From positions 1 through 64,000 of the forward strand of contig JALONG010000020.1 in the NCBI GenBank assembly GCA_025455065.1: DNA of 64,000 bases, in the 5' to 3' direction. The notes under the pieces were generated by a model that saw only the letters and a program-made list of their open reading frames with translations, did no database searches and was not told the origin of the DNA. The stretch is from Candidatus Kapaibacterium sp. Its GTDB lineage: Bacteria > Bacteroidota > Ignavibacteria > Kapaibacteriales > UBA4661. The first letter of the stretch is position 1. Each line of letters opens with the position of its first letter. Below, piece after piece: positions 1 to 64,000 of the stretch. The position numbers and the translations under genes were made by a program.

Positions 1-117
1 TTGCGAATCTTCGTTGTATCTCTACCAAGCCTGAGTTTATCGGGCTTTGGGTGTAAACCATTGAGAAAAAAATTAGTTATCTCTAAATTTTGTCTAATGG
101 AATTTGAGGAGTTATGA
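1..117 (+). CDS. 3' end of an unrecognised open frame
   Basis: Frame 1 is open from the window edge to a TGA at 115-117. That stop overlaps the ATG of the next small frame as ATGA, the usual layout of translationally coupled genes. The last 38 residues end in MEFEEL. I do not recognise a family, and the stretch could be non-coding. Confidence 0.25.
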   Translation: MRIFVVSLPSLSLSGFGCKPLRKKLVISKFCLMEFEEL

Positions 118-227
118 AAAACCTACCTGATAAAACCTTGCTTCCGATAGCGGCGGCACGGAGGAATAATCTCAATCTTTGGAATGGAACAAGCATTGGT
201 GCGGCGAAGAAGATGGAGGCGATGTGA
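114..227 (+). CDS. 37-residue small ORF ahead of the TrlF-like gene
   Basis: An ATG at 114 follows a GAGGAG Shine-Dalgarno-like sequence and opens a 37-codon frame ending at the TGA of 225-227. Its start overlaps the preceding frame (ATGA), and its end overlaps the GTG start of the following gene (ATGTGA). This tight packing is the main evidence that it is translated. The peptide is basic with no membrane segment, and I recognise no family. It may be a leader peptide that couples translation of the downstream ATPase, or a remnant of a longer gene. Confidence 0.35.
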   Translation: MKNLPDKTLLPIAAARRNNLNLWNGTSIGAAKKMEAM

Positions 228-2890
228 GTATTTCTGTGGAAATATTAAACGATGCTCTTTCCCGACAGCAAGCAGCACGTTTTTACAAATGTGCATTGCA
301 GGTAAATCCGTATTCCTACGCCAAATATCGCGGTTGGGATGTTGGCGATGAGACCGCATACAATAATGCACTCGTTGAGGCTTGCCTTGCGGAAAATATT
401 GACGTTGTTGGCTTGGCGAATCACGGAGACATCGAAGATTCACTATCCTTGAAAACAGCTTTAGAAGCCGTAGGGATTACTGTTTTTCCGGGTATAGAGA
501 TTTCGAGTTCGGAGAAGATACATCTGGTGTGCCTCTTTCCACCGAAGACATCCTCCGTGCAACTCAACCAAATCATTGGCGCATTGCAGGGCGGTTCTTT
601 TGATGAAAATAAAACCATTCCTTCATCACAAGCTGCTTTGGAAATTCTTCAAAAAGCGAGAGATAAGCATGGTATTGGCTTTGCGGCACACTGTACGCAC
701 GATGGTGGTATTCTCCAGCGAAAACATCAAAATATTTGGAAAGAGAATATCCTTCTGGCTGCACAAATTCCGGGTTCGATTGAGAAACTCGAAGCGCAAT
801 ACAAGCAAATTATTCTGAATCAAACACCAGATTATCAGCGTTCACGTCCCATCGCGGTTATCAATGCAAAAGATATTGCTACGCCAGAAGACATTCGAGA
901 CCGCCGCGCCTCGTGTTTTATTAAAATGACCGAGCCAAGTATTGATGCGCTCCGCATGGCATTTTTAGACGCGGATTCGCGGATTCGACTTGCCGATACG
1001 ATGAACACAGTCCAGCATTCCCGTATTACCGCAATGGCGGTCGAAGGTGGGCGATTTTTAGATGATTTCAAGGTACATTTTAGCGATAATTTGAATACAT
1101 TTGTCGGCGGGCGTGGCACGGGCAAATCTACTATTTTGGAGGCATTGCGCTATGCGTTGGGGCTGGAAGCGGCATCGCAACAAGCCCGCAATGCTCATCA
1201 AGGCATGATAAAGAGTAATCTGGAAAATGCGCGAATCCTTCTGCGCGTTGTTTCGGAGAAGCATGGTGGCAATGAATATACCGTTGAACGTGTTGTTGGG
1301 CAAAGCCCTGTTGTCTATGATAGCACTGGCAACCGCTCATCATTACTGCCAAGCGACCTTTTGCCCGGCATTGAAATCTATGGACAAAATGAAATTCTGG
1401 ATATTGCCAATGCCCCCGATGTATTTCCCCGCATCATTGCACGTTTTATGGACGCGCCGCCCACAACTCGTAAAACCGAGATACTGCTGCAACTCAAAGA
1501 AAATCGGCAAAAATCTCTAGAACTCATCAATTCCCTTGATAATGCTCAGGTGGAACTCAATCAATTAGAAAAATTGCAAGAGCAGTTCGATACGCTCAAG
1601 CAGTTTGGTATTCAAGAAAAGCAAGAGCGCATTGAGCAATTAGACAAGGAAAAAGCACATATTTTGAATCGCGCCAATGAAGACCACGCCGATATTCAGA
1701 AGCGGTACACCGATTTTATTTGGGTTATTGACATCCCATTCGACCTGCAATATCTTTCAGAAGAAGCCATCAAAGATTCGCCCAATGCTGACGCTTTTCG
1801 GTTAATACGCGAGGTGTTTGAGGCATATCAATTAAGTGTTCGTGAAGCATTTGAGCCTGTTCGTGCGGCTCACAACCTTCTGAATAAATCACTACATCTT
1901 GCGAATCGTGCTTGGGAAGAACTGGGCAACACTGCCGAAGAAGAACTACGCCAAGCAATAAACAAACTCCAAGCGGATAAGAAAGCATTTGAAGCGGCAA
2001 AATCGGTTCGGCAATTATCCCAACGCATTGCGGCAGTCCAAGCATTGCAGCGTAAATTTACCTACAATCAAAATGAATTGAATCTGTTAATTACGATACG
2101 CGATTCACTGGTCAAAGACCTTGACAACGCACGTCGCAGAGAACTTGAATACCTCCAAACTACGCTCAAACGCTTGAATAAACGTTTGGAGAATCAAGTG
2201 CAGTTAGGTGTTCTTGAAGATAAGAATCGTAAAGACCTGCATACATTTTTGAAAAGTCTGCACGGCTTGGGCGATAAAACAACGGAATGGGTTCACAATG
2301 CGCCTCGAATAAATGTGCCGATATTGATTGAACAAATCAAAGCTGGAGTAGAATGTCTGCTCTTGCGCTATAAAGATTACGGCATGACGGAGAGCATCGC
2401 ATCAATCCTTGTGAATATGGGTGATGAGAACATTCTGAAGCTGCAAGAAATCACAACAGATTACGAAATCACGATAGAACTGAATGTCGGTACAGCCACC
2501 GAGCCTGATTTCAAGAGCATTCACGACCTTTCGACAGGACAGAAATGCACAGCAATTCTTCATATACTTCTGCTGGAAAACCCCGACCCGCTTATTCTCG
2601 ACCAGCCAGAGGATAACCTTGATAACGCCTTCATTGCTGAACGTATCGTAGAGCAGGTGCGTAAAATGAAAACAGAACGGCAGTTTATTTTTGCAACACA
2701 CAACGCGAACATTCCCGTTTTTGGTGATGCAGAATGGCTGGCAGTTCTGGAAGCCACAAGCAATCGTTTGACGTACCGCGAGGAATACATTGGTTCTATT
2801 GACAAACCTTCGGTACAAGCGGCGGCGGCACGTATTTTGGAAGGCGGCAAAGAAGCATTTATGCACCGCCGCGAGAAATATGGATACTGA
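224..2890 (+). CDS. TrlF-like protein: PHP-type N-terminus plus SMC/ABC-like ATPase
   Basis: I chose the GTG at 224 (888 residues) because GGAGG lies 5 bases upstream and the codon overlaps the previous stop. The ATG at 179 is an in-frame alternative without such a site. Residues 20 to about 165 follow the plan of a PHP phosphoesterase: motif I region ALQVNP at 24-29, ANHGDIE near 65-71, FPGIEI near 88-93, AAHCTHD further on. The first His-x-His is absent. A Walker A (GGRGTGKST, near 294) opens an ABC/SMC-type ATPase whose halves are split by a long helical, probably coiled-coil stretch. Near the C-terminus come the signature LSTGQKC (about 769), Walker B with D-loop (LILDQPEDNLD, about 790) and a switch His (ATHNANI). 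PHP-ABC fusions of this kind are known from conflict systems and probably act on nucleic acid. It starts a same-strand run with the next two genes. Confidence 0.8.
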   Translation: MSISVEILNDALSRQQAARFYKCALQVNPYSYAKYRGWDVGDETAYNNALVEACLAENIDVVGLANHGDIEDSLSLKTALEAVGITVFPGIEISSSEKIHLVCLFPPKTSSVQLNQIIGALQGGSFDENKTIPSSQAALEILQKARDKHGIGFAAHCTHDGGILQRKHQNIWKENILLAAQIPGSIEKLEAQYKQIILNQTPDYQRSRPIAVINAKDIATPEDIRDRRASCFIKMTEPSIDALRMAFLDADSRIRLADTMNTVQHSRITAMAVEGGRFLDDFKVHFSDNLNTFVGGRGTGKSTILEALRYALGLEAASQQARNAHQGMIKSNLENARILLRVVSEKHGGNEYTVERVVGQSPVVYDSTGNRSSLLPSDLLPGIEIYGQNEILDIANAPDVFPRIIARFMDAPPTTRKTEILLQLKENRQKSLELINSLDNAQVELNQLEKLQEQFDTLKQFGIQEKQERIEQLDKEKAHILNRANEDHADIQKRYTDFIWVIDIPFDLQYLSEEAIKDSPNADAFRLIREVFEAYQLSVREAFEPVRAAHNLLNKSLHLANRAWEELGNTAEEELRQAINKLQADKKAFEAAKSVRQLSQRIAAVQALQRKFTYNQNELNLLITIRDSLVKDLDNARRRELEYLQTTLKRLNKRLENQVQLGVLEDKNRKDLHTFLKSLHGLGDKTTEWVHNAPRINVPILIEQIKAGVECLLLRYKDYGMTESIASILVNMGDENILKLQEITTDYEITIELNVGTATEPDFKSIHDLSTGQKCTAILHILLLENPDPLILDQPEDNLDNAFIAERIVEQVRKMKTERQFIFATHNANIPVFGDAEWLAVLEATSNRLTYREEYIGSIDKPSVQAAAARILEGGKEAFMHRREKYGY

Positions 2891-2929
2891 TATTGACCAT
2901 TTTCCCCATACAAAACCGATATTGAGACC

Positions 2930-4189
2930 ATGACCCAAAGTGAGCTTTTTGAAATACTTGCCAATGGCGAAAACTCTTTCATTGAGTTCAAACGTGATGA
3001 CGTGAAGCCACAAGATTTAGCGAAAGAGTGCGTTGCCTTCGCAAATACCGCCGGAGGGCGCATTCTGCTTGGTGTGGAAGATAATGGGGAAATTTCCGGC
3101 ACAAGTCGCGGCGCAGGTGAAACAGAACGATGGGTAATGGACACCGTGTTTGGGAAGTATATTCACCCCACCATTATTCCCTTGTATGAGGAATTGGCGA
3201 TGGCAGACGGCAAACGTATAGGCGTAATCACGATTGCAAGCGGTATATCGAAGCCATATTATCGCCTTTTGAATGAACGAGAAGAGCCGTATATCCGCAT
3301 TGGCACACTCAGCAAATTAGCCACTCGTGAGCAGCAATTACGTCTCCTGGAAAGTAGCGGGCTGCTCTATGTTGAAAAATTACCCATTTCGGGAACGAGT
3401 ATGCGCGACCTTGATGCGCGAAGATTTAAGGATTTTACGAAGAGATTTTACGACGAGCAGATAGATTCTATCAGTAATGAAGAGCTTGCAGAACGGATGT
3501 TAATGCTTGATATTTTGCATAAAACTGAAACTTCTCAACTACATACCACTATTGTCGGTCTGTTGCTTTTTGGCAATCGCCCAGCAAGATATTTACCCCA
3601 AGCAGGTGTTCGCATTATCGTCTATCGAGGCGAAGAGCCTGATTATGACACTATGAGCGATGAAGTCCTCGACGCGCCGTTGGTGGAATTACGACGTGAG
3701 GGGGAAAACGATGAGCAAACACCGAATATTATGGAGAAGGATTTCTTTTCCATCATCGTAGAGCGTTTGCAGCCCTTCATTTCACACGAGCGCGTAGCGG
3801 AAGGAGCAATAACACGTGAACGAGTCTGGGATTACCCGCCTATCGTTTTGCGCGAAGCCTTGGTCAATGCTTTTGCTCACCGAGATTGGACAAAAGCTAA
3901 TCAAAATCGTATTGAGGTGTTCAGCAATCGCATGGAAATCACGAGTTTTGGTGGATTGCCCAATACTTTAACAATAGAGAAAATCAAGCGCGGCCAGCAA
4001 TATCCGCGTAATCCCTTGCTTATTCGTGCGTTGCGGTATTATGGCTACATTGATGACAGAGGCATGGGTATTCGTCGAAAAATCATCCCGGAAATGCTGA
4101 AATACTCAGCACAAGAGCCGATATTTGAGATAACGGAAGATTTCGTCAAACTTATTTTATTGAAACGCATATCATCACCCTTCACGTAG
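2930..4189 (+). CDS. AlbA_2 (Schlafen-type) and GHKL-like ATP-binding protein
   Basis: The 419-residue protein starts with an AlbA_2 domain (about residues 13-125): the segment FIEFKRD, the helix around AFANTAGG and the strand LLGVEDNGEISG are typical. The C-terminal third resembles the HATPase_c_4 domain often attached to AlbA_2, with an N-box-like stretch REALVNAFAHRDW and a glycine-containing motif DRGMGIRRKI. Such proteins are annotated as transcriptional regulators or ATP-binding proteins and are common in defence islands; the AlbA_2 fold is shared with Schlafen nucleases. The gene lies 39 bases after the TrlF-like ATPase and 10 bases before the AAA gene, so the three probably form one transcript. 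The start has no strong ribosome binding site. Whether the protein cuts RNA or only binds nucleic acid cannot be read from the sequence. Confidence 0.8.
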   Translation: MTQSELFEILANGENSFIEFKRDDVKPQDLAKECVAFANTAGGRILLGVEDNGEISGTSRGAGETERWVMDTVFGKYIHPTIIPLYEELAMADGKRIGVITIASGISKPYYRLLNEREEPYIRIGTLSKLATREQQLRLLESSGLLYVEKLPISGTSMRDLDARRFKDFTKRFYDEQIDSISNEELAERMLMLDILHKTETSQLHTTIVGLLLFGNRPARYLPQAGVRIIVYRGEEPDYDTMSDEVLDAPLVELRREGENDEQTPNIMEKDFFSIIVERLQPFISHERVAEGAITRERVWDYPPIVLREALVNAFAHRDWTKANQNRIEVFSNRMEITSFGGLPNTLTIEKIKRGQQYPRNPLLIRALRYYGYIDDRGMGIRRKIIPEMLKYSAQEPIFEITEDFVKLILLKRISSPFT

Positions 4190-4199
4190 AATTTGCTTT

Positions 4200-5831
4200 A
4201 TGAGAATCCAATCGCTACAACTAAAAAACTTCAAACGCTTCACCGACCTTACCATCACGAATATCCCCGAAACAGCAAAGCTGGTGCTGCTTATCGGCGG
4301 CAATGGGTCGGGGAAATCGTGCGTGTTTGATGCGTTTGATTGGGCAAAAAAATTACACACGGTTTTTATGAAGGATTTTGCAGAGTCTAGGTTATACTAT
4401 CGTAAACAAAGTGATAAACTTATACAAGGGCGCATTCATTTGCATGGTGGTTATAGTATTCCTCTGGAAGATGATTTTGCAAGTTTGGGCGGCGGACCAG
4501 AGAACTCAGTAGAACACAGATTTTTCGGTCGCAGCAGCAACCGCATCATTCCTGAGATTACGAATACGGCAAATCCTTCACTGATTGCGACCGACGGTGA
4601 TGCACCTCTGTCATACATTCACAACGATACACGCTTTATCAATGATGCTTTCCTCTACATTGATACTATTGACAAAGCCTTGCGTGCGCCTGTTTTTCGG
4701 GGTGAGCAGGTAGATGTGGTGAAAATTTTCCATGAGCAAATCAAGCCATTGAATGATTCGCTCAACGCAATTTTTGGCGATAATCCGAAAACCACCATTC
4801 AAGTCGTCGAAATACAAGGCGCAACCCCTACAACGCCTGCAAAACCTGTCTTCCGCAAAGGCGACGCGCTTATCAACTACGATTTGCTCTCGCATGGCGA
4901 AAAGCAAGTCGTCATCCTGCTTCTGAACTTTATTGTGCGGAAAAAGTATTACGAAGATTCGATTATTTTTATTGATGAAATGGACTGCCACTTGAATACC
5001 GCATTGCAGTTCAATTTGCTGAAGGAAATCGTTACACGCTGGATTCCCGACACCGCGCAACTCTGGACGGCAAGCCACGCGCTGGGCTTTATTGATTATG
5101 CACGGAGTTCGGACGAAGCCGCTACGATTGATTTTGATTTGCTGGATTTCGATGTGCCGCAAACGCTTGTTCCTGTGTCGAAAGAGAAAGTTGAAGTCTA
5201 TGATATTGCCATACCAAAGCAGATGCTGTCTATTGTTTTGGGTGATAGAAGGTTGGTATTTTGCGAGAATAAGAATGACGTTTTGCTGAATTTGGTTGGC
5301 ATAGAAAAAACTATCTTTGTTGGCGTTCGGGATTCTGCCGCAGTATTTCTGCATATCAAGCGCGATACTCAATATCACTCTCTGCGTGACCGCGATTTCC
5401 TCACCGATACTGAAATAGAGCGGCTTGCAAAGGCGTATCCGCAGCACCATATTTTGCGATATTATTGCTTTGAAAATTATCTTTATCACCCCGACAATAT
5501 TGCCGGACTTGCTCCCGAAGGCTTCGACAAAGAGGTGTACATACAAAATTTGATGCGGCAGAAGAAAGAGCGAGAAAATAGTATTTTGATGAAAATTAAT
5601 GATGTACGCAATCGTTACGAAGAATTCAAGACTGATGCGAAACTCAAAGATGATGAGGCTACTAGCATTGCGGAGGATGTACGCAGCGATGATTTTGAGC
5701 GGTGGTACAAGTTTTTCAGCATGAAAGAAGCCGTAAAAACGTATCTTGCACCCTTTCAACTCAAGCAACAAGACCTTGTGCAAACTGCTTGGTTCAAACA
5801 ACATCTAAGCCAAATCATCCAAAAAACCTGA
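4200..5831 (+). CDS. AAA ATPase with C-terminal TOPRIM/DUF4435-like region (OLD-like)
   Basis: This 543-residue protein begins like a RecF/OLD-type ATPase (RIQSLQLKNFKRF). It has a Walker A at 33-40 (GGNGSGKS), a signature-like LSHGEKQ, Walker B IIFIDEMDCHLN and a sensor-like TASHALGF. After about residue 340 a TOPRIM/DUF4435-like part follows: VFCENKNDVLLN resembles the first acidic strand, LRDRDFLTD the DxD motif, and FENYLYHP the conserved ENYL stretch of DUF4435. OLD-family proteins are ATP-regulated nucleases, several of them phage-defence effectors, so a nuclease role is plausible but unproven. The helical C-terminal tail has no clear match. The gene follows the AlbA_2 gene by 10 bases and precedes the helicase gene by 55 bases. 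Confidence 0.8.
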   Translation: MRIQSLQLKNFKRFTDLTITNIPETAKLVLLIGGNGSGKSCVFDAFDWAKKLHTVFMKDFAESRLYYRKQSDKLIQGRIHLHGGYSIPLEDDFASLGGGPENSVEHRFFGRSSNRIIPEITNTANPSLIATDGDAPLSYIHNDTRFINDAFLYIDTIDKALRAPVFRGEQVDVVKIFHEQIKPLNDSLNAIFGDNPKTTIQVVEIQGATPTTPAKPVFRKGDALINYDLLSHGEKQVVILLLNFIVRKKYYEDSIIFIDEMDCHLNTALQFNLLKEIVTRWIPDTAQLWTASHALGFIDYARSSDEAATIDFDLLDFDVPQTLVPVSKEKVEVYDIAIPKQMLSIVLGDRRLVFCENKNDVLLNLVGIEKTIFVGVRDSAAVFLHIKRDTQYHSLRDRDFLTDTEIERLAKAYPQHHILRYYCFENYLYHPDNIAGLAPEGFDKEVYIQNLMRQKKERENSILMKINDVRNRYEEFKTDAKLKDDEATSIAEDVRSDDFERWYKFFSMKEAVKTYLAPFQLKQQDLVQTAWFKQHLSQIIQKT

Positions 5832-5886
5832 ATTTGCGCATTGACGCATCATCAAAAACATTATCAACCGTTACCAAAGCGCACAG

Positions 5887-8277
5887 ATGACCACTCCCAC
5901 GTTTATTGGCTCTCTTGATACCGTCGTGCAGCTCGGAGACCGCATAGATATTCCCTCCGCGCCGATTCTTTCCGGTAATATGCTCCGCATCCCGCTTGAT
6001 ACCGCGCTGAGTAATTTTCTGGCAATGCACAACGCCGATATTCGCCTTGAAAGCCGCTTGAAAATTGAGTTTCTCCACGATGCCGATACGCAAACACTCC
6101 TCGCTGAAATTCCCCAAAACGACGTACAACGTTCCGATACCCTTGTCAATGCCGCACAGGGACTTGCATTGCAGTGTATTGAAACTTCACCACTCATTTT
6201 TTCTCTAGTCACACGGACGGAAATCGCAGGTACGCACTCTGCTCTAAAACCCTCACAAACACTTGCTGTGCAAAATGTGCAAACAGAAAGCGGCGTTGGT
6301 ATTAGCTTCAACACGCACGACACCACACTTCTCGGCTTACCAAAACAGCAGATTGTTTCCTTAGACCGTTTTCGCGCCAATCAACTTGCCACGCAACTCA
6401 GCATGGTTGCCGGGTTTGAAGATTTGCTGGGATTAGCACTCGTGCGCGATATGCAGCCGCTCGAACACCAAATCAGCACCGTCAAGACCGCACTCAGGCG
6501 TTTTCGTGGGCGGGCGATGTTCTGCGACGAAGTAGGCTTGGGCAAAACTGTGGAAGCCGGTATGACGACGCTGGAACTCATCGCACGAGGCTTGGCGCGG
6601 CGTGTGCTGGTGCTTACGCCGCCCTCGCTTGTGGCTCAATGGCACGGAGAAATGAAGCAAAAATTCGGATTGGAATTTCTCGCCTATGACACGGTGATGT
6701 ACAAAGAGCAAGGCTTAGAGCCGCTTTCCACGCATGACCGTATCATCCTTTCCTACCACACCGCCAAGCGTGACCCGTACCGAAGTGAGATTTTACGCCA
6801 AGAGTGGGATGTTGTGGTGATTGACGAAGTGCATCATTTCCGCAATCGCACAACGCTTTTGTGGAAATTTGCCGCCGAACTCAAGAAAAAATATATTTTC
6901 CTGCTCACCGCAACGCCTGTTCAGAACAACCTCGAAGAACTGTTCAACCTTGTAACGCTGCTGCAACCGGGGCTTCTCAGCACGGCAAACACATTTCAAA
7001 AGCAGTTTGTTGATAAAACTGATAAATTGAAGCCGCGTAACGTGGAGCAGCTTCACAGCTTGCTTGCAGAGGTGATGATTCGCAATAGCCGCTCCAATGT
7101 CGGTATTGCCATGACGCGCCGCATTGCTCGTACCGAATCTGTGCCGCTTTCTAATGCCGAAAGGGCGCTCTATGACGAGGTTTCGCGCTTCATCGTCTCG
7201 GAACTCCGCACTAAATCAGCAATCAAAGAGGCACAAGCCGCCGAAAAAGAAGCGGCAAAGACTGCACGAGAAGCGGCAAAAGCTGCAAAAGAGGCAGAAA
7301 AACTCGCCTTGGCGACTGCGAAGGAAGCCGCTAAACTCTCAGGTAAACGCACGACAAAAGCAACAACTGCCGCCCTTGAAGAAGTCCCTGAACCCAAGAA
7401 AAAAGCGACGGCAAAAACCAAAGCAACACTTGAAGCAACAACGCCGAAAACAAGCAATGAAGAGCCTTCCAAAGGATTATCCAAAATCGGCTTGCTCACA
7501 CTTCAGCGTGAATTGGGAAGTTCGCCGCAGGCGGCAGCCGGAACACTCCGCCGCATGGCAGACGACACAAAACTCGCCGCAGCAGTGCGGAAGCGGCTTG
7601 CAGCAATGGCTGAGGCTGCACATAATTTGCGCGATAACGCCAAAACCGAGCGTTTGCTGAAACTCGTCAAAGAATTTCCTGATAAAATCGTAATTTTCAC
7701 GCAATTCCGCGAAACACAAACCATGCTCTACGAAAGACTGCAAGCCGCAGGCGAGGATGTTGTCATGTTTCATGGCGGAATGTTGCGTCTGCAAAAAGAG
7801 GAAGCAATCGCGCAATTTCGCGCTTCAGCGAGGATTTTGCTGACGACGGACGCAGGAAGCGAAGGGCGCAATTTGCAGTTTTGTAACGCAATTTGTAACT
7901 TCGATTTGCCGTGGAATCCGATGAAAATTGAGCAGCGCATTGGTCGCCTGAGCCGCATCGGTCAGCAGCGTGACGTGTATGTGTTCAATTTTGCTGCCGC
8001 CGACACGTTTGAATCTGCCGTTTTGCACCTTTTGGAGGCAAAAATTGCGATGTTTGAACTCGTTGTTGGCGAAATTGACATGATTTTGGGTAATGTTGAT
8101 GAAGAGCAGGAATTTGAGGAAATGGTAACGGATTTGTGGGTAGAATCTGACTCAATGCAAGATTTTACGGGCAAACTCGACCATTTGGGCAACAAACTTT
8201 TGGCAGCAAAAGAAACGTATTTGAAGCAAAAAGAATTAGAAGACCGCTTGTTTGGTGATAAGTTTGGTGCAGAATAA
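5887..8277 (+). CDS. SNF2-family helicase/translocase with Ala/Lys-rich insert
   Basis: The 796-residue protein is a superfamily 2 SNF2/RapA-like ATPase. Visible motifs are Walker A DEVGLGKT (about 213-220), motif Ia LVLTPPSLVAQW, the DEVH box (about 313-316), motif III TATP, motif V TTDAGSEGRNLQ and motif VI QRIGRLSRIGQ (about 683). The first 180 residues have no obvious domain and may bind substrate. Between the two RecA lobes lies a stretch of about 85 residues (roughly 447-532) made almost only of Ala, Lys, Glu and Thr, like the tail of histone H1. SNF2 proteins move double-stranded DNA or remove bound proteins, and relatives act in DISARM. The gene follows the conflict-type ATPases in the same direction. 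The next two genes include a coiled-coil protein with the same Ala/Lys-rich style, a likely partner. Confidence 0.88.
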   Translation: MTTPTFIGSLDTVVQLGDRIDIPSAPILSGNMLRIPLDTALSNFLAMHNADIRLESRLKIEFLHDADTQTLLAEIPQNDVQRSDTLVNAAQGLALQCIETSPLIFSLVTRTEIAGTHSALKPSQTLAVQNVQTESGVGISFNTHDTTLLGLPKQQIVSLDRFRANQLATQLSMVAGFEDLLGLALVRDMQPLEHQISTVKTALRRFRGRAMFCDEVGLGKTVEAGMTTLELIARGLARRVLVLTPPSLVAQWHGEMKQKFGLEFLAYDTVMYKEQGLEPLSTHDRIILSYHTAKRDPYRSEILRQEWDVVVIDEVHHFRNRTTLLWKFAAELKKKYIFLLTATPVQNNLEELFNLVTLLQPGLLSTANTFQKQFVDKTDKLKPRNVEQLHSLLAEVMIRNSRSNVGIAMTRRIARTESVPLSNAERALYDEVSRFIVSELRTKSAIKEAQAAEKEAAKTAREAAKAAKEAEKLALATAKEAAKLSGKRTTKATTAALEEVPEPKKKATAKTKATLEATTPKTSNEEPSKGLSKIGLLTLQRELGSSPQAAAGTLRRMADDTKLAAAVRKRLAAMAEAAHNLRDNAKTERLLKLVKEFPDKIVIFTQFRETQTMLYERLQAAGEDVVMFHGGMLRLQKEEAIAQFRASARILLTTDAGSEGRNLQFCNAICNFDLPWNPMKIEQRIGRLSRIGQQRDVYVFNFAAADTFESAVLHLLEAKIAMFELVVGEIDMILGNVDEEQEFEEMVTDLWVESDSMQDFTGKLDHLGNKLLAAKETYLKQKELEDRLFGDKFGAE

Positions 8278-8373
8278 TACTACCGGTTATGTTATCACTA
8301 ATAGACATCATACGGATTAGTGGTTTGGGAGAATAGAAACTCATGTAAAGCACATTGCTACTGATGTTTAGTG

Positions 8374-8448
8374 GCACAGACATTTTTGTCTGTGCGTACC
8401 CCCCTAACACAGCACCAAATCTCGCACAGGCAGAAATGCTTGTGCCAC
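8374..8448. repeat. Dispersed palindrome, one near-perfect and one diverged copy
   Basis: At 8374-8395 the arms GCACAGACA and TGTCTGTGC flank a TTTT loop. A diverged copy lies at 8424-8445 (arms GCACAGGCA and TGCTTGTGC). Both are edged by a GTGG or CCAC extension. The same element is found at 8527-8552 and, in coding sequence, at 21625-21870. Confidence 0.85.
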
Positions 8449-8526
8449 TGAAAGGTTCTCAACACGTAATCTGAATAATGTCTAATACCAATTCGAGTTG
8501 ATAACTGTGCAAAAAAATCCGGCTTC

Positions 8527-8552
8527 AGTGGCACAGACATTCTTGTCTGTGC
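8527..8552. repeat. Dispersed palindrome, third intergenic copy
   Basis: AGTG is followed by GCACAGACA (8531-8539), the loop TTCT and TGTCTGTGC (8544-8552). It matches the copy at 8374 except within the loop. Confidence 0.85.
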
Positions 8553-8649
8553 GAGTATTTATGCTGTTTCCAGAGAAAAGCATTAAAAAAACAATGCACA
8601 ATCCTCAACGTAAATTGGTATAATATCATCATTTTTGGAGATTTTTTTT

Positions 8650-8964
8650 ATGGCTATCACACTAGGTGTTTATTTCGTTAGTGTAGCGTTTCTGCTGCTT
8701 TCAGGCGTAGGAATTGCATCACTGCTGCGGTGGATATTGCCGCAGTTGGATTACTCTATTTCCATTCTACTCGGCGTTATTGCTTCATTTATCGGCATAC
8801 GAGCAGTCATGGCTGTTGCTCCCAAGCCGAGGCAGATTTTCGACCAATATTATGAAGAAGAAGTGATGCCTGTGAACGAAACAATGATGTGGATTCCTGA
8901 TTCGGCTTTAGAAGAAGAGCCGATTCGCCGCAAACAACGCTCTCGCACAAAGCGTAAATCATAG
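8650..8964 (+). CDS. Small membrane protein with two TM segments
   Basis: The 104-residue frame starts at an ATG placed 9 bases after GGAG (8637-8640); a TTG at 8635 would add five residues but would use up that binding site. Two hydrophobic stretches (about residues 3-26 and 36-58) are followed by an acidic and then very basic cytoplasmic tail ending in KQRSRTKRKS. I recognise no family. It lies between the SNF2 gene and its likely coiled-coil partner on the same strand. It may belong to that unit, but the repeat-filled gap upstream suggests its own promoter. Confidence 0.6.
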   Translation: MAITLGVYFVSVAFLLLSGVGIASLLRWILPQLDYSISILLGVIASFIGIRAVMAVAPKPRQIFDQYYEEEVMPVNETMMWIPDSALEEEPIRRKQRSRTKRKS

Positions 8965-9015
8965 CCACAAACCATACTTTTTTTGAATATTGTTTGATGA
9001 AGATTTTTGTTCACT

Positions 9016-10356
9016 ATGAGCGCAATACCCACCGTAACACCGCTTGAAACCTTTCTCCAATCCTACACCGAAGCCGTCGGCGGTGTGTGGGAAGAAGTCG
9101 AGCCACAGGTTTATGATGTTCTTCTACCCGATACACCTGATTCCATGCGCCTTGTCTTTGATTCCGATGCGTTGGACGAGCATCCTTCCGCACAATTTTT
9201 CACCTTCGGCAGCGCGGTAATGGACGATTTTTTGGCAAAAGCAACCGCGCAGGGGAATATTGCGGAGGCATATATCAACACGGCGCATTTGCCCTCGCAA
9301 GGCACCGCATATTGGCTTCAGCGTTTGAAACGAGAGCTGATGGTGCCGGAAGGCGCAGAAATACGGCTGTTGTCGCTGCGTCCGATGGATGTGTTGCACT
9401 TGGTCTGCTGGTTTGAGGTGACATTTTTGAGCGATGAAAAAGAGCAGGCTTTGTACAGTGCCGCAGTTGATAGGCTGTACGGACGGCAAGTGCGCTATTT
9501 GGACACGATATTGCACGACGGCACGGCAGAATCTGTGCGCAGGACGCTCTACCCAGTAGCAGGCACAATCAGCCTCGAAGAGGCATATTTGCTAACGCGG
9601 GAGCGGATTTTGCGAACACTCGGTGCTGATGCTAACACGCGCCGCGCCGACATGGAGGGTCGTTTACAACGCCAAACGCGGCGTATCAGCAATTACTTCG
9701 AGGATTTGCGCGACGAACTGCGGGCGCGTATTGAAAAAGCACAACACAAAATTGAACTGCTCCATGCCCCTCCGCCCGAAGAGAAAAAGACGCGCCGCAA
9801 AGCCGCTCCAAATCTTGCTTCACAAATGACGGCTCTACGAAAGCCGCTCACGAAAGCACAACAAAAAGCCGCCGAAAAAGCTGCCGCCGATGCGGAAAAA
9901 GCACGTATTCTCGCTGCCGAAGCGGCGCAAGCGCTTTCGGCAACGGCTTGCACGGCACAAGAAGCAGAACTCCGCGAGGAGATTCGCTCACTGGAAGAGC
10001 GCGTTGCCACGCTGAACCGCGAGGAAGCAGTACGCTTGGACGATGTGCGCAAAAAGTCTGTCCTGCGAGTTTCTATGCGGCTGACGAACTATCTGCACGT
10101 GCATATTCCACGCCTCTTTTTTGCACTGGAAATCGTTCCGGCTCCCGCACGAGGCGGTATGCCGCTTCCAGCATTGCCCCTCACGATGACCTTCGACGGC
10201 ATGATGGAACGCTTCGATGCTGCGCCATGTCCGAATTGCGGCAAACCGACGTATTCCCTGCTTTTGCAGACCATTGCCCAAAAGTCGCTGTGGTGCTGCT
10301 CTGCGTGCGTTCAGACCTCACAAAACGTTGCTGCTTCAGGAAACAAAAAACGGTAA
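9016..10356 (+). CDS. Coiled-coil protein with C-terminal zinc ribbon, likely SNF2 partner
   Basis: The start is the ATG at 9016 (446 residues); an upstream TTG at 9007 adds only three residues. The N-terminal 200 residues form an unrecognised domain with several Trp and acidic patches. From about 215 to 355 the chain is strongly helical and rich in Ala, Lys, Glu and Arg (for example KAQQKAAEKAAADAEKAR), predicted to form a coiled coil. Near the C-terminus two knuckles CPNC (about 405-408) and CCSAC (about 426-430) form a probable zinc ribbon. The gene follows the SNF2 helicase and the small membrane protein. Helicase and this protein share an unusual Ala/Lys-rich composition, which suggests they act on the same substrate or touch each other. 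The function is unknown. Confidence 0.65.
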   Translation: MSAIPTVTPLETFLQSYTEAVGGVWEEVEPQVYDVLLPDTPDSMRLVFDSDALDEHPSAQFFTFGSAVMDDFLAKATAQGNIAEAYINTAHLPSQGTAYWLQRLKRELMVPEGAEIRLLSLRPMDVLHLVCWFEVTFLSDEKEQALYSAAVDRLYGRQVRYLDTILHDGTAESVRRTLYPVAGTISLEEAYLLTRERILRTLGADANTRRADMEGRLQRQTRRISNYFEDLRDELRARIEKAQHKIELLHAPPPEEKKTRRKAAPNLASQMTALRKPLTKAQQKAAEKAAADAEKARILAAEAAQALSATACTAQEAELREEIRSLEERVATLNREEAVRLDDVRKKSVLRVSMRLTNYLHVHIPRLFFALEIVPAPARGGMPLPALPLTMTFDGMMERFDAAPCPNCGKPTYSLLLQTIAQKSLWCCSACVQTSQNVAASGNKKR

Positions 10357-10390
10357 CGCTCTTTTTTTCATCCTTACATCATGGTAGGCA

Positions 10391-12073
10391 ATGAACATAT
10401 TCAGATGGTATATTCTCCGCCTTTTTGCTCTTGGTATTGCGAGTTTTTTTTGCGTCCAATGGCAAGTTCTTCAGGCACAAGAACAAGCTGACCTCCTCAT
10501 CACCAACGCCCGTGTGTATGCGGTAGATGGGCAATTTTCGATTGCAGAGGCGGTTGCCGTTAAAAACGGGCGCATCGTGGCAATCGGTTCTTCTAAAGAC
10601 CTCCGTACACGCTGGAAAGCCTCACAAACACTGGATGCAAAAGGAAAGTTTGTGTATCCGGGCTTTTATGATGCACACGCGCATTTGTACAACTACGGGC
10701 GGACGCTGCAAAATGCCGATTTGCAGGGAACAACATCTTTCAAACAAGTATTGGAACGGCTGAAAGCATATCGCAAGGCGAATCCGCAAGCACGATGGAT
10801 GCTGGGGCGCGGCTGGGACCAAAATGATTGGGCAGTGAAAACCTTTCCCACCAAAGAGCCGCTTGATTCACTGTTTCCCGACATTCCCGTTTGCCTGACG
10901 CGCATTGACGGACACGCACTCTTGGCAAATTCCAAAGCACTTGCGCTGGCAGGAATCACCGAAGAAACCCGCGTGGAAGGCGGTTTGGTAGAAAAAGTGA
11001 ATGGTCGCCTCACGGGAATCGTGCTGGATAATGCGATGGATAAAGTCTATATGCGGATTCCAAGCCCTACACAGCAAGAAATCGAAGATGCGATTTTGGC
11101 TGCCGAAAAACGTTGCTTTGCTGTTGGTTTAACGAGCGTTGCGGAAGCCGGAATTTCTCACGAGATTGTCGAAACCTACAAAAAACTCTACGCCGAAAAG
11201 CGCCTCAATATGCGAGTTTACGCCATGCTCACGCCAACGGATGAAAACGTTGAGCGGTACTTGAAGCAGGGCGTTTTGCAGACGGATTATCTCACCGTAC
11301 GCTCGTTCAAAGTGCTGGCTGACGGTGCTTTGGGGTCACGAGGCGCGTGTTTGCTTGAACCGTACGCCGACAAACCTTCCACTCGCGGCTTTTTAACTAT
11401 TGATGCCGCGTGGATGGAGCGTTTCGTAGAAAAAGTGAGCAAAACCTCGTTTCAAATCAATACGCACTGCATTGGTGATTCTGCAAACCGCATCATTCTT
11501 GACCTCTACGGCAAATACCTTGGTGGAACGGACAAACGCACCGCACAAAAAAACAAACGTTGGCGCATTGAACACGCACAGGTTGTGAACCGTGCCGATA
11601 TAAGCAAATTCCGCGAATACGGCATCATTCCTTCTGTTCAGCCGACGCATTGCACGTCCGATATGACTTGGGCAGGAGAACGTTTGGGGGCAGAGCGCAT
11701 CAAAACGGCATATTCTTTCAATGACCTCTACGAACAACGAGGAATTATCGCGCTCGGCAGTGATTTCCCTGTGGAAGACATTAACCCGCTTTATGGCTTC
11801 CATGCTGCTGTGGCACGTCAAGACGCGCAAAATAAGCCCAAAGGCGGCTTTCAACCTGAACAAGCATTGTCCCGCGAGACGGCACTACGTGGAATGACGA
11901 TTTATGCGGCGATTGCGGGATTTGAAGAGCATTTGAAGGGGAGTTTGGAAGTGGGAAAACTCGCTGATATGGTAATTTTGGACACGGATATTATGACTGC
12001 GCCCCCGGAAAAGCTGCGTAGTGCCAAGGTTTTATACACTGTTTCAGGCGGTAAGATTGTGTTTAAGCGGTAA
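10391..12073 (+). CDS. Exported amidohydrolase family 3 protein (YtcJ-like)
   Basis: The 560-residue protein has a signal peptide (about residues 1-29, ending in LQAQE) and the amidohydrolase_3 plan. It begins with a small beta-sandwich segment ADLLITNARVYAVDG and the metal-binding DAHAH. Later come THCIGDSAN, RIEHAQ and LGSDFPVEDINPLYGF, which supply the remaining metal ligands. The protein ends with the usual GKLADMVILD sandwich strand. Family members hydrolyse amide or related C-N bonds with one or two metal ions; substrates are mostly unknown. Export to the periplasm suggests a scavenging role. It lies 34 bases after the zinc-ribbon gene but has no clear functional tie to it. Confidence 0.88.
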   Translation: MNIFRWYILRLFALGIASFFCVQWQVLQAQEQADLLITNARVYAVDGQFSIAEAVAVKNGRIVAIGSSKDLRTRWKASQTLDAKGKFVYPGFYDAHAHLYNYGRTLQNADLQGTTSFKQVLERLKAYRKANPQARWMLGRGWDQNDWAVKTFPTKEPLDSLFPDIPVCLTRIDGHALLANSKALALAGITEETRVEGGLVEKVNGRLTGIVLDNAMDKVYMRIPSPTQQEIEDAILAAEKRCFAVGLTSVAEAGISHEIVETYKKLYAEKRLNMRVYAMLTPTDENVERYLKQGVLQTDYLTVRSFKVLADGALGSRGACLLEPYADKPSTRGFLTIDAAWMERFVEKVSKTSFQINTHCIGDSANRIILDLYGKYLGGTDKRTAQKNKRWRIEHAQVVNRADISKFREYGIIPSVQPTHCTSDMTWAGERLGAERIKTAYSFNDLYEQRGIIALGSDFPVEDINPLYGFHAAVARQDAQNKPKGGFQPEQALSRETALRGMTIYAAIAGFEEHLKGSLEVGKLADMVILDTDIMTAPPEKLRSAKVLYTVSGGKIVFKR

Positions 12074-12100
12074 GACTAACTCCTCATTATTCCTTGACTC

Positions 12101-13528
12101 ATGACAATACGCCTTTTGAATTTCGGTCCAATCAAAGAACTGACCCTGGACTTAACCAAAAATCTGCATCTTCTCTACGGCGAAAGTAGTGTCGGGAAGT
12201 CGTATGCGGCGTATTGTGTGTATTTGTTTTTGAGCAAACTGCAAGAGCCTCTTATTCGTATTGGTAGATATACACATACGGAAGATATTGAGACTGATAA
12301 AATTCTCGCAACAGCTTTGAATCAAGCAAAAAGGCAAGGACAAAGTGAAATTGATGTTAATGTGTCGAATTTTTCTGTGCATCTACTTGATACATTACTG
12401 GAAGCCTTTGACGAAGTTTTGCCTCCGTTATTTCAGGCAACCTTTGGTACCAGACTTGAGGTGTTGAATAATGAGTACAGCCATGGAAATTTTTTCATCC
12501 AAATTTCTACTGATATACTAGACCTTCAGTTTTCCGCACAACATGACATACGTCCGTTTGCATTGACAGGGTTTATTCCCAAAATACCGCTTGTGGCAAG
12601 CCTTCCCAAAGATAATGATTCCTCGAACATCGTGATAGCAAAACAACGAGGAAAACTTGTCATACATTCTCAAACAGCTTTCTCACTTCCTTTGCGCAAT
12701 TTTATCTGTCAATATTTTGCGAAATGCTTTCAGGATATTGGTAAACAAATATTCTATCTACCGGCATCCCGGCTAGGTTTATACAGAATGCACACCTCAT
12801 TTTCACCAATTATTGCTGAACTTGCAACGCGACGATTTGACTTGCGCAGCCCAATAAATCTACCTTCGCTCACCACACCAGATGCAGACTATATCCAACA
12901 ATTAGCACAAATTCGGGTGCATGGAGGTATTTCTCCTGTAACAGATCTTGGAAAGCGCATAGAAACTGATGTCATGAAAGGCACTATTCACTTTGAGGAG
13001 CAGACCAAACGTATTATGTTCCAGCCACAGAACACAACCATCTGGCAAGACATTTCGCAAGTTTCATCAATGGTTGCGGCTCTTGCACCATTAGTGTTGT
13101 ATTTGAAATATATTTTAACCACGCCAAGTGGGCAAGAGCAGCGCAAAACAAACAGTATTTTTTTCATCCTCGAAGAACCCGAAGCGCACCTCCACCCCAC
13201 AGCGCAAGTCAAACTCATGGAAATTCTCGCAGAACTCACGAAATACAATGTTCGTGTGATGATAACGTCGCACAGTAACTATATGTTCAACAAACTTGGG
13301 AATATGGTGTTAAACGGTGAAATTGACGAAAATACCATACAAACATATCATCTTGTTATGACCGCAGAAGGCAGTATGGATGCGGGTGATATGAAATTGA
13401 CCAAGAAAGAAATTTCCGATGAAAATTTTGCAGAAGTCTCCGAGCGATTGTACGATGAGCGCATGGAACTTTACGATAAACTCAATACTGCAGCAATGAA
13501 TGAGGTGATAGATGAGCAACAAAATTGA
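12101..13528 (+). CDS. RecF/OLD-type AAA ATPase, first gene of a two-gene pair
   Basis: This 475-residue ATPase starts with a strand-rich lobe (IRLLNFGPIKELTLDL) and an unusual Walker A, GESSVGKS at 27-34, where most relatives have GxNGxGKS. After a long middle part come Walker B (FILEEPEAHLHP) and a sensor His (MITSHSNYMFN), as in the AAA_15/AAA_21 group. No TOPRIM domain follows, so unlike OLD proteins it has no nuclease of its own. Its end overlaps the next gene by 17 bases (13512-13528), and that gene encodes a PD-(D/E)XK-like nuclease. ATPase plus separate nuclease is the plan of several phage-defence systems such as Septu. I infer a related conflict role. Confidence 0.8.
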   Translation: MTIRLLNFGPIKELTLDLTKNLHLLYGESSVGKSYAAYCVYLFLSKLQEPLIRIGRYTHTEDIETDKILATALNQAKRQGQSEIDVNVSNFSVHLLDTLLEAFDEVLPPLFQATFGTRLEVLNNEYSHGNFFIQISTDILDLQFSAQHDIRPFALTGFIPKIPLVASLPKDNDSSNIVIAKQRGKLVIHSQTAFSLPLRNFICQYFAKCFQDIGKQIFYLPASRLGLYRMHTSFSPIIAELATRRFDLRSPINLPSLTTPDADYIQQLAQIRVHGGISPVTDLGKRIETDVMKGTIHFEEQTKRIMFQPQNTTIWQDISQVSSMVAALAPLVLYLKYILTTPSGQEQRKTNSIFFILEEPEAHLHPTAQVKLMEILAELTKYNVRVMITSHSNYMFNKLGNMVLNGEIDENTIQTYHLVMTAEGSMDAGDMKLTKKEISDENFAEVSERLYDERMELYDKLNTAAMNEVIDEQQN

Positions 13529-14063
13529 GAATATTCGCCGCGACGCGGAACTTGCTCCATTTATCTGCGAAGAGTGTTACGAAAAGGGCGTTGGTGTTGA
13601 GCTTCACCCGAGTTTAACGAATGAAACAGCCGTTATTGTGAAAATTGACAGCTACTATGCGTCGCTCAAGTTAGCAGATACGGTGCCTTCAGCAGATTGT
13701 CTCATTTTTCAGGATGCAGAGAACCAAAGATTTTGCCTGTTTGTTGTGGAACTCAAAAGTCAGAATTATTCTGCCGGATTATCTATCGAACAGCTTCGAG
13801 ACAAATTTGAAACCAGCCTCAACGACTTCGTTGCAAAGCGCTTCAAATCTCACTTTGTGATAAATCCCGCGAAATACAAAAAGATTCGCTGTTATTTGCG
13901 CTCAAAGATAAACCCCGGCTATACTCAAAAGGCGCGAAGCCTCAGCCTTGAAGCACTTATCAATAAGCCAATCATCTTCCGCTGTACCTACATCAATACC
14001 GAATTTCAGTTGCGAGTGCCGATAGAGCGACTGGAATCAGGCAAGCAATTACCAATCGGCTAA
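13512..14063 (+). CDS. Putative PD-(D/E)XK nuclease paired with the AAA ATPase
   Basis: The 183-residue protein starts at an ATG inside the end of the ATPase gene (17-base overlap). In its N-terminal half the segment PSAD (Asp62), a beta strand, then FVVELKS (Glu80 and Lys82) gives the D...ExK order and spacing of PD-(D/E)XK nucleases. The C-terminal half is basic (FVAKRFKSHFVINPAKYKKIR) and could hold nucleic acid. Neither a signal peptide nor a membrane segment is seen. Because its translation is coupled to the AAA ATPase, the two products probably form a complex in which ATP controls cleavage. No named family came to mind, so the nuclease call rests on the motif alone. Confidence 0.6.
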   Translation: MSNKIENIRRDAELAPFICEECYEKGVGVELHPSLTNETAVIVKIDSYYASLKLADTVPSADCLIFQDAENQRFCLFVVELKSQNYSAGLSIEQLRDKFETSLNDFVAKRFKSHFVINPAKYKKIRCYLRSKINPGYTQKARSLSLEALINKPIIFRCTYINTEFQLRVPIERLESGKQLPIG

Positions 14064-14181
14064 GAAACACGACTTTCCCCACACATTCGTCTCTTATGCA
14101 AACGCTTTTTCACACTGAAATTGCGCAAATTTTTGACAAATATTTAACAACTCGGCATATCATTCTGGCGGAACTTTCCTG

Positions 14182-14189
14182 TAATTTTG
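14182..14189 (+). promoter_or_regulatory. Possible Bacteroidota-type -7 element
   Basis: TAATTTTG matches the TAnnTTTG -7 consensus of Bacteroidota and lies 56 bases before the beta-barrel gene. No good TTG at -33 accompanies it, so this is a weak call. Confidence 0.3.
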
Positions 14190-14244
14190 CCGTATAGTAG
14201 GGCGTTTACTTTTTTCACCTCACCACCATAACCACATAACAGCG

Positions 14245-17200
14245 ATGAATATCCGCTCCTTTTTTCCGACATATCGTAGCAAAACCTCGGCTCTTCGAGC
14301 CTTTGCTATCCAAGCCTTTGTTCTTCTTGCAATTCTCTGCTCAGGGGGACATATTGCACAAGCCCAAACAATTTTCGTTAGTTCGTCCGTTGTTGATAGC
14401 GCGACGCGCTCCGCAGTAACAGGCGCACGGGTTCAGCTTTTGCGAGCCGACAGCAGCCTTATCACCGGAACGGTTGCCGACCGCAATGGTGTGTTTGTTT
14501 TGAAAAATGTTCCGCCCGGGCAGCACCTTATCTCGTTGCAATCGGTAGGATTCACCACCAAAATTAGTAAAGTAACCATTCCCGAAGCGCTTATCGGCAA
14601 AATGGACACGCTTCGTTTGCCCCCATTCCGCCTTGCTTCCAGCGCTGTGAAAACAGGCGAAGTCGAGGTTTCGACAACAGCACTTCGCGCTGAAGTGCGC
14701 GGCGACACGACTGAATTTACCGCAAAGTCTTTCAAAACCGATAAAAATGCCGTTGCTGAAGACCTCATCCGAAAAATGCCCGGCGTGGAAGTAGATGCCA
14801 CAGGTACAGTCAAAGCGCAAGGTGAAAACGTACGCCGCGTTTTGGTGGACGGCAAACCCTTTTTTGGTGATGACCCCTCGGCAGCATTGAAAAACCTGCC
14901 TTCCGAAATCATTGACCGTGTGCAGGTTATTGACCAAATGAGCGACCAAGCGTCGTTCACACGCTTCGACGACGGTGACCGCACAAAAACGCTAAATATC
15001 ATTACCAATCCCGCGAAGCGTATGGGACAGTTCGGAAAAATTTATGCCGGATACGGCTCAAACACTGATGAATTTGACAGTCGTTACACCGCAGGAGGAA
15101 ATATCAACTTCTTCAACGGAGAGCGCAGAATCTCGCTTCTGGGAATGTCGAACAACATTAACCAGCAAAATTTCGCTATTCAGGACATTTTAGGATTGCT
15201 TGGCGGCGGAGCTGGAGGTAATATGATGCGTATGATGGGCAGTGCCGGAGGAGCAGCCGCTATGCGCGGCATGGCTGCCGGAGGAGTTTTTCGTGGCGGC
15301 GGAGGTATGGGTGGCGCAGGAAGTCCTGGAGATTTTCTTGTGCCGCAAAGTGACGGTATCACGGCTTCGCACGGCTTGGGCTTGAATTACTCTGATTCGT
15401 GGGGTAAAGACGTGAGCGTTACGGGAAGTTATTTTGTCAATTTGACCAACAACGACGCACAGCAAGGTTTTTTGCGCCAATACTTCCTCGCAGACGGCAT
15501 TCCACCCCAAACCAGCACACAAGGTACAGTCAGCAACACGCAAAACATGAATCACCGCCTCAATATGCGCATTGAAGCAACGCTGGATTCATCGAACTCG
15601 CTCATTATCACGCCGCGTCTGACTTTGCAAACCAATAACCGTACGACCTTGACAGACCGCTCAACATTTATCCCTTCAAATGGCACACAACGCTTGCTCA
15701 ACACAACCGAATCCGACGCAACATCGCAGAATCTAGGATATTCGCTGGGCGGCGATATTCTTTGGCGACATAAGTTCCCCACCGAAGGGCGGACTCTCTC
15801 AATGAATGTTTCGCCAAGCTACAATTACAATATCGGGCAGCAAATCAATAATTCCACCAACGGCTTTGCGGCTCCGAACCAAGTTGGTGAATTGCTTTTT
15901 AACAATATCAACCAAGAAACCCCGATTTTAGGGAATACCGTTGGTTTGGGTGGTAATGTCTCGTACACCGAACCGATTCACGATAAAGGCAGTTTACAAG
16001 CCTCCTACAACGTAAATTTGACCGCATCGGCTTCAGACCGCCAAGTTTTCGATTACAACCGTTCTGTGGGCGATTACACCGAGCGTAACAACCTCCTTTC
16101 CAACGTATTTTCAAGCCAATATATCACGCACCGTCCGGGGTTAAGTTATCGCTACGCTTTTGCGACGGGCGCAAATTTGTCTGTTGGTGTGGATTATCAA
16201 GCAGCGTTTTTGAACGTTGCACAGCAGTCTCCAAGCCGCTTAGATGCTGCGGCTTCGTTCTCAAACATTTTACCCAATGCAAGTTTTAATATGCGCTTCG
16301 GAAAAACAGGCAATTTACGCCTTAATTACCGCACCTTCACCAGCGCACCTAGCATTCGTCAGCTCCAAAACGTGTTGGATTTCTCCGACCCGCTTCGTCT
16401 CTATATTGGCAACCCGAATTTGAGCCAAGAATTTACGCATAGCATTTTTGCGAACTACGGCGTTTTTGATATGGCAACGGCAAATTCAATGTTTTTCTTT
16501 GTCGGTATCAACATCACCAATGACAAAATCGTCAATGCCACGACGATTGCTACCCGCGACACGACAGTGCTGCCGGAGGTTCGTCTGCCTTTGGGCGGAC
16601 AGTTCACACGCCCGACGAACATTGCCACCGGCGTTTGGAGCGGTCGTGCTTTCGGCACATACAGTTTTCCTTGGGAAATTTGGCAAGGCGCAAAGCTCAA
16701 CATCAATCTTGGTGCGGGATTCACGTATTCACGCGACATCAGCATCATCAATGCCCAAAATAACAATGTGGATAATTACGGCATTACGCCATCACTGACA
16801 CTGAGCAGCAATATCAGCGAGAATCTTGATTTTACCATATCAGGGCGCACTGCCGTAACAATCGCCCGAAACTCGCTTCAATCCTCACTCGACAACACAT
16901 TTTTGGTTCATAATTTGTACGCCAAACTGAATTGGATTTTTTGGGAAGGATTTTTGCTTTCGGGTGATTTCACGTATATTTCCAACAATGGCTTGTCAAG
17001 CGGCTTCAATCAATCAATTCCGCTCCTTTCCATCGGCATCGGCAAGCGCTTTTTGGATGATAAATTGGAAGTCAAACTCTCTGCATTTGACGCGCTCAAC
17101 CAAAATACGTCCATTAACCGCAGTGTAACCAGCACCTATATTGAAGATTTGCAAACGGCAGTGTTGCGCCGTTACGTGCTTTTGACATTCACGTATAATT

Positions 17201-17250
17201 TGCGGTCATTCGGCGGTGGTGGCGGTATGCCGCCCTTTGGCGGGATGTAA
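14245..17250 (+). CDS. TonB-family outer membrane beta-barrel protein
   Basis: The 1001-residue protein has a signal peptide (to about residue 40, HIAQAQT), then a carboxypeptidase-regulatory-like beta-sandwich (about 45-120). A plug-like segment follows around AEDLIRKMPGVEVDATG and VLVDGKPFFGDDP, and then a long beta-barrel with alternating aromatic and polar strands. Bacteroidota have many such proteins for uptake or surface display. There is no obvious TonB box and no SusD partner next door. A glycine/methionine-rich loop (about residues 315-365) and a glycine-rich C-terminus ending in PPFGGM are typical of one subgroup of these proteins. A strong terminator follows, so it is transcribed alone or as the last gene of its unit. 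Confidence 0.85.
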   Translation: MNIRSFFPTYRSKTSALRAFAIQAFVLLAILCSGGHIAQAQTIFVSSSVVDSATRSAVTGARVQLLRADSSLITGTVADRNGVFVLKNVPPGQHLISLQSVGFTTKISKVTIPEALIGKMDTLRLPPFRLASSAVKTGEVEVSTTALRAEVRGDTTEFTAKSFKTDKNAVAEDLIRKMPGVEVDATGTVKAQGENVRRVLVDGKPFFGDDPSAALKNLPSEIIDRVQVIDQMSDQASFTRFDDGDRTKTLNIITNPAKRMGQFGKIYAGYGSNTDEFDSRYTAGGNINFFNGERRISLLGMSNNINQQNFAIQDILGLLGGGAGGNMMRMMGSAGGAAAMRGMAAGGVFRGGGGMGGAGSPGDFLVPQSDGITASHGLGLNYSDSWGKDVSVTGSYFVNLTNNDAQQGFLRQYFLADGIPPQTSTQGTVSNTQNMNHRLNMRIEATLDSSNSLIITPRLTLQTNNRTTLTDRSTFIPSNGTQRLLNTTESDATSQNLGYSLGGDILWRHKFPTEGRTLSMNVSPSYNYNIGQQINNSTNGFAAPNQVGELLFNNINQETPILGNTVGLGGNVSYTEPIHDKGSLQASYNVNLTASASDRQVFDYNRSVGDYTERNNLLSNVFSSQYITHRPGLSYRYAFATGANLSVGVDYQAAFLNVAQQSPSRLDAAASFSNILPNASFNMRFGKTGNLRLNYRTFTSAPSIRQLQNVLDFSDPLRLYIGNPNLSQEFTHSIFANYGVFDMATANSMFFFVGINITNDKIVNATTIATRDTTVLPEVRLPLGGQFTRPTNIATGVWSGRAFGTYSFPWEIWQGAKLNINLGAGFTYSRDISIINAQNNNVDNYGITPSLTLSSNISENLDFTISGRTAVTIARNSLQSSLDNTFLVHNLYAKLNWIFWEGFLLSGDFTYISNNGLSSGFNQSIPLLSIGIGKRFLDDKLEVKLSAFDALNQNTSINRSVTSTYIEDLQTAVLRRYVLLTFTYNLRSFGGGGGMPPFGGM

Positions 17251-17281
17251 ACCATCTCACCTACCACAGCAAACGTTCTTC

Positions 17282-17336
17282 AAAGCCGCAAGAATCAGCC
17301 TCAACAGGGCATCAAATCTTGCGGCTTTTGTTATTT
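17282..17336 (+). terminator. Rho-independent terminator after the beta-barrel gene
   Basis: The arms AAAGCCGCAAGA (17282-17293) and TCTTGCGGCTTT (17317-17328) are fully complementary over 12 bases, with a 23-base loop, and a T-rich tail follows. Confidence 0.8.
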
Positions 17337-17345
17337 TGAACCATT

Positions 17346-18410
17346 ATGGAAACAACTCAACACCAAAGCCGCTATGGGCAGATGATATTCAAAGCACTCG
17401 TTGGTTCGCAGGCATATGGCACAGCCACGCCAAGTTCCGACCGCGATTACAAAGGCGTGTATGTGCAACCCGACAACGACCTTCTGGGCTTCGGCTACAA
17501 AGAACAGTACGAAGCAGGCAAAGACGAAGTGTATTACGAAATTCGGCGCTTTGTCGAACTTCTGCAATCAGCAAACCCTACCGTGCTGGAGCTGCTCTTT
17601 ATGCCGGAAGATTGCATCATTCATGCCATGTCTGCCTTCGAGGAAGTGCGGAAACACCGTGCGGCGTTTCTCACCAAAAAGTGTTTTGCATCCTTTGGCG
17701 GGTACGCCGTTGCACAAATTCAAAAAGCGAAAGGGCTGAACAAAAAGATGAATTGGGAGCAGGAGCGCACGGTTCGCAAAACGCCGCTTGATTTCTGCCA
17801 TGCTTACGAAGCAGGTAAAACCTACGCTTTGGGGCAATATCTGGCAGAACGTGGTTTAGAGCAGGACCGGTGCGGTTTGGTGGCACTTGACCATTTTGAG
17901 CAGTGTTATGCGCTGTATTACGATGATTCTCCCGAAACGCTGTATCGCGGCATAATTGCCGATGACAGCAACGATGTTCGTCTCAGTTCTGTGCCGAAAG
18001 GCGCTTTGCCGCTCACGATTATTCACTTCAACAAATCGGCATATTCTCAGCATTGCAGACTGTACCGTGAATACGAAATCTGGCTGGAAAACCGCAATAC
18101 GCAGCGTTATGTGGATATTCAAGGGCATCAGCAGCGCATAGACGGGAAAAACCTTCTGCACTGCCGCCGCTTACTGGATATGGCGCTGGAAATAGCACGA
18201 GAAGGAACACTCAGAGTGCGCCGCCCCAATGCCGCAGAGTTACTGGCAATTCGGCGCGGTGAAGTTAATTTAGAGCGCATTATTGATGAAGCCGAAGCGG
18301 ATATTGCCTTGTTAAACGACCTCGCAAAACACTCCTCATTACCAGAAAGCGCTCCTGCGGCGCTAGGCAATGAAATTGTTCTTGCCGTGCGAGATTTGGT
18401 GAGGGTTTGA
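17346..18410 (+). CDS. RlaP-type nucleotidyltransferase (RNA repair associated)
   Basis: This 354-residue protein matches the DNA polymerase beta-like nucleotidyltransferases of the RlaP/YcgL type. Its catalytic loop is GSQAYGT (20-26) followed by SSDRDYKG with Asp32 and Asp34 as metal ligands, and a third acidic residue is probably in the strand near EVYYEI. A mostly helical C-terminal domain follows, with a conserved-looking KAGKTYALGQYL-like stretch. Comparative genomics places this family in RNA-repair operons beside RtcB ligase or TROVE proteins, where it may add nucleotides to damaged RNA ends. Here a TROVE gene lies about 9 kb away, and no ligase is present. The gene is flanked by a terminator upstream and a repeat downstream, so it is probably monocistronic. 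Confidence 0.82.
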   Translation: METTQHQSRYGQMIFKALVGSQAYGTATPSSDRDYKGVYVQPDNDLLGFGYKEQYEAGKDEVYYEIRRFVELLQSANPTVLELLFMPEDCIIHAMSAFEEVRKHRAAFLTKKCFASFGGYAVAQIQKAKGLNKKMNWEQERTVRKTPLDFCHAYEAGKTYALGQYLAERGLEQDRCGLVALDHFEQCYALYYDDSPETLYRGIIADDSNDVRLSSVPKGALPLTIIHFNKSAYSQHCRLYREYEIWLENRNTQRYVDIQGHQQRIDGKNLLHCRRLLDMALEIAREGTLRVRRPNAAELLAIRRGEVNLERIIDEAEADIALLNDLAKHSSLPESAPAALGNEIVLAVRDLVRV

Positions 18411-18433
18411 GCTAAAAAATACTCGCTACCTTT

Positions 18434-18553
18434 GACGCAGATTTTCATGATTGAACAGATTACCATGCTTTCTTGTTCAAATAAACCCCAAAAACCTAGA
18501 AGGCTCTCAAAATCAGCGAAATCAGGTTAATCATGAAAATCTGTGCCGAAGAG
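18434..18553. repeat. Imperfect 120-bp inverted repeat, family shared with 52762-52889
   Basis: The left end GACGCAGATTTTCATGATT (18434 on) pairs with the right end AATCATGAAAATCTG (to about 18545) around a diverged centre; CGAAGAG closes it. A second copy with the same order of words lies at 52762-52889, again just beyond the end of a gene. Confidence 0.75.
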
Positions 18554-18575
18554 AACCAAAGATTTACGCAAAAAG

Positions 18576-18612
18576 CAAAAGCGCTCAACGAACAACCGTT
18601 GAGCGCTTTTTG
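18576..18612. terminator. Bidirectional rho-independent terminator
   Basis: The arms CAAAAGCGCTCAACG (18576-18590) and CGTTGAGCGCTTTTTG (18597-18612) flank a 6-base loop, with T runs on both strands. It ends the minus-strand membrane-protein gene and may also stop read-through from the RlaP gene. Confidence 0.85.
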
Positions 18613-18631
18613 TAAGAATTTTTTTGACGAA

Positions 18632-20305
18632 TTAGTCTTGACGGGAAGCGGCAAGAATAGCATCAATGTCAATTTCGCTTGAACTTGATTCTTCGATTTG
18701 ACGACCGCCGCTGGTACCGTTGCGCAAAGCATTGATGATAACATCCGGCAGTGCTTCTTTCACAGCACTCTTAATGTCTTCCTCATTCGCCAAATGGCGC
18801 TCTACGGCTTCCTCAACGCGGGAGCGAATGGCATCCGCCATCATATCGTCGGCAAGTGTTTTGGCGATTTTACCCATGTCGTTAGACATTTGTTTCATCG
18901 CCACGCCCAAGCCTTCTTCACCCAAACCGGCAGCTACGCGGGTCATATCTTCTGCCATACCTTTGAGCGAGGAAAGCTGGCTCTTGCCGGAATCTTCCAT
19001 TTTCTTGAGCATCTTGTCCATACGTTCTTCTTCTTCGGTGTAGAAGAGCGAAACCGCCATAAGAGCAAGCAGCGTAAATTCCAAAAGAATAGCAAAGAAC
19101 ATCACCGACGGGCGTGCGGCAGGAATAAACTTCAAACCGCGAATACCTACCACGATGATAAGAATAGCAGCACCACCGTAAGCAAAACCTGTTACGTTGT
19201 TGGCATACCGCTCCGTGAAGTGGTGCGCCATGTAGAGGCGAAGCGCCGGCATAATTTTCCAGCGACCTTTTTGCCAATCCTGTGCAGCTTTCAAATTCTC
19301 AATTTCCGTCATTACAGCTTCAGAATACGACTCTTGAATACGACCATACATCGTTTCATTGCGGAAACCGAGAATACCGCCCACCTGAACTTCAGCGTCA
19401 AAAGCATTACGGAATGCCGCCATCACATTTGCCATTGAAGAACCTTGCTGCTTGACGGCTGCAATTTCGTGGTCAGGCTGCGTACGCGCCCAAACTTTCG
19501 CAAAAATTTGCTTGATAAAGTTGGGATTGTCGTTGTAGAACTTTTCAAAATCACTGTCTCTAAGTGCGATAATTTCAACCGTTTCTTTGTTGAAGCCCGT
19601 ATTGAGGCGAATTTTGGTTTTGGTATTTGCCATTTCGCGCTCAAATTTCTGCGAAATGTACCCAATGCTTGGAGGCAGCATCATTGTTACAATCATGGCA
19701 ATAATAAAACCCATGTCAAGCGCGAGAATGATAAATCCCCAACTTTCAAGCATAATCGCTTCTTCACCAAGTTTTGGACATTTGGTGTACCATTCTCCGG
19801 TCTTTTTGGAATACCCGTCTTTTTCCGCCTGTGCCATGATGACTCTGCCCTGCTCATCTTTTTCCGGCTGCTTAGTCACGGGATCCACTTTCGGCACAGT
19901 AACTTTTTCTTCACGTGCAGCAAAGCCGTCAAAGTCGAAAATGTATTCTTTGTTAATATATTCCCCTTTTACCGGAACATCAGCGTACCACATATAATCG
20001 CCTTTGGTATGCTTGAGCGGTATTCTGCGTTTTTGCTTCTCTTCGCCGCCACCCTCGACAACTTCTTCAATAAAACGGTCGCCGCTTGATTTGTCTTCAA
20101 CAACTTTTGCCGTCGCCACAACGCCGTCTTTGAACTTCACGAGCGTTGTTTTTTCATCTTCTGGGTGGAACTGCGAAAGCAAGAACCCGCGAATAATGGA
20201 CGGTGTAGCAAAGTAGTGGAAACCTACCGTAATAACAACGGCGAGGAAAAAAAACACGCCGTAATGAACGATGGACGGTTTGTATTGTGAACCGTGGGAA
20301 CTCAT
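18632..20305 (-). CDS. Unrecognised 557-residue membrane protein, four TM segments
   Basis: The start ATG is preceded by AGGAG at an 8-base distance. Hydrophobic segments lie at about residues 12-32, 190-212, 378-400 and 408-430. Between TM1 and TM2 is a charged domain of about 155 residues rich in Lys and Glu, probably outside the cytoplasm. Between TM2 and TM3 is a mixed helical domain, and the C-terminal 125 residues form amphipathic helices (KMLKKMEDSGK, MKQMSNDMGKIAKTL) with a Ser-rich acidic end. It has no signal peptide cleavage site and no known motif. The plan of few TM helices plus a long helical tail recalls MotA/TolQ/ZorA-type energisers, but I see none of their conserved residues. 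It sits alone between a terminator and a gap of about 480 bases. Confidence 0.75.
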   Translation of the reverse strand: MSSHGSQYKPSIVHYGVFFFLAVVITVGFHYFATPSIIRGFLLSQFHPEDEKTTLVKFKDGVVATAKVVEDKSSGDRFIEEVVEGGGEEKQKRRIPLKHTKGDYMWYADVPVKGEYINKEYIFDFDGFAAREEKVTVPKVDPVTKQPEKDEQGRVIMAQAEKDGYSKKTGEWYTKCPKLGEEAIMLESWGFIILALDMGFIIAMIVTMMLPPSIGYISQKFEREMANTKTKIRLNTGFNKETVEIIALRDSDFEKFYNDNPNFIKQIFAKVWARTQPDHEIAAVKQQGSSMANVMAAFRNAFDAEVQVGGILGFRNETMYGRIQESYSEAVMTEIENLKAAQDWQKGRWKIMPALRLYMAHHFTERYANNVTGFAYGGAAILIIVVGIRGLKFIPAARPSVMFFAILLEFTLLALMAVSLFYTEEEERMDKMLKKMEDSGKSQLSSLKGMAEDMTRVAAGLGEEGLGVAMKQMSNDMGKIAKTLADDMMADAIRSRVEEAVERHLANEEDIKSAVKEALPDVIINALRNGTSGGRQIEESSSSEIDIDAILAASRQD

Positions 20306-20786
20306 TGTACAAACTCCTAAAAAGTGAAGAATAATTTTACTTTCATACTTGCGGTTGCGGTATAGCCAACGGACAGTCAGGAAACATCACCATTTTTACC
20401 GATGAAATCGTTCAAAAAAGTTTTACAAAAAATAGATGTAAGAATAATTTTTGAACTGTCAGCCCTTGTATCACGCGCTCTTTGAGCAAAGACTAAGCGG
20501 AAAAACTAAGGCGAGATTCCGCATCATGCGCACAGGCAAAACCACGTTGAACCGAAAAGGTTGAACCTCAAGGGTTGAGCTTCAATGCTGCGGCGATAGT
20601 TTGCTGCAAAAAATATCGCGTTATCCTGTAATATAAAGGCACGGCGAGTTTTTTGCAAGAAGTATTATTCTGCCCTACTCACACGTCCTGATTTTACGCT
20701 CTTTTGTTCATTGCACGGGCAATAAACGTCCGTATTTATCCAAGCTACGCACTTCTTATGTTATTTCCAAATCTCCAAAAAAAATT
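20306..20786. other. Intergenic region, 481 bases, no gene seen
   Basis: It contains the upstream region of the minus-strand membrane-protein gene (AGGAG near its start) and the 3' flank of the TraB/GumN gene. Short GGTTGA-type words recur around 20550-20580. I found neither a terminator nor a gene. Confidence 0.5.
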
Positions 20787-21908
20787 TCACCTGACAGGCG
20801 TAAGACGAAAACCTTGTTTGCGCAAAAGATTGATAACACCCTGTTCTCCCGCAAGATGCCCCGCACCGACGGCAATAAATGTTGATTTTGACCGAATCAT
20901 TCGCTCCAAAATTGGTATCCATGCGCGATTGCGGCGATTCAGCAGCACTTCCTCGAACTCGCCTGCTTCCTGCGCCCGAAGGAGTTCCAATAAATCAGAA
21001 ATTTTACCTTCTTTGTAGAGTTTCGTTACGCTCTGCAAACTCAGCCCAGAGGCTTCAGTGCTAGGATTCATCATGCTTTTGAGGTCGCCGACAAGCATTT
21101 CCGCTTGCTGTTTGTAGGGGAGATAATCAAACAGTGCAAGCTGTTCTTCAACTGTTTCTATGCCGAGTGTCGGCTTTTTTTGCTTTTTAGCGAGACTCAC
21201 AAATTCCTCTTCATATGATGTTTGCTCACATTCTTGCTCTCCTTCCAAGAGCATTGTTCCCAAAAACATCGGTTTCATGCGGTTCATCGGGGGAAAAAGC
21301 GGTACGCCCAGAGAATCTTGAAAATATGCGCGGACAAACTCCATAGAAGCCGTATCCAAGAGCATTTCCAGCGTCGTATCGCCTTTCATCAATGCGCCTT
21401 TTTCCAGCAGTCCGAACATATCGCCGCCCTCAATATTCCCCATGTCAATTTCCATGGCAAGTTGTTTTGTTTGGCTGAAAACCCGCTTGGTTGCTTTGCT
21501 CATCACCACATCATTCTCACAAATGAGATGAATTGTTCCAAAAAGATACGACGGCGCTTTCAAGCCATTTCCGTCTATTTTCCAAAGCAGAGAATTTACA
21601 GGCAAAACATCGTCTTTCCTCATCGTAGCATAGACATTCTTGTCTGTGCCATAAACGCCGCTAGGCGTAACGACAGGAATTCTACAGGCTGCTGCCGTTA
21701 GAATACTATACGCTGCGCTTAACTGAGTGTTTTTCCTCGCCGTAGCACAGACATTCTTGTCTGTGCCATAAACGCCGTGAGGCGTAACGACAGGAATTGT
21801 GCGAGCAACTACCGATGGAAGATTATACGCTGCGCGTATTGGTGGCACAGACAAGAATGTCTGTGCTACAGTGAGGAATGTGAGGAGAATTGGCAATCGA
21901 ACAATCAT
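20787..21908 (-). CDS. TraB/GumN-family protein with repeat-derived N-terminal insert
   Basis: The 373-residue product has an N-terminal signal-like segment and, from about residue 107, the TraB/GumN domain: LLWKIDGNG, FGTIHLI, later AMEIDMGN and near the end AVGAGHLAGEQGVINLLRKQGF. The family is related to Tiki metalloproteases; GTIH and GAGHLAG carry the expected metal-binding residues. Residues from about 13 to 98 are unusual: they are encoded by three copies of a GCACAGACA-type palindrome and a 117-base direct repeat that adds 39 residues in frame (IPVVTP.GVYGTDKNV.AT at 38-56 and again at 77-95). The start overlaps the stop of the amidase gene by four bases (ATGA), so translation is coupled. 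Confidence 0.82.
   Translation of the reverse strand: MIVRLPILLTFLTVAQTFLSVPPIRAAYNLPSVVARTIPVVTPHGVYGTDKNVCATARKNTQLSAAYSILTAAACRIPVVTPSGVYGTDKNVYATMRKDDVLPVNSLLWKIDGNGLKAPSYLFGTIHLICENDVVMSKATKRVFSQTKQLAMEIDMGNIEGGDMFGLLEKGALMKGDTTLEMLLDTASMEFVRAYFQDSLGVPLFPPMNRMKPMFLGTMLLEGEQECEQTSYEEEFVSLAKKQKKPTLGIETVEEQLALFDYLPYKQQAEMLVGDLKSMMNPSTEASGLSLQSVTKLYKEGKISDLLELLRAQEAGEFEEVLLNRRNRAWIPILERMIRSKSTFIAVGAGHLAGEQGVINLLRKQGFRLTPVR
21615..21870. repeat. In-frame tandem repeat with palindromes inside the TraB/GumN gene
   Basis: Two direct copies of about 117 bases (21615-21731 and 21732-21848) each contain the palindrome with arms near GCACAGACA and TGTCTGTGC. A third palindrome follows in opposite orientation (21842-21870). 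Since 117 is a multiple of three, the reading frame stays open. The same palindrome is intergenic at 8374-8552. Confidence 0.85.
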
Positions 21909-23782
21909 TTGGAAACCGCTTTGGATGTAGTTTTGGAAGGCGTGGAAGTATGTTTTGACGAAGATTTTGTTACCGTTTTTGTCGAAGCGGCTTTTTGTGG
22001 TGCAACTTTGGTAACGGGCGCAACTTTTGTGTCTGTGGCGGGATTACCGGAAGAAGAATTGGAGAACTGCCCGTTAATTTGCGCTTCATACCGCATACGA
22101 AATGCTTTGATTGCCCTGCAAATAGCGCTTGCCATCTGGGTTTGTCCGCGTTCCGATTTCAGAAATTTTTCGTCTTTTTTGTTCGACAAAAATCCTGTTT
22201 CAATCAGCATATTCGGCATCGAAGCGCCCACCAGCACAAGAAAACCGGCTTGATTGACACCGCGAACGCCGATTTCTCGCATTTTCTTCACTTCCGCACT
22301 TATCATCGCGGCTGCCATGTCGCTGTATTTCACAAAAGCGCTTTGTGCCATGCTTACAACAATAAACTGCTCGTCGGTAAGCGGTTTGTAGCGTTTCGGG
22401 TTATCTTCTAATTTTATCACCGCATTTTCCATTTCTGCAACCCGCACGGCATCTTCGTTTCTGCCCGGTCGCAAAATGTAAACCTCAAAACCGTTTGCTT
22501 TTGTAGGCTTTTTCGGAGTAGAATTGCAGTGAATACTGATGAACAATTTTCCCCCGTTTTCATTGGCAATCTGCCCGCGCCTATCAAGTTCGACAAACGT
22601 GTCATCGGTGCGCGTATAGACGATTTTTGTTCCCGGAAGCGCCTTTTTGAGCAGTACGCCGAGTTTTTTCACAATACCCAAGGTTACATCTTTTTCTTTC
22701 GTTTTTCCCACACCAATCGCGCCACCGTCCTTGCCGCCATGACCCGCATCAAGAACAATTACATCCAATGCCCATTTTTTTTTTGCCGAACTGAAGTCGT
22801 TATCGCCTTGTGCGTCCTTTTTTTTTTCGCTCTGTTTTTCCTTCGAGGAAGCGCTTGGTTTCTTGCTTATCGGCTCATTGTTCGTGGAGTTTTTTTTTTC
22901 GGCAGTTGGCTTTGTTTTTACGGCTTGGAATAAAAGGCGCGAAACAAGTAATTGCGCTGCATACCGCGTTGTTCCTGAATTTTTGGGATATTTTTCTAGC
23001 TGCTGTGGAGAATGAAGCGATGTTTTTTGCGGTAATTCGTCCATTTCACGCCGTTTTACATCTTGTGGCAAAATGTACAAATTGCGCGTTGGTTTGCGAA
23101 ATTGCTTGGAAGGCTGTTGTGGAGCGGGTTGTGGGGAAGGTTGAGTAGCATTGCTCTTCGGCAACCCCATTTCAACCACGTCGGGAAGCGGTTTTCGGGC
23201 AATCGTTGTTTGTGTTTCTAATGCCTGCGGAGCGTCATTTTCCTCATTACCAAAACTTTTTAAGACGATAGTTGCATCTTGCTCATCTACTTCGTACACG
23301 CCATTATCCGCCAAAAGCCGCAGTACGTCATCCACCGGAAGCAAGATTCGCCCCGTTTGCAGTGCCACAGGGTGCAGCATCTGTGTCAAACTTACCGAAT
23401 CACTGTTCACCGCTTGCACCGCCACACAATGCGCATCGGCGGCAAACGCCAAAACGTGCGTTGGCGTGAGAAGCACTGCAAGAATACCTTCGGTGCGAAG
23501 TTCGCAATCCAGCGCCAATGCAAGCGCCAAAGGCTCAACGTACAAGCGTCCGGCCACTTCTACCGTCGTCATAATTTTCGTCGGCTTTTTATCCAGATGC
23601 ACAGCGTAATGCGCTTTGGGGAAGGGTAAATCGTCATACCGCTCTTGTGCTGCAAGAGGGAATACGGCACGAATGGTCAGCAGAAAAAGCCCTGCAAACA
23701 TGATAGCATGACGCTTCGTGGCATAGTGAAAAAATTTCACGGCGAACCCGACCAAGAAATGGAAAACAGAAACAATCATCAT
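21905..23782 (-). CDS. N-acetylmuramoyl-L-alanine amidase (Amidase_3)
   Basis: I place the start at the ATG whose first base is 23782, giving 625 residues, because it overlaps the corA stop as TAATG. A second in-frame Met about 27 residues later would start a cleaner signal peptide (MFAGLFLLTIRAVFPLAAQ). Next comes a copper-amine-oxidase-like or AMIN-like beta domain (about 50-190), then a Pro/Lys/Ser-rich linker. The catalytic Amidase_3 domain has DAGHGGKDGGA, RRGQIANE, FISIHCNST and MLIETGFLSN, which contain the zinc ligands and catalytic Glu. The enzyme cuts stem peptides from peptidoglycan in the periplasm. The tail is Thr/Lys/Ser-rich and low in complexity. The gene lies between corA and traB/gumN and overlaps both. 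Confidence 0.9.
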   Translation of the reverse strand: MMIVSVFHFLVGFAVKFFHYATKRHAIMFAGLFLLTIRAVFPLAAQERYDDLPFPKAHYAVHLDKKPTKIMTTVEVAGRLYVEPLALALALDCELRTEGILAVLLTPTHVLAFAADAHCVAVQAVNSDSVSLTQMLHPVALQTGRILLPVDDVLRLLADNGVYEVDEQDATIVLKSFGNEENDAPQALETQTTIARKPLPDVVEMGLPKSNATQPSPQPAPQQPSKQFRKPTRNLYILPQDVKRREMDELPQKTSLHSPQQLEKYPKNSGTTRYAAQLLVSRLLFQAVKTKPTAEKKNSTNNEPISKKPSASSKEKQSEKKKDAQGDNDFSSAKKKWALDVIVLDAGHGGKDGGAIGVGKTKEKDVTLGIVKKLGVLLKKALPGTKIVYTRTDDTFVELDRRGQIANENGGKLFISIHCNSTPKKPTKANGFEVYILRPGRNEDAVRVAEMENAVIKLEDNPKRYKPLTDEQFIVVSMAQSAFVKYSDMAAAMISAEVKKMREIGVRGVNQAGFLVLVGASMPNMLIETGFLSNKKDEKFLKSERGQTQMASAICRAIKAFRMRYEAQINGQFSNSSSGNPATDTKVAPVTKVAPQKAASTKTVTKSSSKHTSTPSKTTSKAVSK

Positions 23783-24825
23783 TATCCCCACCACCCTTTC
23801 CGACGGAATACAAAAAGCATTCCGCTTCCAATCGTAAACAGCAACCCTAACACAAAGTAGTATCCATATCGCCATTTAAGTTCAGGCAAATGTTCAAAAT
23901 TCATTCCGTAAATACCGGTAATGAGCGTCAGTGGTAGAAAAATTGTTGAGAGCATTGTCAAAACCTTCATAATCGAATTCATTTTGTTCGATGTTACCGA
24001 CAAGTGCGCATCCACAAGCCCGTTGATAATATCGCGGTAGGATTCGGACACGTCCACAATCCGCACCAAATGGTCATACACGTTGCGGTAATACGCCATT
24101 TCTTCGGTGGAAACAAGTTCAAACTCGCCTCTCGCCAAACGGCTTAAAATCTCGCGTTGATAGGTAGTAATGCGTTTGAAGCGCTGCATGGATTTTTTCA
24201 ACCGCAGAATCTGCACAAGCAAATCGGGACTGTTAGAAGCAATGACGCGGTTTTCCGCTTCTTCCAAGACATCATCGAAATACTCCATAACGGGCGCATA
24301 TTGGTCAACGATTTGGTCAATGACGATGTGAAAAAGATAGTCCGGTCCACGCCCCAAAATATTTTGATTTTTCCAGCACAGTTGCATCGTGTATTCAACG
24401 GCTAAGGACGGCTCGTAATGGTGCGTTACGATGTAATTCTCTCCCAAAAATGCGTTCAACTGCCGAGTACGAAAATTGATACTAAGCGGCGGATCTTCAT
24501 CATTCTCATCAACCGCATGAATCCTTGCTCCCAAAGGAATATCCACCGGATTAAAAATCACGTAAAGGTAATCGCTGTAATCTTCCACTTTGGGAAAATG
24601 GTCGCCTTCTTCAGGCTGGATGCGCTCTCGCTGACAGTCTTCGACTGCCAAATGGTGAAATAAAAACATCTGAATCAGCACGGTTTCCTCTTCCTGCTCC
24701 GTCGGATTGGTCATATCTACCCAGATAGTCCAATCCTTAAAATCCGGCTCAGTCTGCAAAATACAGAGTTCGCGGATTGTGAGTTGCTTGAGTTTACCGT
24801 TGTTATGACCGACGATTGTTACCAT
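23782..24825 (-). CDS. corA: CorA-type magnesium transporter
   Basis: I chose the ATG at 24825 (347 residues) because sequence upstream of it does not look like CorA and would run into the divergent MscS gene. The protein has the long cytoplasmic funnel with helices of the willow and stalk type, then two C-terminal membrane helices. The signature GMN lies in the loop after the first (ITGIYGMNFEHLPE). CorA forms pentameric Mg2+/Co2+ channels in the inner membrane. The stop codon overlaps the amidase start (TAATG), so corA leads a three-gene coupled unit. The upstream gap to MscS is about 210 bases and must hold divergent promoters. Confidence 0.93.
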   Translation of the reverse strand: MVTIVGHNNGKLKQLTIRELCILQTEPDFKDWTIWVDMTNPTEQEEETVLIQMFLFHHLAVEDCQRERIQPEEGDHFPKVEDYSDYLYVIFNPVDIPLGARIHAVDENDEDPPLSINFRTRQLNAFLGENYIVTHHYEPSLAVEYTMQLCWKNQNILGRGPDYLFHIVIDQIVDQYAPVMEYFDDVLEEAENRVIASNSPDLLVQILRLKKSMQRFKRITTYQREILSRLARGEFELVSTEEMAYYRNVYDHLVRIVDVSESYRDIINGLVDAHLSVTSNKMNSIMKVLTMLSTIFLPLTLITGIYGMNFEHLPELKWRYGYYFVLGLLFTIGSGMLFVFRRKGWWG

Positions 24826-25035
24826 GCGCGGATGACAAAAGGTTTGGGAAACAAAACTTACAAAATTACGGCTCTTTTGCGGAATTTCCCAGAACTCATT
24901 TGTCAATTTCTCGCGCTTTCGTATCTTATTTTGGTGACATCTTCCGCTTTTTCCGTTTTGAAAATCACACTGCACTTGAGAACTCGCAGAAATTAGGCGA
25001 GACTGCGTTTTTCTGACATTTTCATTCCAATTTTT

Positions 25036-26343
25036 ATGGATGCCCAAAGCACAACAGCAACGCATATTGTGGCTCAAACTGTCACTCAAACTACCCCTCA
25101 AACTACCGCAACAGCGCACCCTCAAGCCTTCACCCTCGATTCCGGCTTGGTTGAAACGGTCATGACCTTTGTGCGAGAATTTGGGTTTATTGTGTATGTT
25201 CTGTTGGTGCTTGTGGTAACGGTTTTAGTAATAAATTGGCTCTTCAAACAAACCGTAGAGCGAGTATTAAAGCGCATCGCACCGCATATCAAACCTATTC
25301 ATATCGGAAAATTGCCGGTCCTAAATAAGCGGCTTGAAATGAGCCTTATCTCGACAGGGGCACGTTTACTGCGTTTAGCGATGATTGGCGTAGTTGCGTA
25401 TTTCGTTTTGATTGCTTCGGTTGCATGGTTTTCGTGGTCACCGGAATTTACGCGAAAATTTCTGGACTACCTTCTCAAGCCCGTGCAGAGCGTCTTGGAC
25501 GGTATTCTTGCTTATATTCCGAATCTTTTCACGATTGTCGTTATTCTCTTTTTGACGCGGTATGTTTTGCGGTTTTTGCGGCTTTTTGCCCAAGAACTTG
25601 AGCGCGGAGTGCTGAAATTACCGAACTTTTACCCCGATTGGGCAATGCCCACATACCGTGTTGTGCGGTTTGTCGTTTGGATTTTTACGTTTGCTGCAGT
25701 CTTTCCGTATCTGCCCGGCTCGAACACGCCTGTTTTTCAGGGCTTGTCGGTTGTTTTGGGTGTACTCATTTCGTTTGGTTCTTCCAGTGCAATTACCAAT
25801 ATCATTGCGGGTTTGCTCACCACCTACGCACGACCTTTTAAGCGTGGAGACCGTATCAAAGTTGGCGATGTAACGGGTGATGTCATTGAAAAAACACTGC
25901 TTGTTACGCGGCTTTTGACAATCAAAAACGAAGAAATTACCATACCAAACGCAACGATAATTTCCAGCAATATCGTGAATTACAGCGCTTTAGCCTGTGA
26001 AGGAAAAGACGGCTTGATAATTCACGCCACTATTACTATCGGCTACAACGTGCTTTGGCAAGACGTTCACGGACAACTCATCGCAGCAGCACTGCGTACA
26101 CGCGATATTTTGCCCACACCACAGCCGTTTGTTCTCCAAACATCGCTCAACGATTGGCACGTCAGTTATCAAATCAACGCCTACACCAAAGCAATTCAGC
26201 GCCTGCCTGACATTCAATCCGAACTATTACAACACATCCAAAACACCTTCAACGAAGCGGGCATCGAAATTATGTCTCCGCAAAATCTCACTGTCCGCGA
26301 TGGCAATCAAAGCACGATTCCGGCGCAGTATCGGGTGCATTAG
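25036..26343 (+). CDS. Mechanosensitive channel of the MscS family
   Basis: The 435-residue protein starts with a Thr/Gln-rich tail containing a TQTTPQTTATA repeat-like stretch. Several hydrophobic segments follow (about residues 35-60, 110-135, 155-180, 205-235). The pore-lining helix and MscS beta-domain come next: LGVLISFGSSSAITNIIAGLLTTYARPFKRGDRIKVGDVTGDV is shown by its parts SFGSSSAITNIIAG and RPFKRGDRIKVG. The C-terminal alpha/beta part (PFVLQTSLNDW) completes the family plan. Such channels open under membrane tension and release solutes during osmotic downshock. It is divergent from corA; both handle ions at the inner membrane. The extra N-terminal helices make it longer than E. coli MscS (286 residues). 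Confidence 0.92.
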   Translation: MDAQSTTATHIVAQTVTQTTPQTTATAHPQAFTLDSGLVETVMTFVREFGFIVYVLLVLVVTVLVINWLFKQTVERVLKRIAPHIKPIHIGKLPVLNKRLEMSLISTGARLLRLAMIGVVAYFVLIASVAWFSWSPEFTRKFLDYLLKPVQSVLDGILAYIPNLFTIVVILFLTRYVLRFLRLFAQELERGVLKLPNFYPDWAMPTYRVVRFVVWIFTFAAVFPYLPGSNTPVFQGLSVVLGVLISFGSSSAITNIIAGLLTTYARPFKRGDRIKVGDVTGDVIEKTLLVTRLLTIKNEEITIPNATIISSNIVNYSALACEGKDGLIIHATITIGYNVLWQDVHGQLIAAALRTRDILPTPQPFVLQTSLNDWHVSYQINAYTKAIQRLPDIQSELLQHIQNTFNEAGIEIMSPQNLTVRDGNQSTIPAQYRVH

Positions 26344-26480
26344 TCATTGGTTACTTGGTCATTGGTCAATCAAGTAATGAAGCTATCCACAAGACCTATG
26401 ACCTATGACCTATGACCTATGACCTGTGCCCCATGACCAAGTACATAAGTAACCAAGTAACCAAGCAACCAAACTAACCA
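26344..26480. repeat. Intergenic inverted repeat with 7-base tandem words
   Basis: The left part reads as GGTTACTTGGTCATTGG-type phrases, the centre holds four copies of CCTATGA, and the right part is the complement (ATGACCAAGTAC, AAGTAACCAAGTAACC). The left phrase recurs in frame within pbpC (33955-34048), and the central word recurs at 58437-58468. Confidence 0.8.
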
Positions 26481-26482
26481 CA

Positions 26483-27070
26483 ATGCACATCGTTTTTGTC
26501 CACGGCATTTTTAACACGGGCAGAGTTTTTGCACTCATGGCGCGTGATGCACGTAACCATGGCTTGATTCCTCACACGCCGAGCCTTCGCAAAGCAGACG
26601 GGCGATTACCGGTCGCCAAACTTGCCGAACAGCTTCGACACGTTATAGAAACTCATGTTCCGATAGGTGAGAAATGTTTACTTGTAGGTTTTAGCATGGG
26701 CGGGATTGTGGCGCGGTACTATTTGCAAATGCTGGACGGGGTGAACCGTGTAGAGCGCTTTATTGCTATTGGCAGCCCGCATGAAGGCAGCGTTATGGCG
26801 TATTTTCTCCCCTCAGTCTTTTTTCCGGGAGCGAAAGATTTACGCCCCCAAAGCAAGGTTTTATGCGACTTGCAGGACACGTCACATCAACTGAACGAAC
26901 TTCCTATTATGGCGCTGTACAATCCCATTGACACCATGATAGTTCCGCCTCGCAGTGCCGATTGGAAGGGTGTTCCGTCGTTTTCATCGGGGTGGAATTT
27001 TCATCCTTTTATGCCTTTTTCGCCGAAGGTGCGCAGTATGATGTGGGAGTTTTTGCTGGCTGCACAATAA
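26483..27070 (+). CDS. Alpha/beta hydrolase (lipase/esterase-like)
   Basis: The 195-residue enzyme has an alpha/beta-hydrolase core without a signal peptide. The first strand and oxyanion region are IVFVHGIF (3-10), the nucleophile elbow is GFSMGG with Ser71, the acid is probably the Asp in YNPIDTMI, and the His is in NFHPFM. The stretch AIGSPHEGS is typical of small lipases and triacylglycerol-lipase-like proteins. The substrate is unknown. It sits 139 bases downstream of MscS across a repeat and has no clear partner. Confidence 0.85.
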   Translation: MHIVFVHGIFNTGRVFALMARDARNHGLIPHTPSLRKADGRLPVAKLAEQLRHVIETHVPIGEKCLLVGFSMGGIVARYYLQMLDGVNRVERFIAIGSPHEGSVMAYFLPSVFFPGAKDLRPQSKVLCDLQDTSHQLNELPIMALYNPIDTMIVPPRSADWKGVPSFSSGWNFHPFMPFSPKVRSMMWEFLLAAQ

Positions 27071-27368
27071 CGATAGTATTTGCATCTCTTCTGCCCCAAA
27101 CATCTCTCTGTGTCTCATTCTCAAGCAGGTGTCTCATCAATTGCATCATTTGGAAACGATGCTACGCAATGTGTCAGCAAAGTGGAGTAGTCGAAGTGTC
27201 CGATTTTCCTTACACTGTCAGTTTTTTGCCACACTTTTTTGACGATTTTCCCCGCACAACGACGATTTTACGCCATTTTCAGGCTTTGGCACGATTGTTG
27301 GATAATACGGAATGAACATTTATTCATAATCCACAAATATCCCAATCTCTAGGAGGAGAGCCAACTCT
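27071..27368. other. Upstream region of the TROVE gene, 298 bases
   Basis: No gene was seen. A strong ribosome binding site AGGAGGAG (about 27350-27357) precedes the TROVE start codon. I found no Y-RNA-like fold here by eye. Confidence 0.5.
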
Positions 27369-29066
27369 ATGGCAAATAAACGACTTTTTCAGTCGCTTGT
27401 TGGTGGTCTCTTGCCCCGCAATATACTACCGAAAGCGAACACGAACAACAACGCAGGCGGAAAAGCGTACGCATACTCGCCAAAACACACTTTGGCGCAA
27501 TATGCCGCTACGGGCTGCCTGAATGGGACATTTTACGCAAGCGCGGAAAACCAATTAGACCAAATTTTGGCGCTTTGTAATGCACAAAATGGCTTCATTC
27601 CGACAGAGTTCCTTGCGCAAACGGCGGTCTATGCACGGGAACACGGGTACATGAAGGATGTTCCTGCCTTGCTTGTGGCACTTTTGGCGACACGCCAAGA
27701 AACCGAGTTTCTCAAAGCTGTGTTTCCGCGTGTGATTAACAACGGCAAAATGCTCCGCACCTTTGTTCAAATCATGCGTTCCGGCGTTACGGGACGCAAA
27801 TCATTTGGCACATTGCCGAAAAAATTGATAGAACAGTGGTTCGCAGACCGCACCGATGCTGAGATTTTCACCAATTCGGTTGGCAATAATCCGTCCTTTG
27901 CCGATATTCTCCGCATGGTGCATCCTAAGCCGGAAACCGCATCACGACGCGCTTTGTATGCGTACTTGCTTGGCAAAGATTACAACGAAGCAGATTTACC
28001 CCAAATTGTGCGTGATTACGAAGCCTTCAAAAACGGTGGAACCATGATTACTCCTCATGTTCCGTTCCAAATGCTTACGGCGCTTCCGCTCTCAAAACGT
28101 GATTGGACGGCAATCGCCATGAACGCAAGTTGGCAGACGCTTCGCATGAACATCAACACCTTTGCACGTCATGGCGTGTTGGAGAGCGAAGAGGCTGTGA
28201 AACGCATCGTATCTCGTTTGCAAGACGCTAACGAAGTGCGCAATGCGAAAGCATTTCCGTACCAACTTTTGGCAGCGTACAGCAATATCATAAGTGCGGA
28301 TGATGTAACCGAAAAGATGGCTCACAATGGTCTTTCCAAGCACAATGCGGGGATACAGCACAATGCGGGGAAGCAGCATGATGCGGATAGACAGCATAAT
28401 GCGCTGTTTGAAGCATTGCAACAAATCCAAATCGCACTTGAAAATGCCCTCGAAACCGCAACGGAGAACGTTCCGGCGATAAATGGCAAAGTGTTTATCT
28501 GCGTGGATGTGTCGGGTTCGATGCAATCGCCTGTAACGGGTGTGCGCAAAGGTTCGACAACAAACGTGCGCTGTATTGACGTTGCGGGACTCATTGCATC
28601 GGCTGTACTGCGCGCCAATCCTGATGCGGAAGTTATTCCTTTTGAGCAGCACGTCGTTAAAAAACGCCTCAATGCTCGTGATACCGTCATGACCAACGCA
28701 CAGAAACTTGCCGCAATCAACGGCGGAGGAACAAATTGTAGTGCGGCTTTGAAACATCTCAATGAACGCCATTCTCACGGAGCGCTTGTTCTCTTCGTTT
28801 CCGACAACGAATCGTGGATGGATAAGCAATCCTACCGTTCTTCGGCACTTATGCATGAATGGCAAATTTTCAAAACACGAAATCCCGAAGCGCGGCTTAT
28901 TTGCTTGGATTTGCAACCTAATTCCACTTCGCAAGCCTCAGAGCGCGATGATATTCTGAATATCGGTGGTTTCTCGGACGATGTGTTTTCCGTGATAAGC
29001 GAATTTGCTCACGGAACGCTGAACGAAGACCATTGGGTTGGTGTTATTGAAAATGTTGATTTGTAA
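27369..29066 (+). CDS. rsr: Ro60/TROVE-domain RNA-binding protein
   Basis: The 565-residue protein matches bacterial Ro60 orthologues (Rsr). A TROVE domain of HEAT-like helices spans about residues 20-310, with typical stretches such as AQTAVYAREHGYMKDVP, RVINNGKMLRTFVQIMRSG and GVLESEE. A von Willebrand A domain follows, with the MIDAS motif CVDVSGSMQS and a later GGGTNCSAAL. Ro60 proteins form a ring that holds misfolded RNA ends and Y RNAs, and in bacteria work with exonucleases and RNA-repair enzymes. The linker before the vWA domain contains an 18-base tandem repeat (28337-28405) giving QHNAGK-like units. The start follows AGGAGGAG. No RtcB is adjacent, but a structured RNA candidate lies directly downstream. 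Confidence 0.9.
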   Translation: MANKRLFQSLVGGLLPRNILPKANTNNNAGGKAYAYSPKHTLAQYAATGCLNGTFYASAENQLDQILALCNAQNGFIPTEFLAQTAVYAREHGYMKDVPALLVALLATRQETEFLKAVFPRVINNGKMLRTFVQIMRSGVTGRKSFGTLPKKLIEQWFADRTDAEIFTNSVGNNPSFADILRMVHPKPETASRRALYAYLLGKDYNEADLPQIVRDYEAFKNGGTMITPHVPFQMLTALPLSKRDWTAIAMNASWQTLRMNINTFARHGVLESEEAVKRIVSRLQDANEVRNAKAFPYQLLAAYSNIISADDVTEKMAHNGLSKHNAGIQHNAGKQHDADRQHNALFEALQQIQIALENALETATENVPAINGKVFICVDVSGSMQSPVTGVRKGSTTNVRCIDVAGLIASAVLRANPDAEVIPFEQHVVKKRLNARDTVMTNAQKLAAINGGGTNCSAALKHLNERHSHGALVLFVSDNESWMDKQSYRSSALMHEWQIFKTRNPEARLICLDLQPNSTSQASERDDILNIGGFSDDVFSVISEFAHGTLNEDHWVGVIENVDL

Positions 29067-29147
29067 CCTGTTGATTTGCGAACTGTTGCCTCGAATGCCT
29101 TGCGGAACTACATTGGAATTGTACACGTTTCGCACATTTTCTCGTCG

Positions 29148-29301
29148 AGGTTTTTTATCTCTTCTATGCGCTTTAGTGTTTCTGAAAAAGCGCACAAAAC
29201 CTTACTGCTCTCATATTTCAATGTGCGGCGAATGTCGGTGGAACTACATTCCCTTATCTGGACCCAATGTTTCATCATTCCTCGTCGCCGCACGTTTTTT
29301 T
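29148..29301 (+). ncRNA. Structured RNA candidate downstream of the Ro gene
   Basis: Two nested stems, AGGTTTT (29148) with AAAACCT (29196) and TGCGCTTT (29167) with AAAGCGCA (29187), are followed by a third element. In that element GTGCGGCGA (29223-29231) pairs with TCGCCGCAC (29285-29293), with an alternative inner stem GAATG/CATTC and a bulge. A run of seven T follows at 29295-29301. A terminal stem with bulges and a U-run end, next to a Ro gene, fits a Y-like RNA. Homology to known Y RNAs was not seen. Confidence 0.35.
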
Positions 29302-29480
29302 ATGGTTCAAAAGATTCTTCCGAAGTCATCCATTTTCAAGCACAACATACCGCAAGCATATGCAACAATGCGGTTTCTGCGGGTTAAACAACAACGTCGC
29401 TTGTGATGAAAAAGAGGCGCATCACTTCCCCAAACAGCGATGCAGACATGACAAGCCCCGCAGGAATTGCACTACATCAA

Positions 29481-29514
29481 AAAGCGCATCATTTCTCAAC
29501 AGATGGTGCGCTTT
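29481..29514. other. Strong hairpin between rsr and the MITE
   Basis: AAAGCGCATCAT pairs with ATGGTGCGCTTT (12 bp, one G-T pair) around a 10-base loop. On the minus strand it is followed by five T. It may act as a terminator or as part of the repeat-rich gap. Confidence 0.5.
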
Positions 29515-29524
29515 CATTCTTGTA

Positions 29525-29635
29525 GGACTTTCGCAAAGTGTATTTTTTAGGGCAAGGAGGCTTGAACAATTGTTGCTCAGTCTTTTAATTTAACAAGGAT
29601 TTTGAACCCCTTGCCTGTCAAATTTGCGAAAGTCC
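29525..29635. mobile_element. 111-bp MITE with 13-bp terminal inverted repeats
   Basis: The termini GGACTTTCGCAAA (29525-29537) and TTTGCGAAAGTCC (29623-29635) are perfect 13-bp inverted repeats. A second complementary pair lies inside (GGCAAGG and CCTTGCC). TA flanks both ends (29523 and 29636), as expected for a TA target duplication, although TA could also belong to the repeat. There is no transposase. Confidence 0.75.
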
Positions 29636-29673
29636 TATCGTATAAAAAGTTTTTAGGGGATTCTCAAAATTCA

Positions 29674-29681
29674 TATATTTG
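29674..29681 (+). promoter_or_regulatory. Bacteroidota-type -7 promoter element of the DUF1800 gene
   Basis: TATATTTG matches TAnnTTTG exactly and lies 47 bases before the start codon; GGAG (29716-29719) follows at a proper distance from the ATG. The -33 element is not clear. Confidence 0.5.
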
Positions 29682-29728
29682 TATCCGAAAATTAACATTT
29701 TATTCAGTTTATTCTGGAGATAAGCTTT

Positions 29729-31315
29729 ATGTCATTAATGGACGCTTTCACCGGAACATTAGATGAAAGCCGTGTCAAGCACTTGCTTCGCCGTGCAACC
29801 TTCTCCCCAACTAAGGATAATATCAGGACATGGGTAAACCGTTCAGCCACAAATGCAGTAACAACACTGTTAGAGGACGTACCGCTCCCTTCCGCACCCA
29901 GACTCAGTACAGGTGAAACTTGGCACGACAAACCCTATAACCATGAGCAGGACGCGAATTACAATGAGCAGTTAAAATCGTGGTGGACAGGGCAAATGTT
30001 TAATAGCGGGACATCTGTACGCGAAAAAATGACGCTCTTTTGGCATAATCTCCTTGTTTCCTCCTATCCCGCCGTACAGGATGCCCGCTATCTTTACCGG
30101 CAAAATCAACTTTTACGACGCTTTGCGCTTGGGAATGTACGCCAACTTTTGAAGGAAATCACCATAGATCCCGCAATGCTACGGTATTTGAATGGCAACA
30201 CCAACATCAAAACACAAATCAACGAAAATTACGGACGTGAATTGCAAGAACTCTTCACCATCGGCAAGGGTCCCGAAATATCTGCTGGCAATTACACCAA
30301 TTATACAGAGCAGGATGTTCGCGCTGCCGCACGTGTCCTGACGGGTTGGACGGACGATGTGACTTCGGTTTCATCACGGTTTGTAGAGGAAAATCACGTT
30401 ACAGAAGACAAGCAATTTTCTGCGGCATACCAAAACACTGTTATTCGTGGTCGTATTGGTGCTGAAGGAGCGCGTGAAACGGATGAACTTCTCGACATGA
30501 TTTTTCAGCAAACCGAAACAGCTAGGTTTTTCTGTCGCAAGCTCTATACTTGGTTTGTCGGAACAGAAATTGACAGCACTATCGAACAACAAGTTATTAC
30601 TGAACTTGCAAATACGCTTCGTGCAAGTAATTGGGAAATTAAGCCTGTGTTAGAAATGCTTTTCCGCAGCCAACATTTTTTCGATATGAATAACGCGGGC
30701 GGCATGGTAAAAAGCCCGATAGACCTTGTTATCAGCACGCTCAATTATTTCCGAAAGTATATCACACCCACTATTCCAACACTTGTGGAAGATGCTGTGG
30801 GATACTACAACGTAATGAAATACCTCTGGCAAGCCGCAGATGCTCAAGAAATGGGCATTTTGAATCACCCCAACGTTGCCGGTTGGAAAGCCTATTATCA
30901 AATACCACTGTATGATAAGCTTTGGATGAACACAGCAACATTAGCTTCTCGCAATGATTTTACCGACAAAATTGTTAATGGCTTTGCTGTAAACACAGCG
31001 CAAGGAATAACGCGATTTGCCATTGATTCGATTACTTTTACAAAAGATGTTTGCCAAAGCCCTTCTAATGGAGACGATCTGGTGGACAAGATTTCACAAG
31101 ATGTTGTCGGAGTGCCGCTTACTTCGTCACAAAAACTTTATTTGATGGATGAAGTGCTTGCCCCAGGATTTTTCAATGCGCGAGGCGCTTGGGATATGAA
31201 TTGGGGATTTTACAGCATTGATCCGACGAATCAAGCGAAACGTCAAGCAGTGCAATCACGCATTGACAATGTGATAAAATTTGTTCTCCAAATGCCGGAA
31301 TCACATTTGATTTGA
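29729..31315 (+). CDS. DUF1800 family protein
   Basis: The 528-residue protein matches DUF1800. It starts with LDESRVKHLLRRATFSPT and has EKMTLFWHNLLVSSYPA, a tract around GRELQELFTIG, DVRAAARVLTGWT and AGWKAYYQIP near the C-terminus. In Bacteroidota, Planctomycetes and others these proteins are found next to DUF1501 genes, as here, and the pair is thought to act in the cell envelope. No signal peptide is seen, so its export may depend on its Tat-exported partner; this is inference. The start follows GGAG at 9 bases. The gene is 121 bases upstream of the DUF1501 gene. Confidence 0.9.
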   Translation: MSLMDAFTGTLDESRVKHLLRRATFSPTKDNIRTWVNRSATNAVTTLLEDVPLPSAPRLSTGETWHDKPYNHEQDANYNEQLKSWWTGQMFNSGTSVREKMTLFWHNLLVSSYPAVQDARYLYRQNQLLRRFALGNVRQLLKEITIDPAMLRYLNGNTNIKTQINENYGRELQELFTIGKGPEISAGNYTNYTEQDVRAAARVLTGWTDDVTSVSSRFVEENHVTEDKQFSAAYQNTVIRGRIGAEGARETDELLDMIFQQTETARFFCRKLYTWFVGTEIDSTIEQQVITELANTLRASNWEIKPVLEMLFRSQHFFDMNNAGGMVKSPIDLVISTLNYFRKYITPTIPTLVEDAVGYYNVMKYLWQAADAQEMGILNHPNVAGWKAYYQIPLYDKLWMNTATLASRNDFTDKIVNGFAVNTAQGITRFAIDSITFTKDVCQSPSNGDDLVDKISQDVVGVPLTSSQKLYLMDEVLAPGFFNARGAWDMNWGFYSIDPTNQAKRQAVQSRIDNVIKFVLQMPESHLI

Positions 31316-31436
31316 TGTTTTACTATAATGCTCCTCCCCGATTTGCATTCTTCATAAATGGCTCATCAAAAACCAGACTTCAATTCATCCGCAGGGCTAC
31401 AAACTACGGTTCTTCCAATTTCCTTTTCATTATCAT

Positions 31437-33029
31437 ATGAAACGCAGAGATTTTCTCGCAGGCTTAGGTTCAAGTGCTCTTGCGCTCCCGCTTATTTTGG
31501 ACGGGTTCACAACACAGGCATTCGCGGACGATTCTCCTTCACTGAAAAAAGTTGCAGAACTTGCCTCTGCACAAGACCGTATCTTAGTTCTCATTCAACT
31601 AAGCGGCGGAAACGACGGTATCAACACGCTTATTCCCCTAGACCAACTTTCCACATACTACAACATCCGCAGGTCAGTAGCAATCCCGGAAAATCGGATT
31701 ACGCGCCTCACGAGCGCCATCGGCTTACATCCGAGTTTTGTTGCAGCAAAATCGCTTTTCGATGAAGGAAAACTTGCCATTATCAATGGCGTTTCGTACC
31801 CGAATGTGAATCAATCGCATTTCCGCTCGACCGATATTTGGTTTACTGCTTCCGACCCTGAACAATACTTGTCTTCAGGTTGGTTAGGGCGCTTTGTTAA
31901 TTACGAAGCGCCGACATTTCCTGTGGGCTATCCCAACGACAGAACACCAGACCCGCTTGCAATCGAAATTGGCGGAGCAATGTCACTTACTTTGCAAGGA
32001 AATACCAATGCTATGGGCATGACGATTCGGGATTTATCTGCGTTTGAGCAACTTGTAAACGGTCAAAATGCGACTGGTGGCAGCGTTGCTCAACGCACAG
32101 GCAAAGCCGGTAATCGTCTTGATTTTATCCGCGATGTGCAAGCACAGTCGCAAAAATACTCGTTACGCATCAAGACAATCGCTGAGAGAGGGCGCAATCA
32201 GGCTCAGTATCCTGACAAAGGCAGAAACATCCTTGCCGACCAACTCCGTATTGTGGCTCGCCTCATTTCAGGCGGCTTACAGACAAGAGTGTATGTCGTA
32301 AATTTGGGCGGCTTCGATACACATTGGTCTCAAACTGAGGTGAATGATACAACAACAGGTATTCATGCGGGTTTGCTGTCCAATTTAGCGGAAGGAATGA
32401 GAGTGTTTCAACAGGATTTGAAATTGCTTGGTGTAGAAAACAAAGTGCTTGGAATGACGATTTCCGAGTTTGGTCGCCGCCCCGCTACCACCAGCAACGG
32501 CACTGACCATGGTACTGCGGGACCTGTTTTCCTTTTCGGAGCGCCCGTGCGCGGTGGAGTGATTGGCATCAATCCGAGTTTAACAGACTTGCTTCCGGAC
32601 GGCAATCTCAAAATGCAGTATGATTTCCGGCAGGTTTATGCGTCTGTACTGTCACAATGGTTTCAAGCCGATGCGACACATCTCAATACCGTTTTGATGA
32701 AACCATTCAGTACGCTCAATCTACTCACGACAACATCCGTCCGCGAAGAGCAGATGCTAACAGCTACAACGCAAATGACTATAAGCAATTACCCCAATCC
32801 ATGCACAGACCAAACAACAATAGAATACGTTTTGCCCCGAAGCAGCAATGTTCACTTGATGCTCTTGGATAGTCGCGGTCATATTCTCACAATGATTTTT
32901 AGCGGTTTCCAGCCACAAGGCGCTCAAAGCATCCGTGTTGAGGCTGCCAACCTTGCTTCCGGTGTATATTTCTATACCTTACGCACGGAGTATGGTATGA
33001 TTTCGGGGCAGATGAATGTTGTTCGGTAA
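31437..33029 (+). CDS. DUF1501 protein with Tat signal and T9SS sorting domain
   Basis: The 530-residue protein begins with a twin-arginine signal (MKRRDFLAGLGSS, cleavage after about TQAFA). It has the alkaline-phosphatase-like DUF1501 domain: LIQLSGGNDGINTLIP, the TEFGRR-like stretch TISEFGRRPATTSN and TDHGTAGPVFLFG, which hold the likely metal ligands. Residues 445-530 form a type A T9SS sorting domain (SNYPNPCTDQTTIEY, LASGVYFYTL). Thus it folds before export, is sent to the periplasm by Tat and then to the surface by the type IX system. It is the second gene of the DUF1800-DUF1501 pair. Confidence 0.9.
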   Translation: MKRRDFLAGLGSSALALPLILDGFTTQAFADDSPSLKKVAELASAQDRILVLIQLSGGNDGINTLIPLDQLSTYYNIRRSVAIPENRITRLTSAIGLHPSFVAAKSLFDEGKLAIINGVSYPNVNQSHFRSTDIWFTASDPEQYLSSGWLGRFVNYEAPTFPVGYPNDRTPDPLAIEIGGAMSLTLQGNTNAMGMTIRDLSAFEQLVNGQNATGGSVAQRTGKAGNRLDFIRDVQAQSQKYSLRIKTIAERGRNQAQYPDKGRNILADQLRIVARLISGGLQTRVYVVNLGGFDTHWSQTEVNDTTTGIHAGLLSNLAEGMRVFQQDLKLLGVENKVLGMTISEFGRRPATTSNGTDHGTAGPVFLFGAPVRGGVIGINPSLTDLLPDGNLKMQYDFRQVYASVLSQWFQADATHLNTVLMKPFSTLNLLTTTSVREEQMLTATTQMTISNYPNPCTDQTTIEYVLPRSSNVHLMLLDSRGHILTMIFSGFQPQGAQSIRVEAANLASGVYFYTLRTEYGMISGQMNVVR

Positions 33030-33053
33030 TCAGTGCTTTACCAAACTGCTCTA

Positions 33054-35621
33054 TTATTGCCACTCCACCGAAATACGAATGTTGCTGTTGCGCCCCTTGT
33101 CATCACTGCATGAAATCTTGTTTTGACCACGTTCCGGCGTAAAAAAAACCCGCTCTTCAGGCTGAGCAGAACGCAAAAATTTGTCATTGATAAACCAATA
33201 GACCGTGCGAACATCATTCGCAATATGGCAGGTGAGCATAAGTTCCGATGCGGCTTTCCCGCTTTTTGCCCGTTCCACGAGGTATTCTTTCCCATCGGTG
33301 AGCGAAGTAATACTGGGCGCAAAGCCGCTTTGACGCGCACGACTGCAAGCGGGATTATGGTCGGGAATACGCTCAAAGGCACGGTTTTCTGCGGTGTAGA
33401 GCGCCAAAATTTCCGGCGGTAGATTAGGATACATTTTGCGTTTGTAGCCCGTGGGCGGCATACAATCAGGGCAGAACGACATTCGCTCATCGGCAGAAAC
33501 AACAACTTCTTTCCGATGTTCACATCGTGCATTGGAAGAAATTCGCGGCAAATAATAGTCCGACACTTGATTTTCACAGGTTTCCTGCGGCAACAAGCCG
33601 CTATCCGAACACACCAAACGGAAATCCAATTCCGGCGGCGGCTGAAACCAATCATTGGGCGAGTTGTAGTCAATCGCATTAAAAATATCGAACAAAAGCG
33701 GCGTTGCAATATCCGCCCCGACAAGTTCCGGCACACCCTGACCGGAAAAATTCCCCACCCACACCGCCACTGTGTAACGCTTGTTGTAGCCGATACTCCA
33801 CGCATCGCGCCGCCCGTAGGACGTGCCGGTTTTCCACGCCACTTTCGGCAAACGCTGTGCAGACGAAAAATTTCGCGGCACATCGGGGCGTGTTAATTGC
33901 GTCAAAATTTCTCCCAACATAAACGCCGCCGAAGCAGAAACAATGCGGGTTTTCGGTTGGTTGCTTGGTGGATTGGTTGCTTGGTTACTTGGTTGATTGG
34001 TTACTTGGTTACTTGGTTGATTGGTTACTTGGTCATTGGTTACTTGGGTGCTAGATATTTCGCCCTTATCCCTCCTCATTTGAAGCGGCTTCCAATCCCC
34101 GTAGTTCGCAAATGCGCTGTACAGCGCTGCCATTTCTTCCAAGCGCACACCGCAGCCGCCCAGCACAACCGACAAACCTAGTTTTTTGCCGTCTGAGCGA
34201 ATTTGCTCAAAACCCGCATTGGAAAGCGTTTCGACAAACCTTGCCACGCCAAGTTGCCGAACAAGTTTCACCGCAGGAATGTTTAACGAGTTGATGAGCG
34301 CTTTTTCGGCAGAAATGAAGCCTCGGTATTGGCGGTCAAAATTCTCCGGCGTGTAGCCGTCAAAATTGCTTGGAACGTCCGTCAGCACAGACTTTGGCGT
34401 GATAAAACCTTTGTCCATCGCCAGAGCATAGACAAGCGGTTTTAAGGCACTACCCGGCGATCGTACAGCCCGCACACCATCTACCTCGCCGGAAGCCGCT
34501 TTGTCGTTGTAATTCGGCGACCCCAAATACGCCTCCACTTCGCGTGAATGGTTATTCACCACCAAAACCGCAGCATTACTGATGCCGTAGAGTTTCAAGC
34601 GCCGAATAACGTTCTCCGTCAGCGTTTGAATGCTTTGCTGCTTGCGCACATCCAACGTGGTGGTAATTGTTGATTCCGTCGGAAATAGCCGTTTCATGCG
34701 GTATGCGAAGTGCGGGGCAAGTTTTGAGGGCGCTTGACGGCGTTCAATCGCTGTCGGCTCTCGCAAAGCATCATCCACAAGAGCGCCACCGAACACGCTT
34801 TCACGACGAAACCGCTCCAGCCATTTATCGCGCTCACGGCGAATGGCGTTGTTGTTTTCGTCAAGTTTTAGCGTCGTCGGGCGATTGGGAATGATTGCAA
34901 GTGTTGTTGCTTGGGCAAGGCTGAGTTTTTCGGGCAATGTGCCAAAATACAGCAATGAAGCGGCTTTCACGCCTTCGATATTTCCGCCATACGGTGCAAG
35001 ATTGAGGTAGAGTTGGAGAATTTCACTTTTTGAATGAGTAAGTTCGAGTTGAAAAGCACGAAAAATCTCAATGAGTTTATTGAGGATTGAGCGTTCACGC
35101 GGCTTGGAGCGTTGTTGATGCTGAGAACGTTGATTTTCCAGCATCCGCGCCACTTGCATCGTGAGCGTCGAAGCGCCTGATGTGGTGCGCCCCGCAAGCA
35201 TATTATTCCCCGCAGCCCGCAGAATAGCGAAAGGATTTACGCCAAAATGCCAATAAAACCACTTATCTTCTTTGGCAATAAGGGCAGTGCGAAGCGTCGG
35301 CGAAATCTCTTCCAACTCTGTTTTCATGCGCCATTTGTCGTCATCGGCAAGAAAAGCATGAATAACAGTTCCGTCACGGGCAGTGACAATCGGCGCAAAC
35401 GGAATTTCGGTGTGAAGGGGAAATATCATCGAACCCAATGCCATGAACACAAGGAATGACGCGGCAATCAGCACTCCATAGCTTGTGGCAGGAAATCGGA
35501 CGGAAGATTTTACAAACAACACACGAACATTCTGCAACACCGCATACAATCTTGTCGCAGATGCGGTCAGCATTTTTTTTACTGCAAATGAGAACTGCTG
35601 CCAAAAGTATTGCACATTCAC
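33054..35621 (-). CDS. pbpC: Penicillin-binding protein 1C
   Basis: The 855-residue protein has a membrane anchor (about residues 50-70) and a GT51 glycosyltransferase domain (EDKWFYWHFGVNP, ASTLTMQVARMLEN). The transpeptidase has SPGSALKP (active-site Ser), SLN and KTGTS, and a C-terminal BiPBP_C domain follows. The order and the C-terminal domain mark the PBP1C type, a periplasmic peptidoglycan synthase. An odd insert of about 35 residues between SLN and KTG is made of TNQPSNQ-like repeats and is encoded by the same phrase repeat seen between genes at 26344. The start overlaps the stop of the small membrane-protein gene by four bases (ATGA). Confidence 0.93.
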   Translation of the reverse strand: MNVQYFWQQFSFAVKKMLTASATRLYAVLQNVRVLFVKSSVRFPATSYGVLIAASFLVFMALGSMIFPLHTEIPFAPIVTARDGTVIHAFLADDDKWRMKTELEEISPTLRTALIAKEDKWFYWHFGVNPFAILRAAGNNMLAGRTTSGASTLTMQVARMLENQRSQHQQRSKPRERSILNKLIEIFRAFQLELTHSKSEILQLYLNLAPYGGNIEGVKAASLLYFGTLPEKLSLAQATTLAIIPNRPTTLKLDENNNAIRRERDKWLERFRRESVFGGALVDDALREPTAIERRQAPSKLAPHFAYRMKRLFPTESTITTTLDVRKQQSIQTLTENVIRRLKLYGISNAAVLVVNNHSREVEAYLGSPNYNDKAASGEVDGVRAVRSPGSALKPLVYALAMDKGFITPKSVLTDVPSNFDGYTPENFDRQYRGFISAEKALINSLNIPAVKLVRQLGVARFVETLSNAGFEQIRSDGKKLGLSVVLGGCGVRLEEMAALYSAFANYGDWKPLQMRRDKGEISSTQVTNDQVTNQPSNQVTNQPSNQATNPPSNQPKTRIVSASAAFMLGEILTQLTRPDVPRNFSSAQRLPKVAWKTGTSYGRRDAWSIGYNKRYTVAVWVGNFSGQGVPELVGADIATPLLFDIFNAIDYNSPNDWFQPPPELDFRLVCSDSGLLPQETCENQVSDYYLPRISSNARCEHRKEVVVSADERMSFCPDCMPPTGYKRKMYPNLPPEILALYTAENRAFERIPDHNPACSRARQSGFAPSITSLTDGKEYLVERAKSGKAASELMLTCHIANDVRTVYWFINDKFLRSAQPEERVFFTPERGQNKISCSDDKGRNSNIRISVEWQ
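33955..34048. repeat. In-frame phrase repeat inside pbpC
   Basis: Copies of TTGGTTACTTGG and TTGGTTGATTGG follow each other with 7- to 21-base periods and are read on the minus strand as TNQ/PSNQ units. The words match the intergenic repeat at 26344-26380. Confidence 0.85.
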
Positions 35622-36109
35622 TCCGGCACAGCAACAAATTCTTCCACTTCGAGCAGTTCATACACACCGCCTGCAAACGCACCAAACATCAGGTGTGCAA
35701 AGGCAACGGATACACTTTTGATGATGACAAATTGTGGTAACCAAGCCGTGAGCGCGTAAAAATTGATGCCGTACAGCACCAAGCCGAAGAGCGCTCCACC
35801 GCCGATGCCCACAAGCAAGCCCCAACGGTGCAGCACGTAGGCAATCAAACACGCAAACCCCAGCGACAACGGTAAATGCACCAAAATCGCCGCACCCCAG
35901 ACTTTTACGCCATCGCCCGCCGTTGGTGTGAGAATATCCGCGCCCAAAAGCGCCGAAGCCAACAAACGCGGCATAAGCCACGCACTGCCGACTTCCGAAT
36001 ATGTCAGCCACATCGTGAGCAGTAAAAATACTGTTCCGCTTACAGCTCCTGCAATCAAGGCTGCACGCCAATCTACGACTTGTTTCAAGCGGGTTTTGAG
36101 TGTGGGCAT
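35618..36109 (-). CDS. Small membrane protein, four TM segments
   Basis: I prefer the Met at 36109 (163 residues), since the 30 residues that would precede it are Cys- and Thr-rich and unlike a coding start. Hydrophobic helices lie at about 20-40, 78-100, 105-130 and 135-155. The protein has no charged motif I can name and looks like a DUF1440/YagU-type or other small integral membrane protein, without certainty. Its stop overlaps the start of pbpC (ATGA), so both are translated from one message. A link to the cell envelope is therefore possible. Confidence 0.65.
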   Translation of the reverse strand: MPTLKTRLKQVVDWRAALIAGAVSGTVFLLLTMWLTYSEVGSAWLMPRLLASALLGADILTPTAGDGVKVWGAAILVHLPLSLGFACLIAYVLHRWGLLVGIGGGALFGLVLYGINFYALTAWLPQFVIIKSVSVAFAHLMFGAFAGGVYELLEVEEFVAVPE

Positions 36110-36401
36110 GGTTTTACTGAAAATTGTGAGGAGGTTTGTTGTTGATTTGTGGAGTGTCTTTGTGCGTCGGCAAGATAGGAAAGCCGCAGGACATAGCAAA
36201 ATGTGGATTTGTGTTCCGTAATGTTTTTTGGAGATGTGGTGTTTGTTGATTAAAGCGAGAAAAAACCTCGCGTCCGATTGTCTTTTGGCAATATCACATC
36301 ACAACAAAAACCGCATCACTGCTTGGTTATGCAATGATGCGGTTACAAAGGAAAATTGTGTTGTTCAATCAGATGAAGCGGATGACAAAGCCCCGCAAAT
36401 T
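36110..36401. other. Intergenic region of 292 bases
   Basis: It contains a terminator for the minus-strand IPT gene at 36304-36344 and the upstream region of the small membrane-protein gene. No gene was seen. Confidence 0.5.
36304..36344 (-). terminator. Rho-independent terminator of the IPT-repeat gene
   Basis: On the minus strand AACCGCATCATT and AGTGATGCGGTT form a 12-base stem with a 12-base loop, followed by a T-rich tract. It lies about 60 bases after the stop codon. Confidence 0.75.
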
Positions 36402-39400
36402 CTAGCGGAACACCTGCATCAAAAGGCTTCGTTCACCTGTTTGCGTTTTGATACGACAGATATACGCTCCATTCGGCAGATTTGCGGTGTTTAGTGAAAG
36501 AGTGTGTCTTCCTGCTTCGCGCATTTCTTCCAAAACGTTCATTACAGATTGCCCAAGGATATTAACAACGGTAACCACAGTAAACGAGGTAGCGTTTAGC
36601 GTAAATTCCAGTGCCGCTTTATCTGCTGCGGGATTCGGATACACGTCAAGGTGTTGAAGATTAGCAATCGTATTCCTGCTCGTTTGTTGCTGTCGCTCCG
36701 CAACACTTGTCGGCTGACGCAAAACGGTGACAGAGGTGTTGCCGTTGGCAAGATTAGTCTCCGTGCGCGAAACCCCGCTCGTTTGAAGGCGCGACCAGCG
36801 CTCAACGTTGTATTGGTGGGACGTTTGAGCGTTCTGTTGCACCAATCCCGCATCAAAACTGTTATTGCCGCGAATCAACGCTAACCGATATTGCACTCGA
36901 CTGTTGTACGTTGTTATTATTGGAACAAGCCCGTTAGCATCCCACGCGACCTGCAACGAATCGTCAGCAGCCAGCGTTAATCCTTGAATACGGATGATAT
37001 TCTCCCATGCCTGCAAACTTGGGTCGCGGAAGCCTAGAACGAGTTCAACATTCTCCAACGCGACAGGTGAAATAATGCGAAAAACTCCTTTGCCGACATC
37101 TGCAAAGGCTTGTAATGATGCTCTGTTTGAGCCCGGTACCCACGAAACGGAAGCGGTAAACCGTGCGCCGTTGTAAAGGGAAAGTGTAAGGGGGTTCTGC
37201 GCAGCTTGCTGCTGTTCCGTAGGCGTGTAGTGAAAACGAAGTTGCGCCGAATTATCAAACGGCAGAGAAAAGCCGTTTACGGGCAGAAATGAACACGTCG
37301 GGCATCCGCCGGGCGGCTGCACAACTCGTGCGTCAGGATAGGTAATAAACGGCTTTCCGGCATCCAATGTTGAGACAGAAACAGGCACACCAAAAAGATT
37401 GCGACTGACCGACACAAACGGTTGTGGCTGATTCCCTTCCGGCGTACTGAAATTCACCGTCATACGCGACGGCTGCGCTGCACGCGGCGTAGAATCTGCT
37501 TGCAAGGCTGCGAGCGCCTTGATTGGGCGTGTGGGGAATTGTTCTAAGGAAATTTGTGGAAGTGTGCTTGGGGTTTCGGTTACAAGCAAACCGTAGTCAA
37601 ACGTTCCACCGTAAAAATCATATGTGTTCCGTGCGCGATTGACCACTACTACTCGCGGTGTGTATCCGGGGAAAGGAACATTATTGGGGTCATAGACAAA
37701 CAAGCTATCAACAGCCTCACCAAGCGCATTACGCCCGCTTGAGAGAGCGTAAGGTACAACGGCGTGACCACCGGATGGTGTAGCAATCGCCAATCCCGGA
37801 TGCTCTGCTCTATTCCCCGAAAGAAATGCTGCGCGTATGCGTTGGACTGTTTGATTCGGACGCTCACCCCTTGTAATACTCTGTATCGAAGGCGGTGGCG
37901 TTGCGGCAAGGTCTCGCGCCCATTGAGAGAGTTGATGAACATGAATCAACTTTAATACATCATGCGAAACATTCGTGGAAAATGACGGTGTTGATAATCC
38001 GTAGGGCGTGGCCCCCCCACGGTTATACAGCCCTGCATGATGCAGAAGCGCCACAGACGTAAACCCGAAACACGAACCGGGGAAACGCCATGTGTACCAC
38101 GATTGAATCGCTTGTAATGTCGGGCGACGGTCTGCACCTGTGCCAATATATGCGGGAGTATAGAGTTCAACAGCGCTTGCCCAATCATCCCAACGAGGGA
38201 AAGAGTTGCGCGGCGTGTTGCGGGTAGCAAGTGTTTGAAATTCCGGCTGCCATGTATTGTAGGGAGCTTGTGAATAATCGGCATAATACGATGGGGGCCA
38301 AACGAATGCCTCCCCATTGGGAAAGCTAAAGCCGCTCACTTCCGGTCGAAATGCCGACACAAGCGGCGGGTCGCCCGCCGCAACGACGCTCACTATCTCA
38401 GTTCTTACCGTTGGTGTCATAGATCCGATTTCAACCGAAACATCATACAAGCCCACCTGCGCATCAGCAGGGACGGCAAAATCTGCAAACAGCGTATCTT
38501 GGCGTGTGCGAGTGCGGTCTATGCTGCCGATTACTACCCTTGAGCCATGTGATATGCGTACCGCCGTTGCTGTTCGCATATCAATTTCAAATGTGCTGCT
38601 TAAAGCAAGTCGTGTTGTGCGATTTTGTTCCAAACTTCCCGGTATGACATCTACAATGCCGATTGCACGTGCGGTGCGGAAACTTCGGACTTCTGACCAT
38701 GGACCAAGAACATCCTCTCTGCGACCGCGTACACGCCAATAAATCGTGATTCCCGACGCATATGGAATGGCTACCTGTGCGGAGTCTGTAGTTTCTCGGA
38801 AAAATCCCGAACGATAAGACGTTGAAAAATCATTGACTACATCAAACTCTACATCATACAGAGCAATGTCAGGTATGCGTTGCCAACGCACAACCGAAGC
38901 TCCCGACCGTCCTACAGCAACACTTACACCATTTTCCGGCGAGAGTAGTATCGGGGCAGTGGTTATTGGCGGTAAGGGGCTTGTATCAAGCACCAATGCT
39001 TGTTCCGACGTAACAACGCCTCCCTCGGCATATATTGTTATCGGACCATTGGTCATGCTGCGAGGCAAGGTAATGGAGAGTTCCGTCGGATTGACAGTAG
39101 ATGCCGTAAAGAACCCTAAGGAATTATTGGCAGCATCTCGAACCAAAACACTTCCACCGCCGACAGCTATAAAGTTTTGCCCACGTATGGTTATGACCGT
39201 TCCCTCTCGCCCCGTTGTTGGGGAAATAGAGGTGATAACAGGCGGTAAATATGGCGTAAATACTTGCGAAGACGTTGCACTGCCTGATTCGGTAACAACT
39301 GTTATGGGAGTGCTGACTGTTAATGTTGAAGGCACGACAGCAACTGCAGACGTGTTTGAGCCGGGTCTTACAATCGCTGTTTCCGAGCCGAACCGAATTG

Positions 39401-42149
39401 CAGTGGGTGTCAGAAGGTTTGTTCCGGTGATGATGACCAAATCCCCTGCCCGAGCGCGTAGCGGAGATATTTCTGTAATGGTGGGCGGCGGCTGAATGGT
39501 GAGGGAAAATGTGCTTGTTGTGCTGCCGGCACTATTTGTTACGGAAACCGCACCATTACTTGCTCCGGCAGGAACAATCGCGCTAATTTGCGACGGCGAA
39601 AGAACACTAAAGGCAGTTGCTGTTACACCGCCTATCCTCACAGAAGAGACATCCACAAACTGTGCGCCGTTGATAAGAAGCGTTCTGCCCGGAGCGGTGG
39701 AAATGGTATTTACACCAAAAATTATCGGGCGGCGCGTAGGAGTAAACACCTGCGTACTGATGACTGTACCTGCATTGGTGCGCACTGTAACGGTAAATCC
39801 CGTTCCAAAGGATGGCAATCCTTCCGGCACAATTACCCTCATTCTCGTATCGCTTTCCACAATATACACCGCCGAAACTGTTCCCACGCGCACAAGCGTT
39901 GTTCCCGTGAAGCCGCTGCCTGTCAGCGTCAATTCTGTTCCTGCTGCACCGATGAGTGGGCTGAAGGCGGCAATGCTTGGCGGAGGAATAACACGAAAGA
40001 GCGTTGCCGATGTTGCCGAACCGCCAAAAGAAGAAATGCTGATGGGCGCAGAACCGCTTCGTAACGGCACGTTCACGTTGATTTGCGTCGGGCTGATAAC
40101 GGTGTAGATTGCCGCCGTCGCACCGAAGCGTACAGAGGTGATATTGACAAAATTAGCTCCTTGCACAGCTACAAGGCTTCCACTTGTTCCAATTTCCGGC
40201 GTAAACCCCGAAATCACAGGCGGGATGCGGAGGGTGAATATGCTTGCTGAAGTAGCACGCACCATTGCACCGCTTACAACTACCACCCTGCCCGTGATTG
40301 CGCCGGAGGGAACCGTAGCATTGATGGATGTTGGCGAGAGAATCGTAAACGCTGTTGCAGGGATACCGCCAAAAAGCACCGATGTAATCGTATTCAGGTT
40401 TTCTCCCGTGATGCTCACGCTTGTTCCCACAACACCGCTTGTAGGCGTAATACTGCTAATGATGGGTGGTGGAACGGGAACTGTGACGGTAAAGTCCGCG
40501 CTGCTCCGCGCCGTTCCATTTGGTGTGGTAATGCTGATTCCGCCGCTCACAGCACCCGTCGGCACAGTAGCGGTGATGCTTGTTCCGGCGCTATTGACCG
40601 TAAAAACACTTGTGCTGACTCCGCCAAAACTCACTGCCGTTGCACCCGTGAAATTTGTTCCCGTAATTGTTACCGTTGCCCCAACCATGCCGCTTGTGGG
40701 GCTGAAACTTGTAATTGTCGGCACAGGCGGAGCGGTAACGGTGAAGATTGCAGGTTCGGAAGTACCATTCTGCCCTGTTACGGTGATAGTCATTGCTCCG
40801 GCGGCAGTTCCCGCAGGCACGGCAATACCAATAGTGCCGGAAAACGGCATCCCGCCTGTGCTTGACAAACGAACAAAACTTGAACTCGTTACGCCGCCTG
40901 CGGTAATGCGCACTGTTGCGCCCTCTTCACCCAACAAATTCCGCGTAAGAACAAGATTACTCACGTTCAGCGTAATATCTGTACCGGGAGCGCCACTTGT
41001 GGGAGTAAGGCTGGTAATAGTAGGCGGTGATGGTGGAATAACTGTTAAATTCACGGCATTACTTGTCCCGACGGGCGTTGTAACGGTTACGGGGTACACA
41101 CCCGGGCTGAGGCTATTCGGCACGGTAACGGTGATTTGCGTGGGACTGTTTACGGTGTAGGTGGCTACGGACACAGTACCAATGCGCACTGCAGTTACGC
41201 CGGAGAAATTTGTGCCGTTGATACGAAAGGTAGCAGCAACAGTTCTCGCAGAGTCGGTAAGACTGGTGATTATTGGCGGTAGAGTTATGGGGGGAGTAAC
41301 ACCCGTCGGGATAAAACGAAATGTTGTTCCTGCGGGGCTTGTTCTGGAGTCGCCGGGGGCAAAAATCATTTGCTGCGGACTGTTGATAGACAGCGCCGCA
41401 GATGACCACGGAAACCACCGCAAAGTCGAGGAAAATATATCCTTATTGGTGAATGATAAACTTTGCAATGAGGATGATGCCCTCATTCCAACTTCCAGCG
41501 TGATTGGCAATGTACCAAAGCTGGCTCCCAGACTGACATCACCATATTTTATCTCGACAATGCCATTTTCAGACAGAATAATTTCAAAGTCAAGACGTAG
41601 CTGTTGTGCCTGTGTGGATGTTCCGTCTCCGCCATTAGAATTGTAGTAAAAACGCCGCCACTGAATAGTAAATGTGCGATTCGGTGCGACACCGGCATTG
41701 CGATAAAACAGAACTCCATCGCCAGTCAAAGGCGAAAGAAAAAATCCAAACGCCGAAATAACACCAGTACCGCCCGATGCCGAAAGCGGACGACTTTGCT
41801 CAGGACTGGAAGGCGAAGAGCCGGGGATACCGCCAAATGAGACATACCCTGCTTCAAATACATTAAGCATGGTGTGAGAAGCGCCATATAACGGGAAACT
41901 AAAACCTATGGGGATATTTGTGTAGAAACCGTTTGTATAAAATGGTGCACTACTACGCCCCCTCACAAGAATCGTGGACTCTGCCGCCAATGATGCTGCG
42001 TTAAGGACTGTACCGCTCGAAACTACCTGAATATTGTAAGGCGAAACAATTTGCGCATGGACAATAGGAGTAGAGAAGAGTAAATACATACCAACCAGCA
42101 GATTCAACATATTAAACTCAACACGGGAACAAAAAACTGTCTTCATCAT
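36402..42149 (-). CDS. Giant secreted IPT-repeat protein with papain-like peptidase and T9SS tail
   Basis: The 1915-residue product starts with a signal peptide (to about residue 32, IVHAQ) and a beta-rich N-terminal domain of about 250 residues. Then follow nine IPT/TIG domains (about 290-1060), each beginning like PPxITSxxPTSG and containing a G.nF.g..V.fG-type strand. A fibronectin-like domain (LLSPENGVSV...VVRWQRIPD) comes next. Around 1345-1500 there is a papain/C39-like region: GSCFGFTS with Cys1360, SGGHAVVPY with His1462, and FVYDPNN with Asp1487, in the order Cys-His-Asp. The end is a type A T9SS sorting domain (DVYPNPAADKAALEF, LPNGAYICRIKT). It is likely a surface adhesin or enzyme that binds glycans or protein. 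A terminator follows. Confidence 0.88.
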   Translation of the reverse strand: MMKTVFCSRVEFNMLNLLVGMYLLFSTPIVHAQIVSPYNIQVVSSGTVLNAASLAAESTILVRGRSSAPFYTNGFYTNIPIGFSFPLYGASHTMLNVFEAGYVSFGGIPGSSPSSPEQSRPLSASGGTGVISAFGFFLSPLTGDGVLFYRNAGVAPNRTFTIQWRRFYYNSNGGDGTSTQAQQLRLDFEIILSENGIVEIKYGDVSLGASFGTLPITLEVGMRASSSLQSLSFTNKDIFSSTLRWFPWSSAALSINSPQQMIFAPGDSRTSPAGTTFRFIPTGVTPPITLPPIITSLTDSARTVAATFRINGTNFSGVTAVRIGTVSVATYTVNSPTQITVTVPNSLSPGVYPVTVTTPVGTSNAVNLTVIPPSPPTITSLTPTSGAPGTDITLNVSNLVLTRNLLGEEGATVRITAGGVTSSSFVRLSSTGGMPFSGTIGIAVPAGTAAGAMTITVTGQNGTSEPAIFTVTAPPVPTITSFSPTSGMVGATVTITGTNFTGATAVSFGGVSTSVFTVNSAGTSITATVPTGAVSGGISITTPNGTARSSADFTVTVPVPPPIISSITPTSGVVGTSVSITGENLNTITSVLFGGIPATAFTILSPTSINATVPSGAITGRVVVVSGAMVRATSASIFTLRIPPVISGFTPEIGTSGSLVAVQGANFVNITSVRFGATAAIYTVISPTQINVNVPLRSGSAPISISSFGGSATSATLFRVIPPPSIAAFSPLIGAAGTELTLTGSGFTGTTLVRVGTVSAVYIVESDTRMRVIVPEGLPSFGTGFTVTVRTNAGTVISTQVFTPTRRPIIFGVNTISTAPGRTLLINGAQFVDVSSVRIGGVTATAFSVLSPSQISAIVPAGASNGAVSVTNSAGSTTSTFSLTIQPPPTITEISPLRARAGDLVIITGTNLLTPTAIRFGSETAIVRPGSNTSAVAVVPSTLTVSTPITVVTESGSATSSQVFTPYLPPVITSISPTTGREGTVITIRGQNFIAVGGGSVLVRDAANNSLGFFTASTVNPTELSITLPRSMTNGPITIYAEGGVVTSEQALVLDTSPLPPITTAPILLSPENGVSVAVGRSGASVVRWQRIPDIALYDVEFDVVNDFSTSYRSGFFRETTDSAQVAIPYASGITIYWRVRGRREDVLGPWSEVRSFRTARAIGIVDVIPGSLEQNRTTRLALSSTFEIDMRTATAVRISHGSRVVIGSIDRTRTRQDTLFADFAVPADAQVGLYDVSVEIGSMTPTVRTEIVSVVAAGDPPLVSAFRPEVSGFSFPNGEAFVWPPSYYADYSQAPYNTWQPEFQTLATRNTPRNSFPRWDDWASAVELYTPAYIGTGADRRPTLQAIQSWYTWRFPGSCFGFTSVALLHHAGLYNRGGATPYGLSTPSFSTNVSHDVLKLIHVHQLSQWARDLAATPPPSIQSITRGERPNQTVQRIRAAFLSGNRAEHPGLAIATPSGGHAVVPYALSSGRNALGEAVDSLFVYDPNNVPFPGYTPRVVVVNRARNTYDFYGGTFDYGLLVTETPSTLPQISLEQFPTRPIKALAALQADSTPRAAQPSRMTVNFSTPEGNQPQPFVSVSRNLFGVPVSVSTLDAGKPFITYPDARVVQPPGGCPTCSFLPVNGFSLPFDNSAQLRFHYTPTEQQQAAQNPLTLSLYNGARFTASVSWVPGSNRASLQAFADVGKGVFRIISPVALENVELVLGFRDPSLQAWENIIRIQGLTLAADDSLQVAWDANGLVPIITTYNSRVQYRLALIRGNNSFDAGLVQQNAQTSHQYNVERWSRLQTSGVSRTETNLANGNTSVTVLRQPTSVAERQQQTSRNTIANLQHLDVYPNPAADKAALEFTLNATSFTVVTVVNILGQSVMNVLEEMREAGRHTLSLNTANLPNGAYICRIKTQTGERSLLMQVFR

Positions 42150-42224
42150 CGCACCTCAGAAAAATTTGGTAGAACAATCATTGGTATTGAATGTGCGGAA
42201 TATAGCTTGCGGCATTAGGGACAA

Positions 42225-43187
42225 ATGTCCCGAATAGTAAAAAAAAATTCCGATGCAAGGATTGAAGAGCATTTGCGGTATATTACGCGGAATATCGCAC
42301 AAACAGTTTTTCCACGCTCTACCGAAGCAATGAAATCCGATTCCCTTTTCTACACTTATTTCCAACTTCTCCCTGAAGCCCTGTTGTTGCTTGCCGGAGA
42401 GGATGTGTCGCTCTTGAAACGCGCAAAAGAATTTCGTTTCCAATCGGTGGAAGTCAAAGAATTAGCGTTCCGCATGGATGGTATTTTGGCATTGGCGGAT
42501 TTTCAGGAGCGATTTTTCTTTGTGGAAGTGCAGTACCAACGTGATAAACGCTTGTATAGGCGCATCTTTGCACAAATCAACATCTTCCTCTATCAGCAAA
42601 ATCCTGTGGGCGCATGGCGCGTAGTGGTGGTCTTCCCCAAACGCAGCATTGATGCGGGTGTGCCGGATGACTATGCGGAATATCTTGCATCAGGGCGGCT
42701 GAAAGTGGTATATTTGGATGAATTACCGCGAGAAATTTTGCAAGAATTTCCCCTCAGCCTCTTGCAAATTATGAACGCAAAACCTGATAAAAATGCGGTA
42801 GAAGCGGCATTGAAACACGTAATAGCAACAGCAAATACCACACGCGAAGATGACGATTTTCATAGACTTATTTTCCGTATGGCATCAGCAAAACTCAATT
42901 CACTTCCACTTGAGGAGATAGAATCTATGATGAATGCATATTTGGTTCCCTTCGAGAAAACACGCGCCTACAAGGATATTTTAGCACGAGAAAAACGCGC
43001 TGAAGAGCGTGGAATGGAAAAAGGCATGGAAAAAGGCATGAGACAAGCCACTAAACTAGCAGCAAAAATTGAGCATGAAAACAAACTAAAAGCGGCACAA
43101 AAACTCATTGCTCTGGGATTGACCATTGAACAGATTATTGAGGTTACCGGGTTACGTCGAAAAGAGATCAAAACCCTCATGCAGTGA
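42225..43187 (+). CDS. DUF2887 / Rpn-type PD-(D/E)XK nuclease
   Basis: The 320-residue protein has the DUF2887 plan. MDGILAL contains the first acidic residue, FFFVEVQYQRDKRLYRRIFAQINIFLY the ExQ variant of the active site and the following helix, and GRLKVVYLDEL and LSLLQIM complete the core. The tail holds a charged run EERGMEKGMEKGMRQA and a helix-turn-helix-like end (LTIEQIIEVTGLRRKEI). Related Rpn proteins promote recombination and are annotated as recombination-promoting nucleases or transposase-like. It is divergent from the IPT gene. Such genes are often present in many copies, and this one appears complete. Confidence 0.85.
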   Translation: MSRIVKKNSDARIEEHLRYITRNIAQTVFPRSTEAMKSDSLFYTYFQLLPEALLLLAGEDVSLLKRAKEFRFQSVEVKELAFRMDGILALADFQERFFFVEVQYQRDKRLYRRIFAQINIFLYQQNPVGAWRVVVVFPKRSIDAGVPDDYAEYLASGRLKVVYLDELPREILQEFPLSLLQIMNAKPDKNAVEAALKHVIATANTTREDDDFHRLIFRMASAKLNSLPLEEIESMMNAYLVPFEKTRAYKDILAREKRAEERGMEKGMEKGMRQATKLAAKIEHENKLKAAQKLIALGLTIEQIIEVTGLRRKEIKTLMQ

Positions 43188-43192
43188 TAATT

Positions 43193-43834
43193 TCAGTGCT
43201 TTTGGGAAGCGTCAATACTTTCCAAAACGCCGTAACGCTCCGCCCACTTTATTGCCTCAAAGCGAGATGTGGCGCGGAGCTTTGTATAAATACCCGATAG
43301 ATAATTGCGCACCGTTTTTTCGGAAAGATTCAGCAATTCGGCAATGTCCCCATTCGGTTCTTTCAAAAGCGATGCGATACGCAGTTCCAATTCCGTTAAT
43401 CCTGCCTTGCGAATGGCTTCTCCGCTTGCTTCGTACTGCTTTACCGCCAAAGGGCTGATATATTCTTCCTCGCGTTCAGATACCCAGCGCACCGCTTCCA
43501 GCAAGGTCTCGCGGGATTCCTCCTTTGAACAGTAGCCGTTTGCTCCAGCCAGCAAAATACTTCGCACAGAAAACTGCTCCGAACCGCTCAGAGCAAGGAT
43601 TTTTAAGGCTTGTGAAGAAGATTCTTTCCGCAACTGTCGCACAACCTCAATTCCACTCATATCCGGCAGACGAATATCCTGCACCAGCACATCAGGTTTC
43701 ATCGTACGCACCGCCTCCAGCGATTCTTTTCCTGTGGCTGCAAGCGCAATAATCTCCATGCCCGAAGCCGCTTCCAACCAAGAACGGATGCCTTCTTTCA
43801 CCATTGCGTGGTCGTCAGATAAAATGATACGCAT
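43193..43834 (-). CDS. NarL/FixJ-type response regulator
   Basis: The 213-residue protein has a receiver domain with Asp7/Asp8, phospho-acceptor Asp53 (VQDIRLPD), Ser83 and Lys104, and a C-terminal LuxR-type helix-turn-helix (GLTELELRIASLLKE, NLSEKTVRNYLSGIYTKL). The partner is the histidine kinase encoded 66 bases upstream on the same strand. Targets cannot be predicted. Its stop lies only five bases from that of the convergent DUF2887 gene. Confidence 0.93.
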   Translation of the reverse strand: MRIILSDDHAMVKEGIRSWLEAASGMEIIALAATGKESLEAVRTMKPDVLVQDIRLPDMSGIEVVRQLRKESSSQALKILALSGSEQFSVRSILLAGANGYCSKEESRETLLEAVRWVSEREEEYISPLAVKQYEASGEAIRKAGLTELELRIASLLKEPNGDIAELLNLSEKTVRNYLSGIYTKLRATSRFEAIKWAERYGVLESIDASQKH

Positions 43835-43900
43835 TGTGGATTGTTGCCGATAATTTTTGAGGTAAACGTTTTTCGCTGCCCGTTGTGCATCGGTGAGGTT

Positions 43901-45757
43901 TTACGCGGTAGTGAGGCTGTCGTAGCTGTCGGCTTTTTCTGTTGCACAGGGCAAATCTACAATAAACGTCGTTGTTTTCCCAAGATTACTTTCGCATACA
44001 ACATTCCCACCAAGAGCATCCACATACCGCTTCACAATGGAAAGACCCAAGCCCGACGAATGTTCGTTGGATGTTGGTTGTGCCGAAAGCCTCGAATATG
44101 GCTGAAACAAGCGTTGCTGCTCTTCGGGACTGATTCCCCTGCCCGGATTGCTCACCCGAAACACACAGCGATTTGCTGCTTTTGCAATCTGAAGCGTGAT
44201 TTTACCTTGCTTTGAAGAGTATTTGACTGCATTGGAAATAAGATTTTCTGCAACGCGGTAGAACGCATCTTCATCCAGAATGAGCATCAATACTTGTTCC
44301 GACGGCTGAAAATCGAATGATACATCTTTTGCTTCTGCCCTTTCAGCAAAATCGTCCACAATAATTTTGATACACTTCACCGCATCAAACCTTGTGGGCG
44401 GGTTCAGCCAAAAATCCGCTTCGGGCGATTCTTCCTGCGTCCGCAAAAGGAGTTTGACAGCATTCAGCATTGCTTCGCTGGTGTGGATAATCGCCTCCGC
44501 TTTGCTATGCGCAAGAGTTTGCGATGTTTTTTGTGCCGAAGAATCATGCTCCGAAGCGCCCTGCCCGGAAGTACCCTGCCCGGAAGCAATATGTTCCGCA
44601 GCCATTTTCACACTCAAAAGCGGGTTTTTCAAATCGTGAGCAACAACACGAAGAAACTCCGATTTTTCGCTACTAAGCCGCTCCAAGGCGCTGTTTCGTT
44701 CCCGTAGCAGTGCTTCATTGCGTCGGCGTTGGCGGTATGCCCATGCAGCAAGCAGCAGTAGGGCAATGAGCAGTACAATTCCGACCAGCAACAGCGCATT
44801 GGTGCGGCGTTGCAGAACTTTTTCCTGTTCCAGCGTGGCAAGGCGCTCTTCCTTGCGCTCAACGTCGAATTGGACTTGTGTGTATGCCAATGTTTGAGAA
44901 TTGGTGCGCTTTTGAAGCGTGTCAGCGACAGCGTGTGCGGCTTGTTTGTAGATATAAGCCGAATCAAATCGCCCCATACCTGCAAATGCTCGTGCTGCTG
45001 CTTCGTACCATTCCAGCACAAGTGCTGGGGGTAATTGCCCGCACACCGCACTATCGGTGCGTACAGGCGCAATATTCTTCAATGCCTCATCATACCGTGC
45101 TTCCGCGAGATAGACCTCCGCAGTGAAAATCTTGCTTGCACAGGCATTGCGCAAAAAAGCCTTTGAGTTTTGGTTGTTTGCATGACGAGCAAATAAGCGG
45201 TTTGCCGTATCATTGTAGAGCAAGGCTGCTACAAAATTGCGGTATTGCAGGGCGTATCGTGCTTTTGTCGCATAGAATGATGTCGGAATAAGTGAATCGG
45301 GAACTGCGTAGGTGCGAATAACCTCCTCGCCACGACGAAAGAGCGGATAAAGCGTTGCAGAATCACGGTTATTGCGGCTTTGGAGCGTTGCAACCAACCC
45401 CGCAAGCGCACTCAAATAATTTCGCCAAAGGCTCAGTTGTTGGCAAAGCAACATGGATTCTTCTGCGTATTGCCTTGCACGTACCGTATCACCGATGCTC
45501 CCGAACCCGGAAGCCAGCACCTGAAGCGCCAGTGCGGTGTTTGCAGAATCATTCAGTTTACGCCAAATGGAGAGCGATTCGAGCCAAAGCGGAATCGAAT
45601 GGACAATATCGCCGGAGAATTTGTAGAGCGCGGTTGCTTGATTTTGCAACGAGTCAGCACGCTTCCGCATTCCGGCAATATCGGTACTTTCTTGGGCGGA
45701 AGAGCAGAGCCATGATACGGAAAAAAGGAAGAAGAAGCACAATACCGTTTGACGCAT
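43901..45757 (-). CDS. Periplasmic-TPR histidine kinase
   Basis: The 618-residue kinase has a signal peptide (to about AQES), a periplasmic helical domain built of TPR-like repeats (to about residue 310), and one TM (NALLLVGIVLLIALLLLAAW). HisKA follows with the phospho-His in FLRVVAHDLKNPLL, then HATPase with N box NLISNAVKYSS, NPGRGIS and SSGLGLSIVK. An insert of about 24 residues (SGQGTSGQGAS and more) with a 15-base tandem repeat sits after the first HisKA helix, an unusual place because the two helices form the dimer bundle. It forms an operon with the response regulator. The stimulus is unknown. Confidence 0.9.
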   Translation of the reverse strand: MRQTVLCFFFLFSVSWLCSSAQESTDIAGMRKRADSLQNQATALYKFSGDIVHSIPLWLESLSIWRKLNDSANTALALQVLASGFGSIGDTVRARQYAEESMLLCQQLSLWRNYLSALAGLVATLQSRNNRDSATLYPLFRRGEEVIRTYAVPDSLIPTSFYATKARYALQYRNFVAALLYNDTANRLFARHANNQNSKAFLRNACASKIFTAEVYLAEARYDEALKNIAPVRTDSAVCGQLPPALVLEWYEAAARAFAGMGRFDSAYIYKQAAHAVADTLQKRTNSQTLAYTQVQFDVERKEERLATLEQEKVLQRRTNALLLVGIVLLIALLLLAAWAYRQRRRNEALLRERNSALERLSSEKSEFLRVVAHDLKNPLLSVKMAAEHIASGQGTSGQGASEHDSSAQKTSQTLAHSKAEAIIHTSEAMLNAVKLLLRTQEESPEADFWLNPPTRFDAVKCIKIIVDDFAERAEAKDVSFDFQPSEQVLMLILDEDAFYRVAENLISNAVKYSSKQGKITLQIAKAANRCVFRVSNPGRGISPEEQQRLFQPYSRLSAQPTSNEHSSGLGLSIVKRYVDALGGNVVCESNLGKTTTFIVDLPCATEKADSYDSLTTA

Positions 45758-45852
45758 GAACGATGCAAATTGAAATGGAGTTTGTTCAGCACTATGAGTT
45801 TGTCGTTATGTTGTCTAGCACTGTGTTGGTCAGCACTACACAACACTAAGGA

Positions 45853-45942
45853 AAAGATGAAATATGAAGTATAAAACTCTGAGACAAGCATTGAAGCGGT
45901 CTTGGGGTTTCATACTTTATCATTTATACTTTATACTTTTCT
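45853..45942. repeat. AT-rich intergenic inverted repeat
   Basis: GATGAAATATGAAGTATAAA on the left pairs imperfectly with TTTCATACTTTATCATT and TTTATACTTTATAC on the right. It lies in the 250-base gap before the kinase gene. Confidence 0.65.
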
Positions 45943-46007
45943 AATTTGGCATTTTTCCTCTTTCCGTCAAACAGATTTTGTTGCTGAGAGTGCAACTCAG
46001 AAAATGT

Positions 46008-46643
46008 TCACCCCTTTATCACTAAAAACTTCCCAAATGTTGAGGGATCGTCAAGGATTTGGAGCAAATACGCCGCGAGGTCTGCGCGGGAAATTGCGGA
46101 GAATGCCGTTACTCGTACTGTTTCGCCGACGTGGTATTTCCCCCGTGCTGCACCGTTACTCAATCGTGGCGGCTTCACCACTGTCCATTGCGTGGCACTT
46201 GCGGCGATGCGGTCTTCTTGTAACGCCCTGTCTGCCGCCATTTCCGGCATCCGCTTGCGAAATGATTCTACCATTGTGCGAATAAACCACGAGCGGTGCA
46301 CCGCATTACGCTCACCGACCATTGCACCCGTCAGGCACACAAAGCGCTTTACGCCTACGGTTTCCATTGCCTGAAGAATTGTTTGCGTTGCATCGGCGCA
46401 AAATGGTTTGGAATCACCTCTACGCTGCCCAAGTGCGCACAAAACGGCATGACTTCCTTCAATCACCGTACGACAGTTTTCGGGCGTAATTGCACCCTCA
46501 ACCACTAATAAATGCTCGTGTTTCAGTGTCATACTCGTTTTTTGACGGCACAACACTGTAACGGCAAAACCTTGACGCAATGCCTCCGCAACGAGGATTT
46601 GCCCGGTTGCGCCGCTTGCGCCGAAGATGGTGAGGGTTTTCAT
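46008..46643 (-). CDS. NAD(P)-binding atypical short-chain dehydrogenase-like protein
   Basis: The 211-residue protein begins with the Rossmann motif TIFGASGATG (Gly8, Gly11, Gly14) and has VICLTGAMV-like and PPRLSNGAARGKYHV segments of the NmrA/SDR5-like NAD(P)H-binding group. These proteins include flavin reductases, epimerase-like enzymes and redox sensors without a catalytic Tyr-Lys pair. It is 18 bases downstream of the SafE-like gene on the same strand, so probably the last gene of that unit. The substrate is unknown. Confidence 0.85.
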   Translation of the reverse strand: MKTLTIFGASGATGQILVAEALRQGFAVTVLCRQKTSMTLKHEHLLVVEGAITPENCRTVIEGSHAVLCALGQRRGDSKPFCADATQTILQAMETVGVKRFVCLTGAMVGERNAVHRSWFIRTMVESFRKRMPEMAADRALQEDRIAASATQWTVVKPPRLSNGAARGKYHVGETVRVTAFSAISRADLAAYLLQILDDPSTFGKFLVIKG

Positions 46644-46661
46644 GGAGTTTTTTTTGAAGAA

Positions 46662-47405
46662 TTACCGCACTTGGGCAGCAGGAACATGGCATCCCTGCTC
46701 AATTCCCGCAGGCTGCGCACTGAGTTTTGGGCTAATATACGGAATTCCGAGCGCCAAACCGCGCATGATAAACAGCACTGCCACAAGCGCCGCACCAAAC
46801 GGCGCAAAACGGCGCACATTACTCGTCAAGCGAAAACGCCCTTCTGCAAGCCTCGCCAATACTGCTACGCCGAACATTGCAGGAAGCGTACCAGCGCCAA
46901 ATGCCGCCATTGTCCACGCCGCATCAGTTGTGCTGCCCGAAAGTGCTGCGAGCGCAAGCCCCATATACACAAACCCGCATGGCAACAAGCCGTTTAGCAA
47001 TCCGAGCAAAAACTGTCCCCCAAAACGCGATTCACGCATCACTGCGCCAATTCTCCCGCGCAAGCCCCCAAGCGCCCTTTGAAGCATCGGCAAGGCGAGT
47101 ATTTGCGCCCGTTTGGGGTTTGGCACCAGCAAGACCGCTAAAATACTGACACCAATACCAATCGAAAGTGCTTCCTGTACGCCGTGAATGTTAAAAAGCA
47201 TCGAATCAAAAACTTCTTTTACAAGCCCCAATGCCGCTCCCAGCAAAGTGTAGGTGGCAATTCGCCCCAGATTGTACGTGAAACGCCCCGTGTAATAACG
47301 CCAATTCGCGCCGCTATGTGCCGACAATACAAGCGTAATCGGCGCACACATCGCCACGCAGTGAAAACTTCCTGCAAAACCCAGAATAAATGCGGCTTCG
47401 AGCAT
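46662..47405 (-). CDS. SafE/TauE-like membrane protein of cbb3 clusters
   Basis: The 247-residue protein has about six TM segments and two conserved Cys-containing motifs: GSFHCVAMC in the first helix (Cys16, Cys20) and LLPCGFVYMG. These mark the DsbD/CcdA-related SafE group, often called sulfite exporter TauE/SafE family. In Bacteroidota and Proteobacteria a member lies next to ccoG/ccoH genes and may handle copper or thiols during oxidase assembly. Here it lies in the same direction but beyond the korA-MCP-korB block, separated by a long inverted repeat. The C-terminus has one more Cys and an Ala/Gln-rich end. Confidence 0.82.
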   Translation of the reverse strand: MLEAAFILGFAGSFHCVAMCAPITLVLSAHSGANWRYYTGRFTYNLGRIATYTLLGAALGLVKEVFDSMLFNIHGVQEALSIGIGVSILAVLLVPNPKRAQILALPMLQRALGGLRGRIGAVMRESRFGGQFLLGLLNGLLPCGFVYMGLALAALSGSTTDAAWTMAAFGAGTLPAMFGVAVLARLAEGRFRLTSNVRRFAPFGAALVAVLFIMRGLALGIPYISPKLSAQPAGIEQGCHVPAAQVR

Positions 47406-47438
47406 GATTTGAGAGAATTTTTGAGTTCAAAAAAATGC

Positions 47439-47563
47439 TGTCCACGAATCGCACAAAATTGTGATAATCCCTTGAATCCTGACAATCTTTATCAAAATTC
47501 TCTAAACGAAATTTGCAAGATTCGTTTTGCAAGATTCGTGTCAATTCGTGCGATTCGTGGACA
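47439..47563. repeat. Intergenic inverted repeat with perfect 16-bp arms
   Basis: TGTCCACGAATCGCAC (47439-47454) and GTGCGATTCGTGGACA (47548-47563) are exact complements; the inner 93 bases contain several AAGATTCG words. It lies between the korB stop and the SafE-like gene start. Confidence 0.9.
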
Positions 47564-47596
47564 AATGTTTGAGGAATGTACCGTAATCTCGGTAAT

Positions 47597-48649
47597 CTAC
47601 GAAATTGTCCAGACATTGCCCGACGTAAAGAGCGCTTCCAGACTGATATTCTGCGATTTCACTGTTTTTCTGCTTTCGTCAATTTGCCGCACAAGTTCGT
47701 CCTCGTAGCAAGGGCGGTCAATACTCAAAAACACGCCCACAGGGCGCGGAAAATCGGGCTTGTAGGTCAGATTTGCCATGATATACGCCAGCGTTTCGTC
47801 GCGTTCATTGTAAACAAGCAAATCATCTGCCGAGTATTCACCCGTTTCGAGCGATACAACCTGAGGCTGCAAGCCGTCCAGACGAATGCCTTTGTTGCCG
47901 TTTGTGCCGAAAATAAGTGGTTTGCCATGCTCCAAAAACAGCACTTTTTCAGGCTTTGTGGCTTTGTCGGTCAGTTCCTCAAATGCACCGTCGTTGAAGA
48001 CGACACAGTTTTGATACACCTCCAAAAACGACGTACCTTTATGTTCCGCAGCACGGCGCAGCATTGCTGCAAGGTGCTTCAAATCTCGGTCAAGCGTCCG
48101 CGCAACAAACGTACCGCCTGCGCCCAACGCCAGCGAAACGGGATTAAACGGGTAATCCGGCATTCCTAGGGGTGAGGATTTCGTGATTTGTCCATGCTGC
48201 GACGTTGGCGAATACTGCCCTTTGGTGAGTCCGTAAATTTGATTGTTCAAGAGCAAAAAATTCACATCAACATTCCTACGAAGCAGGTGCATCGTGTGAT
48301 TGCCGCCAATGCTGAGTGCGTCGCCGTCGCCGGAAATCACCCACACCGAAAGTTCCGGTCGCCCTACTTTCAGCCCCGTTGCCACAGCCGCAGCGCGTCC
48401 GTGAATGGTGTGGAAACCGTAGGTGTTCATGTAGTAGGGGAAACGGCTTGAACAGCCGATACCGGAGATAAATGCGATATTTTCACGCGGCACACCAAGT
48501 TCGGGCAGAAGTTTTTGCACCTGCGCAAGCACAGCATAATCCCCACAACCCGCACACCAACGCACATCTCCGGCGGGGCGTAAATCCTTAACGCCAAAGG
48601 TAATCTCAGCATCGCCGTTTGAAACAACAGTATTGATGAGGTTTTGCAT
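47597..48649 (-). CDS. korB: 2-oxoglutarate:ferredoxin oxidoreductase beta subunit
   Basis: I chose the ATG at 48649 (350 residues) because AAGGAA lies 7 bases before it; an in-frame ATG at 48673 lacks a binding site. The protein carries CAGCGDY and GIGCSSR for the iron-sulfur cluster and GDGDALSIGGNH with LLNNQIYGLTKGQ for thiamine diphosphate and Mg2+. With KorA it oxidises 2-oxoglutarate to succinyl-CoA using ferredoxin, in the TCA cycle of many Bacteroidota or in the reverse direction. It is separated from korA by a chemotaxis-receptor gene, which is unusual. Confidence 0.93.
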   Translation of the reverse strand: MQNLINTVVSNGDAEITFGVKDLRPAGDVRWCAGCGDYAVLAQVQKLLPELGVPRENIAFISGIGCSSRFPYYMNTYGFHTIHGRAAAVATGLKVGRPELSVWVISGDGDALSIGGNHTMHLLRRNVDVNFLLLNNQIYGLTKGQYSPTSQHGQITKSSPLGMPDYPFNPVSLALGAGGTFVARTLDRDLKHLAAMLRRAAEHKGTSFLEVYQNCVVFNDGAFEELTDKATKPEKVLFLEHGKPLIFGTNGNKGIRLDGLQPQVVSLETGEYSADDLLVYNERDETLAYIMANLTYKPDFPRPVGVFLSIDRPCYEDELVRQIDESRKTVKSQNISLEALFTSGNVWTIS

Positions 48650-48731
48650 GATAGGTTCCTTAGAAGTGGTCATAATGTTGATAATTGCTCGTACTCAAAG
48701 CAAGGGAAATACAAGTGTTGTCAGGGATTTA

Positions 48732-50618
48732 CTACACTAATTCTCGCTGATGTGTATGATTTTGTACCGAAAGAATCGGCGTTACAGTTTGCAAACGACG
48801 GTTTCGTGACGAATTGAGAGCAGAACCATTCTGTGATGCCGCATGGTGTTTGCCGTTAAGAACGATGAGATTATGAGAATTGTGATGCTGCGACTGCGAC
48901 TGCAAAACTGTTTCCCCGTGCAGAATAAATCGCCCGACGGCATCACGGAGATTCTGCGTTGCAAGTGCTAAATTCTCGGAAGACCGCGTAATATCTTGCA
49001 CGTCTTTGAGAGCATCAGCCGTCGCTTCAGCAATCCCTTCAACACTGCCGGAAACGCTTACGGTTGTCATATTCTGCTCTTCGCTAGCGCCGGCAATTTG
49101 CGCAATCAAATCGGCAACATTGCCTGAGCGGACAATAATGCTTCCCAATGCCTCTGCAGCCCGCGAAACTGCTTGTTTTCCCGACTCAACGCTTGAGCGC
49201 CCTTCGTGCATGGCAGCAACAACTTTCGCTGTTTCGCTTTGTACTGTTTTGAGCATTGCCGAAATTTCTTTCGTGGCTTTTTGCGTCCGCTCGGCGAGTT
49301 TCCGTACTTCGTCGGCAACCACCGCAAAGCCGCGTCCAGCCTCACCTGCACGTGCAGCTTCGATTGCGGCGTTGAGCGCCAAAAGATTCGTTTGGTCAGC
49401 AATTTCTTCAATCGCATCGGTAATTTTGCCAATGTGTTCGCTGGATTTTCCTAATTCCTCAATACCTTTGGCGGAATGTAAGACCACATCGGCAATTTGA
49501 TTCATCGAAACGATGGTACTTTGCACAATCTCGCCGCCGTGTTTGGCTTCATTACTTGCCACAGCAGCTTCTTCGGCTGCACGGACGCAGTTTCGGGTGT
49601 TATCCTCAACCGTCGTATTCATCTGCACCATAGCACCCGCAACATGGCGTGTTTGCTGTGCTTGCAAGGACATTGCTTCTTCAATATGCCGAGTGAGCGT
49701 TCCCAATGTACCGCTCACGCTTGAAGTCATCTCCACTGCCGCATAAATCCGCTCCACCATACCGCGCAAATGCTCAACCGAATCGTCAATGCTGACAGCA
49801 AGTTGGCTTAAATCATCATCGCCTTCAGCGTTAAATTTTACGGTCAAATCGCCGTCGGCAAAACGACGAATTTCACGCTGCATCACCTCCACGCTGACTT
49901 TCATGTATTGATGCTGTTGTGCGGCTTTGCGCCCCATACGCTCGGCGGCGAGTTTCTGCTCTTCCACGTCGTTTTTCATTACTTCCATACGCTCGGCTGC
50001 TTCTTCAGCATTTCGGCGGGCTTTTTGTGCTAATTGCACCGAATGGCGCTGCTGCATTTCTGCCATCGCTGCAAACATGAAAAGCGCTACGACAAACGCG
50101 GGATTGGAAAACACATTCACCAACGTCAGCGTGTGTGCATCATAGACCACAGGCAGCGAAAAACCGAAGAGTTCCAAAGCGTTCCACACCGCTATTTCCG
50201 TTAGCGTCAGTGCCACCCAAAATATGCCCACACCGCGCCCTGCCATAAGCGTTGCGGCAATCGGCGAAAGCGCACACCACGCAACCAAGGCAGAATGAGC
50301 GCCGCCGGTCATCCCAACCAAAAGCGCAATCACCCAAAAGTACATGAACGCGAGATTATGCGCCGCTCCGGTCAGATTACCTTTCCCGACTAAGCGCAGC
50401 GATAACAATGCCTGAAAACCGCCTACAACCAGCGCCAAAGCGGAAAACGGATTGCTGAACAGTATGATATTTTGTAAACCGTAGCCCAAAGCGACAACAA
50501 ACGAAACGAAACTGCTGGCAACAATTATCCGTGCAATACGGTACGCAGCAGGCGTGGCGCGGAGCGGAGAAGGAATGTATTTCTCAATAAATTCTCCCGC
50601 AGTTTGAAGAAGTGACAT
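48732..50618 (-). CDS. Methyl-accepting chemotaxis-type receptor with membrane sensor
   Basis: The 628-residue protein has a membrane domain with about six hydrophobic helices (residues 28-190) and no large periplasmic part, so it likely senses a membrane-borne or redox signal. A linker helix and a HAMP-like segment follow ([12 protein letters not shown]). The signalling domain (about 300-560) has the hairpin tip [42 protein letters not shown] (shown by [18 protein letters not shown]). The tail is low in complexity and His/Asn-rich and has no CheR-docking pentapeptide at its end (HQRELV). It sits between korA and korB on the same strand. No CheA or CheW is in the window. Confidence 0.92.
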
Positions 50619-50730
50619 AATTGTAAGAGGAACGGTGAAGTATAAAGATAAAAACGAATAAATGTAGTATTCAAGCGCTTTTGCGGCATAATTCGCGTCA
50701 TAATACTCAAAACGCAGTAACCACCTTCTG

Positions 50731-52641
50731 CTACGACGGAACTAGTCCTTCCAAGACAAAGCGCACATCATCCACACCCGTTTGATGCGCCAAGGTTTCG
50801 CGGATAAAACTCTTGATTTCATCGGTCTTAAAAGGCTGTCCGGTAATTTTGGTCAAGGGAATAATTTCTTCTCCAAACGCACCGCGAAGCACCTGCGAAA
50901 GCTGACCACTATTGAGTTCTACGCACACAATGCGGTCAAATTTCTGCATGATGTTGTGCAGATTGCGAGGAAAAGGGTTCAAATAGCGCAAATGCAGGTG
51001 AGCAATGTGTTCGCGTTGGAGGAGCATTTGCTCAACAGCCGTGCGCACCGCACCAAATGTACTTCCCCAGCTAATGACGAGTGTTTGTCCCGTTTCCGCA
51101 CCGAAGGCTTCGGCAAGAGGAATGTCATTGGCAATTCCGGCAATTTTTTCCGCCCGCACCCGCACCATTTCTGCATGGTTTTCCGCATCATGGCTTACCG
51201 TGCCGACATTGGCGAGTTTTTCCAACCCCCCGATACGATGCTCCAAGGCTTTGGTTCCGGGGATTGCCCATTGGCGAGTAAGCGTTGCAGGGTCGCGCAA
51301 ATAGGGCTTAAAATCACCCTGTTTCAGCGCACCATGCTCAGGCGCGCCTTTGGAAAAATGCGGTTCAATCGAAGGCAATTCACCGTCTTCGGGAATACGC
51401 CAAGGCTCGGAAGAATTAGACAAATACGAATCCGATAGCACAATCACAGGAGTCATGTATTTGAGCGCAATGCGCGATGCTTCAAAGGCAACATCAAAGC
51501 AATCTGCCGCCGAAGCTGCCGCCAACACAGGCAAGGGCGCTTCACCGTGCCGCCCATAGAGCGATTGCAAAAGGTCGGACTGCTCGGTTTTTGTGGGCAT
51601 TCCCGTGCTTGGACCGGCGCGTTGCACATCCACCACCACAAGCGGTAATTCCGCCATCACTCCCAAGCCCAACGCCTCAATTTTCAGCGACATTCCCGGT
51701 CCGCTGGATGCCGTCGCAGCAAGGTTTCCGCCAAAGGATGCGCCCAGTGTTGCGGCAATCGCGGCGATTTCATCTTCAGCCTGAATGACCTTCACACCAA
51801 AACGTTTGTAGGAACTGAGCGTGTGCAGAATATCACTCGCCGGAGTAATCGGATACCCCGCAAAAAGCAGTGGTAATCGGGCTTTCTGAGCAGCAGCCGT
51901 TAAGCCCAAAGCAATAGCGACATTTCCCGTAAGGCTGCGATAACGCCCCTTTGGAAGCGGAGCAGCGTTGATGTGGTAACGCACGGTAAAAAGTTCCGCA
52001 TTAACGGCATAATCCCAACCCGAAAAGAGCGCTTCAGTATTGGCGTTCAAAATATCTGCTTTGCCGGAAAACTTATTGCGAATCCACTCCGCCGTTGATT
52101 CAATAGGGCGGTGATAAAGCCAATAAATCATCCCCAGCGCAAAGAAATTTTTTGCCCGCTCAATTTCACTCGAACTGAGTTTTGTTTTGTAATCTGCCAA
52201 CGCCAAAGCGGTCATTTTGGTAATGTCCACCGCAAAAACGCTGTATCCGGCAAGCGAGCCGTCTTCCAAAGGGTTTTGCACATAACCAGCCAAGCGGAGG
52301 TTTTTCTCCGAAAATCCGGCAGTATTCGCCACAATAGCTCCGCCTTTTGCCACACTCGACAAACTTGCCTTCAAAGCAGCAGCGTTCATAGCAATAAGCG
52401 CATTACAAGCGTCTCCGGCGGTGTAAATCGGAGCAGCACCGAATTGTATTTGAAAACTACTCACACCGCCCACCGAGCCTTCGGGAGCGCGAATTTCTGC
52501 GGGAAAATCGGGCAGAGAACGAATGTCGTTCCCCGTCAGAGCAGAAGCAGCAGCAAATTGACTGCCGATAATTTGAATACCGTCGCCGGAATCTCCCGCG
52601 AAACGGATAACGGCGTGGTCAATGTCGTAGGTGGGTTTCAT
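50731..52641 (-). CDS. korA: 2-oxoglutarate:ferredoxin oxidoreductase alpha subunit (gamma-alpha fusion)
   Basis: The 636-residue protein starts with the gamma-type domain ([19 protein letters not shown]), continues with the pyrimidine-binding alpha part (about 205-440, with [16 protein letters not shown] and [16 protein letters not shown]) and ends with a transketolase C-like domain ([19 protein letters not shown]). The fused gamma-alpha chain of about 610-640 residues is the KorA/PorA-like form found in Bacteroidota. It pairs with KorB in the cytoplasm. It follows ccoH on the same strand after 270 bases that hold a long inverted repeat, so it probably has its own promoter. Confidence 0.93.
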
Positions 52642-52761
52642 GATTTTTTGTTGGTTAAAAGAAGGTCGAAATCATACGTTTTCAAATGCCTGTGCCACTG
52701 AGAAACTTCACTTGGGCAAATCACTGTCAATTTTTCGTAATTGTGTAGGTCACAAATTTTT

Positions 52762-52889
52762 GACGCAGATTTTCATGATTCAACAGATTTTCATGATTGT
52801 ACAAGTACACACGACAACCCGAAAACTATCCCGAAAGCCGCTCAGAATCAGCGTAATCAGTGTAATCATGATAATCTGCGTCGAAGAGC
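52762..52889. repeat. Imperfect 128-bp inverted repeat, second copy of the family at 18434
   Basis: GACGCAGATTTTCATGATT at the left and AATCATGATAATCTGCGTC at the right are near-perfect complements, with CGAAGAG directly after. The inner words (TCAGCGTAATCAG) match those of the 18434 copy. Confidence 0.85.
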
Positions 52890-52911
52890 TAAATAGTTAC
52901 AGTTTTTCAAT

Positions 52912-53439
52912 CTACAACTTCACATCCGAAGCCTTGTAATAGCTCGTTCCGGCAGTTTGCCAATCCAGCGAAATCGTCCACAAACCGCGCAGCAAGCCTT
53001 CAAGCGGTATTATCTGCTTTCCGTTTGCATCGGGTTTCACGGCATGAGTTTTGTCAAAGCCCAGAGCAGAAGGACGGAAAAGCGTGATTGTGCCTTTCAA
53101 TCCTTGTTGTACCATGCTTTGAGGATAGGTAATTTCAAGCGATTTTCCTGATACAGTTTCAACAACGCGCCATTGCACGGGTTCAGCAAGGGTTTTTGCG
53201 CGATTAGCAGCATCTATGCGGCTTTGGAAAGCGACTTCGTGTTGGTAGTATTTGTCGCTGACCAAATCTACTTTTTTGGTCATCGTTAAGCCTACCATAC
53301 CAAGCGTTCCAAGCGCAAAAGCGGAATACACGGCAATAACGCCAATGAGCCAAGAACGTCCGCTTTGCTGCTTTGTTTCCGAAGCAAGTGTTTGTGCGGT
53401 GTGCAATGTATTGAGGTCTGATTTGAGAACAGTTTCCAT
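52912..53439 (-). CDS. ccoH: FixH/CcoH family protein
   Basis: The 175-residue protein has one TM (SWLIGVIAVYSAFALGTLGMVGL) after a short cytoplasmic segment and an extracytoplasmic FixH-like beta domain: YYQHEVAFQSRIDAANRAK, then strands ending in WTISLDWQTAG. This is the usual family length. CcoH is needed for stability or assembly of the cbb3 oxidase. It follows ccoG by 51 bases. Confidence 0.9.
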   Translation of the reverse strand: METVLKSDLNTLHTAQTLASETKQQSGRSWLIGVIAVYSAFALGTLGMVGLTMTKKVDLVSDKYYQHEVAFQSRIDAANRAKTLAEPVQWRVVETVSGKSLEITYPQSMVQQGLKGTITLFRPSALGFDKTHAVKPDANGKQIIPLEGLLRGLWTISLDWQTAGTSYYKASDVKL

Positions 53440-53490
53440 GGTGTTTTGCGGAAGAAGGTAGAAAATGTTAAACTTGAATTCAAGAAGTCG

Positions 53491-54942
53491 TTATTTCGCC
53501 GGAGCAATAAATGTTGTTTTTACTTCTTTAATCTGCTTGCCATTAGCAAACACGCCGAGTTTGATAGTGTTGTACGTGCCGTTCAAAGCGCCTTTGGGAA
53601 TAGCGACAAAAAAGCGTCCATGTTGAACGTTCTGCTCTGCTAGACGGGTGTAATCGCCAAGCGGCGTTAGGGTTGCGCCTTGCGGCTCTAATACTCGTAT
53701 TTCTGCGGTTTTAGGGTCGAAAGTTTTGTTGATAAGTTGCAAGGTATAGAAGTTTGCAATTTTGTCATCGCCAACCTTTTGGGAAAGCGTTCCGGGCTGA
53801 CGCATGATGATTGCTTCGACTTCGGGGCGGCGCAAAAAGAGCGTTGTCACAACCGTTATCATCACCAGCAAGACCGTGATATAGCCTTTAACGCGAGTGC
53901 TGAAGTGGTTAATTGTACCTTTGGTAACCGCGTTTGCCGACGTATAACGAATAAGTCCCGTTGGTTTTTTGATTTTTGTCATGACTGAATCACAAGCATC
54001 TATGCAGGCGGTACAGTTCACGCACTCAAGTTGGATGCCGTTGCGAATGTCTATTGCCGTCGGGCAAACCGTTACGCATTGACCGCAATCAATACAATCT
54101 CCACGCGCTTCGTTTACTCCACCTGCGATTTTATCTGCTTTAGAAGGCTTCCGACGCGGCTCACCACGCTTAAAATCGTAGGTAACAGCGACGGTATCGG
54201 GGTCTACGAGTGCCGACATAAATCGCCCGTAAGGACAAGCAACCAAACAGGCTTGCTCACGGAAGCGCGAAAACACGCCATAAAACAAACCGCTAACAAC
54301 AACCATCGCCGTCAAACCACTTATGTGCTGGCTTGGCGGTTCAGTGATGAGTTTGAACAATTCATCCGTACCGATGATGTAGGACAAAAACAGATTGCAA
54401 ATCACCCACGACATTACGAGAAAAACCGTGTGTTTAAGCGCCTTGCGAGCGAATTTTTCACCACTCATCGGCGCTTTGTCCAACGCCATTTGCTTATGTA
54501 CATTGCCCTCTATCAGTTTTTCCACTTTCCGAAAAACAAACTCCAGAAAAATGGTTTGAGGACACGTCCAACCGCACCAAATACGCCCCAGAATAGAGGT
54601 GAAAACAGCGATTCCAAGAATAAACGTCAGCAATCCCAAAACCACTAAGTAAAAATCTTGGGGCCAAAAAACAATCCCAAAGATGATGAACTTCCGTTCC
54701 AGAACATTCAAAAGAATAAGCGGGTTGTCGTGAATCCGCACAAAGGGTGCTGTAAACAAAAACAGCAGCAGCGTATAGGCGACGAAATTTCGTGCAGTCG
54801 TGTAGCGACCATGCGTTTCTTGGGTGTACACCCATTTGCGCGAGCCGTCTTTGTTGATGCTGGCAAGTTCATTGCGGAAGGCTTGCTGCTCTTCGGCAAT
54901 TTGCTGCCCAATGACATCCAGGTGGTGATAATCGGTTTCCAT
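53491..54942 (-). CDS. ccoG: FixG/CcoG iron-sulfur protein for cbb3 oxidase assembly
   Basis: The 483-residue protein has N-terminal TM helices (YTLLLFLFTAPFVRI, FYLVVLGLLTFILGIAVF), the CGWTCPQTIF motif, a Cys pair in CLVACPYG, two ferredoxin-type clusters (CIDCGQCVTVCP and CVNCTACIDAC) and a C-terminal beta domain. CcoG reduces Cu2+ for insertion into the oxidase. Its gene lies between ccoP and ccoH, as expected. The 175-base gap before it holds a long inverted repeat. Confidence 0.93.
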   Translation of the reverse strand: METDYHHLDVIGQQIAEEQQAFRNELASINKDGSRKWVYTQETHGRYTTARNFVAYTLLLFLFTAPFVRIHDNPLILLNVLERKFIIFGIVFWPQDFYLVVLGLLTFILGIAVFTSILGRIWCGWTCPQTIFLEFVFRKVEKLIEGNVHKQMALDKAPMSGEKFARKALKHTVFLVMSWVICNLFLSYIIGTDELFKLITEPPSQHISGLTAMVVVSGLFYGVFSRFREQACLVACPYGRFMSALVDPDTVAVTYDFKRGEPRRKPSKADKIAGGVNEARGDCIDCGQCVTVCPTAIDIRNGIQLECVNCTACIDACDSVMTKIKKPTGLIRYTSANAVTKGTINHFSTRVKGYITVLLVMITVVTTLFLRRPEVEAIIMRQPGTLSQKVGDDKIANFYTLQLINKTFDPKTAEIRVLEPQGATLTPLGDYTRLAEQNVQHGRFFVAIPKGALNGTYNTIKLGVFANGKQIKEVKTTFIAPAK

Positions 54943-54949
54943 GACGATT

Positions 54950-55110
54950 CAATGAAGGTTCTTGGTGATAGGTTCTGGGTGATAGCGTTTTCGGTCAAAG
55001 TGTTGAGTGCTGAGTGCTGAGTGCTAAGTGCTGAATTACAAGCCCGAATGATGTGTAATCCGAAACAAATTATTGCACAATCTAAACTCAACACTCAACA
55101 CTTTCCGAAA
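54950..55110. repeat. Intergenic inverted repeat with AGTGCTG tandem units
   Basis: AAAGTGTTGAGTG begins a run of GCTGAGT words (54997-55035), and the complement CACTCAACACTTT lies at about 55092-55104. Words of GGTGATAGGTTCT are repeated at the left edge. Confidence 0.8.
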
Positions 55111-55117
55111 CAGATTA

Positions 55118-55717
55118 TTACTGTATTTTCCACTCTTCTTTTTTCTCCCGTTCCGGGTCGAGCGGCTTGGGATTAGGCGGGTTTGTGCCGTGGAGTGAAA
55201 CAACGTAGCTGACAATCTGCATGATTTCTTTATCGCTGATTTTTGCATTATTGCCATATGGCAACATTCCTTTTTCGGGATAGCCGTGTTCGATGCTGGC
55301 AACAAGCGAATCAACGGAAGCGCCGTGCATCCAATAATCATCGGTCAAATTCGGTCCGACCAAGCCTCCGCCATCTTCACGGTGACAGGTGTAGCAAAGG
55401 TTTGCGCCTGTGAACAGTTTTTTTCCGGCGGCAATATTCTCAGCGTCTTTGAAGACCGTCAGCATACGTGCGCCTGCGGCACTGCTTCCGCCTGCACCGG
55501 CGAGTTTGTACTTTGCTTCGGCTTCTTTCACCTCTTGCGCGTATTCGTCGCGCATGACCTGACCGGAGCCGGTGATATGGTATTGCACCATATAGACGAC
55601 ACTAAAAAAAATCGTGAAATAAAAGCCGTAGAGCCACCAACGCGGCAAACTGTTATCAAATTCCTTGATTCCATCGGCTTCATGCCCTTCCATCGGGTTT
55701 TCTTGATATTTTGCCAT
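55118..55717 (-). CDS. ccoP: cbb3 oxidase subunit CcoP, mono-haem form
   Basis: The start is the Met of MAKYQENPMEG (199 residues). A TM lies at about residues 28-46, typical of CcoP (LPRWWLYGFYFTIFF). A single haem-c site CYTCH (Cys108, Cys111, His112) is followed by LVGPNLTDDYW and the distal ligand in GMLPYG. Most CcoP proteins have two haems, but Bacteroidota commonly have one. The tail is Pro/Glu-rich. It follows ccoQ by 31 bases. Confidence 0.93.
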   Translation of the reverse strand: MAKYQENPMEGHEADGIKEFDNSLPRWWLYGFYFTIFFSVVYMVQYHITGSGQVMRDEYAQEVKEAEAKYKLAGAGGSSAAGARMLTVFKDAENIAAGKKLFTGANLCYTCHREDGGGLVGPNLTDDYWMHGASVDSLVASIEHGYPEKGMLPYGNNAKISDKEIMQIVSYVVSLHGTNPPNPKPLDPEREKKEEWKIQ

Positions 55718-55748
55718 GATTGTTTTCCTTCTGAAAGTGAAATTGATC

Positions 55749-55955
55749 TTATTTGATTGAATTGGTTGGCTGCTGAATTGCCTCTTGCAAGGTGTCATCG
55801 GACTCCAACGGCAGCTCCGACATACGCTTGATGTATTGCTTGCTTGCCCGCATGACGAAAAAAAGCATCGTCACAAAGACCGTAACAAACAGCACCAGCG
55901 AAATCACCGCATATACATCAGCACCAAGCGTGTTTTGAAGAACGTTCTTAATCAT
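55749..55955 (-). CDS. ccoQ: cbb3 oxidase small subunit CcoQ
   Basis: A 68-residue protein with one TM (ADVYAVISLVLFVTVFVTMLFFVM) and a short charged C-terminal tail, at the position normal for CcoQ between ccoNO and ccoP. CcoQ shields or stabilises the oxidase. Sequence identity in this family is weak, so the call depends on size, topology and place. Confidence 0.8.
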   Translation of the reverse strand: MIKNVLQNTLGADVYAVISLVLFVTVFVTMLFFVMRASKQYIKRMSELPLESDDTLQEAIQQPTNSIK

Positions 55956-56004
55956 GATTGTTTTCTGAAATGTGATAATTGTGGAAATTTCACCGTGTTT
56001 TTTC

Positions 56005-56142
56005 TAGACTGGGATTATTGGGATTTGAGAGATTATTGGGATTTTTTCAGAATTTTTTTCTTGAAGCAATTCAATCTTTACTTTTATCTCTATTTCCATC
56101 AATAACTTCAAAAAATCCCCATAATCCCCATAATCCCAGTCC
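56005..56142. repeat. Intergenic inverted repeat of GGGATTATT words
   Basis: The left part (56005-56047) reads GACTGGGATTATTGGGATT and repeats ATTATTGGGA. The right part (56111-56142) reads AATCCCCATAATCCCAGTC. The arms pair almost completely around an AT-rich loop. Confidence 0.85.
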
Positions 56143-56152
56143 AGATAGTGTA

Positions 56153-58312
56153 TTATTTCTGCGAAGTCGAAGGCGCTTTTGCTCCTTCAATTTCCTCTTT
56201 CGGTGCGTGTTTGATGTCTGTACCGAGACGTTGCATATAAGCAATGAGCGCAACCATTTCCGACTGAGCATCAACTTGCTGACCGCCCTCTGCAAGGCGC
56301 TTGGCAACTGCTTCGGCTTGAGTTTTCATATCCGCGTTTGCTTGTTTTTCAAAGCCTTCGGGATAGGGAACACCCAAACGGCGCAGTGTGATGATTTTTC
56401 CTTCAATGTGGCTTTGATCTACTTTGCGCTCTGCAAGCCAAGGATACGCCGGCATAATCGAACCGGGCGAAATGGTTTGCGGATTTTTGAAGTGCATATA
56501 GTGCCACGAATCAGGATATTTGCCGCCGACACGGTGCAAATCGGGTCCCGTGCGTTTAGACCCCCAAAGGAAGGGATGGTCATACACAAACTCGCCAACT
56601 TTAGAATACTCTCCATAACGCACGGTTTCTGAACGGAAAGGGCGAACCATTTGCGAATGGCAACCAACGCAGCCTTCTTTGATGTAAATGTCGCGCCCTT
56701 CGATTTCAAGCGGTGTGTAAGGCTTTACGCTCGAAATAGTCGGGATATTCGATTTAATGAGTACCGTCGGAACATACTCCACAACGCCGCCAATAACCAC
56801 AGCAACCAAGCTCAACACAGCAAACTGAATCGGTTTGCCTTCCAAGAGGCGGTGCCAATACGTGCCTTGCGGGTCGGCTTCATCGCGGTGAGAAACTGCC
56901 TGTGCTTCTTCGTTGGCGACAAGCGCTCCGGCTTTTGCCGTTTTGTAAAGGTTGTATGCGCCTGCGCAAGCACCGATGATGTAGAGCGTACCGCCCACAG
57001 CACGAAGCGCATACATCGGGATAATTTGCGTAACGGTTTCGAGGAAGTTCGGATAGCGCAGCAAACCTTCTGCGGTGAACTCTTTCCACATCAAACTTTG
57101 TGTAATGCCGCCCCAATACATCGGAATCGCATAAAACCCAATGCCCAGCGTTGCTGCCCAGAAATGGAAGTTTGCGAGTTTATTCGAGAAAATTTCTGAG
57201 CGGAACATACGCGGAATCACATAATACAGCACACCAAACGCCAAGCCGCCATTCCACGCCAGAGCGCCCAAATGCACGTGTCCGATGATGTAGTCGGTGT
57301 AGTGCGTGATAGCGTTCACGTTTTTGAGCGACATCATCGGTCCTTCAAACGTGGACATACCGTATGCCGTTACGCCGACAACCATAAATTTCAACACGGG
57401 GTCTTCGCGCACACGGTCCCATGCGCCGCGCAGCGTCATCAAGCCGTTAATCATACCGCCCCATGACGGTGCAATAAGCATAAACGAAAACACGGTACCG
57501 AGTGATTGCGCCCAGTCAGGAAGCGCTGTGTAAAGGAGGTGGTGCGGACCAGCCCAGATATAAAGAAAGACCAGCGCCCAGAAGTGAACAATAGACAAAC
57601 GGTAGGAAAACACAGGACGATTCGCGGCTTTGGGAATGAAATAGTACATCATGCCCAAAAACGGCGTTGTCAAAAAGAACGCCACCGCATTATGCCCATA
57701 CCACCACTGCACCAGCGCATCTTGCACACCCGCATAAAACGAGTAGCTTTTGAGCAAATTCACCGGCAACTCAAACGAATTGACCACGTGCAGCAGCGCT
57801 ACGGTGAGGAAGGTCGAGATATAGAACCAAATCGCCACGTACAAGTGTTTTTCGCGGCGCTTCAAAATTGTACCAAACATATTGATACCGAAAACCACCC
57901 ACACTAGCGTAATAGCGATGTCAATGGGCCACTCCAATTCCGCATATTCTTTACTCGTGGTAATCCCCAACGGCAGTGTTAATGCGGCGGACACGATAAT
58001 CAACTGCCAGCCCCAAAAGTGGATTTTACTCAGCACATCGCTGTACATACGCGCTTTGCAAAGGCGCTGCAAGGAGTAATACACTCCCACATAAATTGCG
58101 TTCCCCGCAAAAGCAAAAATCACGGCATTAGTATGTAACGGGCGTAAACGACCGTAGGAAAGTTCGGGAATAAATCCCAAAAAGTCCGGGAACACCAGCT
58201 TTAGTGCGACAATTAAGCCGACCAAAAAACCGACAAGTCCCCAAACAACAGTGGCGATACTAAAATCACGCACTATCTTATTGTCATATTGGAACGTCTC
58301 AACTCTTGACAT
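56153..58312 (-). CDS. ccoNO: Fused cbb3 oxidase subunits CcoN-CcoO
   Basis: I prefer the Met at 58312 (720 residues), which follows GGAG at 8 bases; a longer frame would include the upstream repeat. The first 470 residues are CcoN with about 12 TM helices and haem/copper ligands: HTNAVIFAF, WYGHNAVAFFLT and IIGHVHLGALAWNGG. The CcoO part follows with a TM, then a haem-c motif (Cys548, Cys551, His552 in GCVGCHSQM) and a Met ligand in GSIMPAYPW. Fusion of N and O is typical of Bacteroidota. This is the catalytic core of a high-affinity oxidase for low oxygen. Confidence 0.95.
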   Translation of the reverse strand: MSRVETFQYDNKIVRDFSIATVVWGLVGFLVGLIVALKLVFPDFLGFIPELSYGRLRPLHTNAVIFAFAGNAIYVGVYYSLQRLCKARMYSDVLSKIHFWGWQLIIVSAALTLPLGITTSKEYAELEWPIDIAITLVWVVFGINMFGTILKRREKHLYVAIWFYISTFLTVALLHVVNSFELPVNLLKSYSFYAGVQDALVQWWYGHNAVAFFLTTPFLGMMYYFIPKAANRPVFSYRLSIVHFWALVFLYIWAGPHHLLYTALPDWAQSLGTVFSFMLIAPSWGGMINGLMTLRGAWDRVREDPVLKFMVVGVTAYGMSTFEGPMMSLKNVNAITHYTDYIIGHVHLGALAWNGGLAFGVLYYVIPRMFRSEIFSNKLANFHFWAATLGIGFYAIPMYWGGITQSLMWKEFTAEGLLRYPNFLETVTQIIPMYALRAVGGTLYIIGACAGAYNLYKTAKAGALVANEEAQAVSHRDEADPQGTYWHRLLEGKPIQFAVLSLVAVVIGGVVEYVPTVLIKSNIPTISSVKPYTPLEIEGRDIYIKEGCVGCHSQMVRPFRSETVRYGEYSKVGEFVYDHPFLWGSKRTGPDLHRVGGKYPDSWHYMHFKNPQTISPGSIMPAYPWLAERKVDQSHIEGKIITLRRLGVPYPEGFEKQANADMKTQAEAVAKRLAEGGQQVDAQSEMVALIAYMQRLGTDIKHAPKEEIEGAKAPSTSQK

Positions 58313-58355
58313 TGCAAGACTCCGTAAATTGTGAGAAAAAAAAGTTTTGTTTTCA

Positions 58356-58468
58356 AAGGTTATAGGTCTCAGGTTATGGGACATAGGTTGGCTGAACATT
58401 AGGTATAGTACACTTCCTGCACAAATAGACATTGATGCTATGACCTAGAACCTATGACCTAGAGCCTA
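58356..58468. repeat. Intergenic inverted repeat of CCTATGACCTAG words
   Basis: The left part (58356-58391) holds AGGTTATAGG and GGTTATGGGACATAGG; the right (58437-58468) holds CTATGACCTAGAACC and CTATGACCTAGAGCC. The right arm reaches the stop codon of ccoS. The words resemble those at 26395-26425. Confidence 0.75.
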
Positions 58469-58612
58469 CTTATCATCATTCAACATCCGCATTGCAGGCG
58501 TGGTGCGGTCTTTGAATTGTCCGGTTTTGACAGCCCAGATAAACGCTGCTAAAAATGTGAGCGCAAAGGCAGTGCTGAAGCCGACGAGTATCATTACCAT
58601 TTCTGCGGGCAT
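58466..58612 (-). CDS. ccoS: cbb3 oxidase maturation protein CcoS
   Basis: A 48-residue frame with one TM (MVMILVGFSTAFALTFLAAFIWAVKTGQF shows it: residues 5-26), followed by QFKD and a short tail, matches CcoS. The start follows AGGAG at 7 bases. It sits between ccoI and ccoNO, which is standard. CcoS is needed to insert haem b and copper into CcoN. Confidence 0.9.
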   Translation of the reverse strand: MPAEMVMILVGFSTAFALTFLAAFIWAVKTGQFKDRTTPAMRMLNDDK

Positions 58613-58649
58613 ATGTATTCTCCTGAAAAAATGCAGTGAATGAGAGCAG

Positions 58650-61382
58650 TTAGAGTTTTCGTATTTTCGCGCCGATAATCGTTGCCAGCGTCGTAAAACC
58701 TATCACCGTCGCATTGCTGACAGGCATAAGGATTGCGCTCACGAGCGGTGACAGCCAGCCCATGACGGCAAAGGTCAAACCAACGATATTGTACACCACC
58801 GAAATCCAGAACGCAGCAATTATCACGCGACGGGTGTAGCCTGCGAAGCTGATAAAATCGGACAATCGGGCGAGTTTGTCGGCAGAAAGCACCGCATCAC
58901 ACGCAGGGGAAAACGCCCCGCTTTCGCTTGCCAAAGCAATGCCGACATTGCTTTGTTTCAGCGCTCCGGCATCGTTCAGACCATCGCCAATCATTGCCAC
59001 GTGCGCTCCCACATCCTGCAATTCGCGGACGCGCTCAAGTTTATCGTGGGGAGTTTGATAAAACGCCATTGCGCGGTTATCGTCATTAGCATTGATGCCG
59101 AATAAATCGCTCAATCGTTCACGCTCGGCATCGTTATCGCCCGAAAGCAGGAAGAGTGCGTATTTTCTGCGCAGCGTGGCAAAAAGTTCTCTGAGACCAC
59201 TTCTGTACGTGGGTTTGACGGTAAAAAAGCCTTTGTAATCGTTATCAATGGCAACATGAACTTCAGCACCAAACTTGCGAATGTCTGTTGCGGGATAATG
59301 ACGAATCGGGTAATCCAAAGAGCGTAAATCCGGCATTAGCACTGAGCGTTTGCCGGAAATTGTGCGCTTAAATTCTTCGCAGAAAAGCGGCGCAGCGACG
59401 TATTCCGCCGAACCGACGCGAATCAAATGCCCTTCCACACGGCACATAAAGCCGCGTGCAGGCGTTTCGTCGAAATTGCGCACTTCCATTCCGCGCACAA
59501 GTGCATAGCTCATCGTCTCGGCAATGGAGCGGGTAAGCGGGTGCGACGATTGACTAAGCGCCGCAGCGAGGTATTCTTGCTCACATACACGTAAATCTTT
59601 CCCCGCAAACTCTACGGTGCTGTCCGCAGAATCCGTCAGCGTTCCTGTTTTGTCGAAAACAATAGTATTGATGCGGGTTAGCTCAAGTACCACCGACGTA
59701 TTTTTGACATACAGCCCTGCGTTTCCGAAAATTTTCAACGCCCAACCAAGCGCAAACGGCGCTGCAAGCGTCATCGCGCAAGGGCAAGCTATCACCAAGA
59801 CCGCAGTTGCAGCATTGACGGCTTTTACCATATCGGGCATCCATGCGATAAACGCGGCACTTGCCAAAAGCAGCACAAATACCGTAAACCACGCTCCAAA
59901 ACGGTCAGAAACCTCTTCCAATGCGGTTTTGCGGTGTTTTTGAAAAGCATCGTTATTCCACAGCGACGTGAGATAGCTTTGCGAAACGCTATTTTGCGTC
60001 GTCATCTCCACCGCACCGCCTACAATGCGCCCTCCGGCATAGACCACATCGCCTTGCAAGACCTCAACCGGAGAGGCTTCGCCGGTAACGAAACTGTAAT
60101 CCACGTGTCCTTTTTTCGACTCCATCACGCTGTCAGCAGGCACAAGTTCGGCATTGCGAATAAACAGACGCTCGCCCACATCCAAGGTTGCAAGCGGGAT
60201 TGTGGTCTCTTCACCGCCGCGCAGAACGCTGACGGCAATCGGAAAATAGGATTTGTAGTCGCGGTCAAATGCAATAACGTCAAAAGTTTTTTGCTGAAAG
60301 AGTTTCCCGCAAAGCAGCAACAGCACAAGTCCCGTGAAGGAATCCAGATAACCGCTCGTTGCGCCATGCGCGATTTCCACGACACTCCGAATAAACAGCG
60401 CCGAAATCCCAAGCGCAATCGGCACATCGAGATTAATATGCCCGCGTTTCAGACTTTGCCACGATGATTTGAAGTAATCCGAGGCGGAATACAGCAGCAC
60501 GGGAAGCGCCATCAGAATACTCAAAACACCGAAAAAGCCGCGTAAACGCTCGTCCAACGTTCCGGCATCGGAAAAGTATTCAGGGAAACTGAATATCATC
60601 GTGTTGCCGAACGCAAATCCCGCAATGCCGATTTTCAGGTAAAGCGAGGTTAATACGGATTGTTTGGAACGTTTCGGCTTTTCCTTGTCCGAAGTTTTCG
60701 TGCGTTGATTGGCATCAGTGTTGAGTGTATCAACTTGCGGTGTATCAGATTGCGGCGTATCAAGCAGCGCATTAAGGTGAAGTTCCGGCTCATAGCCAAT
60801 GGTCGTCAGGAGTTCCACCACCCCACGCAGCGAGATTTGTTGCGGATTGTAGGTGATATTGACTTCTTTTCGCATAAAATCTACTCTGGAAGCCGTTACG
60901 CCGTCGTTCAGTTTGTAGAGTTTTTCTAAAAGCCAAAGGCAGGAAGCACAATGAATTTGCGGAAGGTAGAAGGTAACTTTAGCGACTTTGCCACTCCGAA
61001 ATTCCAAGATTTGACGCTGAAGCGTTTCATCTTCGAGGTAATCAAAACGGCTTCGGCGCTGGATTGTCGGCACATTTTTGAGCGAAACTCCCGCATGGTT
61101 TTCGATATCATAATACGCGCAAAGGTTATTGTCGCGCAAAAGTTCATAGACAAATTTGCAGCCCTCACAACAAAAAGCCTTGTCGTCGGCTTGAATACTT
61201 GTGTCCGCGCAGAGTTCGCCGCAATGATGACAGTGCGTTGTGTGCTGTTCGACGTGGTGTTGGGCATGACTTTGGCGCTGCTGCTCAGTTGGTAGGTGCG
61301 CTGTCAATACGCCATTGCCGGAAATCCACTCACGTTGTTGTAGCGTTTCGGATGTATTCGGGAAAATATTTGACGTTGCCAT
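58650..61382 (-). CDS. ccoI: Copper P-type ATPase CcoI/FixI
   Basis: The 910-residue protein starts with a His/Gln-rich leader and a Cys-rich element (CHHCGELC at 51-58, CCEGC at 71-75), then an HMA domain with CASC (145-148). About eight TM helices and an A domain follow (TGEASP, unusual only in having Ser before Pro-Val). The metal-binding CPC (IACPCAM), the phosphorylation site DKTGTLT and GDGLNDAGAL complete the family plan. It exports Cu+ for the cbb3 oxidase. A linker of about 35 residues after HMA has DTPQSDTPQVDT repeats. It is the first gene of the cluster. Confidence 0.95.
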   Translation of the reverse strand: MATSNIFPNTSETLQQREWISGNGVLTAHLPTEQQRQSHAQHHVEQHTTHCHHCGELCADTSIQADDKAFCCEGCKFVYELLRDNNLCAYYDIENHAGVSLKNVPTIQRRSRFDYLEDETLQRQILEFRSGKVAKVTFYLPQIHCASCLWLLEKLYKLNDGVTASRVDFMRKEVNITYNPQQISLRGVVELLTTIGYEPELHLNALLDTPQSDTPQVDTLNTDANQRTKTSDKEKPKRSKQSVLTSLYLKIGIAGFAFGNTMIFSFPEYFSDAGTLDERLRGFFGVLSILMALPVLLYSASDYFKSSWQSLKRGHINLDVPIALGISALFIRSVVEIAHGATSGYLDSFTGLVLLLLCGKLFQQKTFDVIAFDRDYKSYFPIAVSVLRGGEETTIPLATLDVGERLFIRNAELVPADSVMESKKGHVDYSFVTGEASPVEVLQGDVVYAGGRIVGGAVEMTTQNSVSQSYLTSLWNNDAFQKHRKTALEEVSDRFGAWFTVFVLLLASAAFIAWMPDMVKAVNAATAVLVIACPCAMTLAAPFALGWALKIFGNAGLYVKNTSVVLELTRINTIVFDKTGTLTDSADSTVEFAGKDLRVCEQEYLAAALSQSSHPLTRSIAETMSYALVRGMEVRNFDETPARGFMCRVEGHLIRVGSAEYVAAPLFCEEFKRTISGKRSVLMPDLRSLDYPIRHYPATDIRKFGAEVHVAIDNDYKGFFTVKPTYRSGLRELFATLRRKYALFLLSGDNDAERERLSDLFGINANDDNRAMAFYQTPHDKLERVRELQDVGAHVAMIGDGLNDAGALKQSNVGIALASESGAFSPACDAVLSADKLARLSDFISFAGYTRRVIIAAFWISVVYNIVGLTFAVMGWLSPLVSAILMPVSNATVIGFTTLATIIGAKIRKL

Positions 61383-61746
61383 AACGCGGGTAAAGGTAAT
61401 TCAGGATAATTTTTTATTATTCCAAACAAAAGAGCATTTTGTCTTTAATTAGTTCTGTCCATTCTTTTCATATATGCCGTAACCTGACTGGCTTCTCTCA
61501 AAACCGCCCTAAGATATTATTTTCTCAAAAGCATAAAGAAAACATAGCGCTTATTCAAGCCTAAAAGCATCAACTTGTTTAAGGAGTATTTTATCCTAAA
61601 ATAAATCTTCCCTTTTTGATTTCCAAATTTTTTTTGTGGTGTAAAGAAAAATACCCTAATTGTTCTCAGCAAATGTACTCTCTATTCACCAACAATAGAA
61701 GAACAACTCACAGAATTATCGGAACTGATTTCAGGAAAGACTGCTG
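61383..61746. other. AT-rich intergenic region, 364 bases
   Basis: It separates ccoI from the divergent methyltransferase and must hold both promoters. No FNR-like TTGAT-N4-ATCAA was seen. A protein-like reading frame (TIEEQLTELSELISGK near 61690-61740) runs into the methyltransferase start, but has no good start codon. Confidence 0.5.
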
Positions 61747-62871
61747 ATGAAGGAGAAATTGCTCACCAACACCCTAAGCATTCCTACACCGCCCCCAACG
61801 CAAGGTATTAAATACGCCGGCTCTAAACTTAAACTCCTGCCGCATATCCTTTCGTGCATTGCCGAATTGGATGTCAAGACCGTTCTGGACGGTTTTAGCG
61901 GCACAACCCGCGTCAGTCAAGCCTTGGCACAAAGAGGCTTTCGGACAATTTCGAGTGATATTGCCCTTTGGTCGGAAACCTTTGCAAAAGCGTATTTACT
62001 CAACACTCACCACCCAAGCCATTTTCAAGCCCTTATTGACCATTTGAACAGTTTAGAAGGCTATGCAGGCTGGTTTACGGAGCATTACGGAGGAGAAATC
62101 GCCTTGCATCAAAAAACAGCACCTAAGCGCCCATTTCAGCGAAAAAATGCCATGAAACTTGATGCTGTGCGGGATGAAATTGAGCGTTTGAATCTAAGCG
62201 ACCACGAAAAAGCTGTCGCTCTGACAAGCCTTATTCTGGCGCTGGACAACGTTGATAGTACGCTAGGACACTACGCTTCGTATTTGGCGGACTGGTCGCC
62301 GCGCTCCAACAATAATTTGCGCCTCGTTGTGCCAAAACTTTTTATCAATACCGATGAACATGAAGTTGTTCGCGGCGATATTTTTGACACAATCCAAAAC
62401 AGAACTTTCGACCTTGCCTATTTCGACCCGCCCTACGGCTCTCATAATACCAAAATGCCCCCCAGTCGTATTCGCTACAATTCCTATTATCACCTTTGGA
62501 CAACAGTCATTTTGGACGACAAACCGCCTATTTTCGGCAAAGCAAACAGACGGGAAGATTCGCGGGATGAAATAGCAGCGTCGGTTTTTGAGGAATTTCG
62601 GAGCGATGAAAATGGTCAGTCTATCGCCATGCAAGCAATCAAGCGCCTTATCGCTGAGACCAATGCGCGGTATATTCTGCTTTCCTACAGCTCCGGCGGC
62701 AGAGCGACACGCGAGGAATTGACCGACATTCTCACAAGCGGCGGAAAGCTGCTGAAGGCAGAAGAAATCAACTACAAGAAAAATGTGATGGGAGAAATGC
62801 GCTGGACAAACGAGTGGATAACGAGTGACGGGAAGTACTGCGAATATCTTTTTTTGTTGGAGAAAAGGTGA
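61747..62871 (+). CDS. D12-class N6-adenine DNA methyltransferase
   Basis: The 374-residue protein has the class alpha order of a D12 methyltransferase: IKYAGSKLKLLPHI at the N-terminus, AdoMet-binding VLDGFSGTTRVSQAL, catalytic FDPPYGSHNT (DPPY) and LLSYSSGGRATREEL. It methylates adenine in a short DNA site that I cannot predict. No restriction gene is next to it, so it may be an orphan or part of a defence system outside the window. The start ATG is chosen because of AGGAAAG about ten bases upstream. Confidence 0.9.
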   Translation: MKEKLLTNTLSIPTPPPTQGIKYAGSKLKLLPHILSCIAELDVKTVLDGFSGTTRVSQALAQRGFRTISSDIALWSETFAKAYLLNTHHPSHFQALIDHLNSLEGYAGWFTEHYGGEIALHQKTAPKRPFQRKNAMKLDAVRDEIERLNLSDHEKAVALTSLILALDNVDSTLGHYASYLADWSPRSNNNLRLVVPKLFINTDEHEVVRGDIFDTIQNRTFDLAYFDPPYGSHNTKMPPSRIRYNSYYHLWTTVILDDKPPIFGKANRREDSRDEIAASVFEEFRSDENGQSIAMQAIKRLIAETNARYILLSYSSGGRATREELTDILTSGGKLLKAEEINYKKNVMGEMRWTNEWITSDGKYCEYLFLLEKR

Positions 62872-62914
62872 GATTGAAAAGACCCAATGCCTTCTGAAGC
62901 ATCTTGCAAAAGCA

Positions 62915-64000
62915 TCACAACTTCACCCCCACCAAATCATTCCACGCCGTTGTAAACCGCTTAGAACGCTGCTCGGAAGGGGAAAGCATTTGTGAATGAC
63001 CCGCAGAAGCTATGCGAACCGTATTGCGCCCAAAGCGCTTGTTGATACCGTCCATGAGGGAACTGAGCGTATCGTCATCGGTTGTCGGGCGGATAAAAAG
63101 GTCTTCCTGAAAACGGTCGCGGGGAATGATTTCCAAGAGCGTTACCCCGACACGCTTGTAGGCATACCCTTCCACAAAAATCTGTTCAAGTGCCTCCTGC
63201 GCTGCGCGAATAAGTTTTGGTGTGGCGCTTGTCTCGCCGTGAAGTGTGATTTGGCAAGCGTTGGCGTAATTGTGTTCCTCATCCTGAAAACGGCTCGTAC
63301 TGAGATAGACCGACAGTACGCCGCAGTAGGATTGTTGCGCTCTCAAGCGCTCCGCAGCTTTGCTCACGTACAGCGCCAGAGCCTCTTGTATCACGGTTTT
63401 TTCTCGTACCGCTTCTTTGAACGACCGCGAACAAAGTATCGTTTTTCGCGTCTGCGGCTGTGTGTCGAAGGTCATTGCCGGAATGCCGCGTAATTCCCGT
63501 TGTGTACGCCATGCGGTGATTGTGCCGCGCTGTTTTATCCAACGTTCATCGGCTTGGCTGAGGTCTAGTGCTGACCGTATTCCCTTCGCGTTGTATGCTT
63601 TGGTGAGCTGTCGCCCAACGCCCCAAACGTCGCTTACATCGGTCTTGCGGAGCGCCGCGCTTATCATTTTTTCATCCAATAGCGGCAAAATACCGTTCAA
63701 ACCCGGTGTACGCTTTGCAAAACGGTTCGCAATTTTTGCGAGTGTTTTTGTGGGAGCAATTCCGATACTGACCGGAATACCTGTCCAGCGCAGAATCCGG
63801 GCGCGAATGATGCGGGTTTTCTCAAGGAGAGTTTCTGCGGGGATGTGGCTCAAATCCATAAATGCCTCGTCTATGCTGTATTCCTCAAGGCATTCATCCG
63901 GCACAAACCGTGCAAGCGTGTTCATCACGCGCTGCGACATATCGCCATACAGTTCGTAGTTTGAAGCAAAGACTTTCACGCCATAATGCTCACAAAGCGG
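62915..64000 (-). CDS. umuC: UmuC/DinB-type Y-family DNA polymerase, 5' end missing
   Basis: The gene runs off the right edge; the visible part starts with LCEHYGVKVFASNYELYGDMS, which in UmuC lies about 60 residues after the start. EYSIDEAFMDLS holds catalytic acidic residues, VSIGIAPTKTLAKIAN and VWGVGRQL are palm and thumb motifs, and a little-finger domain and short tail follow. UmuC with UmuD' forms translesion polymerase V. A umuD gene would be expected upstream, outside the window. Confidence 0.92.
   Translation of the reverse strand, partial: PLCEHYGVKVFASNYELYGDMSQRVMNTLARFVPDECLEEYSIDEAFMDLSHIPAETLLEKTRIIRARILRWTGIPVSIGIAPTKTLAKIANRFAKRTPGLNGILPLLDEKMISAALRKTDVSDVWGVGRQLTKAYNAKGIRSALDLSQADERWIKQRGTITAWRTQRELRGIPAMTFDTQPQTRKTILCSRSFKEAVREKTVIQEALALYVSKAAERLRAQQSYCGVLSVYLSTSRFQDEEHNYANACQITLHGETSATPKLIRAAQEALEQIFVEGYAYKRVGVTLLEIIPRDRFQEDLFIRPTTDDDTLSSLMDGINKRFGRNTVRIASAGHSQMLSPSEQRSKRFTTAWNDLVGVKL

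Follow-up and report, generated by a model that had tools for sequence, protein, structure and literature searches.

A GTAG-type REP/REPIN array as the probable N-terminus of a TraB-family protein, and its cognate RAYT in the recG reading frame, in a Candidatus Kapaibacterium genome

GTAG-class REPs are short stem-loops with a GTRG tag at one end. They occur in hundreds of copies, often as inverted dimers, lie chiefly between genes and are associated with RAYTs; occasional copies fall within ORFs, those of repair genes included (De Nocera et al. 2013, PMC3733652). The same paper assigns the intragenic repeats of Rickettsia conorii to another class, CGTC, said to be without a dedicated transposase, and warns that REPs at N-termini are often mis-annotated leaders. 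According to Bertels and Rainey (2011, PMC3116915) the dispersed unit is the REPIN, two inverted REPs plus a spacer, proposed to be RAYT-dependent. RAYTs themselves, or TnpA-REP proteins, are HUH transposases recognizable by a DHVH HUH motif, a WQ and a tyrosine in YIxxNP (PMC6006769, PMC8266576; NF047646); one survey set aside a small number of TnpA-Y1 proteins that were longer than expected, taking them for gene fusions or errors of annotation (PMC6006769). The repeat and the transposase described here share the traits given above for GTAG REPs, REPINs and RAYTs, and differ in where the RAYT lies. The consulted part of PMC3733652 has REPs in genes and does not mention a RAYT in frame inside one, and the RAYT of the REPIN account is not part of another gene; here, the RAYT is not a separate gene at all but lies within the reading frame of recG, and its relatives lie in frame in AlaRS, ThrRS and others.

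We began with one window, the whole 64,000-nucleotide stretch of Candidatus Kapaibacterium sp. DNA that was analysed (GCA_025455065.1, contig JALONG010000020.1). The palindrome matches it six times, against 0.03 matches expected from shuffles. The features are listed below; G, C and L numbers are our handles for genomes, contigs and loci.

20787..21908, minus strand: TraB/GumN-family gene, 373 aa, conserved domain from residue 107
21906..21908, minus strand: likely ATG start of TraB, overlapping the upstream amidase stop (ATGA), likewise in same-genus orthologues L032-L035
21845..21866, minus strand: REP copy 3, inverted; tag GTAG, minus-strand loop TTCT, in-frame reading VAQTFLSV
21729..21845, minus strand: 117-bp unit A, 39 codons, PPIRAAYN...GVYGTDKNVCATARKN
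21745..21766, plus strand: REP copy 2, minus-strand reading TDKNVCAT
21612..21728, minus strand: 117-bp unit B, 39 codons, TQLSAAYS...GVYGTDKNVYATMRKD; a direct repeat of unit A, 84% identical across 110 nt, starts 117 bp apart
21628..21649, plus strand: REP copy 1, 1 mismatch, minus-strand reading TDKNVYAT
21621..21623, minus strand: alternative ATG start, Met96, immediately past the last REP; product from here without signal peptide
21905..23875, minus strand: N-acetylmuramoyl-L-alanine amidase gene (Amidase_3), upstream of TraB on the same strand and overlapping its start
8374..8552, plus strand: second REP array, intergenic; copies at 8374-8395, 8424-8445 (degenerate) and 8531-8552

The original prediction for this DNA had placed two direct 117-base copies of 39 codons, and one inverted copy, in the open frame of TraB, and all three were found where it put them. 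It gave them residues of about 13–98; the REP-derived stretch measures about 11–95, and includes GVYGTDKNVCAT and GVYGTDKNVYAT. The intergenic array that it reported at 8374–8552 is also there, with the degenerate copy at 8424–8445 as a third member. REP copies 2 and 3 form a REPIN pair, 100 bp from start to start.

The palindrome had been called dispersed, and it is: a count across the genome (5.61 Mb, 131 contigs) found 263 copies with up to three mismatches, and none for the reversed control. The REP consensus is GTRGCACAGACATTCTTGTCTGTGC. An alignment of 117 copies, drawn, like the context statistics below, from stretches that total 1.62 Mb, or 29% of the genome, takes the form GTRG-CACAGACATTCTTGTCTGTG-C, with the tag at one side only and kept in 112–116 of the 117. 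Neighbouring copies are in inverted orientation in 34 of 45 pairs, mostly spaced by 50–51 or 99–101 bp. Copy number varies from 0 through 1, 3, 98, 210 and 581 to 693 among congeners, a pattern as for mobile DNA. The palindrome thus has the tag, the high copy number, the spaced inverted pairs, the mostly extragenic location and the RAYT flanked by the same REP that characterize GTAG REPs and REPINs, and it is one of them: a non-autonomous mobile palindrome, mostly in inverted REPIN pairs. Copies also lie within about 80 bp of the contig ends of this genome (G000) at C48, C54, C55, C58, C82, C87, C94, C102 and C114, where the repeat probably broke the assembly.

When the copies were mapped against coding sequence, as had been proposed, 62 of 72 clusters proved to be intergenic, in DNA of which a simple hexamer-based gene caller assigns about 88% to coding regions. 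REPs are thus rarely inserted in coding sequence here. The ten clusters that overlap predicted genes are nearly all N-terminal, the RAYT locus excepted. Numerous stop-to-stop frames traverse REPs upstream of genes: of 47 such arrays, 29 are stop-free in the frame of the gene, and 22 and 25 in the other two. With rates this similar in all three frames, it usually costs little for a frame to stay open across a REP, and frame selection as a general claim for upstream arrays was dropped for want of a clear bias. A firmer case than these arrays is one other gene start. A cytidylate-kinase-like gene (C88:124443; the name is our reading of the sequence) has its sole upstream in-frame ATG and GTG codons within the REP at C88:124431-124452, and its start codon likely sits in the REP loop. 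The N-terminal part of a receiver-domain-like open frame (G000 C1:27551-28366) has apparently been replaced by a REP, and the frame is probably a truncated gene.

The Pfam TraB domain (PF01963) of the protein spans residues 107–371 and covers the full profile (190.7 bits, positions 1–263 of 263). A scan of genome contigs with the TraB protein found no orthologue. Comparison with orthologues lacking the insert, another proposed check, was made with seven from the same genus: the REP residues are absent from all seven, alignment to them mostly begins at around residue 94–102, and they have a different N-terminus with an ordinary signal peptide. Overall identity to the closest orthologues is 59–62%. 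The ATGA at which the TraB start overlaps the amidase stop is common to the window and to four orthologues (L032-L035), and this shared overlap argues that the tract is probably translated, from Met1. In-frame, its hexamer score is 0.087, compared with about −0.6 and −0.8 off frame, values that are themselves lowered by stops. The 321-nt 5′ region of the gene has strong RNA hairpin potential and a very stable fold (z = −8.6), which could hinder translation.

The simplest course of events would be that a three-copy REP cluster inserted just 3′ of the TraB start codon, replacing the ancestral signal-peptide region. It would be read as about 85 N-terminal residues, flexible and unconstrained, which the protein, we suppose, tolerates because they fall outside the TraB domain. 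The hydrophobic stretch MIVRLPILLTFLT, together with the V-A-Q read in the frame of the REP, may have rebuilt an A|Q signal-peptidase site, with REP copy 3 (21845..21866) as the possible supplier of TVA|Q. Such a site would suit its surroundings: (small)xA|Q is present in 94 of 199 putative exported proteins of this genome, and near signal peptides the residue after (small)xA is Q 31% of the time, versus 4.2% elsewhere, the same A|Q preference as the Q-rule of Bacteroidetes (PMC5837995). The copy number, the tag, the pairing as REPINs, the lack of these residues in orthologues, the open frame and the conserved start/stop overlap are all observed. The best explanation overall, and one that we hold with reasonable confidence, is that a REP/REPIN array inserted as the N-terminus of TraB, and that its cognate RAYT resides inside the recG frame.

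The rival that survives best says that the tract is an untranslated leader, open by chance, and that TraB truly begins at Met96. We consider this doubtful, though well short of negligible. Most REP clusters are intergenic, upstream arrays are similarly stop-free in other frames (29 versus 22 and 25 of 47), and such leaders are given as a common mis-annotation in PMC3733652. Units A and B, moreover, show no amino-acid constraint: their differences number 9/9/5 at codon positions one, two and three, changing 16 codons nonsynonymously and one synonymously, and at the level of sequence there is no sign of protein-level selection on the two 117-bp units. A start at Met96 would, however, disregard the ATGA overlap common to four orthologues and open about 285 nt between the two genes of a tight pair, and the product would lose the signal peptide that orthologues have between start and domain.

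Decay of the TraB gene, with its signal peptide lost to the insertion, seems unlikely to us: the ancestral signal-peptide region does appear to have been replaced, but the 373-aa frame is intact, the domain is full-length and the protein keeps its 59–62% overall identity to the closest orthologues. More unlikely still is true domestication, in which the tract would be a domain that serves TraB in a selected role. The original prediction spoke of a palindrome domesticated in frame; in frame it is, and its V-A-Q suits the local signal-peptidase preference, but domestication finds no support in a segment that all seven same-genus orthologues are missing, whose units differ by 16 nonsynonymous codons to one synonymous, and whose like shows no frame bias. 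The predicted resemblance to Rickettsia palindromic elements extends to a palindromic insert that leaves a reading frame open and stops there, and we rejected that assignment as most improbable: those elements are of the CGTC class, without a RAYT and with many copies in genes, whereas this palindrome has the GTRG tag, the REPIN arrangement and a RAYT, and about 86% of its clusters (all but 10 of 72) are intergenic. The REP/REPIN array, then, has probably become the N-terminus of TraB, which is nothing out of the ordinary and shows no mark of domestication; as an instance of a mobile palindrome turned protein N-terminus, TraB is a modest one.

What the array led to is, we think, of wider interest. 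One cognate RAYT, an HUH tyrosine transposase, would be the agent that spreads the REP copies. The genome has two Y1_Tnp matches, and the cognate one lies at the start of contig C58 with exact REPs on both sides (57-78 and 567-588); it passes Pfam Y1_Tnp and scores 92.3 with NCBIfam NF047646, for which the cutoff is 80. Its frame runs on into the C-terminal half of RecG. The N-terminal half is at the end of contig C20, and the ends of C20 and C58 overlap by 46 bp, such that the recG-RAYT frame of G000 is one joined across two contigs (L158, L061). In G006 and G007, the same arrangement occurs within a single contig and a single frame. The recG of three species (L158/L061; L154; L159) in the genus therefore has, between helicase motifs II and III, an in-frame RAYT that is bounded by REPs read in the same frame. 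The three RAYTs form one group in the tree (92/84), DHVH and Y115 are invariant among them, and the one pair computable in this genus gives a dN/dS of 0.17. A second RecG was not found in these genomes, the remaining matches looking like Mfd. The RAYT would be made as a RecG-RAYT fusion. AlphaFold2 predicts most of RecG well (best PDB match 1gm5) and the RAYT domain, 510–618, moderately; the linkers, 467–509 and 619–682, which hold the REP-encoded residues, are of low confidence.

No RAYT was found in the recG of G001-G005 or G009. The loop is short in G001, G002, G003, G004 and G009, and in close congeners the site is empty; compared with recG of G001, the G007 insert amounts to 618 nt, or 206 codons, and the C-terminal parts of the two RecGs are 99% identical. 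G005 has a different in-frame palindromic repeat in the same loop (L160; LPEGEGQ...SPSGRGLGEG), from which the loop looks like a permissive site. A cognate RAYT was not detected in G001 or G005, which have 210 and 693 REP copies, respectively, so REPs can persist, or may spread, without one. In G001, a different RAYT-like domain lies within a DNA-methylase-like open frame (L087, on C239) with repeated LTREHAPL peptides, possibly another REP family.

RecG is not the only host. A scan of GTDB genome contigs with this RAYT gave at least 487 loci, and among the best 80, a selection biased towards the query, 24 have at least 100 in-frame residues on both sides of the RAYT; two more, in Ham1-family genes, have 92–98 residues at the short side. 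The hosts identified by Pfam include ThrRS, AlaRS, IleRS, RecG, PurH, Ham1, MgsA, GcvP, PriA, MetH and MTase genes, and related RAYTs lie in frame in the AlaRS, ThrRS, IleRS, RecG, PurH, PriA, MetH and GcvP genes of Verrucomicrobiota and Planctomycetota. Of 28 nested loci, 26 retain both the HUH motif and the catalytic tyrosine. The synthetase loci are these:

AlaRS with nested RAYT: L308-L314, L317, L318, L320-L322, L326
ThrRS with nested RAYT: L208, L224, L236, L305
IleRS with nested RAYT: L242, L251

A less biased sample was provided by 146 genomes of the order of G067 (Limisphaerales), the genome of L224. Nineteen of them contain 26 RAYT matches, every one in a stop-free frame of 332–1540 aa, and two of these frames contain two RAYTs each; G118 and G128 have two in a single AlaRS frame. 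Fifteen of the ORFs were scanned: AlaRS accounts for thirteen and ThrRS for one, and the last shows only the shared tRNA_SAD domain. The interrupted frame holds the sole AlaRS matches in five genomes and the sole ThrRS above cutoff in three, eight of the eight checked, in assemblies that may be incomplete. Where dN/dS of the RAYT was computable it is 0.03–0.24, similar to or below that of the host parts, with dS high or saturated in several pairs. Selection, it would appear, maintains both host enzyme and transposase domain intact in Verrucomicrobiota and Planctomycetota. The RAYTs of L219 and L233 are 91% identical and occupy different AlaRS loops, suggesting that RAYTs move from one permissive site to another. 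The sequence of the verrucomicrobial REP stem varies, and a pattern search gave tens of matches or fewer.

Inteins with homing endonucleases are likewise nuclease-encoding inserts kept in frame in conserved, essential enzymes. The likeness ends with the enzyme, which here is an HUH transposase bounded by REPs. No intein domain was found in the nested ORFs scanned with Pfam; the RAYT residues presumably stay in the protein. Nesting of a RAYT or other transposase in recG or synthetase genes was not described in any title or abstract retrieved from the open-access literature on RAYTs and on transposase domains in these genes. Unless we misjudge these loci, and we are somewhat more inclined to trust the reading than to doubt it, some RAYTs are no longer separate genes but are permanently built into housekeeping enzymes (in this genus RecG; elsewhere AlaRS, ThrRS, IleRS, RecG, PurH, PriA and others) as in-frame domains that are catalytically intact, produced in fusion with the host and kept under purifying selection. 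The host would ensure expression and block loss, and the RAYT would sustain REP populations, in the manner of an intein without splicing.

The main lead, and the one worth following, is the in-frame RAYT in recG, which has parallels within essential enzymes in other phyla. In several phyla, genes for essential enzymes have RAYTs within their reading frames, at loops that recur, and this bears directly on how a RAYT can be kept as a single copy that is inherited vertically. Nesting could explain the unexpectedly long RAYT proteins that were discarded in the survey (PMC6006769). If nested RAYTs are expressed as fusions, they would represent a new mode of transposase persistence, tied to a gene that the cell is unable to lose.
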